Below are positions 1 to 64,000 of a stretch of 64,000 nt of DNA, piece by piece. This stretch comes from Vineibacter terrae (lineage in GTDB: Bacteria; Pseudomonadota; Alphaproteobacteria; Reyranellales; Reyranellaceae). Location of the stretch: assembly GCF_008039615.1 (NCBI RefSeq), contig NZ_VDUZ01000002.1:186001-250000 (forward strand). The letters run 5' to 3'. How positions within the stretch are numbered: the first letter of the stretch is position 1; each line of letters starts with the position of its first letter. A program made the position numbers and the translations under genes. The notes beneath the pieces were generated by a model. That model worked only from the letters and a program-made list of their open reading frames with translations, did no database searches and was not told the origin of the DNA.

Positions 1-2128
1 CGCGGGTGGCGGGATCGTAGCGCTCGCCGTAGCTGCGCAGGCTGGAGACGGCGCCCAGGATCGAGGCCAGGGGCGTGCGCAGATCGTGCGACACCGAGGT
101 CAGCATGGCCGAGCGCAGCCGCTCGCGCTCGGCGCCCAGGCGCGCCGCATCGATGTCGCGCGCCAGCAGCACGCGCTCGATCGCCACCGCCGCCTGGTCG
201 CCCAGCGCATCGAGCAGGCGGCGCTGCTCGGGCGTCAGCGGCGCGTCGTTGTCGCGGTTGATGACGCCCAGCACCGCCACCTTGCCGCGCGCCGTGCACA
301 GCGGCACGAACAGGCGGCGCGCGCCGGGCAGCGAATCGCTGCCCTTGCCGGTGGGCTGGTCATGGTCCCAGCACCACAGCGCCGCCGCGAGGTCGGCGTC
401 CTCCAGCATGTCCTCGGGCGGGAAGGCAGCCTTGATGTCGAGCGCGGTGCGGCCGGGCCGGTCGTGCTCGGGCATGAGCACCACGACCTCGACCCGCACC
501 ATGCGCGCGATCTGCGCCACGATGGTCCACAGCAGGTCGTCGAGATCGGCGAGGCCGACGATCTTGCGGCTGAAGGAGTAGAGCTCCGCCGTCACCTGCG
601 CCTCGCGCCGCGCCGCCAGCGAGCGCGAGCGCGAGCGCGTCGCCAGCGCGCTGGTGAAGACCGCCACCAGCAGGAAGAAGAACAGCGCGACGACGTTGGC
701 CGGGTCGGTGATGGTGAATTCGTACAGCGGCGGCAGGAAGAAGAAGTTGTAGGCCACCGCGCCCAGCGCCGCCGCCCACACCGACGGCCAGATGCCGTGC
801 CGCGCCGCGCTCAGCAGCACCGGCACCACGAACACCAGCGAGATGTTGCTGAGGTTGACCAGCCGGTCGATGCCGACGCCGATGATGCCGGCTACGATCA
901 CGGACAGCGCCGCCTCGGCATAGGCCCAGGTCGGCGCGCGCTCGGGGCGCCAGCCGGCCCAGCTCGAATCGGCGGTGGCGTGCGTGGCGGCCACAACCTC
1001 GATCGCGATGCCGCCCGATGTGCGCACCAGGTCGTCGACGACCGAGCCGTGCAGCAGCTCGAACCAGGCCGAGCGGTTGGATTTGCCGACGACGATGCGC
1101 GTGACATTGCGCTCGCGCGCGAACGCCAGCACGTCCTCGGCGATGCGCCGGCCCGGGATGGTCGCGGCCTCGGCGCCCAGCCGCTCGGCCAGCCGGATGG
1201 TCTCGGCCAGCCGGCCGCGCTCGGCCTCGCCGAGCGTCGCGTGGCGGTCGGTCTCGACATAGAGGGCCAGCATCGGCGCCCGCAGGCTGTCGGCCGTGCG
1301 CTTGGCCGCCCGCACCACGTTCTCGGCGTCCGGCGAGGGATCGATGCAGACCAGCACACGCTGGCCGGCCGCCCACGGGCCGGCGATCGCATGCTCGCGC
1401 ATGTAGCTGCGCATCTGCTCGTCGACGCGCTCGGCGGTGCGCCGCAGCGCCAGCTCGCGCAGCGCCGTCAGGTTGCCGGGCGAGAAATAGTGCTTCAGCG
1501 CCCGCTCGGCGGCCTCGCGGACATAGACCTTGCCCTCGCCCAGCCGCTTGATCAGGTCCTCGGGCGTGAGGTCGATGACCTCGACGCTGTCGGCGCCGTC
1601 GACGATCGAGTCGGGCACCGTCTCGCGCACGCGGATGCGGGTGATGCGCGCCACGATGTCGTTGAGGCTCTCGACATGCTGCACGTTGAGCGTGGTGTAG
1701 ACGTCGATGCCGGCGGCGAGCAGCTCCAGCACGTCGAGGTAGCGCTTGGGATGGCGGCTGCCGGGCGCGTTGGTGTGCGCCAGCTCGTCGACCAGCACCA
1801 GGGCCGGGCGGCGGGCGAGGACGGCATCGATGTCCATCTCCTCCAGCGAACGGCCCTTGTAGTCGATGCGCCGCCGCGGGACCGCCTCCAGGCCCTCCAG
1901 CAGCGCCGCGGTCTCGGCGCGGCCATGCGTCTCGACCACGCCGACCACGACGTCGACGCCCTCGGCCCGGCGCTGGCGCGCCGCCGACAGCATCTCGTAG
2001 GTCTTGCCCACGCCGGGCGCGGCGCCGAGGAAGATCTTCAGCTTGCCGCGCAGCTCACGGTTGGCCGCCGCCAGCAACGCCTCGGGCGAGGGGCGGTCGA
2101 TGGTGCGGTCCGGAGATGGGATGGCCAT
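1..2128 (-). CDS. kdpD: KdpD osmosensitive K+ channel sensor histidine kinase (partial, 3' end outside window)
   Basis: Inner-membrane sensor kinase that controls kdp expression with response regulator KdpE. The visible 709 residues start at an ATG. The N-terminal KdpD domain carries the P-loop GAAPGVGKT at about residues 35-43 and a DELAHTN segment. A Usp-like domain follows, then closely spaced hydrophobic segments (four TM helices expected), a GAF-like region, and the H-box SHDLRTP with the phospho-acceptor His at residue 681. The ATPase part of the kinase lies beyond position 1, where kdpE would also be expected. The gene is separated from kdpFABC by about 5.3 kb, which is unusual. A candidate promoter lies about 200 bp upstream. 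Identification is secure; only the C-terminus is unseen. Confidence 0.97.
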   Translation of the reverse strand, partial: MAIPSPDRTIDRPSPEALLAAANRELRGKLKIFLGAAPGVGKTYEMLSAARQRRAEGVDVVVGVVETHGRAETAALLEGLEAVPRRRIDYKGRSLEEMDIDAVLARRPALVLVDELAHTNAPGSRHPKRYLDVLELLAAGIDVYTTLNVQHVESLNDIVARITRIRVRETVPDSIVDGADSVEVIDLTPEDLIKRLGEGKVYVREAAERALKHYFSPGNLTALRELALRRTAERVDEQMRSYMREHAIAGPWAAGQRVLVCIDPSPDAENVVRAAKRTADSLRAPMLALYVETDRHATLGEAERGRLAETIRLAERLGAEAATIPGRRIAEDVLAFARERNVTRIVVGKSNRSAWFELLHGSVVDDLVRTSGGIAIEVVAATHATADSSWAGWRPERAPTWAYAEAALSVIVAGIIGVGIDRLVNLSNISLVFVVPVLLSAARHGIWPSVWAAALGAVAYNFFFLPPLYEFTITDPANVVALFFFLLVAVFTSALATRSRSRSLAARREAQVTAELYSFSRKIVGLADLDDLLWTIVAQIARMVRVEVVVLMPEHDRPGRTALDIKAAFPPEDMLEDADLAAALWCWDHDQPTGKGSDSLPGARRLFVPLCTARGKVAVLGVINRDNDAPLTPEQRRLLDALGDQAAVAIERVLLARDIDAARLGAERERLRSAMLTSVSHDLRTPLASILGAVSSLRSYGERYDPATR

Positions 2129-2324
2129 CACACAAAGAAGACAACGATCTCAGTCACTTACGAAATTTCATCCCGCAAAGGCCACGTCGCAAACGTCGAA
2201 AAATACGGAAACTCCCCGGGTTCGATTGCAACGTCTCAGGCGTCCGCAGCGGGTGGACGCCTGGGAATGGGGAACGGAAACGCACAGCGGCAGCATCGGC
2301 CGGCTCCTCCGAAGCACCCCCGGA

Positions 2325-2353
2325 CCTATAGCACGTTCTCTTTTGGAGAACAA
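2325..2353 (-). promoter_or_regulatory. Candidate kdpD promoter with overlapping GTTCTC palindrome
   Basis: On the minus strand a TTGTTC box (2353-2348) and a TATAGG box (2330-2325) are separated by exactly 17 bp. A perfect inverted repeat GTTCTC-N5-GAGAAC (2335-2351) fills the spacer and could be an operator. Box matches are only moderate (3/6 and 4/6), so this is a candidate. Confidence 0.4.
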
Positions 2354-2416
2354 GATGACAGATCCGCGATGTCTTCTACTTCCCCCGCAAGCTACGACAT
2401 TCACACATCTTATGCG

Positions 2417-2560
2417 TCCCTTCCCCCGGAGGGGGAAGGTGCCCCGCAAGGGGCGGAAGGGGGATGTTCGAACAGATTCGGCGGCCGTTCAGCAGCATCG
2501 AAGCGGTTGCAACCTCCCCCTTCCGGCGCTGCGCGCCACCTTCCCCCTCCGGGGGAAGGG
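2417..2560. repeat. Paired palindromic repeat, CTTCCCC variant of family B
   Basis: Two hairpins of the CTTCCCCC/GGGGGAAG type stand at the ends in opposite orientation, with the accompanying sequences GTGCCCCGCAAGGGGC and GGCGCTGCGCGCC inside. The arrangement resembles the CTCCCC/GGGGAG elements in the kdp operon. A further half-hairpin follows near 2607-2625. Confidence 0.7.
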
Positions 2561-2639
2561 TCAACACGCAGCGTTTCAGATAGCCGGCGCGATGTGTGAA
2601 TCCGGTAGCCCCCGCAAGCGGGGGAAGGTGGTCGAAACC

Positions 2640-3608
2640 TCACGCCGCGAAGCCGGTGAACGGACTCTCCTGCCACACCAGCGGCATGACAGCAGCGCAA
2701 CGGCGCGCTTCCCTCCCCTCGGCGGCCATCACGGGCTCGAGCACGGCGCGCAGCCGGACATCGGCGTCGGCAGCCAGCGGCGTCAACGGCAGGCGCAGCT
2801 CGTCGGCGATCAGTCCGAGATGATGCAGCGCGCGCTTCACCGGGATCGGGTTGCTCTCCAGGAACAGCGCCGCATGCAGCGGCGCCAGGATCTGCGTGAC
2901 GCTGCGCAAGGTGACCAGATCGGCGATGTCCCATGCATGATGAAGGGCCGCGCACAGCGCCGGCGCCACATTGGCCGTCACCGAGATGCAGCCATGGCCG
3001 CCGGCCAGGCGGAAATCGGCCTGGGTCGCGTCATCGCCCGACAGCAGCGTGAAGTCGTCGCCGATCAGGCGCAGCAGCCGACCGGGCCGCCGCAAGTCGG
3101 CGGTAGCGTCCTTCAGGCCGATCACGCGCGGCAGCTCGGCGAGGCGCCGCACGGTCTCGTCGCTCAGGGCGCAGGCGGTGCGGGCCGGCACGTCGTAGAG
3201 CACGATCGGCAGGCCGACCGCGTCGTGAATGGCACGGACATGTCGGATCACGCCTTCCTGGGTCGGCCGCAGATAATAGGGCGTGACGCACAGCAGCCCC
3301 GATGCGCCGGCATGCTCGGCCTGCCGCGCCAGGGCGACGGACGTGGCCGTGCTGCAGGTCCCGGCGCCGGCGATCACCGGCACCCGGCCGGCAGCCGTGG
3401 CGACGGCGATCTCGATCAGGCGGCGATGCTCGTCCGCCGTCAGCAGCGGCGCCTCGCCGGTCGTGCCGCAGGGCACGAGGGCTGATGTGCCGCGGTCGAT
3501 CTGGCGGGCGCACAGCGCGGCGAAGGCGTCGGCGTCGACCCGGTCGTCGCGCAACGGCGTCACCAGCGCGACAATCGAGCCGCGCAGCCGCAGGCGTGAG
3601 GCGTTCAT
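2640..3608 (-). CDS. dapA: 4-hydroxy-tetrahydrodipicolinate synthase family aldolase (DapA-like)
   Basis: A 322-residue class I aldolase of the DHDPS/N-acetylneuraminate lyase family. It has the GTTGE substrate loop, TPYY, YDVPART with the catalytic Tyr and the Arg expected for true DapA, and GLKDAT with the Schiff-base Lys. These residues favour condensation of pyruvate with aspartate semialdehyde in lysine/diaminopimelate synthesis. The protein is about 30 residues longer than the E. coli enzyme, mainly at the C-terminus. The ATG is preceded by AGGAG at good spacing. It lies 35 bp downstream of the unknown gene at 3644-4114 and upstream of kdpD, away from typical dapA neighbours. It may be a paralogue of the housekeeping enzyme. 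Confidence 0.82.
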   Translation of the reverse strand: MNASRLRLRGSIVALVTPLRDDRVDADAFAALCARQIDRGTSALVPCGTTGEAPLLTADEHRRLIEIAVATAAGRVPVIAGAGTCSTATSVALARQAEHAGASGLLCVTPYYLRPTQEGVIRHVRAIHDAVGLPIVLYDVPARTACALSDETVRRLAELPRVIGLKDATADLRRPGRLLRLIGDDFTLLSGDDATQADFRLAGGHGCISVTANVAPALCAALHHAWDIADLVTLRSVTQILAPLHAALFLESNPIPVKRALHHLGLIADELRLPLTPLAADADVRLRAVLEPVMAAEGREARRCAAVMPLVWQESPFTGFAA

Positions 3609-3643
3609 GATGGGCTCCTGTGACAATGGCGCCGAGGAGAAGC

Positions 3644-4114
3644 TTACGCGGCGCGGGCCATGGTGGGCGCGCGCGTGGCCACCAGGATGAGGTGGAGGCT
3701 GCTGTCGCCGATCGAGGCGACGCTGAGGCCGAAGGCGGTGATCAGGCGCTGCACGGCAGCCAGCCCACCGGCCTGCGCCAGCGACGTCACGTCCAGGACG
3801 ACACGGCCTTGCGGGCCGATGCGGTGGCAAGCGGCCTCCATCGCAGCGTGGAGCTCGGCGTCGGTGCGCGGATCGGCGATCCAGGCCAGGTCGGCCGGCT
3901 CGCTATCCGGCGCACGCGTGCCCAGCTGCAGGCCGGCGACGGCGGCGCAGCCCCGATGCATCAGGGTCAGCACCAGCGGCAAGGTGCGGTGGCCGATCAC
4001 CACGGCGTGGGTTTCCGGCCGCGGCGGCGCCGCTGCGATCATATCCTCGCCGAGCGCCGCCTCGCGCTCGGCCGTCGTACACGGTCCGCATTCAGTCTCA
4101 GTCGAACGTGGCAC
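3644..4114 (-). CDS. Unknown protein, short Rossmann-like (possibly truncated methyltransferase-like)
   Basis: This 156-residue soluble protein starts at a GTG with an excellent AGGAGG site seven bases upstream. An alternative ATG start would be codon 25. After a low-complexity N-terminus the pattern (AVVIGHRTLPLVLTL, then ADLAWIADP and GRVVLDVTSL) alternates beta-strand-like hydrophobic runs and helices, as in a small Rossmann or SAM-methyltransferase-like fold. I see no complete SAM motif. It probably forms a transcription unit with the dapA-like gene 35 bp downstream. A 17-bp motif shared with the kdp promoter region lies 80 bp upstream of its start, so potassium-linked regulation is a reasonable inference. 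Function unknown. Confidence 0.7.
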   Translation of the reverse strand: MPRSTETECGPCTTAEREAALGEDMIAAAPPRPETHAVVIGHRTLPLVLTLMHRGCAAVAGLQLGTRAPDSEPADLAWIADPRTDAELHAAMEAACHRIGPQGRVVLDVTSLAQAGGLAAVQRLITAFGLSVASIGDSSLHLILVATRAPTMARAA

Positions 4115-4419
4115 GGGGTGCCTCCTCTACGATCACCGATCAGGTAGATCGCACCGGGCGCCTGGAACCGCCATGTGGCTGGGGCCGGTTCGGCATAGGA
4201 ACCGCATAGGGGTGACTACAGTCGAAACCCATAAAGCCGGCCATGCCGTGCCTGCTTCCGGCCGGATTCCAAAACATCGACGAATGTCAAGCGGTTCGTC
4301 AGAGATTGACCCAATGCGGACATGGCCAAGCCGCTTGCGCGTCGGTGACGGTGAGCAGCGCAGGCGGTATCGTGGGGTCCGGCGCTTGGAATGCTGATAG
4401 ACAAGTGCAGGAGGAAGCC
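4115..4419. other. Divergent intergenic region between the unknown gene and the SpoIIAA-like gene
   Basis: The 305 bases hold the shared 17-bp motif at 4194-4210 and lower-GC sequence. I find no coding region or hairpin terminator. Both flanking genes are transcribed away from it. Confidence 0.6.
4194..4210 (-). promoter_or_regulatory. CATAGG-N5-CATAGG direct repeat, candidate KdpE-type operator
   Basis: Two CATAGG hexamers with an 11-bp period. The element differs by one base from the one at 12918-12934 upstream of kdp (CATAAG-AACCG-CATAGG). Both sites lie 80-91 bp upstream of a minus-strand gene, in the same orientation. Direct repeats at 11 bp are the usual target form of OmpR/PhoB-family regulators, to which KdpE belongs. 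Confidence 0.5.
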
Positions 4420-4785
4420 TTGATTCAATTTGAGCTGCTGCGCGACAAGGCAATCTTGATCGTCCGCCCACAAGGAACGATCGAGGCCGGTGACTTCACG
4501 AAGGTTGCGGAGGTTATCGATCCCTACCTTGTCGAACAGGGAATGCTGGCAGGGTTGTTGATCGAGGCGCCGTCATTTCCCGGTTGGGACAGTTTCGGTG
4601 CGCTCGTCGAACATCTGAAGTTCGTTCGGGACCATCACAAGAGGATCGAGAGAGTTGCTGCCGTGACTGACAGCGCGTTTCTGCAGATCGCGCCGCGCTT
4701 GGCTGAGCACTTCGCTCATCCGGAGATCAGGGTCTTCAGCAGCAGCGAGCGGGCGCGCGCCCTATCTTGGCTACAAACTGGTTAG
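4420..4785 (+). CDS. SpoIIAA-like (STAS-fold) protein
   Basis: A 121-residue protein of the SpoIIAA-like family (PF11964-type). It has an N-terminal strand pair (FELLRDKAILIVRPQGTI), a LLIEAPSFPGWDSF segment, and HHKRIERVAAVTDSAF followed by the APRLAEHFAHPEIRVF strand-helix pattern typical of the family. The likely start is TTG at 4420, because a consensus AGGAGG lies six bases before it. Proteins of this family are small, soluble and of uncertain role, often stress-associated or membrane-peripheral. It is monocistronic, divergent from the gene at 3644-4114. Confidence 0.8.
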   Translation: MIQFELLRDKAILIVRPQGTIEAGDFTKVAEVIDPYLVEQGMLAGLLIEAPSFPGWDSFGALVEHLKFVRDHHKRIERVAAVTDSAFLQIAPRLAEHFAHPEIRVFSSSERARALSWLQTG

Positions 4786-5329
4786 GGCGCTGCCGGTGGC
4801 GTGCCATTCTCGTCCAGCCCCGACGTGATTGCCCGACGACATCGACGGCGACGATTGCCGCCAGCTTGGTTCCTCAAGGACCCGGCAGACGTTCTGGCCT
4901 GATCCGAGCCGCGCCGCGCGCAGCAAGAAGGGCACAAAGTAGTTCGAGACATGAGAGAAAGCGGGGTCATATCCGGCAGCGGCTTCCGCCCGATAGGAAA
5001 ACTCTTCCGTCACTTGAAGGAAATGGCAGTTCTCACAGCCCCGAGCCAGCGGCTGGACGGCTGATACTAAGGCGACTGGCATTTGCACCTTCCGGCGAGC
5101 GTTGGAAGGGGGACGTCCTCGCCCACATGGGAAACCAGAACGCCGCCGTCAAAATACAATGGTCTGGCCCAACGTGGCATCCGCGGCGCGATGTGGTGGC
5201 ACGACCCGAAATCGACCAGATCAGGGCCGCCATGGATGCCGCCGGGACGGCTTCGCATGGTGCGCCTGGCCATAGTTGATCCGCCTCTCTCCCCGCCTGA
5301 GCGAAATTCGAATGAGTCCGGGGGGTTGA
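4786..5329. other. Non-coding stretch, no gene recognised
   Basis: About 540 bases at lower GC than the neighbours. Short frames on both strands (e.g. 4771-5088 minus) lack ribosome-binding sites and recognisable motifs. They look like decayed sequence or the non-coding spacer often seen in alphaproteobacteria. Confidence 0.5.
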
Positions 5330-6730
5330 CTACGACGCCCCGTCGTCACGCGCCCGTTCGATCATCTTGCCGGCGACGGCGCGGCCCATCGCATTGCCAG
5401 CGACGACGTCGCTGCGATAGTGGATACCAGCGGCGATGCGGGATTGACCACCTTCATCAGCCAGCGCTGAAAGTGCTGCTGCGTCGCGAGGGAAGAGGTG
5501 GCCGAGAATAACCGCGGCAGCCGTCCAGATGGTTGCGCCGGCCGAGGGATAGCTGGGATGGTTCGGCGTGTTGAACAGCGGCTTGATCTCGGGATCAAGC
5601 TGCATGGGGCGGATGTCCCAGTAAATGTATTTGGCTTCCCAGCAGGCGATCTGCACATCGTAATAGACGACACTCCAGATCGCGTAGGCGCGCGCCGCGC
5701 GCGGAGAGTTGCCGTTGAGCCCGTATTCGAAGTGCAAGCGACCGAGGTGATTGCTCCAATACTGGTGACCACGCGGACCGCCGACCGCCGCCTCCCAGAA
5801 CAGGGCCTCGCTGTTGGTCTTCGGGGTGCGTTTGAAGTTCCGAAGCTCGGCGAGCTCGGCCCCCCGTTCGGATGAATCATGCGGCAATGGTGGCCCGGGT
5901 CGGAACTCGCCCGGCGAAGACAGTATCCAAGTCTTCCAAGTGCCGAACGCCGGGCCCAGCGGGTTGGTGCCGAACCACTTGTCGGCGCCGGACGGCACCG
6001 TGCCGGTCCATTTGGCGTCCGATCCGTCGGCCTTGCCGCGTTCGATGACCAGGGCGGCAACCCGGCGCCCGAGATCGAATCCAGCAGCGACATCGCTCGG
6101 GTAGTTGACGCCGCCAAGCATGCGTGAGCGGCCTGCTTCCTCGGCCTTCTGGGCGAACATCTGCGCGCGATCCGGAAAGACATACGACAGCACCGCAGCG
6201 GCGGCGCCGGCCGCAGCCGCGTGCCCGGACGGATAGGAAGGACTCGGCGGATTGGGCAGCACGGTCGACAGGGTCGCGTCGACTTCGCTGGGCCGCTTGC
6301 GGCCGTGGGCGTACTTGCTTGCCCACGTGGCGACCATCGCGTCGTAGATCGCGACATGCACCAGGGCCAGCAGCCGCGCGGCGGGCGCTCCGCCCATGTT
6401 GGCCCGCAACGTCTCGGCGAGCGCGATTTCGTGCCAGCGATAGGACGGCGCACCCGTGTCCCACCAGGCGATCAGATCCTTGGCGGCGGCATCGCGTTTG
6501 CCCGTCAGCTCCTTAAGCTGTGTGATCTCGCGGCCGGTGGCAGCTGCGTCCGGCGATGCCAGCGGGCTGAGCTCGGCGCCAGAGCGAACGACCCAGGTCT
6601 TCCAGCTCCCTGCCCGGGGCTCGACCGGTTCGCTCTTCCCGGCGGCACGCGACGCCGCCGTCGGCAAGGCTAGCGCCAGCGTCGACGTCGTGGCAACGCC
6701 AAGAGCCGACCTTCTGCCCAGGCTTTCCAT
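5330..6730 (-). CDS. Internally duplicated PAP2 / vanadium-haloperoxidase-like protein, Tat-type signal
   Basis: A 466-residue exported protein. The N-terminus has GRRSALG followed by a hydrophobic stretch and an Ala-rich cleavage region, consistent with a Tat signal. The mature part is two homologous halves of about 228 residues, each starting SWKTW or TWKTW and each carrying the PAP2/haloperoxidase signature (K..RP, PSYPS, SR..G). Half one has PSGH with His170, but Asn209 replaces the vanadate/phosphate-binding His. Half two has His437 (AGIHYRSD), but Gly398 stands where the PSGH His should be. Each half is therefore incomplete in the opposite way. The ATG has GGAGGGG five bases upstream. 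Acid phosphatase or haloperoxidase activity is uncertain. Confidence 0.85.
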   Translation of the reverse strand: MESLGRRSALGVATTSTLALALPTAASRAAGKSEPVEPRAGSWKTWVVRSGAELSPLASPDAAATGREITQLKELTGKRDAAAKDLIAWWDTGAPSYRWHEIALAETLRANMGGAPAARLLALVHVAIYDAMVATWASKYAHGRKRPSEVDATLSTVLPNPPSPSYPSGHAAAAGAAAAVLSYVFPDRAQMFAQKAEEAGRSRMLGGVNYPSDVAAGFDLGRRVAALVIERGKADGSDAKWTGTVPSGADKWFGTNPLGPAFGTWKTWILSSPGEFRPGPPLPHDSSERGAELAELRNFKRTPKTNSEALFWEAAVGGPRGHQYWSNHLGRLHFEYGLNGNSPRAARAYAIWSVVYYDVQIACWEAKYIYWDIRPMQLDPEIKPLFNTPNHPSYPSAGATIWTAAAVILGHLFPRDAAALSALADEGGQSRIAAGIHYRSDVVAGNAMGRAVAGKMIERARDDGAS

Positions 6731-6976
6731 GGTTGTCCCCTCCACCCGGGAGCGCCCCGGACAAGCGGGAATGTAATGCTGCGCGCACAGCCTGCTGTCC
6801 GCCGATTGCTGGCACTATCCACTCTTCGCAAAAATCGTGCGCCGCCGGCGTTCCATGGCTCGCCCTCGATTGCAGATTCAGCCGACCGATGGTCGGTCTG
6901 TCTCAAGAACCCGGGCTTCGACGTCGACTTGGTCGTAACGGCCGATATTGCGCGATTCTACCAGGTCTGGCTTGGA

Positions 6977-7813
6977 TCAGAACGACTTGCTGATGCTGAA
7001 GATGGCGCGCGGGGCGCAGTAGTTGAAGCCGCCACCGTTGCAGCGGCGCCTGGAGATGTCGGTGTCGACATAGGTGACGCCGAAATCGACGCCGTAGATC
7101 GTGGCGACCAGGCCGATCTGCCATTCCCAGTAGTCGGGGTTGGCGAAGCGGGCGTTGCGCTGGACCGCCTGGTGGCCGATGCCGCCGAACATCTTGAACG
7201 ATACCTTCTCGCTGATCTTGATGAAGTCCAGCGGCACGGTCAGCATCGCCTGCTTGTACCAGGCATCGCCCGAGCGGGCGAAGAAGTTGGGACTGTAGCG
7301 CACCTGGCCGGCCAGCGTGGCGAAGCCGAAGTCGTAGCTCAGCGCGCCGCCGAACTCGTCGTAGGCCAGGTGCGCCGATTTCATCGAGCCGGGATAGCGG
7401 TAGCCGATCCAGCCCAGGTCGAGCACCAGCTTCTCCTGGAGGAACTTGAACTTCACGCCCGCCACCATGTCGAGCTCGATCGATTCGTCGACGTCGGGCG
7501 AGAAGTTGATGCTGCTGCCCCAGAAGCCGCCGTAGATGGAGACGGGGGCGAAGCCGATGAACGGCAGCGGCACCTCGTAGGTGAGGCCGCCCTGGATCGC
7601 CGGGTCGTTCTTGCTCTGCGAGATGCCGCGGAAGCGGTAGTCGGACGTCAAGGTCACGATGCCGGTGATGCTGCCGCCGAACGGGCCGGTCGGGTCCGGC
7701 TTCGGCGGCTCCGGCGCCGGTGTCGAGGCCGGCGCCGGTGTCGTCTGGGCCAAGGCCGGCGCGGCCGCCATCATGGCGGCCAGGCATCCGGCCGCGAGAA
7801 CACCCCTGTGCAT
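6977..7813 (-). CDS. TorF-family putative porin (TIGR02001/Gcw_chp type)
   Basis: A 278-residue outer-membrane beta-barrel protein. It has a signal peptide (cleavage after APALAQ), a Pro-rich linker, then the family hallmark TSDYRFRGISQS and GFWGS segment, alternating beta strands, and a C-terminal Phe (SISKSF) as expected for barrel assembly. It follows kdpC in the same direction, separated only by a palindromic repeat, so co-transcription with kdp is plausible. It could supply outer-membrane permeability under K+ or osmotic stress, but that role is inferred from position. A Cys pair near the C-terminus (RRRCNGGGFNYC) may form a disulfide. Confidence 0.88.
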   Translation of the reverse strand: MHRGVLAAGCLAAMMAAAPALAQTTPAPASTPAPEPPKPDPTGPFGGSITGIVTLTSDYRFRGISQSKNDPAIQGGLTYEVPLPFIGFAPVSIYGGFWGSSINFSPDVDESIELDMVAGVKFKFLQEKLVLDLGWIGYRYPGSMKSAHLAYDEFGGALSYDFGFATLAGQVRYSPNFFARSGDAWYKQAMLTVPLDFIKISEKVSFKMFGGIGHQAVQRNARFANPDYWEWQIGLVATIYGVDFGVTYVDTDISRRRCNGGGFNYCAPRAIFSISKSF

Positions 7814-7842
7814 GTGTGATTTTCCTCTGGGTTTGATGACTG

Positions 7843-7970
7843 CCCTCCCCCACGCGTGGGGGAGGTGGCCGAAGGCCGGAGGGGGACCCCACGTGGCTTC
7901 AGTTACAGGAACCGCGTCGGCTCCCCCTCCGCCCTTCGGGCACCTCCCCCAGCTGAGCTGGGGGAGGAGG
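7843..7970. repeat. Family B paired palindrome between kdpC and the porin gene
   Basis: Two CTCCCCC/GGGGGAG hairpins flank an inner section with GTGGCCGAAGGCCGGAGGGGGA on one side and its counterpart CCCCCTCCGCCCTTCGGGCACC on the other. About 128 bp. Near-identical elements occur at 8595-8718 and 10797-10923. Confidence 0.9.
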
Positions 7971-7978
7971 TTTCGGCG

Positions 7979-8575
7979 CTACTTCACCGCGTCCAGCGAC
8001 AGGTTGAGCTGCAGGACGTTGACGCGCGGCTCGCCCAGCACGCCGAAGGTGCGGTCGTCGGTGGCGGCGGCGAGGAGCGCGCGCACGCGCGCCTCCGGCA
8101 GGCCGCGGGCCTGGGCCACGCGCGCCACCTGCAGCGCGGCGGCGGCCGGCGAGATGTGCGGATCCAGCCCGCTGCCGGATGTCGTCACCATGTCGGCCGG
8201 CACAGGCTTTTCCTTGCTGCCGCCCAGCCTGGCGACGTCCTCCTTCACCCGCTCGACCAGGGCCTTGGAGGTCGGGCCGAGATTCGACGCCAGCGAGCTT
8301 GCCGCGTTGTAGGGCGACGGCGCTGTCTTGGCCGAATCGTTGGGGTCGGTGTCGGTGGTCGCCGACGGCCGGCCATGGAAATACCTGTCGCCGGTGAAAT
8401 TCTGGCCGATCAGGGTCGAGCCGATGACCTTGCCGTCGCGCTCGATCAGCGAGCCTTTGGCCTGCTGCGGCATGATTGCGCCGGCGATGCCGGTCATGCC
8501 CAGCGGATAGACGAGGCCGAGCAGCACCGTCATCAGCAGCATCATCACGAGCGCCGGGCGGATGTCGCGAAGCAT
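7979..8575 (-). CDS. kdpC: K+-transporting ATPase subunit KdpC
   Basis: A 198-residue subunit of the high-affinity K+ pump KdpFABC. One N-terminal TM helix (ALVMMLLMTVLLGLVYPLGMTG) precedes a periplasmic domain with the conserved segments GQNFTGDRYFHGRPSAT, YNAASSLASNLGPTSKAL and TTSGSGLDPHISPAAA, and the terminal VNVLQLNLSLD. Length is normal for the family. It is the last subunit gene of the cluster and is separated from kdpB by a palindromic repeat instead of the usual overlap. No strong ribosome-binding site stands before the ATG; GGAG is about nine bases away. Confidence 0.97.
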   Translation of the reverse strand: MLRDIRPALVMMLLMTVLLGLVYPLGMTGIAGAIMPQQAKGSLIERDGKVIGSTLIGQNFTGDRYFHGRPSATTDTDPNDSAKTAPSPYNAASSLASNLGPTSKALVERVKEDVARLGGSKEKPVPADMVTTSGSGLDPHISPAAAALQVARVAQARGLPEARVRALLAAATDDRTFGVLGEPRVNVLQLNLSLDAVK

Positions 8576-8594
8576 TGTAGTTTCTCCTTGAATT

Positions 8595-8718
8595 CCTCCC
8601 CAGCTCTGCTGGGGAGGTGCCCCGAAGGGGCGGAGGGGAGCCGACGAGGCCCGCGTAACTGAGACCACGTGGGGTCCCCCTCCGGCCTTCGGCCACCTCC
8701 CCCACTGCGTGGGGGAGG
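8595..8718. repeat. Family B paired palindrome between kdpB and kdpC
   Basis: Same architecture as 7843-7970: an outer CCTCCCCAGC/GCTGGGGAGG hairpin, GTGCCCCGAAGGGGCGGAGGGGAG, a central section containing CCGACGAGGC, and the mirror-image half ending in a CCTCCCCCAC/GTGGGGGAGG hairpin. The kdpC ribosome-binding region starts within 20 bp of its edge. Confidence 0.9.
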
Positions 8719-8725
8719 CAAACGG

Positions 8726-10777
8726 TCACGCCAATCCGACGGCGGACACGACGAGGTCGATGGCCTTGATGCCGATGAACGGCACGATGATGCCGCCCAG
8801 GCCGTAGATCAGCAGGTTGCGGCGCAGCAGGGCGGCGGCGCCGCCGGGCGTGTAGCGCACGCCGCGCAGCGCCAGCGGCACCAGCGCGATGATGATCAGC
8901 GCGTTGAAGATGATGGCCGACAGGATGGCGCTCTGCGGCGTCGCCAGCGACATCACGTTGAGCGTGTCGAGCTGGGGATAGAAGGCCAGGAACATCGCCG
9001 GGATGATGGCGAAGTACTTGGCGACGTCGTTGGCGATCGAGAACGTGGTGAGCGCGCCACGCGTCATCAGCAGCTGCTTGCCGATGGCCACGATCTCGAT
9101 GAGCTTGGTCGGATCGCTGTCGAGGTCGACCATGTTGCCGGCCTCGCGCGCCGCGGCGGTGCCGGTGTGCATGGCGACGCCGACATCGGCCTGCGCCAGC
9201 GCCGGCGCGTCGTTGGTGCCGTCGCCGCACATCGCCACCAGCTTGCCCTTGGCCTGCTCCTCGCGGATCAGCTTCAGCTTCGCCTCGGGCGTGGCCTGCG
9301 CCAGGAAGTCGTCGACGCCGGCCTCGGCGGCGATGGCGGCGGCGGTGACGGCGTTGTCGCCGGTGATCATCACCGTGCGGATGCCCATCTTGCGCAGCTC
9401 GGCGAAGCGCTCGCGGATGCCGCCCTTGACGATGTCCTTGAGGTGCACGATGCCCAGGATCTGGCCGTTCCTCGACACCGCCAGCGGCGTGCCGCCCTGG
9501 CGGGCGATGTCGTTGGCGATGCGCTCGGCGTCGGGCGGGATCATCTTGCCGATGCCCAGGCCCTGGGCGTGCTCGATGATCGCCTCGACCGCGCCCTTGC
9601 GGATCACGGCCCCCTCGTGGTCGACGCCGGACATGCGGGTGTTGGCCGAGAACGGCACGAAGCGCGCCTTCAGCTCGCCCATCTCCATGCCGCGCAGGCC
9701 GTGCTTCTCCTTGGCCAGCACGACGATCGAGCGGCCTTCCGGCGTGTCGTCGGCCAGGCTGGCCAGGCGCGCGGCCTCGGCCAGCTCCCGCTCGGTGATG
9801 CCGCGCACCGGCAGGAATGCCGTCGCCTGGCGGTTGCCCAGGGTGATGGTGCCCGTCTTGTCCAGCAGCAGGGTATCGACATCGCCCGCCGCCTCGACGG
9901 CGCGGCCCGAGGTGGCCAGCACGTTGAAGCGCACCAGGCGGTCCATGCCGGCGATGCCTATGGCCGACAGCAGGGCGCCGATCGTGGTCGGGATCAGGGT
10001 GACGAACAGCGCGATCAGCACCACGGCCGAGACCGCGCCGCCGGCGTAGTCGGCGAAGCTCGGGATGCTGGCCACCGCGAAGATGAAGATGATGGTGAGG
10101 CCGGCCAGCAGGATGTTGAGCGCGATCTCGTTGGGGGTCTTCTGGCGCACGGCACCTTCGACCAGGGCGATCATGCGGTCGAGGAAGCTCGAGCCGGCCG
10201 CCGCCGTGACCTTCACCTTGATGCGGTCGGACAGCACGCGCGTGCCGCCGGTCACCGCGGAGCGGTCGCCGCCGGCCTCGCGGATCACCGGCGCCGACTC
10301 GCCGGTGATCGCCGATTCGTCGACCGTGGCCACGCCCTCGATGATCTCGCCATCGCCGGGGATGGTGTCGCCGGCCTCGACCAGCACGACGTCGCCGACC
10401 TGCAGCTCGGGCGCACGCACCTGCTCGAACATGTCGGAGACGCCCAGCAGGCGCTTGGCGACCGTCTCGGTGCGGGTGCGGCGCAGGGCGTCGGCCTGCG
10501 CCTTGCCGCGGCCTTCCGCCACCGCCTCGGCGAAGTTCGCGAACAGCAATGTCGCCCACAGCCAGATCACGATCTGCACCGTGAAGCCGACGCCCTTGGC
10601 GCCGCCGACGATGTCACGCACCATCAGGACGGTGGCCACCAGCGCCACCATCTCGAGCACGAACATCACGGGGTTGCGGATCTGCACGCGCGGGTCGAGC
10701 TTGCGGAAGCTCTCGACAATGGCGGGCTTGATGAGCGCGGGGTCGAACAGCGAAGCCGCGCGCGGACCACTGGACAT
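8726..10777 (-). CDS. kdpB: K+-transporting ATPase ATP-binding subunit KdpB
   Basis: A 683-residue P-type ATPase subunit, catalytic for K+ uptake in the KdpFABC complex. The phosphorylation motif DKTGTIT has its Asp at residue 306. The TGES actuator loop (ITGESAPV), [13 protein letters not shown] hinge and the C-terminal TM helices are all present. Length matches E. coli KdpB. The chosen ATG has GGAG upstream; 7 bases after the stop codon a palindromic repeat begins, and another lies before the gene. Identification is secure. Confidence 0.98.
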
Positions 10778-10796
10778 AGTTGGATCTCCGTTACGT

Positions 10797-10923
10797 CCTC
10801 CTCCCCACGCAGTGGGGAGGTGCCCCGAAGGGGCGGAGGGGAGCCGACGTGGCTTGTGCAACTGAGACCACGTCGGGTCCCCCTCCGGCCTTCGGCCACC
10901 TCCCCCAACTTCGTTGGGGGAGG
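10797..10923. repeat. Family B paired palindrome between kdpA and kdpB
   Basis: Third copy of the CCTCCCCAC/GTGGGGAGG element in the kdp cluster, with the same GTGCCCCGAAGGGGCGGAGG interior and a mirror-image second half. It occupies nearly the whole gap between kdpA and kdpB, where most kdp operons have a few bases. Confidence 0.9.
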
Positions 10924-10928
10924 GAAAA

Positions 10929-12638
10929 TCAGAACACCGACCCGGCGAGCATGGCGAGGTGCTCGGCGATCGGGCCGAGCGCCAGGGCCGGGAAGTAGGT
11001 GAGGCCGCCGACGATCACGACGACGCCGACCAGAAGCCCGATGAACAGGCCGCCATGGGTCGGGAACGTGCCCACCGACACCGCGGTCTTGCGCTTGGCC
11101 GCCAGCGAGCCGGCGACCGCCAGCATGGGCACGATCATCGCGAAGCGCCCCACCGCCATCGTCACCGCCAGGGTCGAGTTGTAGAACATGGTGTTGCCGG
11201 TGAGGCCGCCGAAGGCGCTGCCGTTGTTGGCCGCCGCCGAGGTGAAGGCATAGAAGATCTCGGAGAAGCCGTGCGGGCCGGCATTGGCCGGGCCGGCGAG
11301 GCCGGCCGGGATCACCGTGGCGAGCGCCGTGAAGCCCAGCACCACCAGCGGCAGGCACAGGATGGCGAGCATGGTCATCTTGACCTCGCGCGCCTCGATC
11401 TTCTTGCCGACATACTCCGGCGTGCGGCCCACCATCAGGCCGGCGACGAACACCGAGATGATGGCGAACAGCAGCATGCCGTAGAGGCCGGCGCCGACGC
11501 CGCCCACGATCACCTCGCCCAGCAGCATGTTGGCCAGCGGCACGGCGCCGCCCAGCGGCATGAAGCTGTCATGCATGGCATTGACCGCGCCGCACGAGGC
11601 CGCCGTGGTGACGACGGCGAACAGCGCCGACAACGCCTCGCCGAAGCGCACCTCCTTGCCTTCCATGTTGCCGGCAGACGGATCGACGCCCAACGCCGTC
11701 AGCAGCGGATTGCCGCCAGCCTCTGCCCAGTACGTGATGAACACGCCGACCACGAACAGCACGCCCATGGCGGCGAGGATCGCCCAGCCCTGGCGCTCGT
11801 CGCCGACGCGCCGGCCGAAGACGTTGGTCATCGCCGCGCCGAGCACGAGGATGCTCAGCATCTGCACCAGGTTGGAGAGCGCCGTCGGGTTCTCGTAGGG
11901 ATGCGCCGAGTTGGCGTTGAAGAAGCCGCCGCCGTTGGTGCCCAGCATCTTGATGGCGAGCTGCGAGGCCACCGGGCCCTGCGCGATCACCTGCTTGCCG
12001 CCCTCCAGGGTTGTGGCCTCGACATAGGGCGACAGGTTCTGCGGCACGCCCTGCCAGACATAGAACAGGGTCAGCACGATGCACATCGGCAGCAGCACGT
12101 AGAGCGTGACGCGCACCAGGTCGGCCCAGAAATTGCCGATGCCCCGCGACTCGGCGCGCGCGAAGCCACGCACGAGCGCCGCGGCAAGCGCGATGCCTGA
12201 CGCCGCCGACGTGAAGTTCTGCACCGTCAGGCCGGCCATCTGCACCAGATAGCTCATGGTGCTTTCGCCGCCGTAGTTCTGCCAGTTGGTGTTGGTGGCG
12301 AAGCTCATGGCGGTGTTGGCGGCAAGGTCCGGCGCCACGGCCGCCATGTCCTGCGGGTTGAACGGCAGCATCCCCTGCAGGCGCTGCAGGCCGTAGAGCA
12401 GGGCAAAGCCGAACAGGTGGAAGATCAGCATGCCGCCGCAATAGGCCCACCAGCTCTGGTTCTCCGTCGGCTTGACGCCGCTCAGCCAGTAGAAGCCGCG
12501 CTCGACCGGCCCCAGCACGGGCGACAGGAAGGTTCTCTCGCCTTCCAGGACGCGGTCGAGGTAGCCGCCGATCGGGCGCGCCAGCGCCACGACGATGGCG
12601 ATGAAGACGAGGATCTGGATCCAGCCGTTGACGGTCAT
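10929..12638 (-). CDS. kdpA: K+-transporting ATPase K+-binding subunit KdpA
   Basis: A 569-residue polytopic membrane protein, the K+-selective channel-like subunit of KdpFABC. It shows the four pore-loop repeats typical of the SKT superfamily, including [35 protein letters not shown] and [12 protein letters not shown]. Its N-terminus (NGWIQILVF) and length agree with the family. It starts eight bases downstream of kdpF. Confidence 0.98.
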
Positions 12639-12646
12639 GGCGCGCC

Positions 12647-12736
12647 TCAGAATTTCTCCGGCCGCGTCAGCGCCACGGTCAGGTAGGCAAGCAGGAAGAC
12701 GGTCAGCAGACCGCCCAGCACATAATCGAGCGTCAT
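12647..12736 (-). CDS. kdpF: KdpF small subunit
   Basis: A 29-residue single-TM peptide, too short for routine gene finding. It begins [20 protein letters not shown] and ends ALTRPEKF, the classic KdpF pattern including the terminal LxRPExF. KdpF stabilises the KdpABC complex in the membrane. A GAGG ribosome-binding sequence overlaps the stop codon of the upstream mini-ORF, so translation of the two is probably coupled. Confidence 0.93.
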
Positions 12737-12743
12737 GGTGACC

Positions 12744-12827
12744 TCACAGGCGACGGCACAGCGCTTCGTACGCGACCATCAGCAGCATCAGCGCGCAGCC
12801 ACCGCCCAGAAAGAGGATGTCGAGCAT
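12744..12827 (-). CDS. 27-residue membrane mini-protein upstream of kdpF
   Basis: A tiny ORF with a GGAG site seven to eight bases before its ATG. The peptide MLDILFLGGGCALMLLMVAY continues to EALCRRL. It is a single hydrophobic helix with a positively charged C-terminus. Comparable 25-30 residue ORFs of the form MLD-hydrophobic-Y.R.C.RL precede kdpF in other bacteria, to my recollection, without an established function. It ends seven bases before kdpF. An additional KdpFABC-associated peptide or a leader peptide that tunes kdpF translation are both possible. Confidence 0.75.
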   Translation of the reverse strand: MLDILFLGGGCALMLLMVAYEALCRRL

Positions 12828-12917
12828 AGAGGGACTCCAGCGCGGTTCCGGAGGGAACGCGCGCCGGGATATGGGCTGCCGGCGGATAGGAATTCGAGAC
12901 GGGCGATTGCCCCGGCC

Positions 12918-12934
12918 CATAAGAACCGCATAGG
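12918..12934 (-). promoter_or_regulatory. CATAAG-N5-CATAGG direct repeat upstream of kdp, candidate KdpE operator
   Basis: Lies 91 bp upstream of the kdp mini-ORF. It shares 16 of 17 bases with the site at 4194-4210 and has the same 11-bp period. A further GATAGG hexamer at 12885 is 33 bp (three periods) away. OmpR-family regulators such as KdpE bind repeats of this geometry. Confidence 0.5.
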
Positions 12935-13006
12935 AATCAGGCGTCGCGCCCGTGCAGCTCGGGACCTCAGGACTGGCGCTTGCCCCGCTTGCGCGCAGAC
13001 TGCACC

Positions 13007-16000
13007 ATGCGCGATCGATGGGTGACCGACATCCAGTCGGCGGAACTTCCTGGCACGGTCATGGTCCAGTTCCACCTGATGCCCAGTGACGCGACGGCCG
13101 TGGCCGAGCGGCGGATCGCGCATGTGGCGGCGACCGGGGCGACAGAGCTCAATCTTGTGGATCTCGGTCTCTCTCGCCTGCCGGATTCCCTGGCGCGGCT
13201 GACACATCTTCAGAGGCTCGACCTGTCGCGAAACCGGCTGACGGCGCTCTCGGATGTCCTTGCCAATCTTACGCAGCTTCGCGCGCTGGATGTGACAGCG
13301 AACCAGCTCACGGTGCTGCCCGACGCCCTGGGCGCACTGCGAGGGCTCCAGAGCCTCATGCTTTGGAACAACCAGTTGACGGCACTGCCGGAGACGATGA
13401 CCGACCTCGTGCAGCTCCAGCACGTGAGCCTCAGGAACAACCACCTCACGGCCTTGCCGGACGGCATCGCCAATCTCGTCCGGCTGCAGTGGCTGGATGT
13501 CTCGTTCAACAAGCTGACAGCGCTGCCTGAGGATCTCGGCAAGCTCGCATCGCTGCAGCATCTCATGGTCGGCGGCAACGCGCTCGCGGCGCTGCCGGAC
13601 AGCCTGGCCGGGCTCACGCAGCTGCGGCTACTTGGTGCCGAGCTGAACCAGCTGACCACGCTGCCCGCTGGTCTGACCGAGCTGGGGCAGCTCAACACCC
13701 TCGACCTGGCCGACAATCGCCTGACCGCCTTCCCGGACAAGCTTTCCAGGCTTGCACGGCTGGAACACCTCAGGGTCTCGCGCAATCAGCTGGCCAACCT
13801 GCCAGACGGCACGGCAGACCTTGTCCAGCTGCGCTACCTCGCCGTCGAAGGCAACCGGCTGACAGCGCTGCCCGGCCGCCTGGCCAACCTGGTCCGGCTC
13901 GGGGTGCTCGTCGCCGCGGACAACCAGCTGAGCAGGTTGCCGGAAGGGCTGGGCAGGCTTGCCAGCCTCACCAAGCTGGACCTGGCGGGCAACCGGCTGA
14001 CGGCGCTGGCGACCGAGCTGTCCCCGCTCGTCCGGCTGAGATACCTCGACATCGCCCGCAACCTGTTCACCGTGCTGCCGGACGACCTGGGAAGCCTGAC
14101 CGCGCTGGAGACGCTCAATCTCTCCGAGAATGCGCTGACGCGGCTGCCGGACGGCGTCGGAAACCTCGCGCAACTGGAATACCTGAACGTCGCGGGGAAC
14201 AGGCTGACAGCGCTCCCGGAGTCGATGACCAATCTCTCGCGGGTCGCGATGTTCTTTCTGCACGGCAACCCCGACCTCGCCCTGCCGACCGAGATTCTCG
14301 GACCGACGTGGCAGGATGTCGAGAAGGGCCGCCGCCCCGAGTCCGCAGCCAGCATCCTCGATTACTATTTCCGCACCGTTCGCGGCGCGCAGGCGCTGAA
14401 CGAGGCCAAGCTCATCCTCGTCGGCCGCGGCGGCGTCGGCAAGACGAGCCTTCGCCGCCGCCTGGTGGCCGGTCAGTTCGATGCCGACGAGAGGGAAACA
14501 CCGGGCATCGAGATCCAGCAGTGGGTTGTCAACGTGCCGAGCGGCGCCGATGTGCGGCTGCATATCTGGGATTTCGGCGGGCAGGAGATCCTCCATGCCA
14601 CGCACCAGTTCTTCCTGACCGAGCGAACCCTGTACCTGCTGGTGCTGGCGGGCCGCGAAGGCGGCGCCATGCCGGATGCCGAATACTGGCTCCAGCTGAT
14701 TCGCAGCTTCGGCGGCGACTCGCGCGTGCTGATCGTCCTCAACAAGTCGAGCGCCCATCGCTTCGACCTCGATCGCGGCCTGCTGCTGACGAAGTATCCC
14801 TTCATCGTCGGCGTGATCGCCACTGATTGCGCGGATGGAACCGGCATCGCGGACCTGAAGGAGCAGATCCTGAGGTACACCGACGAGCTGGATCATCGCC
14901 GCACGAAGTTCCCGGCCGAGTGGTTCGCCATCAAGGAGCGGCTGGCGACGATGAAGGACAACTTCATCGCCTGGGAAGCCTACCAGGACGTCTGCCGCGA
15001 GCTGGGCGAGACCGATCCCGCGGCGCAGCGCGAGCTGGCGGGCTTCCTGCACGTGCTGGGGATCGCGCTCAACTACCGCGACGATCCACGCCTCAAGGAC
15101 ACGCACGTGCTCAACCCGCATTGGGTGACGGACGGGATTTATTCGGTCCTTCGCGCCAGCCAGCGCACGAACGTCGGCGGGATCCTCACAAAGGCAGACC
15201 TCGGGCAGGCGCTCGATGCCCGGCGCTACCCGGCCGACACACACGATTTCCTGCTGCGCCTCATGGAAAAATTCGAGCTCTGCTTCCGTCTGGGCGGTCG
15301 CGCCGAGCGGTACCTCGTGCCCGAGCTGCTGAGCGAGGCAGGCGTCGGCGTCGATCCGACGCCACCGGATCTGGGGTTCCGCTATGAATACGAATACGCG
15401 CTGCCGGAAGGCCTGCTGCCGCGGTTCATCGTGCAGACCCACGCGATGAGCGAGAAGACGCCGCGCTGGCGCACCGGGGTCGTGCTGGAGCGCGACCGGT
15501 GTCGTGCCGTGGTCCGCGCCGACCGCGACAAGCGCACCGTCGGGATCTCGGTCCATGGACCACCAAACCTGCGGCGAAGCCTTCTCGCCATCATCCGCGA
15601 GAAGTTCGATGCGATTCACAGCGACTTCAGCGGCCTGCCGGTTCAGCAACGCGTGCCATTGCCGGATGAACCCGACCTGACCGTCAGCTACGAGCACCTG
15701 CTCATACTCGAAGATGAGGCCGAAGAATGGGTTCGGCCCGAGCGATCGAAGAAGCGGTATCGCGTTGCCGATCTGCTCAACGGCGTCGAATCGGCCGCCG
15801 ATCGGCAACAGCGCCGCTGGGAGAACCTGGCCGCCGGCCACGATCCCAACGCCTATGTCCCGCGGCGCAGGAATGCGCTGGCTGCCGAGCAGAACGACAC
15901 GCGAGGTGGTGAAATGCCCGCAAAATGCAGGCTGCTCTTCCTGGCCGCCAACCCGAGCGGAACCTCGCAATTGGCCCTGGATCGCGAGAGCCGCGAGATG

Positions 16001-16534
16001 GACCAGAAGATCCGGGCTTCGGATCACCGCGACTCGCTGGATCTCATCACGAAGTGGGCGATCCGTCCGGATGACCTGCTGCAGTATCTGAATCAATTCC
16101 GGCCGCACATCGTTCATTTCAGCGGCCACGGCGACGCAACGGAGGAAATCATTCTTCACGACAGCCGCGAGCTGGCGAAGCCGGTTTCGAAGGCGGCCTT
16201 GAAGCAGCTCCTGCGGACCATGAAGGACAACATCCGCGTCGTCGTGCTCAACGCATGCTTCTCGCGGCCTCAGGCCGAAGCCATCACGGAAGTGGTGGAC
16301 TGCGCCATCGGGATGAAGCGGGCGATCGGCGACAATGCCGCTATAACATTCTCCGCATCCTTCTACCGCGCCATCGGCTTCGGACGCTCCGTTCAAGAAG
16401 CCTTCGACCAGGGTATCGCGGCCCTGATGCTCGAGGATATCCCCGAGGACACAACGCCCGAGCTCCTGGTCAAGGACGGCGTCGACGCCAATGCCATCTA
16501 TCTTGTCGGCACCGGCCCGCGCGCGCCCACGTAG
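13007..16534 (+). CDS. LRR-Roc-COR-CHAT protein (bacterial ROCO GTPase with caspase-like effector domain)
   Basis: A protein of about 1,175 residues. Residues about 40-440 form 16 leucine-rich repeats, nearly all exactly 23 residues long (pattern L..L..LdLs.N.LtaLPd.l). A Roc GTPase domain follows with P-loop GRGGVGKT (473-480), DFGGQE switch II (522-527) and NKSS (579-582) in place of the usual NKxD. A COR domain occupies about 620-800. After a linker, the last ~200 residues are a CHAT (caspase-like) domain with His1041 in HFSGHG and Cys1084 in LNACFS as the catalytic pair. It is probably a cytoplasmic ligand-sensing switch that activates a peptidase. The start is uncertain: TTG 12980, ATG 13007 and ATG 13079 are all possible, none with a clear ribosome-binding site. 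It stands alone between kdp and aroA. Confidence 0.9.
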   Translation: MRDRWVTDIQSAELPGTVMVQFHLMPSDATAVAERRIAHVAATGATELNLVDLGLSRLPDSLARLTHLQRLDLSRNRLTALSDVLANLTQLRALDVTANQLTVLPDALGALRGLQSLMLWNNQLTALPETMTDLVQLQHVSLRNNHLTALPDGIANLVRLQWLDVSFNKLTALPEDLGKLASLQHLMVGGNALAALPDSLAGLTQLRLLGAELNQLTTLPAGLTELGQLNTLDLADNRLTAFPDKLSRLARLEHLRVSRNQLANLPDGTADLVQLRYLAVEGNRLTALPGRLANLVRLGVLVAADNQLSRLPEGLGRLASLTKLDLAGNRLTALATELSPLVRLRYLDIARNLFTVLPDDLGSLTALETLNLSENALTRLPDGVGNLAQLEYLNVAGNRLTALPESMTNLSRVAMFFLHGNPDLALPTEILGPTWQDVEKGRRPESAASILDYYFRTVRGAQALNEAKLILVGRGGVGKTSLRRRLVAGQFDADERETPGIEIQQWVVNVPSGADVRLHIWDFGGQEILHATHQFFLTERTLYLLVLAGREGGAMPDAEYWLQLIRSFGGDSRVLIVLNKSSAHRFDLDRGLLLTKYPFIVGVIATDCADGTGIADLKEQILRYTDELDHRRTKFPAEWFAIKERLATMKDNFIAWEAYQDVCRELGETDPAAQRELAGFLHVLGIALNYRDDPRLKDTHVLNPHWVTDGIYSVLRASQRTNVGGILTKADLGQALDARRYPADTHDFLLRLMEKFELCFRLGGRAERYLVPELLSEAGVGVDPTPPDLGFRYEYEYALPEGLLPRFIVQTHAMSEKTPRWRTGVVLERDRCRAVVRADRDKRTVGISVHGPPNLRRSLLAIIREKFDAIHSDFSGLPVQQRVPLPDEPDLTVSYEHLLILEDEAEEWVRPERSKKRYRVADLLNGVESAADRQQRRWENLAAGHDPNAYVPRRRNALAAEQNDTRGGEMPAKCRLLFLAANPSGTSQLALDRESREMDQKIRASDHRDSLDLITKWAIRPDDLLQYLNQFRPHIVHFSGHGDATEEIILHDSRELAKPVSKAALKQLLRTMKDNIRVVVLNACFSRPQAEAITEVVDCAIGMKRAIGDNAAITFSASFYRAIGFGRSVQEAFDQGIAALMLEDIPEDTTPELLVKDGVDANAIYLVGTGPRAPT
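15903..15916 (+). promoter_or_regulatory. Internal ribosome-binding site and ATG at the CHAT domain boundary
   Basis: GAGG (15903-15906), seven bases, then an in-frame ATG at 15914 (codon 970), exactly where the CHAT domain begins (PAKCRLLFLAANP). It would allow a free 206-residue effector. Ideal spacing, but chance is possible. Confidence 0.35.
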
Positions 16535-16666
16535 GCGCGCGTGGGATCCACACGAACGGACTGTCGGTGGCCGGCCAAGGTCAGGCCCACGTCCATCGGC
16601 GCGGTGCTGCGCGACCGATGGAAGAGCGCCGCTGGAGCGGCGCGGCCCGACCGACTACGGGATGGC

Positions 16667-18007
16667 CTACGCGTTCGTGATCTTCGCGCCCAGGTCGTTC
16701 ATCATGTCGGCGAAGCCGGGGAAGCTGGTGTTGATCGGGCTGCCGTCGTCGACGGCCACGGGGCTTTGCGCTGCCAGGCCCAGCACCAGGAACGACATCG
16801 CGATGCGATGGTCCAGATGCGTCGCTACCAGGCCGCCGCCGGGCACGGCGCCGCCCTGGACGTGCAGGTAGTCGGCGCCGATCTCGAAGCGCACGCCGTT
16901 GGCCTGCAGGCCCGCCGCGACGCTGGCCAGGCGGTCGCTTTCCTTGGCGCGCAGCTCGGCGACGCCCTGCATGCGCGTCGTGCCCTCGGCGACGGCGGCG
17001 GCGACGGCGAGGACGGGATACTCGTCGATCATGCTGGGCGCGCGGTCCGGCGGCACGTCGATGCCCTTGAGCGCGCCGCCCCTGATGCGCAGGTCGGCCA
17101 CGGTCTCGCCGCCCATCACGCGCCGGTTCTCGAAGGAGAGCGCCGCGCCCATCTCGCGCAAGGTCTCGTAGAGGCCGGCGCGTGTCGGGTTGATGCCGAC
17201 ATTCTCCACCGTGACGTCGCTGCCCGGCCGCACCGCCGCCGCCACGACGGCGAAGGCGGCCGACGACGGATCGCCCGGCACCACGATGTGGCGGTTGCCG
17301 GCCAGCTCGGGCTGGCCGACGATGGTGATGGCACGCGCGCCGTCATCCAGCGCCCGGGTGCGCACGGCGGCGCTGAATCCTTCGAGCATGCGCTCGGTGT
17401 GATCGCGCGTCGGCTCGGGCTCGATCACCGTCGTCTCGCCGGGCGTGTTGAGCCCGGCCAGCAGGATCGCCGACTTCACCTGCGCCGAGGCGACCGGCAG
17501 GCGGTACTCGATCGGCATCATCGTCGGCGCGCCGGTGACGGCCATGGGCAGGCGCCCGCCGTCGCGCGACACGAACCGCGCGCCCATGCGCGACAGCGGC
17601 TCGATCACCCGCAGCATCGGCCGCCGCCGCAGCGAGGCGTCGCCGGTCATGAAGCTGGTGAAGGCGTGGCTGGCGATCAGCCCCGACAGCAGGCGCGCCG
17701 ACGTGCCCGAATTGCCCATGTCGAGCACATCGGGCGGCTCGCGGAAACCGCCGACGCCGACGCCGCGCACGCGCCAGGCGCCATCGCCGAGGCGGACCAC
17801 GTCGGCGCCCAGCAGCCGCAGCGCCGCGGCGCTGGACAGGATGTCCTCGCCCTCGAGCAGACCCTCGATCGTGGTCTCGCCGACGGTGACGGCGCCGAAC
17901 ATCAGAGCGCGATGCGAGATCGACTTGTCGCCCGGCGCGCGCACGCGGCCTTCCAGCCGCGCCACGGGCGCGGAGACGAGCTTCTGCGGAACGGACGAGG
18001 ACGACAC
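16667..18007 (-). CDS. aroA: 3-phosphoshikimate 1-carboxyvinyltransferase (EPSP synthase)
   Basis: A 446-residue cytoplasmic enzyme of the shikimate pathway that joins PEP to shikimate-3-phosphate. Family motifs are present: [11 protein letters not shown] near the N-terminus, [16 protein letters not shown], and RAKESDR with the catalytic Glu. I chose the GTG at 18007 because CGGAG lies seven bases upstream and the protein then begins like other alphaproteobacterial AroA proteins. An ATG at 18061 would add 18 residues and overlap the end of the upstream araC-type gene by 17 bp. The 132 bases between its end and the LRR gene hold a GC-rich half-palindrome at 16624-16648. Confidence 0.95.
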
Positions 18008-18044
18008 GGGACGACTCCGGGAGCCAGAGGGCAAACGCGCGCCG

Positions 18045-18908
18045 TTAGTACCCGGATTCATCCACCGCCGCCATGGACCGTGGTGTCTCAGGGCGCGCGA
18101 GCGCGGACTGTGCGCGACGCGGCCGGTCCGCCGCATTGCCGCGAATGTAGGCCTGGGGGCTGGCCCCCATGTCGCTGCGGAACGCGTAGACGAAGGCCGA
18201 TGTCGAGCCGTAGCCGAGCTCCATCGCCGTTTGCGTCACGCTCAGGCCGCCGCCCATCAGCTCGATCGACTTGAACAGCCGCAGCCGCCGTCGCCAGGAG
18301 CGGAGGCTCATGCCCAGCTCCGCCTCGAAGCGGCGCGCCAGGGTCCGTCCCGACATGCCAAGCTCCCGGCCCCATGCCTGCGGGCCGCGCGGGTCGGCCG
18401 GATCCATGTAGAGAGCCTCACAAAGCCTGCCGAGCGCGCCGCTGCGCGGCCAGGGCAGCGCCCCGGCCAGCGGCGGCGCGCGCCGCAGCTGGTCGAGGAT
18501 CAGGTCCGTCACACGGGCGGTGTAGCCGTCATGATCCTCCTGGCCCTCGATCGCGACCGCCTCGACGACGAGGGCCCGCAGCAGCGGCGAGACGCCGAAC
18601 ACGGTCGGGCTCGCGGGAAGGCCCTTGCCGGCCTCGTCGGCGATCCACAGGCTGCGGAATTCCGCGCCGAGCAGCGACCCGACACGGTGCCGCAGGCCCG
18701 TGGGCAGCCACACGGCCTGCTCTGACGAGATCACCAGGGACTGGCCTTCAACGGCCACCGTCAGCACCCCCGAGATCGCGTAGACCATCTGGTGCCAGGC
18801 ATGCGCGTGCTCCGGAAAATGATGGCGCGCCGGGATCGATTGCGCCCGCACGGTCATCGGGCGGGGCGGCATCAGCCCGGGCGGCGCGGCGATCGTCTCC
18901 CATCGCAT
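18045..18908 (-). CDS. AraC-family transcriptional regulator with cupin sensor domain
   Basis: A 287-residue regulator. The N-terminal cupin-like domain has [18 protein letters not shown], and the C-terminal AraC/XylS double helix-turn-helix contains [22 protein letters not shown] and the second HTH ending in [21 protein letters not shown] stands nine bases before the ATG. It is divergent from the MFS gene at 19107 across 198 bp, the usual arrangement for a local regulator of a transporter. The inducer is not predictable. The gene ends 37 bp before the preferred aroA start. Confidence 0.92.
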
Positions 18909-19106
18909 GGGTCCATGCCTCCTTTGTCTTTTGTTCTACATAATCTGTCTGTTCGTCGAAAGACGGCCATACGGGAAGCCGATATGACGTGGCTGATCAG
19001 TCGTGCCGGTCCCGCACCTGCCTGATCGGGCACCACCGACCACCATGCCAGCACGAGGACCCCTCCATGGGCTGGCTCGCCAGCCCACTGCCTGAGAACG
19101 AGCATC

Positions 19107-20333
19107 ATGTCCCAAGCAGAAACCGCCCCGGCTGCACCCGCCTTCGCAGCGCAGCCGCAATACGCCGCGGGGAACGTCGCCAGGCTGGCCATCGCCCAGG
19201 CGCTGGCCGGCGCGAATTCGACGGTCGTCTATGCCACGGGCGCCATCGTCGGCAACACGCTGGCGCCCGACAAGGCGCTGGCGACCCTGCCCATCTCCAT
19301 CTTCGTGGTGGGGATGGCGGCCTGCACGCTGCCGGCCGGCGCCATCGCACGGCGCCACGGGCGCCGCGCCGCCTTCCTGGCCGGGACGGGGTGCGGGGTG
19401 CTGGTCGGGCTGCTCGCGGCGCTCGCGGTGGTGCTCGGGTCCTTCTGGCTGTTCTGCGCGGCGACCTTCTTCGGCGGCGCCTATGCCGCGGTGGTGCTGT
19501 CCTTCCGCTTCGCGGCGGCGGATTGCGTCCCGGCCGCGAAGCGCCCGCGCGCTCTTTCGCTCGTCATGGCGGGCGGCGTCTTCGCCGGCGTCATCGGCCC
19601 GCAGCTCGTGACGCACACCATGGACCTGTGGCTGCCGCACCTCTTCGCCGCCACCTTCCTGGCGCAGGCGGGCGTGGCAGCGCTCTGCGCTCTCATCCTG
19701 ATCGGCGTGCGGCTGCCGATGCCGACGGCTGAGGAGATCGACGGCGGGCGGCCGCTTGCCGTCATCGCGCGCCAGCCGCGCTTCGTCATCGCGGTGATCT
19801 GCGGCGTCGTCTCCTACCTGCTCATGAACTTCCTGATGACCGCCGCGCCGCTGGCGATGCGGCTGTGCGGGCTGTCGCAGGAGGCGGCCAATCTCGGCCT
19901 GCAATGGCACGTCATCGCGATGTACGCGCCGAGCTTCTTCACCGGCCGCCTGATCACCCGTTTCGGCGCCCCGCGCGTGGTGGCCGCCGGCCTGGCGCTG
20001 ACCGGCGTCGCCGCCTTCGCCGGGCTGCTCGGCCAGGATGTGGCACATTTCTGGTGGAGCCTGATCCTGCTGGGCCTCGGCTGGAACTTCAGCTTCGTCG
20101 GCGCCTCGTCGCTGGTGCTGGAATGCCACCGGCCGGAGGAACGGACGCGGGTTCAATCGCTCAACGACTTCGTCGTGTTCGGGACGATGGCGCTCGGCTC
20201 ATTCGCCTCGGGTGGCCTGCTGACGGCCTATGGCTGGGACACGGTGCTGTGGGTGTCGTTCGGCCCGCTCGCGCTCGCCGTCGCGGCGCTGGTCGGCGGT
20301 GCCGCATCGCGCCGCAGCGCCGCCCGGACGTGA
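19107..20333 (+). CDS. MFS transporter
   Basis: A 408-residue inner-membrane protein with about 12 TM segments and the MFS loop motif (ARRHGRRAAFL) after TM2. It also has ANSTVVYATGAIVGN in TM1 and a second-half repeat motif (TRFGAPRVVAAG). The substrate cannot be told; the closest pattern is of the YfmO/EmrD-like drug or small-molecule efflux kind. It is divergent from, and probably controlled by, the AraC-type regulator at 18045-18908. A palindromic repeat follows the stop codon within 50 bp and could end or stabilise the transcript. Confidence 0.9.
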   Translation: MSQAETAPAAPAFAAQPQYAAGNVARLAIAQALAGANSTVVYATGAIVGNTLAPDKALATLPISIFVVGMAACTLPAGAIARRHGRRAAFLAGTGCGVLVGLLAALAVVLGSFWLFCAATFFGGAYAAVVLSFRFAAADCVPAAKRPRALSLVMAGGVFAGVIGPQLVTHTMDLWLPHLFAATFLAQAGVAALCALILIGVRLPMPTAEEIDGGRPLAVIARQPRFVIAVICGVVSYLLMNFLMTAAPLAMRLCGLSQEAANLGLQWHVIAMYAPSFFTGRLITRFGAPRVVAAGLALTGVAAFAGLLGQDVAHFWWSLILLGLGWNFSFVGASSLVLECHRPEERTRVQSLNDFVVFGTMALGSFASGGLLTAYGWDTVLWVSFGPLALAVAALVGGAASRRSAART

Positions 20334-20377
20334 GGCAAGAGTCGCGGCCTCCAGCTGAAGGATCACGTAAGCCCTCC

Positions 20378-20464
20378 TGTCATCCCGAGCGCAGCGAGGG
20401 ATCTCCCGCGTAGGACGCACGGTGCGCCATCAGCAGGAGATTCCTCGCTGCGCTCGGAATGACA
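20378..20464. repeat. Family A palindrome, copy A1
   Basis: Arms TGTCATCCCGAGCGCAGCGA and its complement, with two substitutions in the right arm (attcc, ggaat). The loop is of type I (contains GGTGCGCCAT, the reverse complement of the ATGGCGCACC in copies A3 and A4). Confidence 0.92.
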
Positions 20465-20495
20465 GTCGTGACTCACCTTCCTCCGATAGTCGGTG

Positions 20496-21515
20496 TCAAC
20501 GCACCGTCTTCATCGTGTCCTGATAGTCGCCCCAGGCGTCGATGATGTCCCAGGCGGCGAAGAGCACGGGAATGCCGGCGCCGGCGCCGCGCGCCAGCCT
20601 GGCCGCCGTGCCGGCCTTGGCCAGATTGGCGCTTGCCCGCGCGATCTGCTGCTGCGAGCCCCGGACGATGTTGGTGGCCTTGCGCGCCTGGGCCCGGCGC
20701 AGGCTTTCCTGCGCCAGCTTCTCGGAATACTTGCGCACCTGGCCTTCGGCTGACTTGATGATCTGGGCTGAGCGCCCCTGCTGCGTGACCGCCTTCTCCA
20801 CCGCCTTGCCGGCGAGATGGCCGCCGGCCTCGCTGGCGGCATACTTGCCGACATCGACGCTGACCGCCGCCACCTTGGCGACAGGACCCTGCTCCCAGGT
20901 CTTGATGATGTTGCTGGTGGCCGAGTAGCCCAGCCCTGCAAGACCGAAGCCGGCCGCCGACGTGCCGGCCTGCAGGCCGAGCACGGTCACGCCGCCCGCC
21001 GCGGCGCCTCCAGCGGCGCCCAGGGCAAAGGCCACGCCCGCCGCGCCGCCGATCACCGCCACGCCCACCGTGGAGGCAAGCTTGATGCGCGCCAGCGTGA
21101 CGATGGCATCCTGGGTCTGGTTGATGACCGCGGCGTTGATCTGCTGCGCCTCACGAAAGACGTCGCTGACCGCCTGGCGCGCGTACTCGCGCAGCCCCGC
21201 CATCTCGGTCACGTAGGTGTTGCCCGCCGTCGGGCCACCCTGGAACAGCTTGTCCACCCAGGCTGCGAGAAAGCGTTCGTGCAGCTCGTCGGTGGTTTGC
21301 ATGATCTTCGCGCCGCTGCCCTGCCTCACCTCGGCGGTGCCGGGGCCTTCCTTCCAGAACAGCACGCCATAGATCGCGTTGAGCACGGCGCTATCGCGAT
21401 ATGGCACCCACTCGATCGAGGTGTGACGCTGGAACGCCATCGACAACGCGACCGATCGGAAAAAGCGGCTGACCGTGGGCAGATCGTAGCAAATCAAAGG
21501 TACGCCGGACACCAT
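20496..21515 (-). CDS. Orphan protein with Gly/Ala-rich hydrophobic core
   Basis: A 339-residue protein with no family I recognise. The N-terminal ~120 residues are soluble (FRSVALSMAFQRHTSIEWVPYRDSA). A helical segment (VFREAQQINAAVINQTQDAIVTLARIKLAS) leads into about 50 Gly/Ala-rich residues that could insert in a membrane. A Lys/Arg/Gln-rich helical region follows, and the C-terminus reads PVLFAAWDIIDAWGDYQ. The layout (soluble head, glycine-zipper-like core, basic helix) is reminiscent of secreted pore-forming or polymorphic-toxin proteins, but no secretion signal is seen. Start is ATG 21515 or the adjacent GTG 21512; the AGGAGG spacing favours the GTG. It is divergent from the nitrilase-like gene. 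Confidence 0.72.
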   Translation of the reverse strand: MVSGVPLICYDLPTVSRFFRSVALSMAFQRHTSIEWVPYRDSAVLNAIYGVLFWKEGPGTAEVRQGSGAKIMQTTDELHERFLAAWVDKLFQGGPTAGNTYVTEMAGLREYARQAVSDVFREAQQINAAVINQTQDAIVTLARIKLASTVGVAVIGGAAGVAFALGAAGGAAAGGVTVLGLQAGTSAAGFGLAGLGYSATSNIIKTWEQGPVAKVAAVSVDVGKYAASEAGGHLAGKAVEKAVTQQGRSAQIIKSAEGQVRKYSEKLAQESLRRAQARKATNIVRGSQQQIARASANLAKAGTAARLARGAGAGIPVLFAAWDIIDAWGDYQDTMKTVR

Positions 21516-21827
21516 GCCTCCTGCTGACACGCCGACGCCCCAGGACCTGTCACCGGATCGATCCTGTGGGGCGCGGTCGCGTCGTGGTAAAATAAGTGAA
21601 GATTTGCTCACAAATCAAGGCGAAACATGGATGCCGCAGCCACGCAAATATCTGGCGCTGCAGCGAGGATGACAGTGAAGATGCGCGAGCATCGCAGGTC
21701 ATCGAAGCGCACCGGCCTCACCGCGGATTTTAAGAATTTTTAACTGCCGGTTGCTGACCCATCGCCGCATTATCGAGCGACAAGGTTGCCGTTTATTTGA
21801 ATAATTCCTCTGTTGCGAGGTGGCGTC
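21516..21827. other. AT-rich divergent promoter region of the orphan pair
   Basis: 312 bases with marked local AT-richness (TTTTAAGAATTTTTAA, GGTAAAATAAG). It holds a perfect inverted repeat GATTTG-CTCA-CAAATC at 21601-21616 and a 10-bp palindrome GGATCGATCC near 21555, both possible operator sites. No gene is seen. Confidence 0.55.
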
Positions 21828-23288
21828 ATGTCGGGGCCATTGTCGACCCTCAAGCCGGTCTCCCGGACACCTGCCAACGCCGAGATCCCGCGCTACGGCG
21901 TCTGGCTGGAGCAGATCCGCGGCATCGGCAAGGGCTGGTCGTCAGCCCTCACCGGCGCCCTGCTGAAGATCAACGAGGAGGTCAAGCTCCACGACCAGGC
22001 GTTCTTGCCCATGGCCAAGCGCAACGTCGCGATGTCCATCGTCGAGCGGATCAAGGACTTCCAGGCGGCGTGGAAGCGCGCCTATGCGTCCGCCCCTCTG
22101 CCCAGGCCGCTGGCCGACCTCGAGGCGGCGGCGCGCACGCAGGCCGAGATGACCGTCTCCGGGCACAAGTACGACTATGTCAGCTGCATCGGCTACGGCG
22201 TGACGACCGGCAAGTTCGACGCGCATCGCTTCAAGGCGACATGGACGGGCGCGAAGTATGAGTACAACGGCCTGGTCGAATATGCCGGCGCCTCGACCGA
22301 CGCGGCCGACAGCCTGGCGCGGTGCGCCGCGCTGCGCCAGGCGATCGACGATGCCCACACCCAGTACCAGGCAGCCCACGGGGCCGACAAGAACGACGCC
22401 AAGACCTTGAAGATCTTCATGGCGCCGGAATTCTTCTTCCGCGGCCTGAACGGCGCCTACGACATATCGCGCGTATCCGACATCTTCACCAACCTGCGGA
22501 CGCACACCAGCGACGCCAGGTTCAAGGACTGGCTGTTCGTGTTCGGCACGGTGATCGGCGCCTCGTTCGACGACCGGCTGTTCTGCAAGAGCTGCGGCAA
22601 GATGGGTGCCAAGTCGTTCGTGCGCACCGGGCCGAAGACGTTCGAATGCACCGGCTGCCCGCCCGGCAGCGTGGCCGAGGGCAGGCTGGGCGCCCGGATC
22701 GACAACGTGGCGCTCATCCAGAAAGGCGGCGAGAGCGACTTCAAGAACAGCTATGTCATCGAGAAGGAGTACGTCTCCCATATCGACTTCCGGCGCCACG
22801 CCAGCCCGCAGATGCTCAAGGAAGGCAAGAAGAAGACCGGCTACGACGGCGTCGCCATCCTCAAGGACTGGGACGACGACCGCCGTATCGAGCTCAAGGG
22901 CGGCGTGGTGAAGGCCCTGCCCGTGCCGGGGTCGCGCGATGTCGGCGGCGGCACGTCCAGCAAGTTCAACGACGAGCGCATGGGCGGATCGATCTTCACG
23001 ATCGACGGCATCAAGTTCGGCCTGGAGATCTGCCTCGACCACCTGAACGCCAAGATCCCGGCCGGCACCGGCATCCAGATCCAGCTCGTGCCGTCCGCCG
23101 GCGCCTACCTCAACAAGCTGACCTGCATCACCAACGGCATCGGCTTCAACGTCGACGGGCTGTCCGCAAAGTGCGACCTGCAGGTCAACTCGTCAGGCAC
23201 GCCGACGAAGCTCACGGCGACATCGGGCGCCGGCCCCGGCGGCGGCACCATCGAGATCTTCGCGCCGCAGGCCATCCCGTATTCGTAG
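21828..23288 (+). CDS. Nitrilase-superfamily (carbon-nitrogen hydrolase) homologue with zinc-ribbon insertion
   Basis: A 486-residue protein whose spaced motifs fit the nitrilase Glu-Lys-Cys triad: FMAPEFFFRG (Glu201), YVIEKEYVSHID (Lys313) and FGLEICLDH (Cys402). Between Glu and Lys sits an insertion with CKSC (Cys253/256) and CTGC (Cys274/277), a four-cysteine zinc-ribbon pattern foreign to ordinary nitrilases. The first ~190 residues are a separate helical region. The most likely activity is hydrolysis of an amide or other C-N bond. No signal peptide. The ATG has GCGAGGTGG upstream. Divergent from the orphan at 20496-21515, and the pair is bracketed by palindromic repeats. Confidence 0.75.
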   Translation: MSGPLSTLKPVSRTPANAEIPRYGVWLEQIRGIGKGWSSALTGALLKINEEVKLHDQAFLPMAKRNVAMSIVERIKDFQAAWKRAYASAPLPRPLADLEAAARTQAEMTVSGHKYDYVSCIGYGVTTGKFDAHRFKATWTGAKYEYNGLVEYAGASTDAADSLARCAALRQAIDDAHTQYQAAHGADKNDAKTLKIFMAPEFFFRGLNGAYDISRVSDIFTNLRTHTSDARFKDWLFVFGTVIGASFDDRLFCKSCGKMGAKSFVRTGPKTFECTGCPPGSVAEGRLGARIDNVALIQKGGESDFKNSYVIEKEYVSHIDFRRHASPQMLKEGKKKTGYDGVAILKDWDDDRRIELKGGVVKALPVPGSRDVGGGTSSKFNDERMGGSIFTIDGIKFGLEICLDHLNAKIPAGTGIQIQLVPSAGAYLNKLTCITNGIGFNVDGLSAKCDLQVNSSGTPTKLTATSGAGPGGGTIEIFAPQAIPYS

Positions 23289-23303
23289 GGAGACTCATTG
23301 GAC

Positions 23304-23384
23304 TGTCATCCCGAGCGCAGCGAGGGATCTCCTGAAGATCGAGACTCCACTCGCGGGAGATCCCTCGCTGCGCTCGGGATGACA
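23304..23384. repeat. Family A palindrome, copy A2
   Basis: Arms TGTCATCCCGAGCGCAGCGA and its perfect complement. The loop is of type II (ATCGAGACTCC), related to copy A5 and different from A1, A3 and A4. Confidence 0.92.
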
Positions 23385-23398
23385 GGCTCAGCGAGAGA

Positions 23399-26300
23399 TC
23401 ATTCAGCCGCGTGCGGTGCCGCATCGTGGCCGACCGCCTCGCGGCCGTGGCCCCAGCGCGTCTGCAGCCGGTCGAGGTAGAGGTAGATCACCGGCGTGAT
23501 GTAGAGCGTCAGCAGCTGCGATACGATCAGGCCGCCGACCACGACGACGCCCAGGGGCTGGCGCAGCTCGGCGCCGGCGCCCATGCCGAGCGCGATCGGC
23601 ACGGCGCCCATGATCGCGGCCATGGTGGTCATCATGATCGGCCGGAACCGCAGCACGCAGGCCTCGTAGATCGCGTCGTCGGCCGTGACGTTGCCCTGGC
23701 TGCGGCGCTCGATCGCGAAGTCGATCATCATGATCGCGTTCTTCTTGACGATGCCGATCAGCATCACGGCGCCGATGATGGCGATGACGCTGAGGTCCAT
23801 GCGCACCAGCATCAGGGTCAGCAGGGCGCCGATGCCGGCCGAGGGCAGGCCGGACAGGATCGTGAGCGGGTGGATGAAGCTCTCGTAGAGGATGCCCAGC
23901 ACGACATAGATCACGAACACGGCCGCCAGCAGCAGCAGCGCCTGGCCCTTGAGCGAATCCTGGAACACCTGGGCGGTGCCGCGGAAGCTGGTGGTGATGG
24001 TGGCCGGCAGGTTGAGCTCGCGCTCGGCGCCCTGGATCGCCGCCACCGCCTGCCCCAGCGCGACGCCCGGCGCCAGGTTGAACGAGATGGTGACCGCCGG
24101 CAGCGCCGACTGGTGGTTGACGTTGAGCGGCCCGGCCTTGCGGCTGACGGTGGCCACCGCATCCAGGGGCACGGTCGAGCCCGTGGTGGTGGGCACGTAG
24201 AGCGAGCCCAGGGCGGCGACGTCGCCCTTGAACCGCGGGTCGACCTCGAGGATCACCTCGTAGTTGTTGCTGGGCGTGTAGATGGTCGAGATCTGGCGCG
24301 CCCCGAACGCCGAGTAGAGCGTGTTGCGCACCGCGTCGGCGGTGACGTTGAGCGTGGCGGCGCGGTCGCGGTCGACCTCGACCACGGCCTGCGGGCTGCG
24401 CACCTGCAGGTCGCTGGTGACGTCCTGCAGCTGCGGCAGCGTGCCGAGCTTGGCCTCGACCAGCGGCGCGGCGCGCTCGACCTCGGGGAACTGCGTGCCC
24501 TGCAGGGTGTACTGGTACAGCCCCTTCGACAGGCGGCCGCCGACATTGATGTTCTGGATCGGCTGCAGGAAGACGTTGATGCCGGTGAGCGCCGCCAGCT
24601 TCGGGCGCAGGCGGCGGATCACCTCCTGCGCCGAGACCTTGCGCACGGCCAGAGGCTTGAGGCCCACGAACATGCGGCCGGCATTGGTGGCGGTGTTGGG
24701 GCCGCCGACGCCGACCGTCGAGTTGACGACGTCGACCGCCGGATCGGCGAGCACGATCTCCGCCACGCGCGCCTGCTCGCGCGACAGGCCCCGGAAGGAG
24801 ACGTCCTGGGGGCCTTCGGTGATGGCCAGGATCATGCCGGTGTCTTCCGTCGGGAAGAAGCCCTTGGGGATGGTCTGGAACAGCACGACCGAGGTGATCA
24901 GCGTCATCACCGTGACGCCGAGCATGAAGCGCCGCCGCGCCAGGGCCCATTTCAGGCTGTGCTCGTAGACCGCCAGCATGCCGTCGAACACCGATTCCGA
25001 CCAGCGCATCAGCCGGCCCTGCGGCGCCGAATGATCGACGTGCTTCAGCATGCGGCTGCACAGCATCGGCGTCAGCGTCAGCGACACGAAGGCCGAGATC
25101 AGGATGGCCATGCTGATGGTGACGGCGAACTGGTTGAACAGCCGGCCGACGATACCGCCCATGAACAGCACCGGGATGAACACGGCGACCAGCGACAGCG
25201 TGATCGACAGGATGGTGAAGGCGATCTCGCGCGAGCCTTTCAGCGCCGCCTCGTACGGCCGCATGCCGCCCTCGACGTGGCGCACGATGTTCTCGAGCAT
25301 CACGATGGCGTCGTCGACCACGAAGCCGACCGACAAGGTGATCGCCAGCAGCGACAGGTTGTCGATGCTGTAGCCCATCAGGTACATGCCGCCGAAGGTG
25401 CCGATCAGCGACACCGGCAGCGCCATCGCCGGAATGAGCGTGGCCCGCAGGTTGCGCAGGAACAGGAAGATCACCAGCACGACCAGGCAGATGGTCAGCA
25501 GCAGGGTGAACTCGACGTCGTGCACCGACTCGCGGATCGACTGCGAGCGGTCGATGATGGCGCGCACGTCGATGGCGGCCGGCAGCTGGCTGCGGAAAGT
25601 CGGCAGCATCGCCTTGACCGAATCGACCACGGCCACCGTGTTGGCGTCGGGCTGGCGCTGGATGGCCAGCACGATGGCCCGGGTGCCGTTCATCCAGCTC
25701 GCGATCTTGTCGTTCTCGACGCTGTCTACCACCGTGGCGATCTCGCCCAGGCGCACCGGGTTGCCGTTGCGGTAGGCCACCACCAGCGACCGGTAGGCGG
25801 CGGCGCGCTCGAGCTGCGCCGAGGCCTGCAGGGTGACGCTCTGGCGGCTGCCGTCGATGACGCCGACCGGGACGTTGGAATTGGCGGCCGCGACCGCGGT
25901 CTGGATCTGGTCGACGCCGATGCCGGTGGAGGCGAGCGCGCGCGGGTCGACCTGGATGCGCACGGCATATTTCTGGGCGCCGTAGATCGAGACCTGCGCC
26001 ACGCCGCCCAGGGTCGACAGGCTGGGCGACAGCAGGGTCTCGGCATACTCGTTCAGCGTCGACAGCGGCAGCGTGCTGGAGCTCAGCGCCAGCAACAGCA
26101 CCGGGGAGTCGGCCGGGTTGACCTTGCGGAAGCTGGGCGGCGTCGTCATCTCGTCGGGCAGCAGGCGGGCCGCGGTCGAGATCGCCGACTGCACGTCCAG
26201 CGCCGCGCCGTCGATGTTGCGGTCGAGGTCGAACTGCAGGGTGATCTGCGTCGTGCCCTGACCGTTGATCGAGATGATCGAGTTGACGTTGGGGATGGTC

Positions 26301-26515
26301 GCGAACTGGCGCTCCAGCGGCGTCGCCACCGACGAGGCCATGGTCTCCGGGCTGGCGCCGGGCAGCGAGGCGGTCACCGAGATGGTCGGGAAGTCGACCC
26401 GCGGCAGGGCCGCCACCGGCAGCTGGGCGTAGCCGAACAGGCCGCCGACGATGAACGACAGCATCAGCAGCGTCGTCATGACGGGCCGTCGGATGCACAG
26501 CTGCGGCAGGTTCAT
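23399..26515 (-). CDS. RND multidrug efflux transporter (HAE-1, MdtB/MdtC-like)
   Basis: A 1,038-residue inner-membrane proton antiporter. It starts MNLPQLCIRRPVMTTLLMLS and shows the two RND halves with 12 TM segments, the large periplasmic loops, SVGFVVDDAIVMLENIVRH (TM4 acid pair) and the second-half counterpart GIVKKNAIMMIDFAIERR. Length and motifs match the MdtB/MdtC/AcrB family. It overlaps the adaptor gene by 4 bp (ATGA), so the two are translationally coupled. No outer-membrane channel gene is adjacent. A TetR-type gene upstream is the probable regulator. Confidence 0.96.
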   Translation of the reverse strand: MNLPQLCIRRPVMTTLLMLSFIVGGLFGYAQLPVAALPRVDFPTISVTASLPGASPETMASSVATPLERQFATIPNVNSIISINGQGTTQITLQFDLDRNIDGAALDVQSAISTAARLLPDEMTTPPSFRKVNPADSPVLLLALSSSTLPLSTLNEYAETLLSPSLSTLGGVAQVSIYGAQKYAVRIQVDPRALASTGIGVDQIQTAVAAANSNVPVGVIDGSRQSVTLQASAQLERAAAYRSLVVAYRNGNPVRLGEIATVVDSVENDKIASWMNGTRAIVLAIQRQPDANTVAVVDSVKAMLPTFRSQLPAAIDVRAIIDRSQSIRESVHDVEFTLLLTICLVVLVIFLFLRNLRATLIPAMALPVSLIGTFGGMYLMGYSIDNLSLLAITLSVGFVVDDAIVMLENIVRHVEGGMRPYEAALKGSREIAFTILSITLSLVAVFIPVLFMGGIVGRLFNQFAVTISMAILISAFVSLTLTPMLCSRMLKHVDHSAPQGRLMRWSESVFDGMLAVYEHSLKWALARRRFMLGVTVMTLITSVVLFQTIPKGFFPTEDTGMILAITEGPQDVSFRGLSREQARVAEIVLADPAVDVVNSTVGVGGPNTATNAGRMFVGLKPLAVRKVSAQEVIRRLRPKLAALTGINVFLQPIQNINVGGRLSKGLYQYTLQGTQFPEVERAAPLVEAKLGTLPQLQDVTSDLQVRSPQAVVEVDRDRAATLNVTADAVRNTLYSAFGARQISTIYTPSNNYEVILEVDPRFKGDVAALGSLYVPTTTGSTVPLDAVATVSRKAGPLNVNHQSALPAVTISFNLAPGVALGQAVAAIQGAERELNLPATITTSFRGTAQVFQDSLKGQALLLLAAVFVIYVVLGILYESFIHPLTILSGLPSAGIGALLTLMLVRMDLSVIAIIGAVMLIGIVKKNAIMMIDFAIERRSQGNVTADDAIYEACVLRFRPIMMTTMAAIMGAVPIALGMGAGAELRQPLGVVVVGGLIVSQLLTLYITPVIYLYLDRLQTRWGHGREAVGHDAAPHAAE

Positions 26516-27684
26516 GACGGCTTCTCCGGCTTGGCCCCGGGCGCGGTGTTGGCCGGCGCCGCCGGCGGCCGGATCTCGACCTTGCTGCCCTCGCTCAGCC
26601 GCAGCTGGCCGCTGGTGACGACCTTGTCGCCGGCGGCGACCCCGGAGCGGATCACGGCGCTGTCGCCGAGCACGCGGTCGACCACGACCGGGCGCGTCGT
26701 GACCGTCATATCGGGCTTGATCAGGAAGACGAAGGTGCCGTTCTGGCCGGTCTGCAGCGCCTCGGCAGGGATCACGACGGCCTGCTGGTCGATCCGCACC
26801 GTGGTGGTGGTGTTGACGAACTGGCCCGGCCACAGGCGCCGGTCTGAATTGGCGACGGTGGCGCGCACCGACAGCGTGCCCGAGGTGGTGTCGATGGTGT
26901 TGTCGATATAGGCGACCTTGCCCTCGAGGGGCTGCTTCTCACGGCCGGCGATCACGACCCGCACCGGCACCGGCCCGACGGCCATGGCGTCCTGCAGCGC
27001 CGCCAGCTCGCGCTGCGGCACGGCGTAGTTGACGTAGATCGGATCGAGCTGGTTGATGGTGACCACCGCCGTGGCGTCGGCCGCGCGCACCGACGTGCCC
27101 AGGCGCGTGCCGATGGTGCCGATGCGGCCGCCGATCGGGGCGCGGATCTCGGTGTAGGTGAGCTGGACCTTGAAGCTCTCGACCTGGGCCTGGTCGGCCG
27201 CCAGCGTGCCTTCGAGCGCCGCGACATTGCCGACGGCCTGGTCGAGCAGCTGCCTGGACACCGCGCCGGCGCGCGCCAGCGGCTCGAGGCGGGCGAGGTC
27301 GCGGCGGGCATTCTCGAGCTGGGCCTTGTCGCGCAGCACGGCGCCCTCGGCCTGCGCCAGCGAGGCCTGCGCCTGGCGGGCATCGAGCGTGACCAGCTTG
27401 TCGCCGGCCTTGACCTCCTGGCCGTCCTCGACCCAGACCTTGGCGACGACGCCGTCGATGCGCGAGCGCACCACGACGCTCTGCTGCGTCTCGACATGGC
27501 CGATGGCATCGATCAGCACCGGCATCGGCCGCGCCACGGCGTCGGTCGCCGACACGGGCTTGGCCGCCTCCGCCGGCCGGCCGGCGCCGGGCGACGGAGG
27601 CGGGCCCGCGGCGCGGAACGCCCAGGCGCCCACCGCCCCGACGACGAGAAGCACCGCCACCGCCAGAAAACGCGCTTTGATCAT
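26512..27684 (-). CDS. RND efflux periplasmic adaptor subunit (MdtA-like membrane fusion protein)
   Basis: A 390-residue membrane-fusion protein: N-terminal anchor (FLAVAVLLVVGAVGAWAF), a lipoyl half (VVVRSRIDGVVAKVWVEDGQEVKAGDKL), a coiled-coil hairpin (AQASLAQAEGAVLRDKAQLENARRDLARLE), the second lipoyl half (TYTEIRAPIGGRIG), and a C-terminal beta-barrel and membrane-proximal domain. It links the RND pump to an outer-membrane channel. It is the first gene of the pump operon. The TetR gene lies divergently 135 bp upstream. Confidence 0.95.
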   Translation of the reverse strand: MIKARFLAVAVLLVVGAVGAWAFRAAGPPPSPGAGRPAEAAKPVSATDAVARPMPVLIDAIGHVETQQSVVVRSRIDGVVAKVWVEDGQEVKAGDKLVTLDARQAQASLAQAEGAVLRDKAQLENARRDLARLEPLARAGAVSRQLLDQAVGNVAALEGTLAADQAQVESFKVQLTYTEIRAPIGGRIGTIGTRLGTSVRAADATAVVTINQLDPIYVNYAVPQRELAALQDAMAVGPVPVRVVIAGREKQPLEGKVAYIDNTIDTTSGTLSVRATVANSDRRLWPGQFVNTTTTVRIDQQAVVIPAEALQTGQNGTFVFLIKPDMTVTTRPVVVDRVLGDSAVIRSGVAAGDKVVTSGQLRLSEGSKVEIRPPAAPANTAPGAKPEKPS

Positions 27685-27796
27685 ACGAATGGGCCCCCGC
27701 GGGACGCAGCGTCCCGCATGCCGCCTGATGCAGGTTACCGACGATATCGTGTCCGCCGGCAAATGCTTGAAGCCGGCATGCTGCCGTTCCATATTT

Positions 27797-27812
27797 AGAA
27801 CCAAGGAGTTCT
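27797..27812. promoter_or_regulatory. Candidate TetR operator AGAAC-N6-GTTCT
   Basis: A short inverted repeat between the divergent pump and tetR genes. It overlaps the tetR ribosome-binding site (AAGGAG). A local regulator often binds such a site to control both genes. The arms are only 5 bp, so evidence is modest. Confidence 0.35.
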
Positions 27813-27819
27813 GTTTTCA

Positions 27820-28455
27820 ATGCCCCGAGACCATGGCGAAAATGCGCCCGAGTGGCGCCAGCGCCGCCGCGCCGACATCCTGCGCGCGGCCGCCGACCTG
27901 TTCGGACGCCGGGGCTACGGCGGCGTGCAGGTCGATGACGTGGCCCGTGCCGCCGGTATCGGGAAGCCGACCCTGTACCGCTATTTCGCCTCCAAGGAGG
28001 AGCTGTTCCTGCAGGTCTTTGGCGATGCCCTGGCCGGCCTGGAGACCGACCTCGAGGCCATCCGCCACCAGGCGCGCTCGCAGCAGGCGGCGCTGGGCGC
28101 CATGCTGGCGCGGCTGGTCGACGTGCTGGCGCAGCAGATGGTGTCGCTGCGGGTGCTGACCGGCGAGCAGCCCGAGCTGGCCGACCGCTGGCGCATGCTA
28201 TACCGCGGCCGGCGGCGCACCATCCAGGACGCGCTGCGGGCGGTGATCGCGGCCGGCATCGAAGGCGGCGAGTTCCGGGCCGTCGACCCCGACGTGCTGC
28301 CGGCGCTGCTGCTGGGCATGATCCGCGGCGGCCTGATGGGGGCGCCGGACGTGCCGCGCGACAAGCTGGCGCAGGGCGCCATCGATCTGGTCCTGCATGG
28401 CAGCCTGGCGCCGGCCCCGCCCGTGCTGGCGGCAGCGGCCGGCGGCGGGACGTAG
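27820..28455 (+). CDS. TetR-family transcriptional regulator
   Basis: A 211-residue regulator. The N-terminal helix-turn-helix is clear (RRRADILRAAADLFGRRGYGGVQVDDVARAAGIGKPTLYRYFASKEELF), followed by a helical ligand-binding domain of the AcrR/TetR type. AAGGAG lies before the ATG. Its divergent position beside the RND operon suggests that it represses the pump until a toxic ligand binds. Confidence 0.94.
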   Translation: MPRDHGENAPEWRQRRRADILRAAADLFGRRGYGGVQVDDVARAAGIGKPTLYRYFASKEELFLQVFGDALAGLETDLEAIRHQARSQQAALGAMLARLVDVLAQQMVSLRVLTGEQPELADRWRMLYRGRRRTIQDALRAVIAAGIEGGEFRAVDPDVLPALLLGMIRGGLMGAPDVPRDKLAQGAIDLVLHGSLAPAPPVLAAAAGGGT

Positions 28456-28478
28456 CGATTTGGCTTTTGACAAGCCGG

Positions 28479-28503
28479 ACCGGGCATGGCAAACGCCCGG
28501 TTT
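28479..28503 (+). terminator. Possible terminator after tetR
   Basis: Hairpin ACCGGGC-N9-GCCCGGT followed by only a short T run (TTT). Weak by intrinsic-terminator standards. Confidence 0.4.
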
Positions 28504-28559
28504 CCGCGCCGGCCAGGCGCCCGAGGCGCTGCCCGCGGTGTTGCAATGAGGATTTGGGA

Positions 28560-28910
28560 ATGGTGAAGGCCGCCTGGGGAACCAAGCGTAGCTGCCAGAG
28601 CTGCGGCGCGCGATTCTATGATCTGGCCAAGAATCCGATCATCTGCCCGAAGTGCGGCCACTCGCACGATCCCGAGGACTTCGTGAAGGCGCGCCGCAGC
28701 CGCTCGACGCCGGCCGCCGCCAGCAAGATCCCGGCCCCCGCCAAGAAGAAGGACCTGATCGAGGGCGTGCCGATCGCCGACGACGACCTGCCCGCCGTGG
28801 ACGGGGCCGAGGACGACGACGCGGCGCTGGAGGATACCGAGGACCTGGCCGAGGACGATGCCGAGCTCGAGGTCGAGATCGAGGACAAGGGCAACGACGA
28901 AGAGACCTGA
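28560..28910 (+). CDS. FYDLN acid-domain protein (TIGR02300 family)
   Basis: A 116-residue alphaproteobacterial protein. The N-terminus has a four-cysteine zinc-ribbon-like pair (CQSCGARFYDLAKNPIICPKCG) containing the family FYDL signature. The C-terminal half is extremely acidic (runs of Asp and Glu). The ATG follows GAGG at eight bases. The family is conserved and often lies between aroA and cmk in alphaproteobacteria, or next to a tRNA-Ala. Here it precedes tRNA-Ala, while aroA is 10.5 kb away. Function unknown; a nucleic-acid or ribosome-related role is only a guess. Confidence 0.93.
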   Translation: MVKAAWGTKRSCQSCGARFYDLAKNPIICPKCGHSHDPEDFVKARRSRSTPAAASKIPAPAKKKDLIEGVPIADDDLPAVDGAEDDDAALEDTEDLAEDDAELEVEIEDKGNDEET

Positions 28911-28925
28911 GACGTCATTTTCGCC

Positions 28926-28954
28926 TTGTCACGAGCGCGGCGCGTCCATATGTT
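28926..28954 (+). promoter_or_regulatory. Promoter of tRNA-Ala
   Basis: TTGTCA (28926-28931), a 17-bp spacer, and TATGTT (28949-28954) stand about 48 bp before the mature tRNA 5' end. Both boxes are good matches with ideal spacing. Confidence 0.6.
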
Positions 28955-29001
28955 CCGCCGCGTTCGGCGCGAACCACCCACGGGGCGCGTTCAGGAGTTT
29001 C

Positions 29002-29077
<76 letters not shown>

Positions 29078-29085
29078 AAACAATC

Positions 29086-29117
29086 AAGGGCTTAGCGGGC
29101 GACCGCTAAGCCCTTTT
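29086..29117 (+). terminator. Strong intrinsic terminator after tRNA-Ala
   Basis: A perfect 13-bp stem (AAGGGCTTAGCGG / CCGCTAAGCCCTT) with a GCGA tetraloop is followed by TTGATTTG. It starts nine bases after the tRNA CCA end. Confidence 0.88.
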
Positions 29118-29155
29118 GATTTGCCGGCAACGGCCACTCCGGGGGGAACGCAACG

Positions 29156-30109
29156 ATGATCCGCATCGCAACCAAGCCGACGATCGCAGCCCTGCTGGCG
29201 GCGCTGGCCGCAGCCGGCTGCGCCGCCGGCCCACAATCGCCACCGGTGGCGGCCGCCGACCCGGCGCCGGCACCCCAGCAGGCCCTGATGGCGCTGAACA
29301 AGCAGGCGCGCGCCAACTACGCCGACGGCAAGCGCGAGATGCTGCTGCGGGCGCGGCCGGCGATCGTGGTGGCGTTCGACGACGCCACGCTGCTGCGCGC
29401 CGACGCCCCGGCGCAGACCGAGTCGTTCACGCCGCCGCTCTACCATCGCTACAAGGAGGTCGCGCACCTGCCGCTGGGCCTGTGGTCGACGCTGGCGCCG
29501 TGGGTGGACCGGCCCGGGCAGACGGCGTGGCGGGCGCCGCTGCAGGCGCTGCTCGAGCGGGCGCGCGCCGCCCGCGCCACGCTCGAGGGCGTCGGCTTCC
29601 CGCCCGACCGCCTGGGCCGGCAGCAGCAGATCTTCGACCGCTCGATCGCGCTGATGGAGGCGACGCTGGCGGCGGGACGGCCGGACAAGGCGGCGCTGGC
29701 AGCGTTCGCGCAGGCCATGGCGGCGCCGGTGCTGGCCAACGGCGATGACGCCGCCGCCCTGCAGATCGACGGGCTGCACGCGGTGGTCGGAAGCTGGCGC
29801 GGCGCGCTGACCGCCGCGCAGTGGCGGCAGCTGCACGTGCTGGTGCTCGGCCCAAAGATGCCGCGCGCCGACAACCTCGCGATGCAGTATTTCGAACGCG
29901 TGATGGGCCGGGCCGAGCGCGACCGGCGCCTGCTCTATGCCGAGGGCATCTTCGATCGCGACGGGGCGCTGTCGCTGCTGGGCACGGTGGTGACGGACCG
30001 GGCGCTGGCGCAGGCCTTCTTCGGCGATCCGATGCGCATGGACCGCGACTTCCTGAGCGACGGCGCGCGCAAGCGCCTCGACCAGATCTTCGGCCGCCAG
30101 GCGCCGTAG
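29156..30109 (+). CDS. Predicted lipoprotein of unknown function
   Basis: A 317-residue protein. The N-terminal signal ends in the lipobox-like LAAAGC at about residues 17-22, so it is probably lipid-anchored in the cell envelope. An Ala/Pro-rich linker follows, then a helical body with several Trp residues (WSTLAPWVDRPGQTAWRAPL, GSWRGALTAAQWRQLHVLVLGP) and an Arg/Asp-rich C-terminus. I do not recognise the family. GGGGGG lies upstream of the ATG. It begins after the tRNA terminator and so has its own promoter or none visible. Confidence 0.78.
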   Translation: MIRIATKPTIAALLAALAAAGCAAGPQSPPVAAADPAPAPQQALMALNKQARANYADGKREMLLRARPAIVVAFDDATLLRADAPAQTESFTPPLYHRYKEVAHLPLGLWSTLAPWVDRPGQTAWRAPLQALLERARAARATLEGVGFPPDRLGRQQQIFDRSIALMEATLAAGRPDKAALAAFAQAMAAPVLANGDDAAALQIDGLHAVVGSWRGALTAAQWRQLHVLVLGPKMPRADNLAMQYFERVMGRAERDRRLLYAEGIFDRDGALSLLGTVVTDRALAQAFFGDPMRMDRDFLSDGARKRLDQIFGRQAP

Positions 30110-30149
30110 GCGTTGCCGCCCGGACACTGGGCGGCAACGCAAACGCAGG

Positions 30150-30644
30150 CTACTTGGTGGTGCCGGGCGTGCGCACGACCTTGCCGTCCGGCATGATGAT
30201 GTCGCCGGGCTTCTGGCCGGCCGCGCACGGGCCGACATACCTGGCCTCGACCGTGGTGGTCGACGTCACCGGCGGCTGGCCCTGCGCCATCACCACCGAG
30301 CTGCTGATCTTGGCCGTGATCCTGGAGCTGAAGTCGCCGCTGATCACCGACTTGGCGGTCGACGACATCTGGCCCATCTGGCAGGCGGCGTCGATCTCGT
30401 AGCCGGCCGAGGTCTTCTCCAGGCGCGTCTGCTTGCAGTTGCCGCCGCCCATGGCCGCGCTCTGGGCCAGCGAGTCGGTCTTGTCGTCGATGCACTGCTT
30501 GATGACCTGCGGCGCCGGCAGGGTGCTGCCGGTGACTGTCGATTCCCACAGCCCGGCTTTGCGCGTGGGAAGCTCCTCGGCGTGCGCCGCCAGCCCCAAC
30601 GACATCACGCAGGCGACAGACGAGAGCAGGACAATACGGGTCAT
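30150..30644 (-). CDS. DUF3617-family periplasmic protein
   Basis: A 164-residue exported protein. The Sec signal peptide (cleavage after AAHA) is followed by the DUF3617 pattern: RKAGLWESTVTGSTLP near the N-terminus, a conserved Cys in KQCIDDKT, NCKQTRLEKTSAGYEIDAAC, and a final VEARYVGPC. Four Cys residues suggest two disulfides. AAGGAG lies five bases before the ATG. Family function is unknown. It converges with the lipoprotein gene, 40 bp from its end. Confidence 0.88.
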   Translation of the reverse strand: MTRIVLLSSVACVMSLGLAAHAEELPTRKAGLWESTVTGSTLPAPQVIKQCIDDKTDSLAQSAAMGGGNCKQTRLEKTSAGYEIDAACQMGQMSSTAKSVISGDFSSRITAKISSSVVMAQGQPPVTSTTTVEARYVGPCAAGQKPGDIIMPDGKVVRTPGTTK

Positions 30645-30730
30645 CGGCACTCCTTGTGAAGCAGGCCGCGGCTCGGCACCGGGCCCCGACGCCTGTTAGG
30701 CTTGAGCAAAGTGGCGACAAAAAGAAGAAA

Positions 30731-30759
30731 TTGAGCAACCGTTTTGTCATGCCAATAAT
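30731..30759 (+). promoter_or_regulatory. Candidate promoter of the VanZ-like gene
   Basis: TTGAGC, a 17-bp spacer, and AATAAT stand about 47 bp before the chosen ATG in a locally AT-rich divergent region. If real, it excludes the upstream ATG at 30749 as the start. Confidence 0.4.
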
Positions 30760-30805
30760 CGCACGATCGTGTAAAAGACGGCACCGCCCGCCAGAGACCG
30801 ATCGC

Positions 30806-31234
30806 ATGGGTCGCCTGACCGTCCACGCCCGCCTGTCGACCCTGCTCAAGCTCGCCGCCTGGGGCTGCGTAATCGCGCTGGTGCTGCTGTCGGAATTGCC
30901 GGGCCGCGAGCTCGTTCGCACCGACATCGCCAAGCTGGGCTACGGCAAGCAGCTCGAGCACGTCATCGCCTATTTCGGGGCCACGACCATCATCGGCCTG
31001 GCCTATCAGTCGAAGCTCAGCCGCCTGGCGCTGGTCCTGGTGCTGGTGCCCTTCGCCGCCGCGCTGGAGATCGGCCAGATCTACGTGCCCGACCGTGGCG
31101 CGTCGGTGATCGACTTCGCCGCCAGCACCACCGGCATCGTCGCCGCTGCCCTGCTGCTGCCGCTGGGATGGCGTGCGCTGGCCTGGGTGCTGAGCCCGGC
31201 GCCGATGCAGGACCGCAAGCGACCGGCCGGCTAG
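30806..31234 (+). CDS. VanZ-like small membrane protein
   Basis: A 142-residue protein with four predicted TM helices and the VanZ-like pattern: ELPGRELVRTDIAKLGYGKQLEHVIAYFGATTIIGLAY, then LEIGQIYVPDRGASVIDFAASTTGIVAA. The latter, with its acidic residue and D.aAn..G-like segment, is the most characteristic stretch. An ATG at 30749 in the same frame would add 19 basic residues; the candidate promoter argues against it. VanZ-like proteins have been linked to resistance to lipid-targeting agents in some species. No function can be assigned here. Confidence 0.8.
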   Translation: MGRLTVHARLSTLLKLAAWGCVIALVLLSELPGRELVRTDIAKLGYGKQLEHVIAYFGATTIIGLAYQSKLSRLALVLVLVPFAAALEIGQIYVPDRGASVIDFAASTTGIVAAALLLPLGWRALAWVLSPAPMQDRKRPAG

Positions 31235-31413
31235 CGCGGCACCACCGCCGTTTGCGATCGTCCGCTGCACGCGTATAGGCTGAAGCCGACGTCGCCGCAG
31301 GACATGACCATGGCGCGCTTGTCGCGGCGCGCGCCGGATCGCCCTGAGGAACCGCAACGCCGAAGGGCGCTGGACAGGCGGCCGGGCCGCCCTTATGTGT
31401 GCATATACACCAA

Positions 31414-32790
31414 ATGGGATTGCCCATGCACGGCACCGCGCCCCATCCCCTGCTGGCGGCCCGGCCGCTGCCCACGATCCTGCGCCTGGCCGGCCCGACG
31501 ACCGCGGTCATGTTCGTACAGAGCGGCGTCAGCATCGCCGACATGTATTTCGTCGGCCGACTGGGCACATCGGCGCTGGCCGGCTTCCAGCTCGTGTTCC
31601 CGTTCCTGATGCTGATGACGATGATGGCCGCCGGCGGCATCGGCGGCGGCATCGCCTCGGCCGTGGCCCGCGCCCTGGGGGCCGGCGACCGCGCCCGGGC
31701 GGCGTCGCTGGCCGTGCATGCCATGCTGATCGCGACCAGCTTCGCGCTGGCGTGGACGGCGGCGATGTCGTGGCTGGGCCCGTCGCTGTTCGCCGCCTTC
31801 GGCGCCACCGGGGCGACGCTGGAGGCGGCGGTGTCCTACGCCACGGTGCTGTTCGCCGGTGCCGTGGCGCCGTGGGCGATGTTCGCGCTGGCATCGATCC
31901 TGCGCGGCACCGGCGATGCGGCGACGCCGGGCAAGTACATGCTGGTGGCCTCGCTGCTGCAGATCCCGATCTCCGGCCTGCTGGTGCTGGGCCCGGCCGG
32001 CTGGGGCCTGGGCGGCTGGCACGGAATGGGGTTGGCCGGCTCGGCCGCGGCGATGAACGTGAGCAGCCTGCTGGCGGCGGCGCTGCTGGCGCGCCGGCTG
32101 TGGTCGGGACGGGCCGGCTTCACGCCGACGCTGGGCGGCCATGGGCTGGCCGGCGCCGCCTTCCGGCCGATCCTGAAGGTGGGGCTGATCTCCTCGCTGT
32201 CGGCCGTGCTCGCCAACCTCACGACCATGCTGGTGAACTTCGCGATCAAGCCGTTCGGCGACGCCGCCATCGCCGGCTACGGCATCGGCGCGCGGCTGGA
32301 GTTCATCCTGGTGCCGCTGTCGTTCGGCATCGGCTCGGCGCTCACCACCCTGGTCGGGATCGCGGCCGGCGCCGGCCAGTGGCAGCGCGCCCGGCGGGTG
32401 GCCTGGATCGGCGGCCTGATGGCGGCGGCGCTGACCGGCACGCTGGGCATCGCGGTGGCGCTGCTGCCGCAGGCCTGGGCCGGGCTGTTCAGCCATGACG
32501 CCGCGGTGCTGCAGGCGGCGACGCACTACCTGACGCGCGCCGCGCCGTTCTACGCCCTGTTCGGCCTGGGCATGTCGCTGAACTTCGCGGCCCAGGGCGC
32601 CAACCGCCAGATGGTGCCGCTGGCCGCCAGCGTGGTGCGCACCCTGATCGCCGGCGTCGGCGGCTATTTCCTGATCACCGCCTGGCACGGCAGCCTGCCG
32701 GACCTGTTCTGGCTGGTCGGGCTGGCGATCCTGCTCTACGGCGCGATGATCGCCGGCGCCCTGGGGCTGCGGCCCTGGGGCCCGCGCTGA
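31414..32790 (+). CDS. MATE family efflux transporter
   Basis: A 458-residue inner-membrane protein of 12 TM segments with MATE features in both halves: ADMYFVGRLGTSALAGFQLVFP in TM1-2, ASILRGTGDAATPGKYM in the first half, and NFAAQGANRQMVPL in the second. It exports drugs or cationic metabolites using Na+ or H+. An ATG at 31426 or GTG at 31399 are alternative starts; no clear ribosome-binding site is seen. Its stop codon directly abuts the stop of the convergent EamA gene with no base between. Confidence 0.93.
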   Translation: MGLPMHGTAPHPLLAARPLPTILRLAGPTTAVMFVQSGVSIADMYFVGRLGTSALAGFQLVFPFLMLMTMMAAGGIGGGIASAVARALGAGDRARAASLAVHAMLIATSFALAWTAAMSWLGPSLFAAFGATGATLEAAVSYATVLFAGAVAPWAMFALASILRGTGDAATPGKYMLVASLLQIPISGLLVLGPAGWGLGGWHGMGLAGSAAAMNVSSLLAAALLARRLWSGRAGFTPTLGGHGLAGAAFRPILKVGLISSLSAVLANLTTMLVNFAIKPFGDAAIAGYGIGARLEFILVPLSFGIGSALTTLVGIAAGAGQWQRARRVAWIGGLMAAALTGTLGIAVALLPQAWAGLFSHDAAVLQAATHYLTRAAPFYALFGLGMSLNFAAQGANRQMVPLAASVVRTLIAGVGGYFLITAWHGSLPDLFWLVGLAILLYGAMIAGALGLRPWGPR

Positions 32791-33720
32791 TCACTCCGGG
32801 GCGCGGGCCGGCGGCGCCCGGCGCGCGATCGCAAGGCCGATGCCGAGCGCGATCAGGGCGATGCCGACGGCGTGGTAGCCATGGACGCTCTCGCCGAGGA
32901 AGACGATGGCCAGCCCGGTGCCGAAGGCCGGCATCAGGTGGACGAACTGGCCGGCGCGGTTGGCGCCGATCAGCTCGACGCCGCGGTTGAAGCAGAGATA
33001 GGCGAGCAGCGACGGGAACAGCGCGACATAGGCCACCGCCAGGGCCGACGTGCCGCTCCAGCGCATCGGCGCGCCCGACGCCGTCTCCCAGGCATAGAAC
33101 GGCACCAGCATCAGGGCGCCCAGCGCGAAGGTCGCGGCGATGAAGCTGAGCGGATGGACGGCAGGCCGCCGCCGCAGCAGCGCCGAATAGAACGCATAGG
33201 ACACGACGGCGCCGAACACCCAGGCATCGCCGGCGTTGAAGGCGGTCGAGGCCAGGCTCGCCGGCGCGCCGCGGCTGGCGATGACCAGCACGCCGGCCAG
33301 CGACACCAGCACGGCCAGCAGCTGCCGCGCGCCGGTGCGCTCGGCGAACAGCACGAACGAGCACAGCAGGATGACCAGCGGCATCGCCGACTGCATCAGC
33401 AGGGCATTGATCGCCATCGTCGACTGCAGGCCGATATAGACCATGGTGTTGAAGGCCGCGACGCCCAGCGCCGACAGCAGCAGGACGAGGCGCCAGCACC
33501 GGGCGAGCTCCGGCAGGTCGCGGCGCAGGTGTGGCCAGGCGAAGCCGATCACCATCACGAAGCCCATGCTCCAGCGCCAGAAGGCGAGCGCCACCGGCGG
33601 CACGCTACCGTGCACGGCGCGGCCGACGACGAAGTTCCCGGACCAGAACAGCGCGGTCAGGACCAGCAGCACGGCGGGCGAGCGCCACAGCAGGCGGCCC
33701 GCATTGCGGATGAAGGACAT
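32791..33720 (-). CDS. EamA/DMT-superfamily transporter
   Basis: A 309-residue protein with 10 TM segments in two EamA repeats. It has the FWSGNFVVGRA signature in TM1, GLQSTMAINALLMQSAMPLVILL in TM3-4, and the second repeat ending in GESVHGYHAVGIALIALGI. Such proteins export amino acids or other metabolites; the substrate is unknown. It converges end-to-end with the MATE gene. Confidence 0.93.
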   Translation of the reverse strand: MSFIRNAGRLLWRSPAVLLVLTALFWSGNFVVGRAVHGSVPPVALAFWRWSMGFVMVIGFAWPHLRRDLPELARCWRLVLLLSALGVAAFNTMVYIGLQSTMAINALLMQSAMPLVILLCSFVLFAERTGARQLLAVLVSLAGVLVIASRGAPASLASTAFNAGDAWVFGAVVSYAFYSALLRRRPAVHPLSFIAATFALGALMLVPFYAWETASGAPMRWSGTSALAVAYVALFPSLLAYLCFNRGVELIGANRAGQFVHLMPAFGTGLAIVFLGESVHGYHAVGIALIALGIGLAIARRAPPARAPE

Positions 33721-34081
33721 CGGAGATTCCGGAAACGATGGCGCAGGAGCAGCCCGAGGGGCGAACAGCGGGCGTCACGCCCGCGACGGCCTCCGCTCAG
33801 GAGGCCGCGATCGTAAGTCGCTCGAGGAAAACCACCATGGTCATCGCGGCGATACCGTGCGTCGGCGCAGCACAAGCCGTCAAGCGCGCTTCGTCGTCCC
33901 GGGCGTCGCGAGCAACTCCTGCAGTCTACGGTATCCACACACATCCTCACTGTCATCCCGAGCGCAGCGAGGGATCTCCCGCGAATGGCGCACCGTGCAT
34001 CCCTCGCGGGAGATCCCTCGCTGCGCTCGGGATGACGGATGTATCAGCGATCGGAGATTCCGAGCACAACCTGCACGCAGT
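33721..34081. other. Intergenic region with family A repeat
   Basis: 361 bases upstream of the EamA gene and downstream of the luciferase-like gene. Apart from copy A3 of the palindromic repeat nothing is recognised. Confidence 0.6.
33951..34036. repeat. Family A palindrome, copy A3
   Basis: Arms TGTCATCCCGAGCGCAGCGA and complement, with a type I loop containing ATGGCGCACCGTGC. The arms continue as GGGATCTCCCGCG / CGCGGGAGATCCC, giving about 34 paired bases. Confidence 0.93.
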
Positions 34082-35074
34082 TCAGTGCCCGCCGCTGCCT
34101 GTCAGATCCCGCAGCAGCGGCAGCACCTCGGCCGCGACGCGCTCGATCTGCGCATCGCGCTCCTCGTAGGGGCCGACCAGGTCGAGGATCACGTGCCGCA
34201 CGCCGACGGCGTAAAATTCACGGATGCGCTCGGCGATCTGGGGCGCCGGGCCCAGCGCGCAGTAGCGCTGCGCCGCCTTGCGGAAATCCATGGCGTAGCG
34301 GACGCTCAGCGTCTTGGTCGCCGCGTCGAGGGCCTTTTCATAGGTGTCGTCCAGGCGCATGAAGAGCAGATGGCTGGTGCCGAACCGCGTCAGCGTGCGA
34401 CCCGCCGAGTCGGCGGCCGCCGCGATCGCCTCGAGGCTGGCGCGGTACATGTCGGGCGTCACGACATAGGACATCCAGCCGTCGGCCAGGCGCCCGGTGC
34501 GTTTCAGCGCCGCCTCCGAGCGGCCGCCGCACCAGATCGGCGGGCCGCCGGCCTGGCGCGCCGGCGGCTGCATGCGCACCTCGGGGAACGGGTAGAACTT
34601 GCCGTCATGCGCCACGCTCTCGCCGGTCCACAGCTTGCGCAGCACGGCGATGCCCTCGCTCAGCCGCGCGCCGCGCTCGCTGATCGGCACGCCCGCCAGC
34701 GCATATTCCTTGGGGAACTCGCCGCCGACGCCGACGCCGAAGATCAGCCGGCCCTCGGTCATGTGGTCCAGCGTCGCGACCTGCTTGGCGACGGGGCCGG
34801 GATGGCGCAGCGGCAGCAGGTAGACCGACGTGCCCAGCACCAGGCGACGGCTCGCCACCGCCGCCTGCGCCAGCTGCAGCAGCGGATCGAGGATGGGAAT
34901 CGCAAACGCGATGTGGTCGCCGACCCACAGCGAGTCGTAGCCGCAGCGGTCGACGCGCTGGGCCAGGGTCACCAGCTCGTCGATCCGGGGCAACCAGGGG
35001 CCGGTGGCGGGCTCGGTGCGGCGATGGATGGTCTGGATGCCGACCTGCAGTCGGCTGTCGAGCGGAAGCGGCAT
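34082..35074 (-). CDS. Luciferase-like (LLM class) flavin/F420-dependent oxidoreductase
   Basis: A 330-residue TIM-barrel oxidoreductase of the bacterial luciferase superfamily. It shows CGYDSLWVGDHIAF, LGTSVYLLPLRHPGPVAKQVATLDHMTEGRLIFGVGVGGEFPKEY and PPIWCGGRSEAALKRTGRLADGW, typical of TIGR03619-like members. The GVG.GEFP..EYALAG stretch is the diagnostic cofactor region. Substrate unknown. No flavin reductase gene is adjacent. Together with the TauD-type gene upstream it could belong to oxidative catabolism. Confidence 0.9.
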   Translation of the reverse strand: MPLPLDSRLQVGIQTIHRRTEPATGPWLPRIDELVTLAQRVDRCGYDSLWVGDHIAFAIPILDPLLQLAQAAVASRRLVLGTSVYLLPLRHPGPVAKQVATLDHMTEGRLIFGVGVGGEFPKEYALAGVPISERGARLSEGIAVLRKLWTGESVAHDGKFYPFPEVRMQPPARQAGGPPIWCGGRSEAALKRTGRLADGWMSYVVTPDMYRASLEAIAAAADSAGRTLTRFGTSHLLFMRLDDTYEKALDAATKTLSVRYAMDFRKAAQRYCALGPAPQIAERIREFYAVGVRHVILDLVGPYEERDAQIERVAAEVLPLLRDLTGSGGH

Positions 35075-35447
35075 GATGTTGCTCGGAATACCTTGTTGTG
35101 AGGCTTGCGCCTGTCACAGCACGACAGGCGCCCGCGGCGCAAGGCAGCCGGGGCGAAGGGAGCGTTGCGATCAGGTAATGCCGCGCCGGACGTCGTCGCG
35201 GACGCGTTCGTAGCGGCCGCTGGCGCGCTTGGAGTTGCGGCCAATCGTGACCATCATCCCGAGCGCCCCTTCGACAGGCTCAGGAGAGGGATCTCCCGCG
35301 CATGGCGCACCGTGCGTCCCTCGCAGGAGATCCCTCTCCTGAGCCTGTCGAAGGGGCGCTCGGGATGACAGGTGTGTCAGCGACCAGCAATTCCGGACGC
35401 CAGGTTCTTGCCCGCGGCCGGTCAACGACGCCCAGCGTCGGCCCGCC
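35075..35447. other. Intergenic region with long family A repeat
   Basis: 373 bases between two minus-strand genes. The main content is palindrome A4. No ORF with a ribosome-binding site is seen. Confidence 0.6.
35254..35370. repeat. Family A palindrome, copy A4 with extended arms
   Basis: Same ends and type I loop as A3, but on both arms the short CAGCGA segment is replaced by CCCCTTCGACAGGCTCAGGA followed by GA. The two arms match perfectly over more than 40 bp. Confidence 0.93.
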
Positions 35448-36335
35448 TCAGCGCGGCTTGTCGCCGGCCACGGTGACGCGGTTACCGTAGCGCCGGTGCG
35501 GCCAGTAGTCCCACATGGCGCGGTGCTGGACACAGCGATTGTCCCAGAAGGCGATCGAGTTGGGCTGCCAGCGGAAGCGGCACTGGAACAGCGGGTTCTC
35601 CATGTGCTCGTAGAGGTAGCGCAGGATGCCGTCGCTCTCGTCGCGGGGAATGCCGTTGATGCGCACCGTGAAGCCGCGGTTGACGTACAGGCACTTGCGG
35701 CCGGTCACTGGATGCGTGCGCACCACGGGATGCTCGGCGCGGGGATAGGACGGCTTGTCGGCGACGCCGAGATTGGCGTAGGTGCCGCGATAGACATGCT
35801 CGCCGTCGTGGATCGCGGTCAGCCCCTCGAGATAGACCTTCATGCGCTCCGACAGCGCCTCGTAGGCGGCATACATGCTCGCGAACAGCGTGTCGCCGCC
35901 TTCGGCCGGGCATTGCTTGATGTAAAGGATGCTGCCCATCGGCGGCTCGGCCTCGCACGACACGTCCGAATGCCAGCCTTCGCCGTTGGCCCGGGTCGAG
36001 TTCTCGTCGGCGGCCACGATCATGAGCTCGGGCCGGCCCGGCTCGTGCGGCGCCGCCGGATGCACATGCAGATCACCGAACCGGCGGCCGAAGGCGAGGT
36101 GCTGGTCCGGCGTCAGCACCTGGTCGCGGAAGAAGATCACCAGGTTCTCGGCCAGCGCCCGGTGGATCTCGTCCTGGATGCGGTTCGAGAGCGGCTGGGC
36201 AAGGTCGACGCCGCCGATCTCGGCCCCGATGATCGGCGTCAGCTTGCGCACCACGATGCCTTCATAGGCTGTAGCGTCGCCGGCGCGGTGCTTGTAGCGC
36301 GGGCCGCGATTCCCGCGCAGGCTGCTGCCCTGCAT
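35448..36335 (-). CDS. TauD/TfdA-family 2-oxoglutarate and Fe(II)-dependent dioxygenase
   Basis: A 295-residue double-stranded beta-helix dioxygenase. The iron ligands are seen as HSD in GEGWHSDVSCE and the distal His in NRCVQHRAMWDYWPHRRYGNRVTV, whose Arg binds 2-oxoglutarate. The N-terminal LTPIIGAEIGGVDLAQPL is the family opening. AAGGAGG stands six bases before the ATG. Members hydroxylate taurine, alkylsulfonates, phenoxyacetates and similar acids; the substrate cannot be predicted here. Confidence 0.93.
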   Translation of the reverse strand: MQGSSLRGNRGPRYKHRAGDATAYEGIVVRKLTPIIGAEIGGVDLAQPLSNRIQDEIHRALAENLVIFFRDQVLTPDQHLAFGRRFGDLHVHPAAPHEPGRPELMIVAADENSTRANGEGWHSDVSCEAEPPMGSILYIKQCPAEGGDTLFASMYAAYEALSERMKVYLEGLTAIHDGEHVYRGTYANLGVADKPSYPRAEHPVVRTHPVTGRKCLYVNRGFTVRINGIPRDESDGILRYLYEHMENPLFQCRFRWQPNSIAFWDNRCVQHRAMWDYWPHRRYGNRVTVAGDKPR

Positions 36336-36504
36336 GGCGTCCTCCTTGGGCGCATCTTGCCCCATGCCAAGACCTGCGGCAAAGACTCGGCTTGACCCTC
36401 GGCTGAAGCCGGGGGTACCTACGTCAACAAAGCAAAGCCGTATTGCAAAAACACTTGACGCAGTGCAACAAGAAGCTGGCGTGTCCTAGGGAGGACGCAG
36501 GGGC

Positions 36505-38466
36505 ATGAGGCTGGAGACGACCGCCGCCGCGACGGCCGAGACGTTCCCGCAGATCCTCGCGCGCAACGCCCGGCAATGGGGCGACCTTCCGGCCTATCGC
36601 GAGAAGGACTACGGCATCTGGCAGACTCATACGTGGCGGCAGGTCCACGACCAGACGCGCGCCTTCGCCGCCGGCCTGGCGTCGCTGGGCTTCGGGCGCG
36701 GCGACAAGCTGATCATCGTCGGCGACAACCGGCCGCGGCTGTACTGGGCGATGAACGCGGCGCAGATGCTGGGCGGCATCCCGGTGCCGGTCTACCAGGA
36801 CTCCGTGGCGGCCGAGATGGCCTATGTCGTGGAGCATGCCGAGGCCCGCTTCGCGCTGGCCGAGGACCAGGAGCAGATCGACAAGCTGCTGGAGATCCGG
36901 GCCCAGGTGTCGGGCCTGCGCACACTGATCTACGAGGATGGGCGCGGCCTGGGCGGCTATGACGGGCTGCTGTCCTACGACCAGGTGCAGCAGAACGGCC
37001 GGGCGCTGATGGCGGCGAAGCCCGATTTCCTGGACACCGAGATCGCCAAGGGCAAGGGCAGCGACTCGTCGGTCATGCTCTACACCTCGGGCACCACCGG
37101 GCGCCCCAAGGGCGTGGTGCTGACCTACGACAACCTGCGCAGGAGCGCCGAGAACGCCGCCCGCATCGAGGGCCTCGGCGAGCGCGACGAGCTGCTGTGC
37201 TACCTGCCCATGGCCTGGGTCGGCGACCACATCTTCTCCTACGCCCAGGGGCTGATCACGGGCCTCACCGTCAACTGCCCGGAATCGGCGGCCACGGTGC
37301 AGACCGACCTGCGCGAGATCGGCCCGACCTACTACTTCGCGCCGCCGCGCATCCTGGAGAACATCATCACCAACGTGATGATCCGCATGGAGGATGCCGG
37401 CGCGCTCAAGCGCTGGATGTTCCGCGCCTTCATGGCGCTGGCGCGGCGGGTCGGCGGCGACCTGCTCGACGGCCGGCCGGTGGGCCTGGCCGACCGCCTG
37501 CTCTACCGGCTCGGCGACCTGCTGGTCTACGGCCCGCTGAAGAACACGCTGGGCCTGTCGCGCGTGCGCATCGCCTACACCGCCGGCGAGGCCGTGGGCC
37601 CCGACATCTTCAACTTCTACCGCTCGCTCGGCATCAACATGAAGCAGCTCTACGGCCAGACCGAGGCGAGCGTGTTCGTCACCATCCATCCCAACCGCGA
37701 CGTGCGCCTGGACACCGTAGGCAAGACCGTGCCGGACGTCGAGCTGCGCATCGCCGACAACGGCGAGGTGCTGTTCCGCGGCCCCGGCGTGTTCCACGAA
37801 TACTACAAGAACCCCGAGGCGACGGCCGAGACCAAGACGGCCGACGGCTGGGTGCATTCCGGCGACGCGGGATATGTCGACGACGACGGCCATCTGCACA
37901 TCATCGACCGCGCCAAGGATGTCGGCCGTCTCACCGACGGCACGCTGTTCGCGCCCAAGTTCATCGAGAACAAGCTGAAATTCTTCCCGCACATCAACGA
38001 GGCGGTGGCCTTCGGCGACACGCGCGACTTCGTCACCGCCTTCATCAACATCGACCTGACGGCGGTCGGCAACTGGGCCGAACGGCACGACGTCGCCTAT
38101 GCCAGCTACCAGGAGCTGGCGGGCAAGAAGGAGGTCTACGACCTCATCGCCGACGCGGTGGCGCAGGTCAACCGCGACCTCGCCCACGATCCGCGCATGG
38201 AAGGCGCGCAGGTCCAGCGCTTCCTGATCCTGCCCAAGCTGCTGGACGCCGACGACGGCGAGCTGACGCGCACGCGCAAGGTGCGGCGCGGCTTCATCGC
38301 CGAGCGCTATGCGGCGCTGATCGCGGCGCTCTACGGCGGCAGGACGACCGTGCATTTCCGCACCGAGGTGACGTTCGAGGACGGCCGCAAGGGCATGGTC
38401 GAAGGCGATGTCGCGATCCGCGACATGGACACCGCCCGGCCGGCGCCGGCGCGACGGGCGGCCTGA
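36505..38466 (+). CDS. AMP-dependent acyl-CoA synthetase (long-chain FadD15-like)
   Basis: A 653-residue adenylate-forming ligase. The P-loop signature SSVMLYTSGTTGRPKGVV, the A5 motif QLYGQTEASVFV and the A7 motif GWVHSGDAGYVDDDGHLHIIDRAKD are clear. Length and the long C-terminal domain fit bacterial long-chain fatty-acid ligases. It activates a carboxylic acid to its CoA thioester. GGGAGG lies upstream of the ATG. The following HAAT-type ABC genes start 5 bp after its stop, so it is probably the first gene of that operon and may act on the imported substrate. Confidence 0.94.
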   Translation: MRLETTAAATAETFPQILARNARQWGDLPAYREKDYGIWQTHTWRQVHDQTRAFAAGLASLGFGRGDKLIIVGDNRPRLYWAMNAAQMLGGIPVPVYQDSVAAEMAYVVEHAEARFALAEDQEQIDKLLEIRAQVSGLRTLIYEDGRGLGGYDGLLSYDQVQQNGRALMAAKPDFLDTEIAKGKGSDSSVMLYTSGTTGRPKGVVLTYDNLRRSAENAARIEGLGERDELLCYLPMAWVGDHIFSYAQGLITGLTVNCPESAATVQTDLREIGPTYYFAPPRILENIITNVMIRMEDAGALKRWMFRAFMALARRVGGDLLDGRPVGLADRLLYRLGDLLVYGPLKNTLGLSRVRIAYTAGEAVGPDIFNFYRSLGINMKQLYGQTEASVFVTIHPNRDVRLDTVGKTVPDVELRIADNGEVLFRGPGVFHEYYKNPEATAETKTADGWVHSGDAGYVDDDGHLHIIDRAKDVGRLTDGTLFAPKFIENKLKFFPHINEAVAFGDTRDFVTAFINIDLTAVGNWAERHDVAYASYQELAGKKEVYDLIADAVAQVNRDLAHDPRMEGAQVQRFLILPKLLDADDGELTRTRKVRRGFIAERYAALIAALYGGRTTVHFRTEVTFEDGRKGMVEGDVAIRDMDTARPAPARRAA

Positions 38467-38471
38467 GCGCC

Positions 38472-39263
38472 ATGGCGCGCGCCGCCCACGCGACCGGCGA
38501 GGTCCTGCTGTCGCTCGAGAACATCTCGCTGCGCTTCGGCGGCGTGAAGGCGCTCACCGACATCAGCTTCGACATCCGCAAGGGCGAGATCCGCGCCATC
38601 ATCGGCCCCAACGGCGCCGGCAAGTCGTCGATGCTGAACTGCATCAACGGCTTCTACCACCCGCAGGAAGGCCGCATCACCTACAAGGGCGTCACGCGCC
38701 GGCAGATGCGCCCGCACCAGGCCGCCGAGCAGGGCATCGCCCGCACCTTCCAGAACATCGCGCTGTTCAAGGGCATGTCGACGCTCGACAACATCATGAC
38801 CGGCCGCAACCTGCGCATGAAGACGGGATTGCTGGCCCAGGCGCTGCACTGGGGGCCGGCGCAGCGCGAGGAGAACGAGCACCGCGCCTTCGTCGAGCGC
38901 ATCATCGACTTCCTCGAGATCCAGCATATCCGCAAGGTGCCGGTGGGCCGCCTTCCCTACGGCCTGCAGAAGCGGGTCGAGCTGGGCCGCGCGCTGGCGG
39001 CCGAGCCGGAGCTGCTGCTGCTCGACGAGCCGATGGCGGGCATGAACCTCGAGGAGAAGCAGGACATGTGCCGCTTCGTGCTCGACGTCAACGACCAGTT
39101 CGGCACCACCATCTGCCTGATCGAGCACGACATGGGCGTGGTGATGGACATCTCCGACCGCGTCGTGGTGCTCGACTACGGCAAGAAGATCGGCGACGGC
39201 ACGCCGGACGAGGTCAAGGCGAGCCCCGACGTGATCGCCGCCTATCTCGGGACCAGCCACTGA
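38472..39263 (+). CDS. livG: HAAT-family ABC transporter ATP-binding protein (LivG-like)
   Basis: A 263-residue ATPase with Walker A GPNGAGKS (45-52), a variant signature LPYGLQKRVELGRAL and Walker B LLLLDEPMAGMN. The NGFYHPQEG stretch and ARTFQNIALF are typical of LivG subunits. It is 5 bp after the acyl-CoA ligase and followed two bases later by the permease, consistent with an operon. Together with LivF it powers an importer for an amino or organic acid. Confidence 0.95.
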   Translation: MARAAHATGEVLLSLENISLRFGGVKALTDISFDIRKGEIRAIIGPNGAGKSSMLNCINGFYHPQEGRITYKGVTRRQMRPHQAAEQGIARTFQNIALFKGMSTLDNIMTGRNLRMKTGLLAQALHWGPAQREENEHRAFVERIIDFLEIQHIRKVPVGRLPYGLQKRVELGRALAAEPELLLLDEPMAGMNLEEKQDMCRFVLDVNDQFGTTICLIEHDMGVVMDISDRVVVLDYGKKIGDGTPDEVKASPDVIAAYLGTSH

Positions 39264-39264
39264 C

Positions 39265-40473
39265 ATGAGAGCCTCGCGCGAACACACCATCATCGCCGCG
39301 CTTTGTGCCGCCCTCGTCGTGCTCATGCTGACGCCCTTGCTGCGCGACAGCGTGCGGCTGCAGGACTGGCTCGAAACCCTGCTCGGCGGCCTGCTGACCG
39401 GCGTGCTCTATTCGCTGGTGGCGCTGGGCTTCGTCCTGATCTTCAAGGCCTCGGGCGTCTTCAACTTCGCCCAGGGCGCGATGGTGCTGTTCGCGGCATT
39501 GACCCTGGCGCAGCTGTCCGGTGCCAAGGACGTGGCCACGGCGTCGTTCGTCGGCGCCGGCGCCGTCGTGGCCGGCACCGCGGGGCTGCTGGCGCTGGCC
39601 GGCTGGCACCGCGCCCGCGCGGCGCGCGAGTCGCGACCGCCCGGCGCCCGGCTGCAGGTGTCGATCGGCCTTGCCTGCGCCGTGCTGGGCGGGGTGCTGG
39701 CGGCCGCCTTCAGCGGCCGGGGCTGGCCGATGTGGCTGGCGCTGCCGGCCACCGCCCTGGTCATGGTGGCGCTGGCCTACGGCATCGAGCGCCTGGTGCT
39801 GCGCCGCCTGGTCAACCAGGAAGGCATCATCCTGTTCATGGCGACGCTGGGCATCGCGCATTTCATCGACGGCGCCGGCCAGACGATCTGGGGCAGCGAC
39901 ATCTACAAGGTCGATCTCGGGCTGCCGAAGGATCCGATCTTCCTGCTGTCGGGCGTGTTCGAGGGCGGGCTGCTGGTCGAGCCCACCGACCTCATCGCCG
40001 CCGGCATCGCCGGCGCCCTGGTGATCAGCCTGGCGTTGTTCTTCCAGAAGACGCGCACCGGCCGCGCGCTGCGCGCCGTGGCCGACGATCACGCCGCCGC
40101 CCAGTCGGTCGGCATCCCGCTGAACCAGATCTGGCTGGTGGTGTGGACGGTGTCGGGCCTGGTGGCGCTGGTCGCCGGCATGATCTGGGGCGCCAAGCTG
40201 GGCGTGCAGTTCTCGATCTCGCTGATCGCGCTGAAGGCGCTGCCGGTGCTGATCCTGGGCGGCTTCACGTCGGTGCCGGGCGCCATCATCGGCGGCCTGA
40301 TCATCGGCGCCGGCGAGAAGCTGTCGGAAGTCTTCCTCAGCCCGGTGCTGGCCAAGACCTTCGACCTCGCCGGCGGCGGCATCGAGAACTGGTTCGCCTA
40401 CATGCTGGCCCTGGTCTTCCTGATGGTTCGGCCGCAGGGCCTGTTCGGCGAGCGGATCATCGAGCGGGTCTGA
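39265..40473 (+). CDS. livH: HAAT-family ABC transporter permease (LivH-like)
   Basis: A 402-residue inner-membrane permease. The conserved LivH parts are present: GVLYSLVALGFVLIFKASGVFNFAQGAM near the start, the coupling-helix region TRTGRALRAVADDHAAAQSVGI, and VLILGGFTSVPGAIIGGLIIG. It is about 100 residues longer than E. coli LivH because of an extra hydrophobic and Arg-rich section (about 80-170) between TM2 and TM3, a feature of the aromatic/organic-acid branch of these transporters. Begins one base after the livG stop. Confidence 0.94.
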   Translation: MRASREHTIIAALCAALVVLMLTPLLRDSVRLQDWLETLLGGLLTGVLYSLVALGFVLIFKASGVFNFAQGAMVLFAALTLAQLSGAKDVATASFVGAGAVVAGTAGLLALAGWHRARAARESRPPGARLQVSIGLACAVLGGVLAAAFSGRGWPMWLALPATALVMVALAYGIERLVLRRLVNQEGIILFMATLGIAHFIDGAGQTIWGSDIYKVDLGLPKDPIFLLSGVFEGGLLVEPTDLIAAGIAGALVISLALFFQKTRTGRALRAVADDHAAAQSVGIPLNQIWLVVWTVSGLVALVAGMIWGAKLGVQFSISLIALKALPVLILGGFTSVPGAIIGGLIIGAGEKLSEVFLSPVLAKTFDLAGGGIENWFAYMLALVFLMVRPQGLFGERIIERV

Positions 40474-40489
40474 GCGGAGGAGTCGTATC

Positions 40490-41575
40490 GTGCTGTACCG
40501 CGAAGCCGGCCAGTTCAAGACCAGCTACAGCGCCGACCAGGCGATCTTCCCGATCCTGCAGGACCGGCTGTTCGTGATCGCCCTCATCGTGCTGGCGTTC
40601 CTGGCTCCCGTGGCCCTCGCCGCCGCCGCGCCGGGCCTGGCGCAATACCTCTTCACTGAGATCCTGATCCCGTTCCTCGTCTTCTCGCTGGCCGCCGTCG
40701 GCCTGAACATCCTGGTGGGCTATTGCGGCCAGGTCTCGCTGGGCACCGGCGGGTTCATGGCGGTGGGCGCCTACGCCGCCTATAACCTGTGGCTGCGCGT
40801 GCCGCTGGTGAACGACCTCATCATCGTGTTCCTGTTCGGCGGCCTGATGGCGGCCGCGGTGGGCATCCTGTTCGGCCTGCCGTCGTTGCGCATCAAGGGC
40901 TTTTACCTCGCCGTCGCCACGCTGGCCGCCCAGTTCTTCCTGGACTGGATCGTCGCGCGCGTGAAATGGCTGACCAACTACTCGTCGTCCGGCTCGGTCG
41001 CCGTCGGCAACCTCACCGTCCTGGGCATCCCCATCGACACGCCGATGGCGCGCTACCTCGTCATCCTGGCCGTGGTCGTGGTGCTGACCCTGGTGGCCAA
41101 GAACCTGGTGCGCGGCCATATCGGCCGGTCGTGGATGGCGATCCGCGACATGGACATCGCGGCCGAGATCATCGGCTTCCGGCCATTGCGCACCAAGCTG
41201 CTGGCCTTCGCCGTCAGCTCCTTCTATGTCGGCGTCGCCGGCGCCATGTACGGCTTCCTGCGGCTGGGCGCCTGGGAACCCCTGGCCTTCGACATCAACC
41301 GCTCCTTCGCCATCCTGTTCATGGTGATCATCGGCGGGCTGGGCTCTATCCTGGGCAGCTTCCTGGGCGCCGCCTTCATCGTGCTGACGCCGATCATGCT
41401 GAACCAGCTGCCCGGCTGGCTGGGCCTGCACATGTCGACGGCGCTGATCAGCCACCTGGAGTTCATGATCTTCGGCGTGATGATCGTCTTCTTCCTGATC
41501 GTCGAGCCGCATGGCCTGGCCCGCCTGTGGGCGATCGCCAAGGAGAAGCTGCGGCTGTGGCCGTTCCCGCACTGA
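40490..41575 (+). CDS. livM: HAAT-family ABC transporter permease (LivM-like)
   Basis: A 361-residue permease that forms the channel with LivH. It contains VGLNILVGYCGQVSLGTGGFMAVGAYAAY, the coupling helix GRSWMAIRDMDIAAEIIGF, and LGSILGSFLGAAFIVL. Translation starts at a GTG with GGAGGAG upstream; no ATG is available nearby. Sixteen bases follow livH. Confidence 0.95.
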   Translation: MLYREAGQFKTSYSADQAIFPILQDRLFVIALIVLAFLAPVALAAAAPGLAQYLFTEILIPFLVFSLAAVGLNILVGYCGQVSLGTGGFMAVGAYAAYNLWLRVPLVNDLIIVFLFGGLMAAAVGILFGLPSLRIKGFYLAVATLAAQFFLDWIVARVKWLTNYSSSGSVAVGNLTVLGIPIDTPMARYLVILAVVVVLTLVAKNLVRGHIGRSWMAIRDMDIAAEIIGFRPLRTKLLAFAVSSFYVGVAGAMYGFLRLGAWEPLAFDINRSFAILFMVIIGGLGSILGSFLGAAFIVLTPIMLNQLPGWLGLHMSTALISHLEFMIFGVMIVFFLIVEPHGLARLWAIAKEKLRLWPFPH

Positions 41576-41717
41576 GACGCGGGCAAGACAGTCCGGCGGC
41601 CCGCGCCGGCACCAAGGATTGTTGCACGCCTGTGCTGATGACTGGCGGGCAGCATCGGAGCGCAGTACCGTACCGGCAGGACGGCCCAGCCGTCAGGCGT
41701 ACCAAAGGAGGAACGTG

Positions 41718-43040
41718 ATGAGATGGGGTAAGTTGGCGTTCGTCGGCGCGGCGCTGGCCGCCAGCGGCCTGACGTTCGCCGGACCGGCCAGCGCGCAGAA
41801 CGAGCAGTTCATCCCCGGCCTGGTTTACCGCACCGGCGCCTACGCGCCCAACGGCATCCCGTGGGCCAACGGCGTCGCCGACTACTACAACCTGATCAAC
41901 GAGCGCGACGGCGGCATCAACGGCGTGAAGATCCTCTACGAGGAGTGCGAGACGGCCTACGCCACCGACCGCGGCGTGGAATGCTACGAGCGCCTGAAGG
42001 GCAAGGGCAGCGGCGCACCCTTCGTCAACCCGCTGTCGACGGGCATCACCTTCGCGCTGATCGAGAAGGCGCCGGTCGACAAGATCCCGGTGATCTCGAT
42101 GGGCTACGGCCGTTCGGAATCACGCGACGGCAGCGTCTTCCCCTGGGTCTTCCCGCTGCTCGGCACCTACTGGTCGGCCGCCGACATCATCGTGCAGCAT
42201 ATCGCCAAGAAGGAAGGCGGCCTGGACAAGCTGAAGGGCAAGAAGATCGTGCTGGTCTACCACGACTCGCCCTACGGCAAGGAGCCGATCGCGCTGCTGA
42301 CGGAACGCGCCAAGATGCACGGCTTCGAGTTCACGCCGCTGCCGGTCACGCATCCCGGCGTCGAGCAGAAGGCGACGTGGCTGCAGATCCGCCAGAGCCG
42401 CCCCGACTACGTGCTGCTGTGGGGCTGGGGCGTGATGAACTCGACCGCGATCAAGGAGGCGGCGGCCGTGGGCTTCCCGCGCGAGAAGATGTACGGCGTG
42501 TGGTGGTCGGGCGCCGAGCCGGACGTGCGGCCGGCGGAGGACGGCGCCAAGGGCTACAACGCCGCCATGCTGCAGCACGGCGCCGGCAAGTTCGCCATCC
42601 ACGACGACATCAAGAAGTTCGTGTACGACAAGGGCAAGGGCGCCACGAAGTGGGATGAGGTCGGCGAGGTCCTCTACAACCGCGGCATGATCAACGCCAT
42701 GCTCAACATCGAGGCCCTGCGCATCGCCCAGAAGAAGTTCGGCAACAAGCCGATGACCGGCGAGCAGGCGCGCTGGGGCCTCGAGAACCTCACGCTGACC
42801 GCCGAGGACGTGAAGCGGCTGGGCTTCGAAGGCCTGATCCGGCCGATCAAGGTGTCGTGCGCCGACCACGAGGGCACCCGCGCCGGCCGCATCCAGCAAT
42901 GGGACGGCAAGGAGTGGAAGGTGGTCTCCGACTGGTACGAGTCGGACGACAAGGTGCTCAAGCCGATGGTCGAGGCGGCGGCCAAGAAATACGCCGAGGA
43001 GAAGAAGATCACACCGCGCGACTGCTCGAAGGAGAACTGA
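41718..43040 (+). CDS. HAAT-family ABC transporter substrate-binding protein
   Basis: A 440-residue periplasmic protein with a Sec signal cleaved after PASAQ. It is a two-lobed Peripla_BP_6-type receptor (GLVYRTGAYAPNGIPWANGVADYYNLINERDGGINGVKI, then FALIEKAPVDKIPVISMGYG). It resembles the receptors paired with acyl- or phenylacetate-CoA ligases, not LivJ/LivK of leucine, so an organic acid ligand is likelier. AAAGGAGG lies six bases before the ATG. A 142-bp gap after livM may hold an extra promoter. Confidence 0.93.
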   Translation: MRWGKLAFVGAALAASGLTFAGPASAQNEQFIPGLVYRTGAYAPNGIPWANGVADYYNLINERDGGINGVKILYEECETAYATDRGVECYERLKGKGSGAPFVNPLSTGITFALIEKAPVDKIPVISMGYGRSESRDGSVFPWVFPLLGTYWSAADIIVQHIAKKEGGLDKLKGKKIVLVYHDSPYGKEPIALLTERAKMHGFEFTPLPVTHPGVEQKATWLQIRQSRPDYVLLWGWGVMNSTAIKEAAAVGFPREKMYGVWWSGAEPDVRPAEDGAKGYNAAMLQHGAGKFAIHDDIKKFVYDKGKGATKWDEVGEVLYNRGMINAMLNIEALRIAQKKFGNKPMTGEQARWGLENLTLTAEDVKRLGFEGLIRPIKVSCADHEGTRAGRIQQWDGKEWKVVSDWYESDDKVLKPMVEAAAKKYAEEKKITPRDCSKEN

Positions 43041-43048
43041 GCATCATG

Positions 43049-43199
43049 CCCCTCTCCCCGCGACAGCGGGGAGAGGCTGGGTGAGGGGTAGGAACGACCA
43101 GGCTCTGCTCACGGCAACGGAGTCTGGTCTTTCGTACCCCTCACCTTCCCATCGCTTCGCGATGGGCCCCTTCCTCTCCCCTCTCCCGCGGGGCGAGGA
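43049..43199. repeat. Family B-type palindromic repeat between binding-protein and livF genes
   Basis: A CCTCTCCCCGCGACAGCGGGGAGAGG hairpin, the tail GGCTGGGTGAGGGGT, and an opposite-facing counterpart ending CCCCTCTCCCGCGGGGCGAGG. It lies inside the ABC operon, before the livF ribosome-binding site. Confidence 0.85.
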
Positions 43200-43213
43200 A
43201 ATTGGAGTGGATC

Positions 43214-44050
43214 ATGACTGTCGCCCAAGCATCGCCCGCTGCCGACGCCGCAACACCGATCTTGGCGGTCAGCAATGTCGAGGTGATCTACAACCACGTC
43301 ATCCTGGTGCTGAAGGGCGTGTCGCTGCAGGTGCCGGACGGCGGCATCGTGGCGCTGCTGGGCGCCAACGGCGCCGGCAAGTCGACCACGCTGAAGACCA
43401 TCTCCTGCCTGCTGCGCGCCGAGCGCGGCGACGTGACCAAGGGCACCGTCACCTATCGCGGCGAGCGGGTCGACCAGCTGACGCCCAACGAGCTGGTGCG
43501 CCGCGGCGTGATCCAGGTGATGGAAGGGCGTCACTGCTTCGGCCACCTGACGGTCGAGGAGAACCTGCTGACCGGCGCCTTCATCCACGGCAACAACCGC
43601 CGGCAGACCGCCGAGGACCTCGAGAAGGTCTATCACTACTTCCCGCGGCTCAGGCAGCGCCGCGCCAGCCAGGCCGGCTACACGTCAGGCGGCGAGCAGC
43701 AGATGACGGCGATCGGCCGCGCCCTGATGAGCCGGCCGCGCACCATCCTGCTCGACGAGCCGTCGATGGGCCTGGCGCCGCAGCTGGTCGAGGAGATCTT
43801 CGAGATCGTGCAGCGGCTCAATACCGAGCAGGGCGTCTCGATCCTGCTGGCCGAGCAGAACACCAATGTCGCGCTGAAGTTCGCGCATTACGGCTACATC
43901 CTGGAGAACGGCCGCGTCGTGCTGGACGGCGACGCGGCGGCGCTGCGCGAGAACGAGGATGTGAAGGAGTTCTACCTCGGCATGGCGGGCGAAGGCCGCC
44001 GCAGCTTCAAGGACGTCAAGCACTACCGCCGCCGCAAGCGCTGGCTTTAG
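43214..44050 (+). CDS. livF: HAAT-family ABC transporter ATP-binding protein (LivF-like)
   Basis: A 278-residue ATPase with Walker A GANGAGKST, signature YTSGGEQQMTAIGRALM, Walker B ILLDEPSMGLAP and the LivF-typical VMEGRHCFGHLTVEENL. A basic tail (HYRRRKRWL) ends the protein. GGAG stands seven bases before the ATG; a TTG four codons earlier is unlikely. In related loci a phenylacetate-CoA-ligase-like gene follows directly; here it is 3.3 kb further on. Confidence 0.95.
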   Translation: MTVAQASPAADAATPILAVSNVEVIYNHVILVLKGVSLQVPDGGIVALLGANGAGKSTTLKTISCLLRAERGDVTKGTVTYRGERVDQLTPNELVRRGVIQVMEGRHCFGHLTVEENLLTGAFIHGNNRRQTAEDLEKVYHYFPRLRQRRASQAGYTSGGEQQMTAIGRALMSRPRTILLDEPSMGLAPQLVEEIFEIVQRLNTEQGVSILLAEQNTNVALKFAHYGYILENGRVVLDGDAAALRENEDVKEFYLGMAGEGRRSFKDVKHYRRRKRWL

Positions 44051-44072
44051 CTGTCGACCGCCGCGGCTCGCC

Positions 44073-45164
44073 TCATGGACCGATCACCACGTCGGCGCCG
44101 CCCCCGGTGAACCGGATGCGGGCAAAGTCGCAGGCGCCGTTGCCACGCTGAAACGGACTGAGCGCGATCAGCCAGACACCCACGATCCGCCTGGGGTCAT
44201 CCCCGCCGACCGTCCGGCGATAGTCCTGAAGGATCGGCCGCCTTTCCTCGAGCCAGCGGCCCAGCTCGCCTGTTCCCGAGCGCACGACGACATGGGTCTC
44301 GTGCCTGTCCCACCATGGCAGGGGGCACCGGAAAGCCGTCTCGACCGGCAGGCTGGAGCTCCAGAAATAGGTGAGATCCTGGCCGTTGTCGAACTCGACG
44401 GCGATGGACAGGTAGTCATGCGTCGGCACCTGGTCCTCGGCGACGCCGGATGGCAGCTCCTGGACGCGCCATGCCCACGCGAGGTCGACGCCGTCACCCA
44501 GGGCGAGGTCGACCGGGTGCTTCAGGATGCCTGCATCCGCCCGGCAGCGGCAGACGATGCGCGCCGGCTCGCCGTTTCCGGCGGCCTCGCTGAAGATGCC
44601 GGTCTGGCCGACGCGCCACAGCGCGGACCATCCCTTCGGCACTGGGCGCGCCTGGGCGAGGCGCGCTGCTTCGGCCGCAGCCAAGCCGCTCGCGTCCTGG
44701 CGCGCGAGCGCGCTCAGGCCGACCACCGGATCGCCGACCCACACGACGACGGCAACCGACAGGGCGCCGTCATCGAGCACCGACGCCGGATCGAAGCGTC
44801 CGCTGTCGTCTTCCCACTGCCCGGCGAGGTGGTTGATCAGCCGGAGCGGGCCATCGCGGTCGGCCGTGAAGCTCGTGGTGGCGCCCAGCGCCTTCGCGAT
44901 CGGCCCATCGCCAACCCGATACCACAGCGCCAGGTTGCCCTGGACACCGACATCGAGGTCACGCGAAATCCAGAGCACGCCACATGACAGCAGCGAAACG
45001 CTCTGGCCCTTGAGCAGGTAGATGCCGGTCTCGCGCCAGTCGGCATCCTTGGCGGGCAGCCGCGTGATCACGCTGGCTCTGACGCCATCGCGTGCCCGCT
45101 CCAGCGCGTGTGCCAGAGCAGCCTCGACCCTGTCGTGGTCCTCGAGCTCGATCAGCGTGTTCAT
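44073..45164 (-). CDS. DUF3047-like protein
   Basis: A 363-residue soluble protein. The last ~160 residues resemble DUF3047: LAWAWRVQELPSG, HDYLSIAVEFDNG, YFWSSSLPVE, HVVVRSGTGELGRWLEERRPILQDYRR and RIVGVWLIA, matching the family order of a Trp-rich strand, an acidic turn and the SG..LG.W..E.R block. The N-terminal ~190 residues are not recognised. GGAGGA lies before the second of two ATG codons, so 45164 is the likely start. Divergent from the AraC-type gene at 45303, which may regulate it. Function unknown. Confidence 0.72.
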   Translation of the reverse strand: MNTLIELEDHDRVEAALAHALERARDGVRASVITRLPAKDADWRETGIYLLKGQSVSLLSCGVLWISRDLDVGVQGNLALWYRVGDGPIAKALGATTSFTADRDGPLRLINHLAGQWEDDSGRFDPASVLDDGALSVAVVVWVGDPVVGLSALARQDASGLAAAEAARLAQARPVPKGWSALWRVGQTGIFSEAAGNGEPARIVCRCRADAGILKHPVDLALGDGVDLAWAWRVQELPSGVAEDQVPTHDYLSIAVEFDNGQDLTYFWSSSLPVETAFRCPLPWWDRHETHVVVRSGTGELGRWLEERRPILQDYRRTVGGDDPRRIVGVWLIALSPFQRGNGACDFARIRFTGGGADVVIGP

Positions 45165-45302
45165 CGGCATTCCTCCCGGATCGGCACCGCGGCGGCCTTC
45201 GCGGCCGTGCGTCCTCGCCGCCGGATAGTCGGACGTGCCGCTGCGCTTTGCTTGCCATTTGGTGCCAGCTGCCCGATCCTTCCTGGTGAAACAGGAAGCG
45301 CG

Positions 45303-46316
45303 ATGCTGGGCCTGACCAAGGTGCGGTCCATGGGACCGGTCGCGGACGCGGTGGAGCGGGCCGGCGGCAACGTCGCCCGCGTGTTCCGGCACGCCGATCT
45401 GCCGCTCCAGCTGATCGATCAGCCCGACCAGCTGATCCCGCTGCGCGACCAGCTCTGCCTCGTCGAGCACGCGGCCCGCGAGATCGGCGATCCGGCCTTG
45501 TCGGCGCGACTGTCGCTCGACTGCGGGATCGCGGGACTGGGGCTCTACGGCCAGCGGGTCTTGTCGGCCGCCCGGCTCGACGCCGCGATCTCATGGGCAA
45601 ATGTGTTGATCAGCTCACTACTGCAATCCTCGACACATCTGCAGCTCACCGTCCGTGGCGGCGTGGCGAAGTGGAGCTACGTCGTCACCGACGCTTGCAC
45701 CGTCGGACGGCAGAAGAACGAGATCCTCGCCCTGGGCTACATGCTCGACCTGGGGCGGCAGTTCATGGGTCGGTCATGGGCGCCGACCCGCGGCGTCGTG
45801 TCGGGCCCGATGCTGCAGGCGAGGACAACGCTGGAGATGACCCTCGGCGCCGACCTGTCGCTCGACGCCGTCGCGGGCCTGTGCTTTCCGGCGCCGCAGC
45901 TGGCGACGCCAAATCCGGCCAGATCCGCATGCCCCAACGACGGTTGCGCCGACAACGGCCCGATCGCCGACGACTTCCTCGCCTGCGTCGAGCACCTCAT
46001 ACAATTGAAGCTCCTGGAGAACCGTCCTTCGATCGACTGGATAAGCCACCGGCTGGGCCTGTCACGGCGGTCCTTCCAGCGTCGCCTGTCGGAGCGCGGC
46101 ACGACGTTCGACGCCGTCATGCGCACGACACTCGAGCGCCGCGCCGAAGCGCTGCTCGCCAACGCGGATCGCTCCATATCGCAGATCGCGTACGATCTCG
46201 GCTATGGCGATCCTGCGCACTTCGCCAGGGCGTTCCTGGCGTGGAAAGGCATGTCGCCACGCGCGTGGCGGCAGGGCCTCAGGAGAGGCGTATCCGCTCG
46301 AGCGGTGCTGCACTAG
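45303..46316 (+). CDS. AraC-family transcriptional regulator (OruR/ArgR-like N-terminal domain)
   Basis: A 337-residue regulator. The N-terminal part ([44 protein letters not shown]) fits the arabinose-binding-like domain of OruR-type regulators (PF12625). The C-terminal double HTH is clear: [26 protein letters not shown] and [41 protein letters not shown] stands before the ATG. Its stop codon overlaps the stop of the convergent DUF1328 gene. The divergent DUF3047-like gene is its most likely target. Confidence 0.92.
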
Positions 46317-46477
46317 CCTCGCCGCATCATCCCCATCACCAGGCTGATCACGAACAGCACCAGGAAGATGAAGAACAGGATGCGGGCGAAATCGGTCGCC
46401 GCCGCAGCGATGCCGCCGAAGCCGAACAAGGCGGCGACGATGGCCACGACCAGGAAGACGATGGTCCATCTGAGCAT
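46313..46477 (-). CDS. DUF1328 small membrane protein (YtjA-like)
   Basis: A 54-residue protein: [20 protein letters not shown], then [33 protein letters not shown]. Two TM helices and the conserved GfggIA..a...ARIlF pattern define DUF1328. GGGAGGA lies before the ATG. It is the last of three small minus-strand membrane-protein genes and overlaps the end of the convergent araC-type gene by 4 bp. Confidence 0.93.
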
Positions 46478-46500
46478 GAGATCCTCCCTTGAGCGGGATG

Positions 46501-46767
46501 CTACCAGCGCCGCCGGCGCATCTGCGCCACCAGCAAGGCGATCAACGCCCCCACCAGGTAGACGCAGCCGACGATCAGCGACGCATAGACAGCACCCAGT
46601 GACTGGGCCAGCGCCAGGAAGGCGGCGGCCGTCAGGAATCCCAGCCCGACGAGCGCCAGGACGACGATCACCAGGTACAGGCAAATCCGCGCCGCCGTGC
46701 GCCGCGCGGCGACAGCGGCCATGGCCAGGCCGTAGAGGCTGGCCGAACGGGCGAGGCTCAGCAGCAT
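46501..46767 (-). CDS. YqjE/holin-superfamily-III-like membrane protein
   Basis: An 88-residue protein with an amphipathic N-terminus and two hydrophobic hairpin helices ([51 protein letters not shown]) ending in RRRRW. This is the pattern of YqjE/phage-holin-3_6 proteins. It lies 15 bp after a DUF883-like gene, as yqjE follows yqjD in E. coli, where these proteins are ribosome- and membrane-associated stationary-phase factors. Confidence 0.78.
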
Positions 46768-46782
46768 GGCTGACGCCGCCCG

Positions 46783-47151
46783 TCAGCGGCGGTGTATCAG
46801 CAGCGCCACCAGACAGCCGATCCCCAGGGCAACGGCGACCGACGTCAGCGGCCGATCGCGGATCGTGTCCTCCAGGCGTTCCGTGCCCTCACGGGCCGCC
46901 GTCCTGACATGCGAGGCGGCGGCATGCGCCGAATCGCTGGCCATGTCGCGCACGTCACGGCCGAAGCCGTCGACGAACGACGTCGCCTGGGCCAGGAAAT
47001 CGCGCGCCCGATCGCCGACCGCCCGCACGGCATCGCCGCCCTCGGACTTGGCCGAGGCCTCGATCGAGGCCGCAAGCTGCGCCAGCTGCTTCTTCAGCGC
47101 CGCCACCTCGGTTGTGAAATCGTCCGTCGCCGCGCTCCGGCGTAACGCCAT
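46783..47151 (-). CDS. DUF883 (YqjD/ElaB-like) membrane-anchored protein
   Basis: A 122-residue protein with a long, mostly helical, Ala-rich body ([38 protein letters not shown]) and a single C-terminal TM helix followed by IHRR, the layout of the DUF883 family. In E. coli these anchor inactive ribosomes at the membrane in stationary phase. First of a three-gene cluster with the YqjE-like and DUF1328 genes. GGAGGGAG stands just before the ATG. Confidence 0.83.
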
Positions 47152-47365
47152 GGCTCCCTCCTCCAGGCTGTCTCGCCTGCAACAACGGCGCTGCCGTCCC
47201 AGGGTTCCATTGCCGAGCCGGCAATCGCCGCGGCGTCCGCCGCGCGCCCCTGCGGTGCGGTCCCGGCACGGCCGACCGGCTTGCGCAGCACGATCGCGGC
47301 GTGCTGAATCATGACGAGCAGCCATGCCTGCCGCCACCTGCGGCGGCTCCCCGGGGGGAACGCAC

Positions 47366-48601
47366 ATGTCCGAGCATTACGACCAGCTGGAAACCCGCTC
47401 AGCCGACGAGCGCGAACAGGCCCTGGCCGCCGCCCTGCCGGCGCAGATCGCGCACGCCAAAACCAACGCGCCGTTCTTCGCCGACTGGCTGAAGGACGTC
47501 GATCCGACGGCGGTGAGCAGCCGCGCGGCGCTGGCCAGGCTGCCGGTGCTGCGCAAGAGCAACCTCGGCGCCGTTCAGAAGAAGAACCCGCCGATGGGCG
47601 GCCTGCTGGCCGTGCCGCTGTCGCAGGCGCTGCACATCTTCATGTCGCCGGGGCCGATCTTCGAGGTCGACACCGCCGACAAGGACTATTTCCGCGGCGC
47701 CCGCGCCATGCACGCCGCCGGCTTCCGCGCCGGCGACATCGTGCACAACACCTTCTCGTATCACATGACGCCGGCCGGCATCATGATGGAGACGGCGGCC
47801 CGGGCGCTGGGCTGCATCGTGGTCCCCGCCGGCGTCGGCCAGACCGAGCTGCAGCTCGATGCCATCGAGGCCATCCGGCCGGCCGGCTATGTCGGCACGC
47901 CGTCGTTCCTGAAGATCCTGCTGGAGAAGGGTGCCGAGCTGGGCAAGGACGTCTCGTCCGTCAAGAAGGCGTTCGTCGGCGCCGAGGCGCTGCCGCCGTC
48001 GCTGCGCCAGATGTTCCAGGACCGCGGCGTGAGGACCCAGCAGAGCTACGGCACCGCCGATCTCGGCACCATCGCCTACGAGTCCAGGGCGCTGGAAGGC
48101 ATGATCGTCGACGAGGGCGTGATCGTGGAGATCGTGCGGCCGGGCACCGGCGATCCGGTGCCCGAGGGCGAGGTCGGCGAGGTCGTGGTCACGACCTTCA
48201 GCAAGGCCTACCCGCTGGTGCGCTTCGGCACCGGCGACCTGTCGGCGGTGCTGTCCGGCACCAGTCCGTGCGGCCGCACCAACATGCGCATCAAGGGCTG
48301 GATGGGACGCGCCGACCAGCGCACCAAGGTCAAGGGCATGTTCGTCGACCCCGAGCAGATCGCGCAGATCGCCCGCCGCCATCCCGAGCTCGGCCGCCTG
48401 CGGCTGGTGATCGACTGGATCGACCAGCAGGACGTGATGACCCTGAAGGCCGAGCTGGCCGGCGGATCGGCGGACCTCGCCAAGACCGTCGAAGGCACGG
48501 TCCAGAACATGTGCAAGGTGCGCGGCAAGGTGGAGCTCGTGGCGCCCGGCAGCCTGCCCAACGACGGCAAGGTGATCGACGACGTGCGCAAGTACACGTA
48601 G
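47366..48601 (+). CDS. Phenylacetate-CoA-ligase-like AMP-binding protein
   Basis: A 411-residue member of the PaaK-type adenylate-forming family. It has LPVLRKSNLGAVQKKNPP, SPGPIFEVD in place of the usual SSGTTG loop, PSFLKILLEKG, QQSYGTADLGTIAYE and GRADQRTKVKGMFVDPEQI with the late Lys-containing motif. It probably makes an aryl- or acyl-CoA. Homologues normally sit immediately after livF in this type of cluster, so I take it as the displaced last member of the ABC/ligase set. The nucleotide loop is unusual, so activity should not be assumed. Confidence 0.9.
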   Translation: MSEHYDQLETRSADEREQALAAALPAQIAHAKTNAPFFADWLKDVDPTAVSSRAALARLPVLRKSNLGAVQKKNPPMGGLLAVPLSQALHIFMSPGPIFEVDTADKDYFRGARAMHAAGFRAGDIVHNTFSYHMTPAGIMMETAARALGCIVVPAGVGQTELQLDAIEAIRPAGYVGTPSFLKILLEKGAELGKDVSSVKKAFVGAEALPPSLRQMFQDRGVRTQQSYGTADLGTIAYESRALEGMIVDEGVIVEIVRPGTGDPVPEGEVGEVVVTTFSKAYPLVRFGTGDLSAVLSGTSPCGRTNMRIKGWMGRADQRTKVKGMFVDPEQIAQIARRHPELGRLRLVIDWIDQQDVMTLKAELAGGSADLAKTVEGTVQNMCKVRGKVELVAPGSLPNDGKVIDDVRKYT

Positions 48602-48917
48602 GGCCAAGCGCCGGAACTGCTGCTGGTGACGGGTCGGACCGCGTCGCTCCAGCGACGCACCGGCGCGTAGCGCCGGCTCAAGAATCATGAGCGCCGCAGG
48701 AGCGGCGCGGTCCCAGCCGTCACCAGCCCCGCTCACAACTGGCCGAACCACCGCAGGTCCCCTTGGCTGCAAAGGCAGAAGAGACTGTCGCGCCGGCGTC
48801 GAAAAACGCATCCTTCCCGCCATGTGAAACAGGCGCGCGGCGCGCGCATTGCGGCGATACCGGGCGTCGGCCACGCTGCTTCGCATAGGCGCATGATCGC
48901 CACGCGAGGGAGCTGCG
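48602..48917. other. Intergenic region with large imperfect palindrome
   Basis: 316 bases between the PaaK-like and SDR genes. The first third is the family C palindrome; the remainder shows no gene. Confidence 0.6.
48625..48724. repeat. Family C palindrome (100 bp)
   Basis: Arms of 34 bp match at 29 positions (GGTGACGG.T.GGACCGCG and complement). The loop holds its own CCGGCGC-GTA-GCGCCGG hairpin. A related half-element, GAGCGCCGCTGGAGCGGCGC, is at 16624-16648 beside aroA. Confidence 0.8.
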
Positions 48918-49745
48918 ATGACCAACGTATCCGGCCGCACGGCGTTCATCACCGGCGGCGCCAACGGTATCGGGCTTGGGATGGCCCGTGCCTTCGCCCG
49001 GGCCGGCGCCAGGCTGGCGCTGATCGACCAGGACGAAGAGGCCCTGGCGCGCGCCAAGGCCGAGCTCGCGGCCACCACCGAGGTCGAGACCGTGGTCCTC
49101 GACGTGCGCGATCGCGCCGCGTTCGCCGGTGTCGCCGACCGGATCGAGGCCCGGCTGGGTCCGGTGTCGCTGGTCGTCAACAATGCCGGCGTGGCCGGCG
49201 GCGCGCCCGCCGCCAGGCTGACCTACGAGCTATGGGACTGGGGATTGGGAATCAACCTCGAGGGCGTGGTGAACGGCGTGCAGACCTTCCTGCCGCGCAT
49301 GGTCGAGCGCGGCGAGGGCGGACACATCGTCAACACCGCCTCGGGCGCCGGGCTGGTGGGCAGCGATACATCGGGCGTGCTCTACGCCACCGCCAAGTTC
49401 GCCGTGGTCGGCATGTCCGAGGCGCTGCATTCCGAGCTCAAGCCGCAGGGGATCGGCGTGACCGTGCTGTGCCCCGGCCCGGTGGCGACGGGCATCATTG
49501 CCCGGACACGGCGCCTGCAGCCCAGCGTGGTCAGGTCGATGAGCGCCGAGCAGCGGGAAAGGGCAATCGCGCGCAGCGCCGTCATGACGAAGCTGCTGGC
49601 CGACGGCGTCCAGCCGGACGCGGTCGGCGCCATGGTGCTCGACGCCGTCCAGAACGACCGGCTCTACGTGCTGACGGACCGCAGCATGGCGCAGCGGATC
49701 AATCAGCGCACGGCGGCGCTGCTGGACGGCATGCCCGCGGCCTGA
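48918..49745 (+). CDS. Short-chain dehydrogenase/reductase (SDR)
   Basis: A 275-residue NAD(P)-dependent oxidoreductase. It has the cofactor motif TGGANGIG near the N-terminus, NNAG, the catalytic Ser in NTASGAGL and the YATAK (Tyr-x3-Lys) pair, followed by CPGPVATGI. An Asp at the end of the second strand (LIDQDEE) favours NAD over NADP. GAGGGAG stands before the ATG. Substrate unknown. Confidence 0.94.
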   Translation: MTNVSGRTAFITGGANGIGLGMARAFARAGARLALIDQDEEALARAKAELAATTEVETVVLDVRDRAAFAGVADRIEARLGPVSLVVNNAGVAGGAPAARLTYELWDWGLGINLEGVVNGVQTFLPRMVERGEGGHIVNTASGAGLVGSDTSGVLYATAKFAVVGMSEALHSELKPQGIGVTVLCPGPVATGIIARTRRLQPSVVRSMSAEQRERAIARSAVMTKLLADGVQPDAVGAMVLDAVQNDRLYVLTDRSMAQRINQRTAALLDGMPAA

Positions 49746-49757
49746 GACACGGCCGCG

Positions 49758-50762
49758 TCAGTTCACGTCGAGCTTCAGCCCTTCCTTCTCGATCACGCCG
49801 CGCCAACGCGCGATCTGCTGCCGGACGAAGTCGTTGAACTGGGCCGGAGTCCCGTAGGCCGGGAAACCGGCCATGGTCCTGAAGCGCTCCTTGGTGGCGT
49901 CCTGCTCGAGGAAGTTCTTGATCTCGCCGTTCAGCGCGTCGACGACGTCCCTGGGTGTTCCCGCCGGAAGGAACACGCCGAACCATGTCGAGACATCGAA
50001 ATCCTTCAGCTCAGGCATCGTCTCGCGGATCGGTGGCAGGTCGGGCACCATCGGGTTGCGCTGCGCCGAGGTCAGGCCCAGCGCGTTGAGCTTGCCGGCA
50101 CGCACGAACTCGATCGCCGTCGTCAGGTTGTCGAAGAAGTACTGCGTGACGCCGGCCACCAGGTCGTTGAGCGCCGGCGCCGCGCCGCGATACGGCACAT
50201 GAGTCGCCTTGGCGCCGACCAGCTGCAGGAAGAGCGCACCCGACAGATGCGGTGACTGCCCGGTGCCTGACGAGGCATAGGACGCCTCGCCGTTGCGACC
50301 ACGCAGCCACGTCACGAACTGCGGCACGGTCTTGGCCGGCACGGCGGGATGCGTCACGAGAACGTTCGGCGCGGTGATCACGTTGGACACCGGGATCAGG
50401 TTCTCCGGCTTGTAGGGCAGGTTCCGGTATAAGGAATAGGCGATCGACTGTGGCCCGATGTTGCCCATCAGCATCGTGAGGCCGTCGGGCGCAGCCCTGA
50501 CGACCTCGGTCGAGCCGACCACGCCGCCGGCGCCCGACTTGTTGTCGACCACCACCGATTGGCTCCAGCGCTGCTGCAGATGGCTGGCCAGCAGGCGGGC
50601 CACGATGTCGGTCGTGCCGCCAGGCGCGGCCGGCACGACGATGCGCAGCGCCTGCTTGGGCCGCCAGCCGTCTGCCCTTGCCAGGGATGGCGCCGCCAGC
50701 GACGGCAAGGCAGCCGCGCCGGCCAGGACCAGCCGGCGCGACACGCGCGATGAACGAACCAT
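49758..50762 (-). CDS. Bug-family (TctC-like) tripartite tricarboxylate transporter substrate-binding protein
   Basis: A 334-residue periplasmic receptor. A Tat/Sec-type signal (VSRRLVLAGAAALPSLAAPSLARA) precedes the Bug pattern: RIVVPAAPGGTTDIVARLLASHLQQRWSQSVVVDNKSGAGGVVG, THPAVPAKTVPQFV and VPYRGAAPALNDLVAG. These bind carboxylates. No TctA/TctB membrane genes are adjacent, which is common for the expanded Bug families. GGAGGT lies eight bases before the ATG. Converges with the SDR gene, 12 bp apart. Confidence 0.94.
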   Translation of the reverse strand: MVRSSRVSRRLVLAGAAALPSLAAPSLARADGWRPKQALRIVVPAAPGGTTDIVARLLASHLQQRWSQSVVVDNKSGAGGVVGSTEVVRAAPDGLTMLMGNIGPQSIAYSLYRNLPYKPENLIPVSNVITAPNVLVTHPAVPAKTVPQFVTWLRGRNGEASYASSGTGQSPHLSGALFLQLVGAKATHVPYRGAAPALNDLVAGVTQYFFDNLTTAIEFVRAGKLNALGLTSAQRNPMVPDLPPIRETMPELKDFDVSTWFGVFLPAGTPRDVVDALNGEIKNFLEQDATKERFRTMAGFPAYGTPAQFNDFVRQQIARWRGVIEKEGLKLDVN

Positions 50763-51019
50763 GGACGTTACCTCCAAGAACAAGCAGGGCGCTTGTCGCG
50801 ACGCCCTTGCGCCGGCAAGCCGACACCGGATTCTCGCACGCCCGCGCAGTCGACGGAAGCCGACCCAGCCGGCATGGAATTCGCGTGATGCGGCGCAATT
50901 GCGCTGGCGCCGGGCAGCCCTCTCCCGTAAATAAACTTATGCTGATGGTGCCGTTTAATCACAATAAATCGCGCAGATTGCCGTCAGTTCACGCAACCCG
51001 TTGTCACGGAGGCCCGCCC

Positions 51020-51886
51020 ATGCGGCGCGCTATCAAAGGCGGGGTGGCAGCCCTCTTCGTTGCCCTGCTCGCAGTTCCGGCACTGGCTCAGTTCAAGCCC
51101 CTGCGGCCTGACCAAAGTCCGCCGATGGATTCCAAGGAAAGCTACATCGCCTGGATGAAGGCCAACCGCGGCGAGAGCGACAAGTGGCTCGGCCAGCGTT
51201 GGGACCGTTTCGTGCACGTCGTCCGCAACAAGGACCTGTGGACCGACAAGACCAAGCGCGCCTTCCTGCTGACGCCGCGCGAAGTGTTCGCGGCCGCCAA
51301 CCCGCCCGTGGCGGCACGCGGCTATGAGCACGCCTTCCTCGACATGGGCTACGGCGTCACCATGTCCGGCCCGCACCTGCAGAGCCGCATGACCGAGGTG
51401 ATCGACGTCAAGCGCGGCGAGAAGGTGCTGGAGATCGGCACCGGCTCAGGCACCCAGTCGGCCTATCTCTCGGAGCTGACCGACAAGGTCTACACCATCG
51501 AGATCATCGCGCCGCTGGCCGCGCGCACCCGCGGCGTCTACGACAAGGCGATCGCGGCCGGCTACGAGGAATTCAAGAACATCAACACCAAGCACGCCGA
51601 CGGCTACTACGGCTGGCAGGAAGCCGCGCCGTTCGACAAGATCATCGTCACCACCGGCATCGACCACATTCCGCCGCCGCTGCTGCAGCAGCTCAAGCCC
51701 GGCGGCATCATGGTGATCCCGGTCGGCCCGCCCGGCGCGCAGCGCGTGCTGAAGGTGGTGAAGCAGGTCGCCGCCGACGGCGCCGTGTCGGTGACCCGTG
51801 AGGACATCTACGGCGGCAAGATCGTGCCGTTCGTGCCCTTCACCAAGCTGGTGGACGGCGAGGTCAAGGGCACGCACAACAAGTAA
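51020..51886 (+). CDS. Exported protein-L-isoaspartate methyltransferase-like protein
   Basis: A 288-residue protein of the PCMT family with SAM motif I VLEIGTGSGTQSAYLSEL, the post-motif KVYTIEI, and PFDKIIVTTGIDHIPPPLLQQLKPGG. Unlike the usual cytoplasmic enzyme it has a clear signal peptide (MRRAIKGGVAALFVALLAVPALAQ) and an N-terminal extension of about 80 residues rich in Trp, Lys and Asp. If exported it would repair or modify proteins in the periplasm, where SAM supply is a problem, so a different activity is possible. GGAGG stands before the ATG. Confidence 0.87.
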   Translation: MRRAIKGGVAALFVALLAVPALAQFKPLRPDQSPPMDSKESYIAWMKANRGESDKWLGQRWDRFVHVVRNKDLWTDKTKRAFLLTPREVFAAANPPVAARGYEHAFLDMGYGVTMSGPHLQSRMTEVIDVKRGEKVLEIGTGSGTQSAYLSELTDKVYTIEIIAPLAARTRGVYDKAIAAGYEEFKNINTKHADGYYGWQEAAPFDKIIVTTGIDHIPPPLLQQLKPGGIMVIPVGPPGAQRVLKVVKQVAADGAVSVTREDIYGGKIVPFVPFTKLVDGEVKGTHNK

Positions 51887-51890
51887 TTGT

Positions 51891-52083
51891 CCTTCTCCCC
51901 GCGAAGGCGGGGAGAAGGTGCCCCGAAGGGGCGGATGAGGGGCTTCCCTCATCCAAGAAATATGGAAATCGATGCCATAGGTGCACATGGTCCTGAAGCA
52001 TTGCCTGCCTCAGCACCGCGAAGCCCCTCATCCGGCCGCCGCTACGCGGCGTCCACCTTCTCCCCGCCTGCGCGGGGAGAAGG
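51891..52083. repeat. Family B-type paired palindrome (CCTTCTCCCC variant)
   Basis: Outer hairpins CCTTCTCCCCGC / GCGGGGAGAAGG at both ends, with GTGCCCCGAAGGGGCGGATGAGGGG inside the left half and CCCCTCATCCGGCCGCCGCTACGCGGCG inside the right. It fills most of the gap between the methyltransferase and spermidine-synthase-like genes. Confidence 0.88.
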
Positions 52084-52174
52084 CATTTTGGGGGCCTTTG
52101 TCTTTCCACATTCCCGCCATACACTCTGCTTTTGCGGGGCCATCCCCCGCCACTGAAAAACGGATCCCCCTCGC

Positions 52175-54850
52175 ATGGCACTCAAGGCCGCCGCCGGCGC
52201 ATTGCCGGACGTCGACTTCGACAACAGCCCGACCCTGAGCTTCTATCTCTCGGTGGCGCTGATCGCCGGCAGCGTGATCGCGCTGCAGATCGGCATCATG
52301 CGCATCTTCTCGGTGGGCAGCTGGGCGCATTTCGGCTCGCTGGTGGTGAGCCTGGCGATGTTCGGCTTCGGCCTGACCAGCGCCGTGATGTGCGTGGGCA
52401 AGACGTGGTTCGAGAAGCGCTGGCGCGGCGCCGTCAAGGCCGCCCTGCTGCTGTTCGGCCCGGTGATGGTGGCGTCGAACCTGATCGCGCAACAGGTGCC
52501 GTTCAACGCCATCTTCCTGGTCTCCGACCCGACGCAGAAATGGCGGCTGTTCGCCAACTTCGTGCTCTACTTCCTGCCCTTCCTGTGCGGCGCCCTCTAT
52601 CTCGGCGTCGTGTTCCTGAAGGCGCAGAAGACCTTCAACCGCGTCTACTTCGCCGACCTCGCCGGCTCGGGCGCCTGCGGCCTGCTGTTCCTGCTGGCGA
52701 TGTACGTCCTCAAGCCCGACGACCTGATCGTGGCGCCGTTGCTCTTGTGGCTGGCCGGCACGCTGCTGTGGTTCGTCGCCGTGTCGGACCGCCGCGGCCT
52801 GGCGCAGACCATCATCGTCGCCGCCCTGGCCGTGGCCGGCCACTTCGCGCTGCCGCCGGTGCTGGGCATCCCCAAGCTCGCGGTCAGCGACTACAAGGGC
52901 GTCTCCTATGCCCGCAAGTTCCCCGACGCCAAGCGCGTCTACGAGCGCGCGACACCGTTCGGGTACATGGAGATCTACGACAGCTCCTACCTGCACTTCG
53001 CGCCCGGGCAGTCCGACAACGCCGCCTTCAACCTGAAGGAGATGCCGAGCCGGGCCTATCGCGGCCTGTACATCGACAGCGACGGCCCGAGCGGCATCAT
53101 CAAGACGCTGCCGGACACGCAGACCGCCTATTTCCGCTACCTCATGATGTACTACCCGTACGTCCTGAAGAAGAACCCGGAAACCTTCGTCGTGCAGTTC
53201 GGCGGCGGCCTGTCGACTGCCCTCGCGCTGCGCGCCGGCGCCAGCAGCGTCACCGTTGCCGAAGGCAACCCGATGGTGCTCAACGCCTTCCTCACCGATG
53301 CCGAGCTGAAGGCGTTCACCGGCGACATCCTGGGCGACAAGCGGGTCGAGGTCATCGACTACGACGGCCGCCTCTACGCCGCGCGCACCCAGCGCAAGTT
53401 CGACGTCATCGACCTGGCGCTGGCCGACTCGGCCGGCCTGTCGCAGCCCGGCGGCTTCGCCATCGTCGAGAAGTTCAGCTACACGCGCGAGGCGATGCGC
53501 AACTACATGCGGGCGCTGAAGCCGGACGGCGTGCTGGCGGTGACCTTGTGGAACAAGGAGGAGCCGCCCAAGTCGGTGCTGAAGCTGTACTCGACCATGG
53601 TGGCGGCGGCGCGCGACGTCGAGGGCCAGGACGTCGCCAACCGCTTCTTCGTCGGCGCCAACTACCTGTCGACCGCCACGGTGCTGTTCAAGAAGGACGG
53701 CTTCACGGCGGCCGAGGTCGAGACTCTGCGCAAGCACACCGCCGCCATGTCGTTCGACGAGATCTACTCGCCGGGCTTCAAGGCCGACCTGTCGCTGCTG
53801 GAGCCGACGCTGCAGGGCTACCACGACCAGTTCTTCTACGAAGGGCCGCCACCCGACCCGACCGGCCCCGGCGCCGAGGAGAAGGAGGCCAGCGATTCGC
53901 CGCCGCCGGGCGCGCCCGCCGACGATAAGCAGGAGGGCGCCAGCGATGCCGGGCCGGCCAGGCCCAAGGTGCCGGCCACCGACCTGGGGCGCCTGTGGTG
54001 GCACCACCTGATCAACGGCGGCATCGAGAAGGTGGCGGACCGCTACGTCTTCGATTCGCGGATCCTCACCAACCACCAGCCCTACTTCGCCGCCTACATC
54101 AAGGTGCATGACCTGCTGCGCTTCACCGACCGGCTGGAGCTGGTGCAGGACGAGTGGGGCTTCCTGCTGATCTGGGCGACGCTGGCGATCGCCGGGGTCG
54201 CGGCGCTGGCGCTGGTGCTGTTCCCGGTGGTGTTCGGCTGGCGCACGATCTTCAGCCGCTACCCCGGCAAGTTCGGCGCCATGATCTACTTCCTGTGCCT
54301 GGGGCTGGGCTACATCGTGACCGAGGTCGGCCTGATCAGCCACTTCATGCTGGCCCTGAGCAACGCCACGGTCTCGGCCTCGGTGCTGATCACCGGCATG
54401 CTGGTCTTCTCCGGGCTGGGCAGCTTCATGTCCGAACGGTTCCTGGACCGCACGCGCAGCTTCATGCCCAAGGTGTTCCTGGCGATCGGCGCGCTGCTGA
54501 TCGGCTATGGCTTTCTGCTCGACCCGGTGCTGGATGCCATCGGCACGCTGCCCTACCTGGTGCGCATCGCCGCCTGCTTGGCGATCATCTTCCCGCCGGC
54601 CTTCCTGATGGGCTTCCCCATGCCCACGGGCATGACCATGCTGGGCCGGCTGGGCAAGGACCACATGTTCCTGTGGGCCTGGGGCATCAACGGCTCGTTC
54701 TCGGTGCTGGGCGCCGCCCTGGTGCCGGTCGTGGCCACCTCGTTCGGCCTGCCGGCCGTGCTGATGGTGGGCGGCATCGCCTACCTGGTGGCCATCCCCG
54801 CGTTCTTCCGCGTCCTGCTGCCCCTGCCGGGCAAGCCGGTCGCAGCGTAG
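52175..54850 (+). CDS. Polytopic membrane protein with spermidine-synthase-like domain
   Basis: An 891-residue protein in three parts. Residues about 20-240 hold around six or seven TM helices. Residues about 330-470 form a spermidine-synthase-like Rossmann domain (FVVQFGGGLSTALALRAGASSVTVAEGNP; VIDYDGRLYAARTQRKFDVIDLALAD). About 660-890 hold a second set of TM helices. A Pro/Glu/Asp-rich linker (about 563-605) precedes the last part. The aminopropyltransferase-type active-site acid pair is not obvious, and GGGLS replaces the usual GGGxG, so true spermidine synthesis is unproven. It is 6 bp upstream of the first of two paralogous hydrolase genes, and probably co-transcribed. Confidence 0.83.
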   Translation: MALKAAAGALPDVDFDNSPTLSFYLSVALIAGSVIALQIGIMRIFSVGSWAHFGSLVVSLAMFGFGLTSAVMCVGKTWFEKRWRGAVKAALLLFGPVMVASNLIAQQVPFNAIFLVSDPTQKWRLFANFVLYFLPFLCGALYLGVVFLKAQKTFNRVYFADLAGSGACGLLFLLAMYVLKPDDLIVAPLLLWLAGTLLWFVAVSDRRGLAQTIIVAALAVAGHFALPPVLGIPKLAVSDYKGVSYARKFPDAKRVYERATPFGYMEIYDSSYLHFAPGQSDNAAFNLKEMPSRAYRGLYIDSDGPSGIIKTLPDTQTAYFRYLMMYYPYVLKKNPETFVVQFGGGLSTALALRAGASSVTVAEGNPMVLNAFLTDAELKAFTGDILGDKRVEVIDYDGRLYAARTQRKFDVIDLALADSAGLSQPGGFAIVEKFSYTREAMRNYMRALKPDGVLAVTLWNKEEPPKSVLKLYSTMVAAARDVEGQDVANRFFVGANYLSTATVLFKKDGFTAAEVETLRKHTAAMSFDEIYSPGFKADLSLLEPTLQGYHDQFFYEGPPPDPTGPGAEEKEASDSPPPGAPADDKQEGASDAGPARPKVPATDLGRLWWHHLINGGIEKVADRYVFDSRILTNHQPYFAAYIKVHDLLRFTDRLELVQDEWGFLLIWATLAIAGVAALALVLFPVVFGWRTIFSRYPGKFGAMIYFLCLGLGYIVTEVGLISHFMLALSNATVSASVLITGMLVFSGLGSFMSERFLDRTRSFMPKVFLAIGALLIGYGFLLDPVLDAIGTLPYLVRIAACLAIIFPPAFLMGFPMPTGMTMLGRLGKDHMFLWAWGINGSFSVLGAALVPVVATSFGLPAVLMVGGIAYLVAIPAFFRVLLPLPGKPVAA

Positions 54851-54856
54851 GGCGCG

Positions 54857-56038
54857 ATGCCGGGGGGACCGCGGGCGATCCTGGATCGACGCGGCCTTGT
54901 GCGCCTGCTGATCGGGCTGGCGGCATTGCCCGCCAGCGCGCTCGCGGCGCCGCCGACCAAGACGCCGTCGCGCTCGAAGGCGCCCACCGGCCCCAAGCCG
55001 GCTTCTGCCAGGCCCAAGCCGCCACCACCGGCGCCGGCGCCGCCGCGCCAGGCGATCACCCGCATCCTGCCGTTCCGCACCGCGCCCTTTCCCTATCGCG
55101 GCCCGGGCGAGGACGGCCGCTCGCCGTTCTTCAACGTCGCGCAAGGCAGGCGGCGCGGCCGCAGCATGGCCAGCGGCGAGGTCCTGTGGGAGGACACCAC
55201 CTACGCCGATGCCGGCGTGCTGCTGCACGTGCCGGCATCGTTCGACCCGCGCAAGCCGGTGCGGCTGGTCGTGTTCTTCCATGGCCACGGCAGCTCCATT
55301 GACCGCGTGGTGTCGGACATGGAGATCGTGCGGCAGGTCACGCAGGCCGACATCAACGCCGTGCTGATCGCGCCGCAGTTCGCACGCCTGGCCGCCGACT
55401 CCAGCGCCGGCAAGTTCTGGCAGCCCGGCGCGCTGGCGCGCTTCCTGGAGGAGGCGGCGGTGCGCCTGACCGACGCGGCGTCCGTCAATGCCGCCGACCG
55501 GCCGGTCGTCGCGGCGGCGCTGCGCGCCGCGCCGGTGATCCTGGTGGCCTTCAGCGGCGGCTACAAGCCGGCGGCCTTCGTGCTCGACCGCGGCGGCGCC
55601 ACCGGCCGGATCGTGGGGGTGCTGCTGCTGGATGCGCTCTATGACGAGGAGGACCGCTACGCCCGCTGGTTCGGGGCGGCGCGCCGGCGCGGCTTCCTGG
55701 TGAGCCTGTACACCGACTCGACCGCGCCGCGGCAGGCCATCCTGATCGACAGGCTGCGCCAGCGCGGCGTCGGCATCGGCACCGCCCTGCCGGCCACGGT
55801 GCAGGCAGGCACCGCTGCCTTCGTGCCCTGCGGCTCGATCATGCGGCATGGCCGGTTCGTGCTGGACGGGCCGCCGCACGATCCGATGCGTGTCGTGCTG
55901 ACGGCGACGCGTCCGCCGCCACTGCCGCCCAAGCCGCCGGTCGCCACCAAGCCGGCCGCGGGCAAGCCGCCGGCCACGACCAGCAAGGCGCGCCCGCCCG
56001 TCAAGAGACCTGCGGCGGCAAAGCCCCGGTCACGGTAG
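54857..56038 (+). CDS. Exported alpha/beta-hydrolase-like protein, paralogue 1
   Basis: A 393-residue protein. A signal peptide (RLLIGLAALPASALAA) leads into a Lys/Pro-rich linker. The hydrolase core shows an oxyanion-type strand VVFFHGHGSS and a nucleophile elbow VAFSGGYKP (Ser), then LLLDALYDEEDRYARWF, which suggests the Asp of a triad. The C-terminal 50 residues are a low-complexity Pro/Lys/Ala tail, possibly binding cell-wall or acidic polymers. It starts six bases after the spermidine-synthase-like gene and is followed eight bases later by a shorter paralogue. Confidence 0.78.
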   Translation: MPGGPRAILDRRGLVRLLIGLAALPASALAAPPTKTPSRSKAPTGPKPASARPKPPPPAPAPPRQAITRILPFRTAPFPYRGPGEDGRSPFFNVAQGRRRGRSMASGEVLWEDTTYADAGVLLHVPASFDPRKPVRLVVFFHGHGSSIDRVVSDMEIVRQVTQADINAVLIAPQFARLAADSSAGKFWQPGALARFLEEAAVRLTDAASVNAADRPVVAAALRAAPVILVAFSGGYKPAAFVLDRGGATGRIVGVLLLDALYDEEDRYARWFGAARRRGFLVSLYTDSTAPRQAILIDRLRQRGVGIGTALPATVQAGTAAFVPCGSIMRHGRFVLDGPPHDPMRVVLTATRPPPLPPKPPVATKPAAGKPPATTSKARPPVKRPAAAKPRSR

Positions 56039-56045
56039 GCGCGCC

Positions 56046-56942
56046 ATGGATGAGAGCGATTTCGTCGGCGCGCTGGTTCCGGGACATCCCTGGCCACGCA
56101 TCGAGGTGCTGCGGCACGGGCCGTTCCCCTGCCCCGGCGTCGAGGGCCCTGACGGCGTGTTCGGCGATGCGCGCACGCTGCTGCATGTGACGCCGCGCTT
56201 CGACCCGGCCCGGCCGTTCGTGGCGATCGCCTTCCTGCACGGCTGGTGCGCCACCCTGACCCGGCGCATCGGCGGGCACCGCTATCACGTCGTCGAGTCC
56301 TATCGCCTGATCGAGCAGGTCGACGCCGCCGGCCTCAACGCCGTCGTGGTCGCGCCGCAGCTGGCGCGCGATGCCGACACGGCCATCGCCGCGATGCCGG
56401 GCCATCCCGGCGGGTTCGCCGTGCCCGGCGCCTTCGCACGCTATCTCGACGAGGCGCTGACGCAGATCGCGCAGCGACGCGGCGACGGCGTCGATGCCTA
56501 CCGGCGCGCGCCGCTCCTGCTGATGTCGTTCAGCGGCGGCTATCGCGCCGCGGCCAAGGTGCTGACGGTGGGCGGCGTCGCCGATCGCCTGATCGGGTTC
56601 ATCGGCCTGGACACGATCTACGGCGAGACCGACGCGTTCGCCGCGTGGTTCGCGGCCCATCACCGCCACGCCTTCATCGCCGCCGTCTATACCGGCGGAC
56701 GGGAGCATGCGCATGCGTCGGCGGGTGTGACACAGGCGCTGGCCCGCTCGCTTGGCGCCCTGGGGCTGGCCGGCGTGCGCGTCAGCGACACGCTGCCGCG
56801 ACGCCTGCGCGCCGGCGTCGCCGCTTTCCGCCATGTAGGCGATCCGAGCCTGCATCTCGACCTCGTCGCCGACGGCTGGCCGCGCTTCGATCGCCCGGTC
56901 CGGCGATTGCTGGCACGCGTGGCCGGATTCGGCGGCGTGTAG
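56046..56942 (+). CDS. Alpha/beta-hydrolase-like protein, paralogue 2
   Basis: A 298-residue cytoplasmic homologue of the preceding gene product. It matches it in order: IAFLHGWCATLTRR, NAVVVAPQLARDAD, LLMSFSGGYRAAAK (Ser elbow) and IGLDTIYGETDAFAAWF. It lacks the signal peptide, the basic linker and the low-complexity tail. The pair is a tandem duplication with one exported and one internal copy. Substrate unknown. Confidence 0.76.
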   Translation: MDESDFVGALVPGHPWPRIEVLRHGPFPCPGVEGPDGVFGDARTLLHVTPRFDPARPFVAIAFLHGWCATLTRRIGGHRYHVVESYRLIEQVDAAGLNAVVVAPQLARDADTAIAAMPGHPGGFAVPGAFARYLDEALTQIAQRRGDGVDAYRRAPLLLMSFSGGYRAAAKVLTVGGVADRLIGFIGLDTIYGETDAFAAWFAAHHRHAFIAAVYTGGREHAHASAGVTQALARSLGALGLAGVRVSDTLPRRLRAGVAAFRHVGDPSLHLDLVADGWPRFDRPVRRLLARVAGFGGV

Positions 56943-56950
56943 AGCTGGCC

Positions 56951-57484
56951 TCACAGCAGCAGCTTGCCCTCGTGCACGAGCAGCCAGCGCTTGGTCTCGA
57001 CGCTGCCGCGGCCGGAGTAGCCCACCATGCGGTTGCCGGCGCCCAGCACGCGATGGCACGGGATGATGAGCGGGATCGGATTGGAGCCGCAGGCCGTGCC
57101 CACGGCGCGCGCGACGCCGCCGACCGCATCGGCCATCTCGCCGTAGGTCATGGTCTGGCCGTAGGGGATGTCGCACATCAGCCGCCAGATGTCGCGCTCG
57201 AAGGGCGAGCCGGCAGGTGCCAGCGGCAGATCGAAGACCTTCAAGCGCCCAGCGAAATAGGCGACAAGCTGCTGCCGCGCCTCGGCCAGCAGGCCGCTTG
57301 CGGCAACGGCGTCGGCTGTGTCATCGACCCAGCGCACGGCGATGATGGCATCGGAGGTGGCCTCGATCTCGAGGCCACCCACCGGGCTGCCGACGCGCAC
57401 GCGCTGCGTGCCGGCAGCGACGTCGATCTGTGGCGCGGGCTGCAGCACTGTCGGTGCCGCAGGGCGATCCGGAAGCGATGTCAT
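56951..57484 (-). CDS. ogt: Methylated-DNA--[protein]-cysteine S-methyltransferase (Ogt-type)
   Basis: A 177-residue DNA repair protein that removes O6-methylguanine by irreversible transfer to its own Cys. The active site IPCHRVLG, the recognition helix TYGEMADAVGGVARAVGTACGSNP and the Arg finger region are all present. The N-terminal domain is short, as in Ogt; no Ada domain is present. The ATG overlaps no other gene; the divergent hydrolase begins 64 bp away. Confidence 0.95.
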   Translation of the reverse strand: MTSLPDRPAAPTVLQPAPQIDVAAGTQRVRVGSPVGGLEIEATSDAIIAVRWVDDTADAVAASGLLAEARQQLVAYFAGRLKVFDLPLAPAGSPFERDIWRLMCDIPYGQTMTYGEMADAVGGVARAVGTACGSNPIPLIIPCHRVLGAGNRMVGYSGRGSVETKRWLLVHEGKLLL

Positions 57485-57547
57485 GCCACAACGCTAGCTT
57501 GGACGGTCGCGATTTGCCAACATGGCCGCGACAGGAGATGAGGAGTC

Positions 57548-58942
57548 ATGGCCGGCGCAGACACGCCCTTTCGAATCGGCCGACGCAGCGTGGTGGCCGC
57601 GGGCTTCGCAGCCGCGGTCGCAGGCACGGCGCAGGCGCAGCAACGCCAGCAGCAGCGCGGCGCACCGCCGGCGTCGCAGCTGCCGGCGGTTGTGTTCGTG
57701 CACGGCAACGGCGACACCGCGGCATTGTGGCATACCACGATCTGGCGTTTTGAATCCAACGGCTGGCCGCGCAACCTGCTGCAGGCCATCGACTTCAGCT
57801 ATCCCACCGCCCGCAGCGACGATTCGCGGCCGCAGCCCTTCCGCTCGTCGACCAGCGACCAGCGCGAGGAGCTGGCCGCCTTCGTGAAGAAGGCGCTGGC
57901 GGAGACGCGGCGGCGCAAGGTGGTGCTGATCGGCAGCTCGCGCGGCGGCAACCCGATCCGCAACTTTCTCAAGAACGGCGGCGGCGCCGAGGTCACGTCG
58001 CATGCCGTGCTGTGCGGCTGCACCAACCACGGCGTGATCATCTCGGACACGGTGCTCAAGGGCAGCGAGTTCAACGGCGCGGCGCCGTTCCTGCGCCAGC
58101 TCAACGACGGGCCGACGGAAACCGTGCCCGGCGTGGCCTTCCTGACCCTGCGCAGCGACAAGCTCGACAAGTACGCCCAGCCCGACGGCCAGTTCATCGG
58201 CATGCCCGGCAAGCCGACCGGCATCTCCTACGACGCGCCGGCGCTGAAGGGTGCCACCAACCTGGTGCTGCCCGGCCTCGACCATCGCGAGATCGCCTTC
58301 GACAAGCTGGCGTTCCAGAAGACGTACGAGTTCATCATCGGGCGTCCGCCCACGACGCTGTTCATCGCGCCGGAGCGCGAGCCGGTGCTGAACGGGCGTG
58401 TCACGGGCGTCGCCGACGAAGGCGTCTACACCAACCTGCCGGTGACGGGCACCACGGTCGAGGTCTGGGAGGTCGACGGCCGCACCGGCGAGCGCAAGAC
58501 CTTGGGGCCGGTGCATCGCCGCACGACCGGTGCCGACGGCGTCTGGGGGCCGTTCAAGGGCCGCCAGGATGCCTACTATGAGTTCGTGATCGCCGTCAGC
58601 GGCAGCCCCATCACGCATATCTACCGTTCGCCCTTCCTGCGCTCCAGCGACGTGATCCACCTGCGCCCGGGCGTGTTCGGCAAGGACGACGACAAGGCCG
58701 GCGCGGTCGTCGTCATGACCCGCCCGCGCGGCTATTTCGGCCACGGGCGCGACAAGTTCACGCTCGACGGCAAGGTGCCCTCCGGCATCAACGAGGGCGT
58801 GCCCGGCACCTCGACCGGCAAGCTGCTGCTGCCGGAAGGGCCGGCCCGCACCGTGGTCGCGGCGTTCAACCTCGAGACCATCCCGACGCGGACCTGGCCG
58901 GTGAAGGACAACCGGCTGGTGCTGGCCGAATTCCACAATTGA
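57548..58942 (+). CDS. Tat-exported alpha/beta hydrolase (lipase-like) with C-terminal beta domain
   Basis: A 464-residue protein. The Tat signal IGRRSVVAAGFAAAVAG has twin Arg. A lipase-like core follows: VVFVHGNGDTAALW (oxyanion region), VLIGSSRGGNPIRNFL (nucleophile Ser in GSSRG) and LPGLDHREIAF (catalytic His). The last ~180 residues, from about 280, look beta-rich with repeated VEVWEVD and YYEFVIAVSG strands, suggesting a binding or carbohydrate-like module. GAGGAG stands before the ATG. Likely an extracytoplasmic esterase or polyester depolymerase; substrate unproven. Confidence 0.85.
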   Translation: MAGADTPFRIGRRSVVAAGFAAAVAGTAQAQQRQQQRGAPPASQLPAVVFVHGNGDTAALWHTTIWRFESNGWPRNLLQAIDFSYPTARSDDSRPQPFRSSTSDQREELAAFVKKALAETRRRKVVLIGSSRGGNPIRNFLKNGGGAEVTSHAVLCGCTNHGVIISDTVLKGSEFNGAAPFLRQLNDGPTETVPGVAFLTLRSDKLDKYAQPDGQFIGMPGKPTGISYDAPALKGATNLVLPGLDHREIAFDKLAFQKTYEFIIGRPPTTLFIAPEREPVLNGRVTGVADEGVYTNLPVTGTTVEVWEVDGRTGERKTLGPVHRRTTGADGVWGPFKGRQDAYYEFVIAVSGSPITHIYRSPFLRSSDVIHLRPGVFGKDDDKAGAVVVMTRPRGYFGHGRDKFTLDGKVPSGINEGVPGTSTGKLLLPEGPARTVVAAFNLETIPTRTWPVKDNRLVLAEFHN

Positions 58943-59004
58943 CCGCGGCATCTGCCTGCTGCGCGGCCGAGCTCGAGCCGGTCGTCCCATCGCCCTGCCT
59001 CAAT

Positions 59005-59026
59005 CATGATAATGATTCGCAATTGC
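59005..59026 (+). promoter_or_regulatory. Fur-box-like element upstream of the haem receptor gene
   Basis: GATAATGAT followed by an imperfect second half; about 13 of 19 positions fit the classical Fur box. It lies about 115 bp before the receptor ATG. TTGATT and TAGAGC boxes with 17-bp spacing follow. Iron control of the haem operon is expected in alphaproteobacteria, by Fur or Irr. Confidence 0.55.
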
Positions 59027-59138
59027 ATTGATTTGCCGACAGCCGTCTGCTAGAGCCGAAGCAGAGCCAGCCGGGAAACCTTCCCGCCAGCCAAGTCGGC
59101 GCCAGAACGGCGCCACGCGACAAGGTTGGGGTTCGGGG

Positions 59139-61163
59139 ATGGCGCGGTGTGGTTCGGCCGTGGTGATGGTGATGGCGGCAATGTCGGCCAGCGAAGCGCT
59201 TGGGCAGATGACGCCGTCCGGCATGCCGGACCAGGCGCAGGTGCCGATCGCGCCGCTCGATCCGATCACCGTGACCGGCACGCGCACCGAGCGCAGCCTC
59301 TACGATGTGCCCGGCTCGGCCTCGACCGTCACCAGGCAGACCGTGGACCAGCGCCAGCCGCAGCGGCTGGATGACCTGCTGCGCGACCTTCCCGGCGTGG
59401 AGATCAGCGGCGGCCCGCGGCCCGGCGCCGGCGAGCCCAATGTGCGCGGCCTCGAGGGCGAGCGGGTGCTGATCCGCCTCGACGGCGCGCGGCAGGACTT
59501 CCAGTCGGGCCACAAAGGCCGCATCTTCCTGGACCCCGACCTGATCAAGCAGGTCGACGTCGTGCGCGGCCCCAACTCGGTGCTGTACGGGTCGGGCGCG
59601 CTGGCCGGCGTGATCAACATCACGATGCGGGACGCCACCGATTTCCTGCGCCCCGGCGAAAAGGCCGGCTACCGCGTCAAGACGGGCTTCCAGTCGGTCA
59701 ACGACATGGTGATGGCGCAGGTCGTGGGCTTCGCCAATGTCGCCGGCTTCGACTTGCTGGGCGGGCTGACCTATCGCAACAGCGGCGACTACTCGTTCGG
59801 CGGCAAGGGCCACCTCGCCAACTCGGGCGCCGAGGTGGTGAGCGGCCTGGTCAAGGGCGGCTACACCTTCCAGCCGGGGCAGCGGCTGGGCCTGTCGCTG
59901 ATCGCCTTCGACGACCGCGACATCTCGACGACGGCGCCCAACACCGCCGCCACGACGGCGCCGGCCGACCGCACCACCCAGCAGCTCACCGGGTCGGTCA
60001 CCTACGACCATCGTGATCCCAACCTGCCCTGGCTCGACCTGAAGGCGGTCGCCTATCACAACCGCGTCTACATCCGCGAGAAGCTGCTGCGGCCGTCGCC
60101 GTTCACCGGCCCGCGCCTGGATGAGACGGCGATGCGCACTTCAGGCACCGACGTGCAGAACACCAGCCGGTTCGCCATATCGGATGCTGTGGCGGTGGCG
60201 CTGACCTACGGCGTCGACGGCCGGGTGGAGTCGACCGACGGCGAGCGCAACAACGTGCCGCGTCCGGAGTTCCCCGACGCGCATGGGCGGGTCGCCGGCG
60301 CCTTCGTGCAGCCCGAGATCCGGTTGTGGGACAGCGTCAGCCTGACCCCGGGGCTGCGCTTCGACTACTACTACCGCAAGCCCGATTCAGCGGCCGTCGG
60401 CCCGTCGCTGTCTGAATCGCGTGTCTCGCCGCGGATCGGCGTGCAGTGGGATGCCACCAAGTGGTTCTCGGCCTATGCGCTCTACGCCGAGGCCTTCCGC
60501 GCGCCGTCGCTGTCGGAGCTCTACGTCTCGGGCACGCATTTTCCCGGCAACCGCTTCATCCCCAATCCCAACCTGAAGCCGGAGATCGGCAAGAACAAGG
60601 AAGTCGGCGTCACCCTGAAGCTCGACGACGCGGTGCAGCCCGGCGACAAGCTGCGCTTCCGGGTCTCGGGCTTCCACACCAATTACCGCGACTTCATCGA
60701 CCTCATTGTCACCGCCACGACCACGACGCCGGTCAACGTCACCCGCGCCACCATCTGGGGCGTGGAGCTCGAAGGCGGCTACATGAGCGGCAACTGGTTC
60801 GGCACGCTGGGCGCATCGATCATCCGCGGCGACAACAAGTCGACGCACCAGCCGCTGGCCTCGATCCCGGGCGACAAGGTGGCGCTCACCGTCGGCTATC
60901 AGTTCCCGGAATGGGATCTCGTGATCGGCGGCCGCAGCAAGCTCGTGGCAGCGCAGAACCGCGTGCCCACCGGGGTCCGCAAGACCGACGGTTATGCCCT
61001 GTTCGACCTGTTCCTGAGCTGGCAGCCGTCGGACGGTCCGTTGCGCGGCGCCCGCTTCGATCTCGGCATCGATAACCTGACCGACAAGCGCTACCGCGAC
61101 CATCTCACCCCGAACCTGGATCCCGGCCGCAATTTCAAGCTGGCCGCAAGCTTCCAGTTCTAG
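59139..61163 (+). CDS. TonB-dependent haem/haemoglobin receptor (HmuR/HutR-like)
   Basis: A 674-residue outer-membrane receptor. A signal peptide ends near SEALGQ. The TonB box region is [24 protein letters not shown], and the plug has [43 protein letters not shown], the family's haem-receptor form. The barrel includes [26 protein letters not shown] (FRAP and NPNL motifs, typical of haem receptors) and ends in Phe (KLAASFQF). Translation probably starts at 59139; an in-frame start at 59028 would put Arg-rich residues ahead of the signal. First gene of the haem-uptake operon. Confidence 0.94.
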
Positions 61164-61188
61164 GCCGACGGACGCACGGAGAACCACC

Positions 61189-61479
61189 ATGCACGCAGGC
61201 GACCGGCAACCGGAGCTCTCCCTCAGAGGCCGCGCCGCACGCATGGATGCGCAAGACTCGCATCGAGAGGACGACAGCATGCACCAGGGCAACCCGCCCA
61301 TGAGCGCGCCGCCATCGCGTGGCGGCGGCTATCAGGGACGCCCGCCGCGGGCGCCGCAGATCCGACGCATCGGCAGCCGCGAGCTGATGGGCCCCAGCGG
61401 CCAGCTCATCATCCGGCATGCCGGCGACGACTACCGCCTGCGCGTCACCAGCAAGGGCAAGCTGATCCTCACCAAGTAG
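61189..61479 (+). CDS. hemP: Hemin uptake protein HemP
   Basis: A 96-residue protein. The C-terminal 40 residues are the HemP domain ([36 protein letters not shown]). The first ~50 residues are polar and poorly conserved, longer than in most HemP proteins. GGAG stands seven bases before the ATG. In several alphaproteobacteria HemP/HmuP is a regulator or helper needed for haem receptor expression. It lies between the receptor and hmuS genes, as is typical. Confidence 0.93.
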
Positions 61480-61601
61480 TTCCCGAGGTCCGCAAGCGGC
61501 CGACATCCCTTGCCGGTCGCGTGGCCAGTCAGCCAGGTCGCCGCACATTTGCTTCCTCTCGCGGCACCCAGCCAGCCCGCCACGAATTCCAGGAGATCAC
61601 C

Positions 61602-62639
61602 ATGACGAAGGCTTCCGATCTGCGCCAGCGGCTGCGCGATCTGCGTGCCGGGCAGCCCGGCGTGCGCGCCCGCGATGCCGCCCAGGCGCTGGGCGTGAGC
61701 GAGGCCGAGCTGGTCGCCAGCGGCGTCGAGGAGACCGCGACATGCCTGAGCACGGCCTGGCGCGACATGCTGGGCGCGATGCCGACACTGGGCCGCGTGA
61801 TGTGCCTGACGCGCAATGACCACTGCGTGCACGAGCGCCACGGCCGCTTCGAGCAGGTGAGCGCCAACGGACCGCACGGGCTGGTGCTGGGCCCCGACAT
61901 CGACCTGCGCATCTTCTTCGGCCAATGGCATGCCGGCTTCGCGGTCGCCGAGGAGACTCGCAGCGGCCCGCGCCGCAGCCTGCAGTTCTTCGATGCGCAC
62001 GGCACCGCGGTGCACAAGATCTACGCCACCGCCGAGACCGACATGGCGGCCTTCGATGCCCTGATCGCGCAATTCCGCGCCGCGGCGCAGAGCACCGAGC
62101 TCGCGGTGACGGCGCGCCCGGCCGCCGCCACCGACCGCCCTGACGCGGACATCGATCGCCAGGCGCTGCGCAGCGCCTGGCGCGGCATGCGCGACACGCA
62201 CGAGTTCTTCGGCATCCTGCAGAAGCACAAGGTGGGCCGCGTGCAGGCCCTGCGGCTGGCCGGCGACGACCTGGCGCAGGCGCTGCCGACGGACAGCGTG
62301 CGCGCGGTGCTGAACGCATCGGCGGCCAGCGAAACGCCGATCATGGTGTTCGTGGGCAGCCCCGGCTGCATCCAGATCCATACCGGGCCGGTGCAGAAGC
62401 TGGTGCCGACCGGGCCGTGGTTCAACGTGCTCGACCCGACCTTCAACCTGCACCTGCGCGAGGATGCGATCGTGCACACCTTCATCGTGCGCAAGCCCAC
62501 CGATGACGGCGTCGTGACGTCGGTCGAGGCCTTCGACACGGCGGGGCGGACCATCGCGCTGTTCTTCGGCGCCCGCAAACCGGGACAGCCAGAGCGCGGC
62601 GCCTGGCGCGACATCGCCGAGGCGCGGGCAGCGGCATGA
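61602..62639 (+). CDS. hmuS: Hemin-degrading/haem-binding protein HmuS (HemS/ChuS family)
   Basis: A 345-residue cytoplasmic protein with two HemS repeats: the first (LGRVMCLTRNDHCVHERHGRFEQV; GLVLGPDIDLRIFFGQWHAGFAVAE) and the second (IMVFVGSPGCIQIHTGPVQKLVPTGPWFNVLDPTFNLHLREDAI). It receives imported haem and may degrade it. AGGAG lies before the ATG. Gene order receptor-hemP-hmuS-hmuT-hmuU matches rhizobial hmu loci. Confidence 0.94.
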   Translation: MTKASDLRQRLRDLRAGQPGVRARDAAQALGVSEAELVASGVEETATCLSTAWRDMLGAMPTLGRVMCLTRNDHCVHERHGRFEQVSANGPHGLVLGPDIDLRIFFGQWHAGFAVAEETRSGPRRSLQFFDAHGTAVHKIYATAETDMAAFDALIAQFRAAAQSTELAVTARPAAATDRPDADIDRQALRSAWRGMRDTHEFFGILQKHKVGRVQALRLAGDDLAQALPTDSVRAVLNASAASETPIMVFVGSPGCIQIHTGPVQKLVPTGPWFNVLDPTFNLHLREDAIVHTFIVRKPTDDGVVTSVEAFDTAGRTIALFFGARKPGQPERGAWRDIAEARAAA

Positions 62640-62661
62640 GGCGGGTGGCACCCACGGCAAA

Positions 62662-62720
62662 CCGCTTCATGGTGAGCACAGGTAAATGCTGCGCATTTAC
62701 CGAGTCGAACCATGAAGCGG
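62662..62720. repeat. Family D palindrome, copy 1, CTTCATGGT/ACCATGAAG
   Basis: Arms CCGCTTCATGGT and ACCATGAAGCGG (12 bp, perfect), with GAGC and GTCGA next to the arms. The loop contains a second perfect hairpin GGTAAATGC-TGC-GCATTTACC. Confidence 0.85.
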
Positions 62721-62741
62721 CTCGCACCATCGTCGTGCGAA

Positions 62742-62774
62742 GCCTTCATGGTTCGACGGGCTCACCATGAAGGC
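62742..62774. repeat. Family D palindrome, copy 2, spanning the putative hmuT start codon
   Basis: Perfect 11-bp arms GCCTTCATGGT and ACCATGAAGGC around an 11-base loop TCGACGGGCTC. The ATG at 62767 lies in the right arm. Confidence 0.85.
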
Positions 62775-63705
62775 CGCCTGGAGCGTGAGCTTGCGCCGGC
62801 GGCCGTTCGTCGCGTCGCTGGCGGCGGCGACAACGATCGCCATCGCCGGCCGCGCGGCGGCGCAGGTGTCGGTGGCCGATCATGCCGGGCGCATGGTCGA
62901 GATCCGCGACACCTCGCGCGTCATCGCCGTCGGCGGCTCGGTGACCGAGATCATCTATGCGCTGGATGCCGGCGGAAGGCTGGTCGGCGCCGACACCACC
63001 AGCCTCTACCCCGAGGCCGCGACGCGCCTGCCGCGGGTCGGCTACATGCGGCAGATCTCGGCCGAAGGCGTGCTCTCGCTGCGCCCGACGCTGATCATAT
63101 CGACCACGGCCGCCGGTCCGGCCGCGGCGTTCGACCAGCTGCGCAGCGCCGGGGTGCCGACGCTGGTGCTGGCCGACGACTATGATATCGACAGCGTGCT
63201 GCGCAAGATCGAGGGCATCGGCCACGCCCTGGGCCGCGACGAGGCGGCACGCACGCTGATCGCGGCGCGCCGCGCCGAGATGGCGGACCTCGCCGGCAAG
63301 CTGGCGGCCATCGGCGGGCGCCCCAAGGTGCTGTCGCTGCTGTCGGTCTCGCAGGGGCCGCCGCAGGCCGCCGGACGCATCACCGCCGCCGAGGGCATCA
63401 TCCGGCTCGCCGGCGGCGTCAATGCCATCACCAGCTACGAAGGCTACCGGCCGATCACGGCCGAAGGCGCGCTGGCGCTGGCGCCCGACGCGCTCATGGT
63501 CGCAGCGCAGACGCTGGAGGCGCTGGGCGGGTTCGACGGCCTGCTGGGGGCCGCGTCGCTGGCGCTCACGCCCGCCGGCAAGGCCCGGCGTGTCTTCGCG
63601 CTCGATGCGCTGCTGCTGCTGGGCTTCGGCCCGCGCACGCCCGAGGCGGCACGGCGGCTGGCCGATTTCCTGCATCCCGGGCACGGCCCGGCGCAGGCGC
63701 CATGA
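62767..63705 (+). CDS. hmuT: Haem ABC transporter substrate-binding protein HmuT
   Basis: A 312-residue periplasmic binding protein of the helical-backbone class (FhuD/BtuF-like). It has VADHAGRMVEIRDTSRVIAVGGSVTEIIYALDAGGRLVGADTTSLYP, RVGYMRQISAEGVLSLRPTLIIST and AEGIIRLAGGVNAITSYEGYRPITAEGALALAPDALMV, typical of HmuT. The signal peptide is RRRPFVASLAAATTIAIAGRAAA. The start is uncertain: the ATG lies in a palindrome and lacks a ribosome-binding site, whereas a TTG at 62791 (MRRRPF...) has GGAG at seven bases. Confidence 0.93.
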   Translation: MKAAWSVSLRRRPFVASLAAATTIAIAGRAAAQVSVADHAGRMVEIRDTSRVIAVGGSVTEIIYALDAGGRLVGADTTSLYPEAATRLPRVGYMRQISAEGVLSLRPTLIISTTAAGPAAAFDQLRSAGVPTLVLADDYDIDSVLRKIEGIGHALGRDEAARTLIAARRAEMADLAGKLAAIGGRPKVLSLLSVSQGPPQAAGRITAAEGIIRLAGGVNAITSYEGYRPITAEGALALAPDALMVAAQTLEALGGFDGLLGAASLALTPAGKARRVFALDALLLLGFGPRTPEAARRLADFLHPGHGPAQAP

Positions 63706-63723
63706 AGGACCCGCGGTCAGGAC

Positions 63724-63803
63724 TGTCATCCCGAGCGAAGCGAGGGATCTCCTGCGAACGGAGCCTCGACCCTCGGGAGATCCCTCGCTTCGCTCGGGAT
63801 GAC
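63724..63803. repeat. Family A palindrome, copy A5
   Basis: Arms TGTCATCCCGAGCGAAGCGA and its complement (each differing from other copies by AAG in place of CAG), with a type II loop in reverse orientation to A2. Lies between hmuT and hmuU within the haem operon. Confidence 0.92.
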
Positions 63804-63835
63804 GAGATGCGTAAAGACGGCAGGGAATTCAGCCC

Positions 63836-64000
63836 ATGACCGTCGCGGTGCTGAAGGCGGGTGGCGGCGCGCGGCGGCCGGGCGTCGTGCCCGTGCTGCT
63901 GGCGCTGGCGGTGCTGGCCGCCGTGGCCGGCCTCGTCGGGCTGGCGCTGGGCCCGCTGCGCATCGGGCTCGCCGACATGCTGGCGGCCGTCGCCCATCGC
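63836..64000 (+). CDS. hmuU: Haem ABC transporter permease HmuU (partial, 5' end only)
   Basis: Only the first 55 residues are visible. They begin MTVAVLKAGGG, followed by a first TM helix (VVPVLLALAVLAAVAGLVGLALGPLRI) and GLADMLAAVAHR, as at the start of FecCD-family permeases (the ..G...i....). Position after hmuT makes hmuU the natural reading. The gene continues past the window; hmuV would follow. Confidence 0.85.
   Translation, partial: MTVAVLKAGGGARRPGVVPVLLALAVLAAVAGLVGLALGPLRIGLADMLAAVAHR

Follow-up and report, generated by a model that had tools for sequence, protein, structure and literature searches.

A tandem PAP2/haloperoxidase-like gene

The minus strand of the window (the whole stretch of 64,000 nucleotides of Vineibacter terrae DNA that was analysed) carries at 5330..6745 a coding sequence for a tandem PAP2/haloperoxidase-like protein. 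With a GTG start at 6745, the product is 471 aa long, the stop codon being included in the coordinates; an alternative ATG at 6730 would give 466 aa, and the residues are numbered here from this second start. The frame of 5330-6745 is open, with a third-position GC of 0.78. By eye, residues 1-31 (6638..6730, minus strand) form an N-terminal signal-like stretch, in which residues 1-30 mostly have a pLDDT below 50 and the sequence RRSALG is, also by eye, what we take to be a twin-arginine-like motif. Given that signal-like N-termini are seen by eye both here and in several relatives, the protein is probably exported.

The neighbours of the gene encode a Gcw_chp protein, KdpA, and a SpoIIAA-like protein, and no functional link with these neighbours was seen. 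The flanks of four relatives were surveyed as mechanical ORFs, and there was no obvious shared partner in the three plasmid neighbourhoods. Elsewhere in the window (12980-16534, plus strand), an ORF of 1184 aa combines leucine-rich repeats and a Roc GTPase domain with COR-A, COR-B, and, at its C-terminal end, a caspase-like CHAT domain. It can be described as a bacterial Roco protein with a protease-like domain attached.

Two homologous halves with different residues lost

The Pfam PAP2 model (PF01569) matches the protein in two stretches (E 8.8e-26; 90.6 bits versus the curated cut-off of 27.2). When the two halves are compared directly, the Smith-Waterman score is 307, while the maximum among 1000 shuffles is 62, and in profile-profile comparison 200 columns align at 32% identity, with an E of 4.2e-59. 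That the two halves are homologous is beyond doubt. This homology and the two PAP2 stretches bear out the preliminary description, made from the sequence alone, of a duplicated PAP2/haloperoxidase protein with particular residues in each half. The NCBIfam PhoC model scores only 52.1 bits, below its cut-off of 430, and the protein falls outside the class A acid phosphatases (PhoN/PhoC), having two bundles rather than one.

Half one (residues 35-236; 6023..6628, minus strand, as are all motifs below) is assigned as a PAP2-fold bundle without the nucleophile His on the basis of Pfam, the half-half alignment, the model, and structure matches. Half two (residues 257-464; 5339..5962) is assigned as a haloperoxidase-type C-terminal bundle on the same grounds together with sequence comparison. 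The family alignment places a K-x6-RP motif in both, with Lys139, Arg146, and Pro147 in half one (Lys139 to Pro147, 6290..6316) and Lys367, Arg374, and Pro375 in half two (Lys367 to Pro375, 5606..5632). The remaining motifs, located by family alignment and codons, differ between the halves. Half one has Ser168-Gly169-His170 (6221..6229; CAC for His170, within YPSGH), but in its segment from Arg203 to Asp213 (6092..6124) Asn209 (AAC) stands where the nucleophile His is expected. Half two has lost the SGH-type His, having Ser396-Ala397-Gly398 (5537..5545; GGC for Gly398, within YPSAG), but its segment from Arg431 to Asp441 (5408..5440) contains the nucleophile/vanadate-ligand-type His437 (CAC, within GIHY). 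In the half-half alignment, His170 corresponds to Gly398 and Asn209 to His437; the spacing is 39 residues in each half and the offset between halves is 228, so the four residues and their spacing are as first described.

Members of the PAP2 superfamily are expected to carry the PSGH and S-R-x5-H motifs within one bundle (see also PMC4859513). Neither half has this combination, half one having PSGH but Asn209 and half two having His437 but PSAG. The full vanadate-contacting set of the haloperoxidases is also incomplete, with Gly398 at the position of the counterpart of chloroperoxidase His404. The residue that had been called the anion-binding His corresponds to the vanadate-ligating residue of haloperoxidases (PMC10278073) and to the phosphohistidine nucleophile of PAP2 phosphatases (PMC12264158).

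Predicted structure and comparison with known proteins

An AlphaFold2 model, built from an alignment of 46 rows that leaves out the three plasmid rows, has a mean pLDDT of 92.4 and a pTM of 0.91. Both of its halves superimpose on two-bundle haloperoxidases, with a Z of 34.6 for 4usz (2.7 A over 346 residues) and further whole-chain matches to 3w35 (Z 27.0) and 1vnc (Z 24.1). Thus, on the predicted model, the protein has a two-bundle fold with site motifs in the C-terminal bundle. A whole single-bundle acid phosphatase can be matched to either half, namely 9qcj to half one with a Z of 17.7 and 7f17 to half two with a Z of 17.9. Chains of algal bromoperoxidases also match one half each, half one in the case of 1qi9 (Z 18.7) and half two in that of 1qhb (Z 18.5). 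These matches fit the statement in a review that fungal chloroperoxidase has two helix bundles in its core, whereas in the algal dimer one bundle comes from each monomer (PMC9144378).

The vanadium iodoperoxidase of Zobellia galactanivorans (4cit/4usz) has the same two-bundle fold over both halves, and its K..RP, SGH, and R..H motifs all align to half two; however, it has SGH where the window protein has SAG. Furthermore, it matches the family profile strongly in its C-terminal part only, its N-terminal bundle being not recognisably PAP2 by profile search. The chloroperoxidase of Curvularia inaequalis (1vnc) likewise has two bundles. Its active site, given in PMC10278073 as Lys353, Arg360, Ser402, His404, Arg490, and His496, corresponds to half two, with His404 equivalent to Gly398, and its N-terminal bundle matches half one with 5.8 bits only. 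NapH3 (8cxl), which has the same fold (Z 25.7) with 15% identity in the aligned part, is a haloperoxidase homologue that catalyses a rearrangement (PDB title) and provides a precedent for non-halogenating relatives (PMC12871659). In contrast, the acid phosphatases 7f17, 9qcj, and 1d2t have one bundle with a complete site of its own, whereas the window protein has two bundles, neither with both His residues.

The complementarity of His170 and His437 in the window sequence had suggested that they might form one working site, either within the chain or across a homodimer. The structural comparisons argue against this, since either half by itself corresponds to a complete single-bundle phosphatase, and solved two-bundle relatives carry the site motifs in the C-terminal bundle. 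According to PMC4859513, the conserved C-terminal bundle likewise has the vanadate site at its end, and an origin by duplication and fusion is proposed there.

Distribution of the tandem family

A search for relatives gave 114 ORF matches, which were reduced to 85 rows after the removal of duplicates and short or weak matches; the addition of three plasmid rows brought the total to 88. The full-length tandem family comprises 49 of these, the window row included, and the other 39 are wider haloperoxidase relatives and truncated rows. Among the rows outside the 49 are L011 (frame-broken, with SGT in half two), L012, L099, L103, and the second L034 ORF; L116 was a later addition and also stands outside the 49. 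Further tandem-type matches from the search of the Spirosoma order were listed without a locus and stand outside the counts. In the other 39 of the 88 rows, His occupies the half-two donor column in 37 and the nucleophile column in all 39.

Full-length tandem relatives were found in Alphaproteobacteria, where they lie on chromosomes and on plasmids of rhizobia, as well as in Deinococcota, Thermomicrobiota, Bacteroidota, and Actinomycetota and in further genomes from the surroundings of these groups. The family is sparse in most groups sampled. At an E of 1e-60, the gene occurs in at least 3 of the 75 genomes sampled from the window's own family, at least 2 of the 198 from the class of L008, at least 3 of the 251 from the phylum of L007, and at least 5 of the 149 from the class of L011; a sample of 398 genomes from the window's phylum yielded at least one, this being the window's own genome. 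All genome counts are lower bounds, since the first pass scored only part of the candidates in each genome. In contrast to the other groups, the order of the Spirosoma relative has it in at least 46 of 194 genomes (E 1e-60). The window gene is the sole tandem-family member found in its own genome, which has nine PAP2 matches, two of them inside the window gene, with seven exceeding the Pfam cut-off. Some genomes contain more than one member. At L034 (G139, contig 57), tandem-family ORFs at 1489-2877 and 2928-3797 adjoin on one strand, the second matching the C-terminal part of the profile only. In Spirosoma (G061, contig 9), the divergent members L022 and L025 are no more than about 5 kb apart, and a closer relative, L006, is on the same contig but far away. 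L008 and L009, from Acidimicrobiia, have by eye a lipoprotein-like signal, with a cysteine after the hydrophobic stretch, and in half two both lack a few residues after GIHW.

Conservation of the two sites

Across the 49 full-length rows, half two keeps Lys367 and Arg374 in 49/49, Arg431 in 48/49, and the nucleophile His437 in 49/49; Ser396 is present in 43 rows and replaced by Ala in 6, and position 398 is His in 44/49. In half one, Lys139 is kept in 48 rows, Arg146 in 18, Ser168 in 37, and Arg203 in 44. His is found at position 170 in 23 rows and is absent in 26, and position 209 is never His (0/49) and is Asn in 26/49. As judged from these residues, the catalytic-type site that has been kept is that of half two, and half one is without a nucleophile in all sampled rows of the family.

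The first description named homologues with an intact site in one half as evidence against it. Such homologues were found, and the reciprocal pattern is not conserved: half two keeps both His residues in 44/49 rows, and in the same-genus L002 and same-family L116 half two reads PAAH, with Tyr in half one. Three plasmid-borne relatives, each a full-length tandem protein annotated as 'Phosphatase PAP2 family protein' (42 to 47% identity), also vary: the proteins of Phyllobacterium and Rhizobium retain a donor His in half two, within SNH, while that of Microvirga has SNA in half two and Asp in half one. Thus, on the evidence of the alignment, the apparently reciprocal breakage combines two losses of different scope: the whole family has lost the nucleophile of half one, and the lineage of the window protein has in addition lost the donor of half two.

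The donor His of half two is missing from five rows, where its place is taken by Gly in the window protein, by Ser in L008 and L009, by Thr in L018, and by Ala in L105. When donor loss is placed on the tree of the 49 rows, it requires four changes, of which well-supported branches force at least three; consequently, this His has been replaced repeatedly. The half-one His is kept in four of the five donor-less rows, as a composite site would lead one to expect, but it is also kept in 19 of the 44 others, and coupling of the two is not significant among the 49 rows (Fisher p 0.17, uncorrected for relatedness). In addition, L105 has no SGH-type His in either half. A composite site between the halves is therefore unsupported, half two having both of its own His residues in nearly all rows, and we consider it highly improbable. 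As a leading idea it was rejected on family conservation, given the missing nucleophile His of half one throughout the family and the absence of its SGH-type His from more than half of the rows.

The donor loss, as far as the alignment indicates, belongs to the lineage of the window protein and is no family-wide design. Gly398 is absent from every sampled close orthologue, and the small number of genomes in the family with the gene suggests that it is patchy and perhaps dispensable. These findings could mean that the gene is losing its function in this genome, with Gly398 as an early step. However, the open frame, the third-position GC, and the intact state of all other half-two motif residues make such decay unlikely. 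Furthermore, Gly398 is unlikely to be a single sequencing error because a change from the commonest His codon, CAC, to Gly needs two base changes.

A model for the window protein

From the homology of the halves, the residue counts, and the predicted fold, we infer a model for the function of the protein, which we favour by a modest degree. In this model, the protein would be a single-chain pseudo-dimer, probably exported, in which half one is a nucleophile-dead supporting bundle and half two is an oxyanion site without its proton donor. Half one, being non-catalytic, would pack against half two and shape the mouth of its pocket. It might also hold an anion, as a substrate-trap-like site consisting of Lys139, Arg146, Ser168, His170, Arg203, and Asn209. 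Half two, with Lys367, Arg374, Ser396, Arg431, and His437 kept and its proton donor changed to Gly398, would still bind phosphate or vanadate, and His437 would still be able to attack, but steps that depend on the donor would be slowed or lost.

An analogy is provided by G6PC1, although this is a distant membrane enzyme of the PAP2 family. According to PMC12264158, changing its nucleophile to Asn abolishes activity, and the mutant has been used to hold substrate, while changing its donor to Asn lowers efficiency. By comparison with these mutants, half one may be likened to a substrate trap on account of its natural Asn209, and half two, on account of Gly398, to a donor mutant.

It has also to be considered that both halves are catalytically dead and that the protein merely binds a phosphoester, phosphate, or vanadate. 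This would agree with the lack of a nucleophile in half one and of a His donor in half two and with the intact basic cradle residues in both. However, the retention of His437 and the whole Lys/Arg/Ser/Arg set exceeds what a pure binding role would call for, and the donor change in G6PC1 lowers efficiency without the complete loss reported for the nucleophile change (PMC12264158). A protein that only binds is thus possible, though we regard it as doubtful.

Two observations do not sit easily with the model of a supporting half one and a donor-less half two. First, the retention of His170, Lys139, Arg146, and Arg203 exceeds the needs of a purely structural remnant. Second, the recurrence of donor loss on the tree could reflect an altered function rather than mere weakening. 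Indeed, the repeated replacement of the donor (by Gly, Ser, Thr, or Ala) in scattered members of the family, with the nucleophile, the Lys, and the first Arg never lost, might define a functional subclass of the haloperoxidase fold that carries out covalent/oxyanion chemistry without a His donor and in which the dead half one serves as a second trap-like anion site, but we consider this distinctly unlikely.

Significance of the family

No tandem PAP2 protein with a dead half was found in the openly licensed PubMed Central literature. Taken alone, the window protein is a modest oddity in which one donor residue has been lost; the most useful point is the family to which it belongs, two-bundle haloperoxidase-like proteins whose N-terminal bundle is still recognisably PAP2. 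In the solved haloperoxidases, this bundle is described as variable and is weakly matched by sequence, whereas in the tandem family it has recognisable PAP2 motifs. The family thus gives sequence-level support to the published proposal that a single-bundle phosphatase was duplicated and fused to give rise to the two-bundle haloperoxidases, and its members offer test cases for the role of the dead half.
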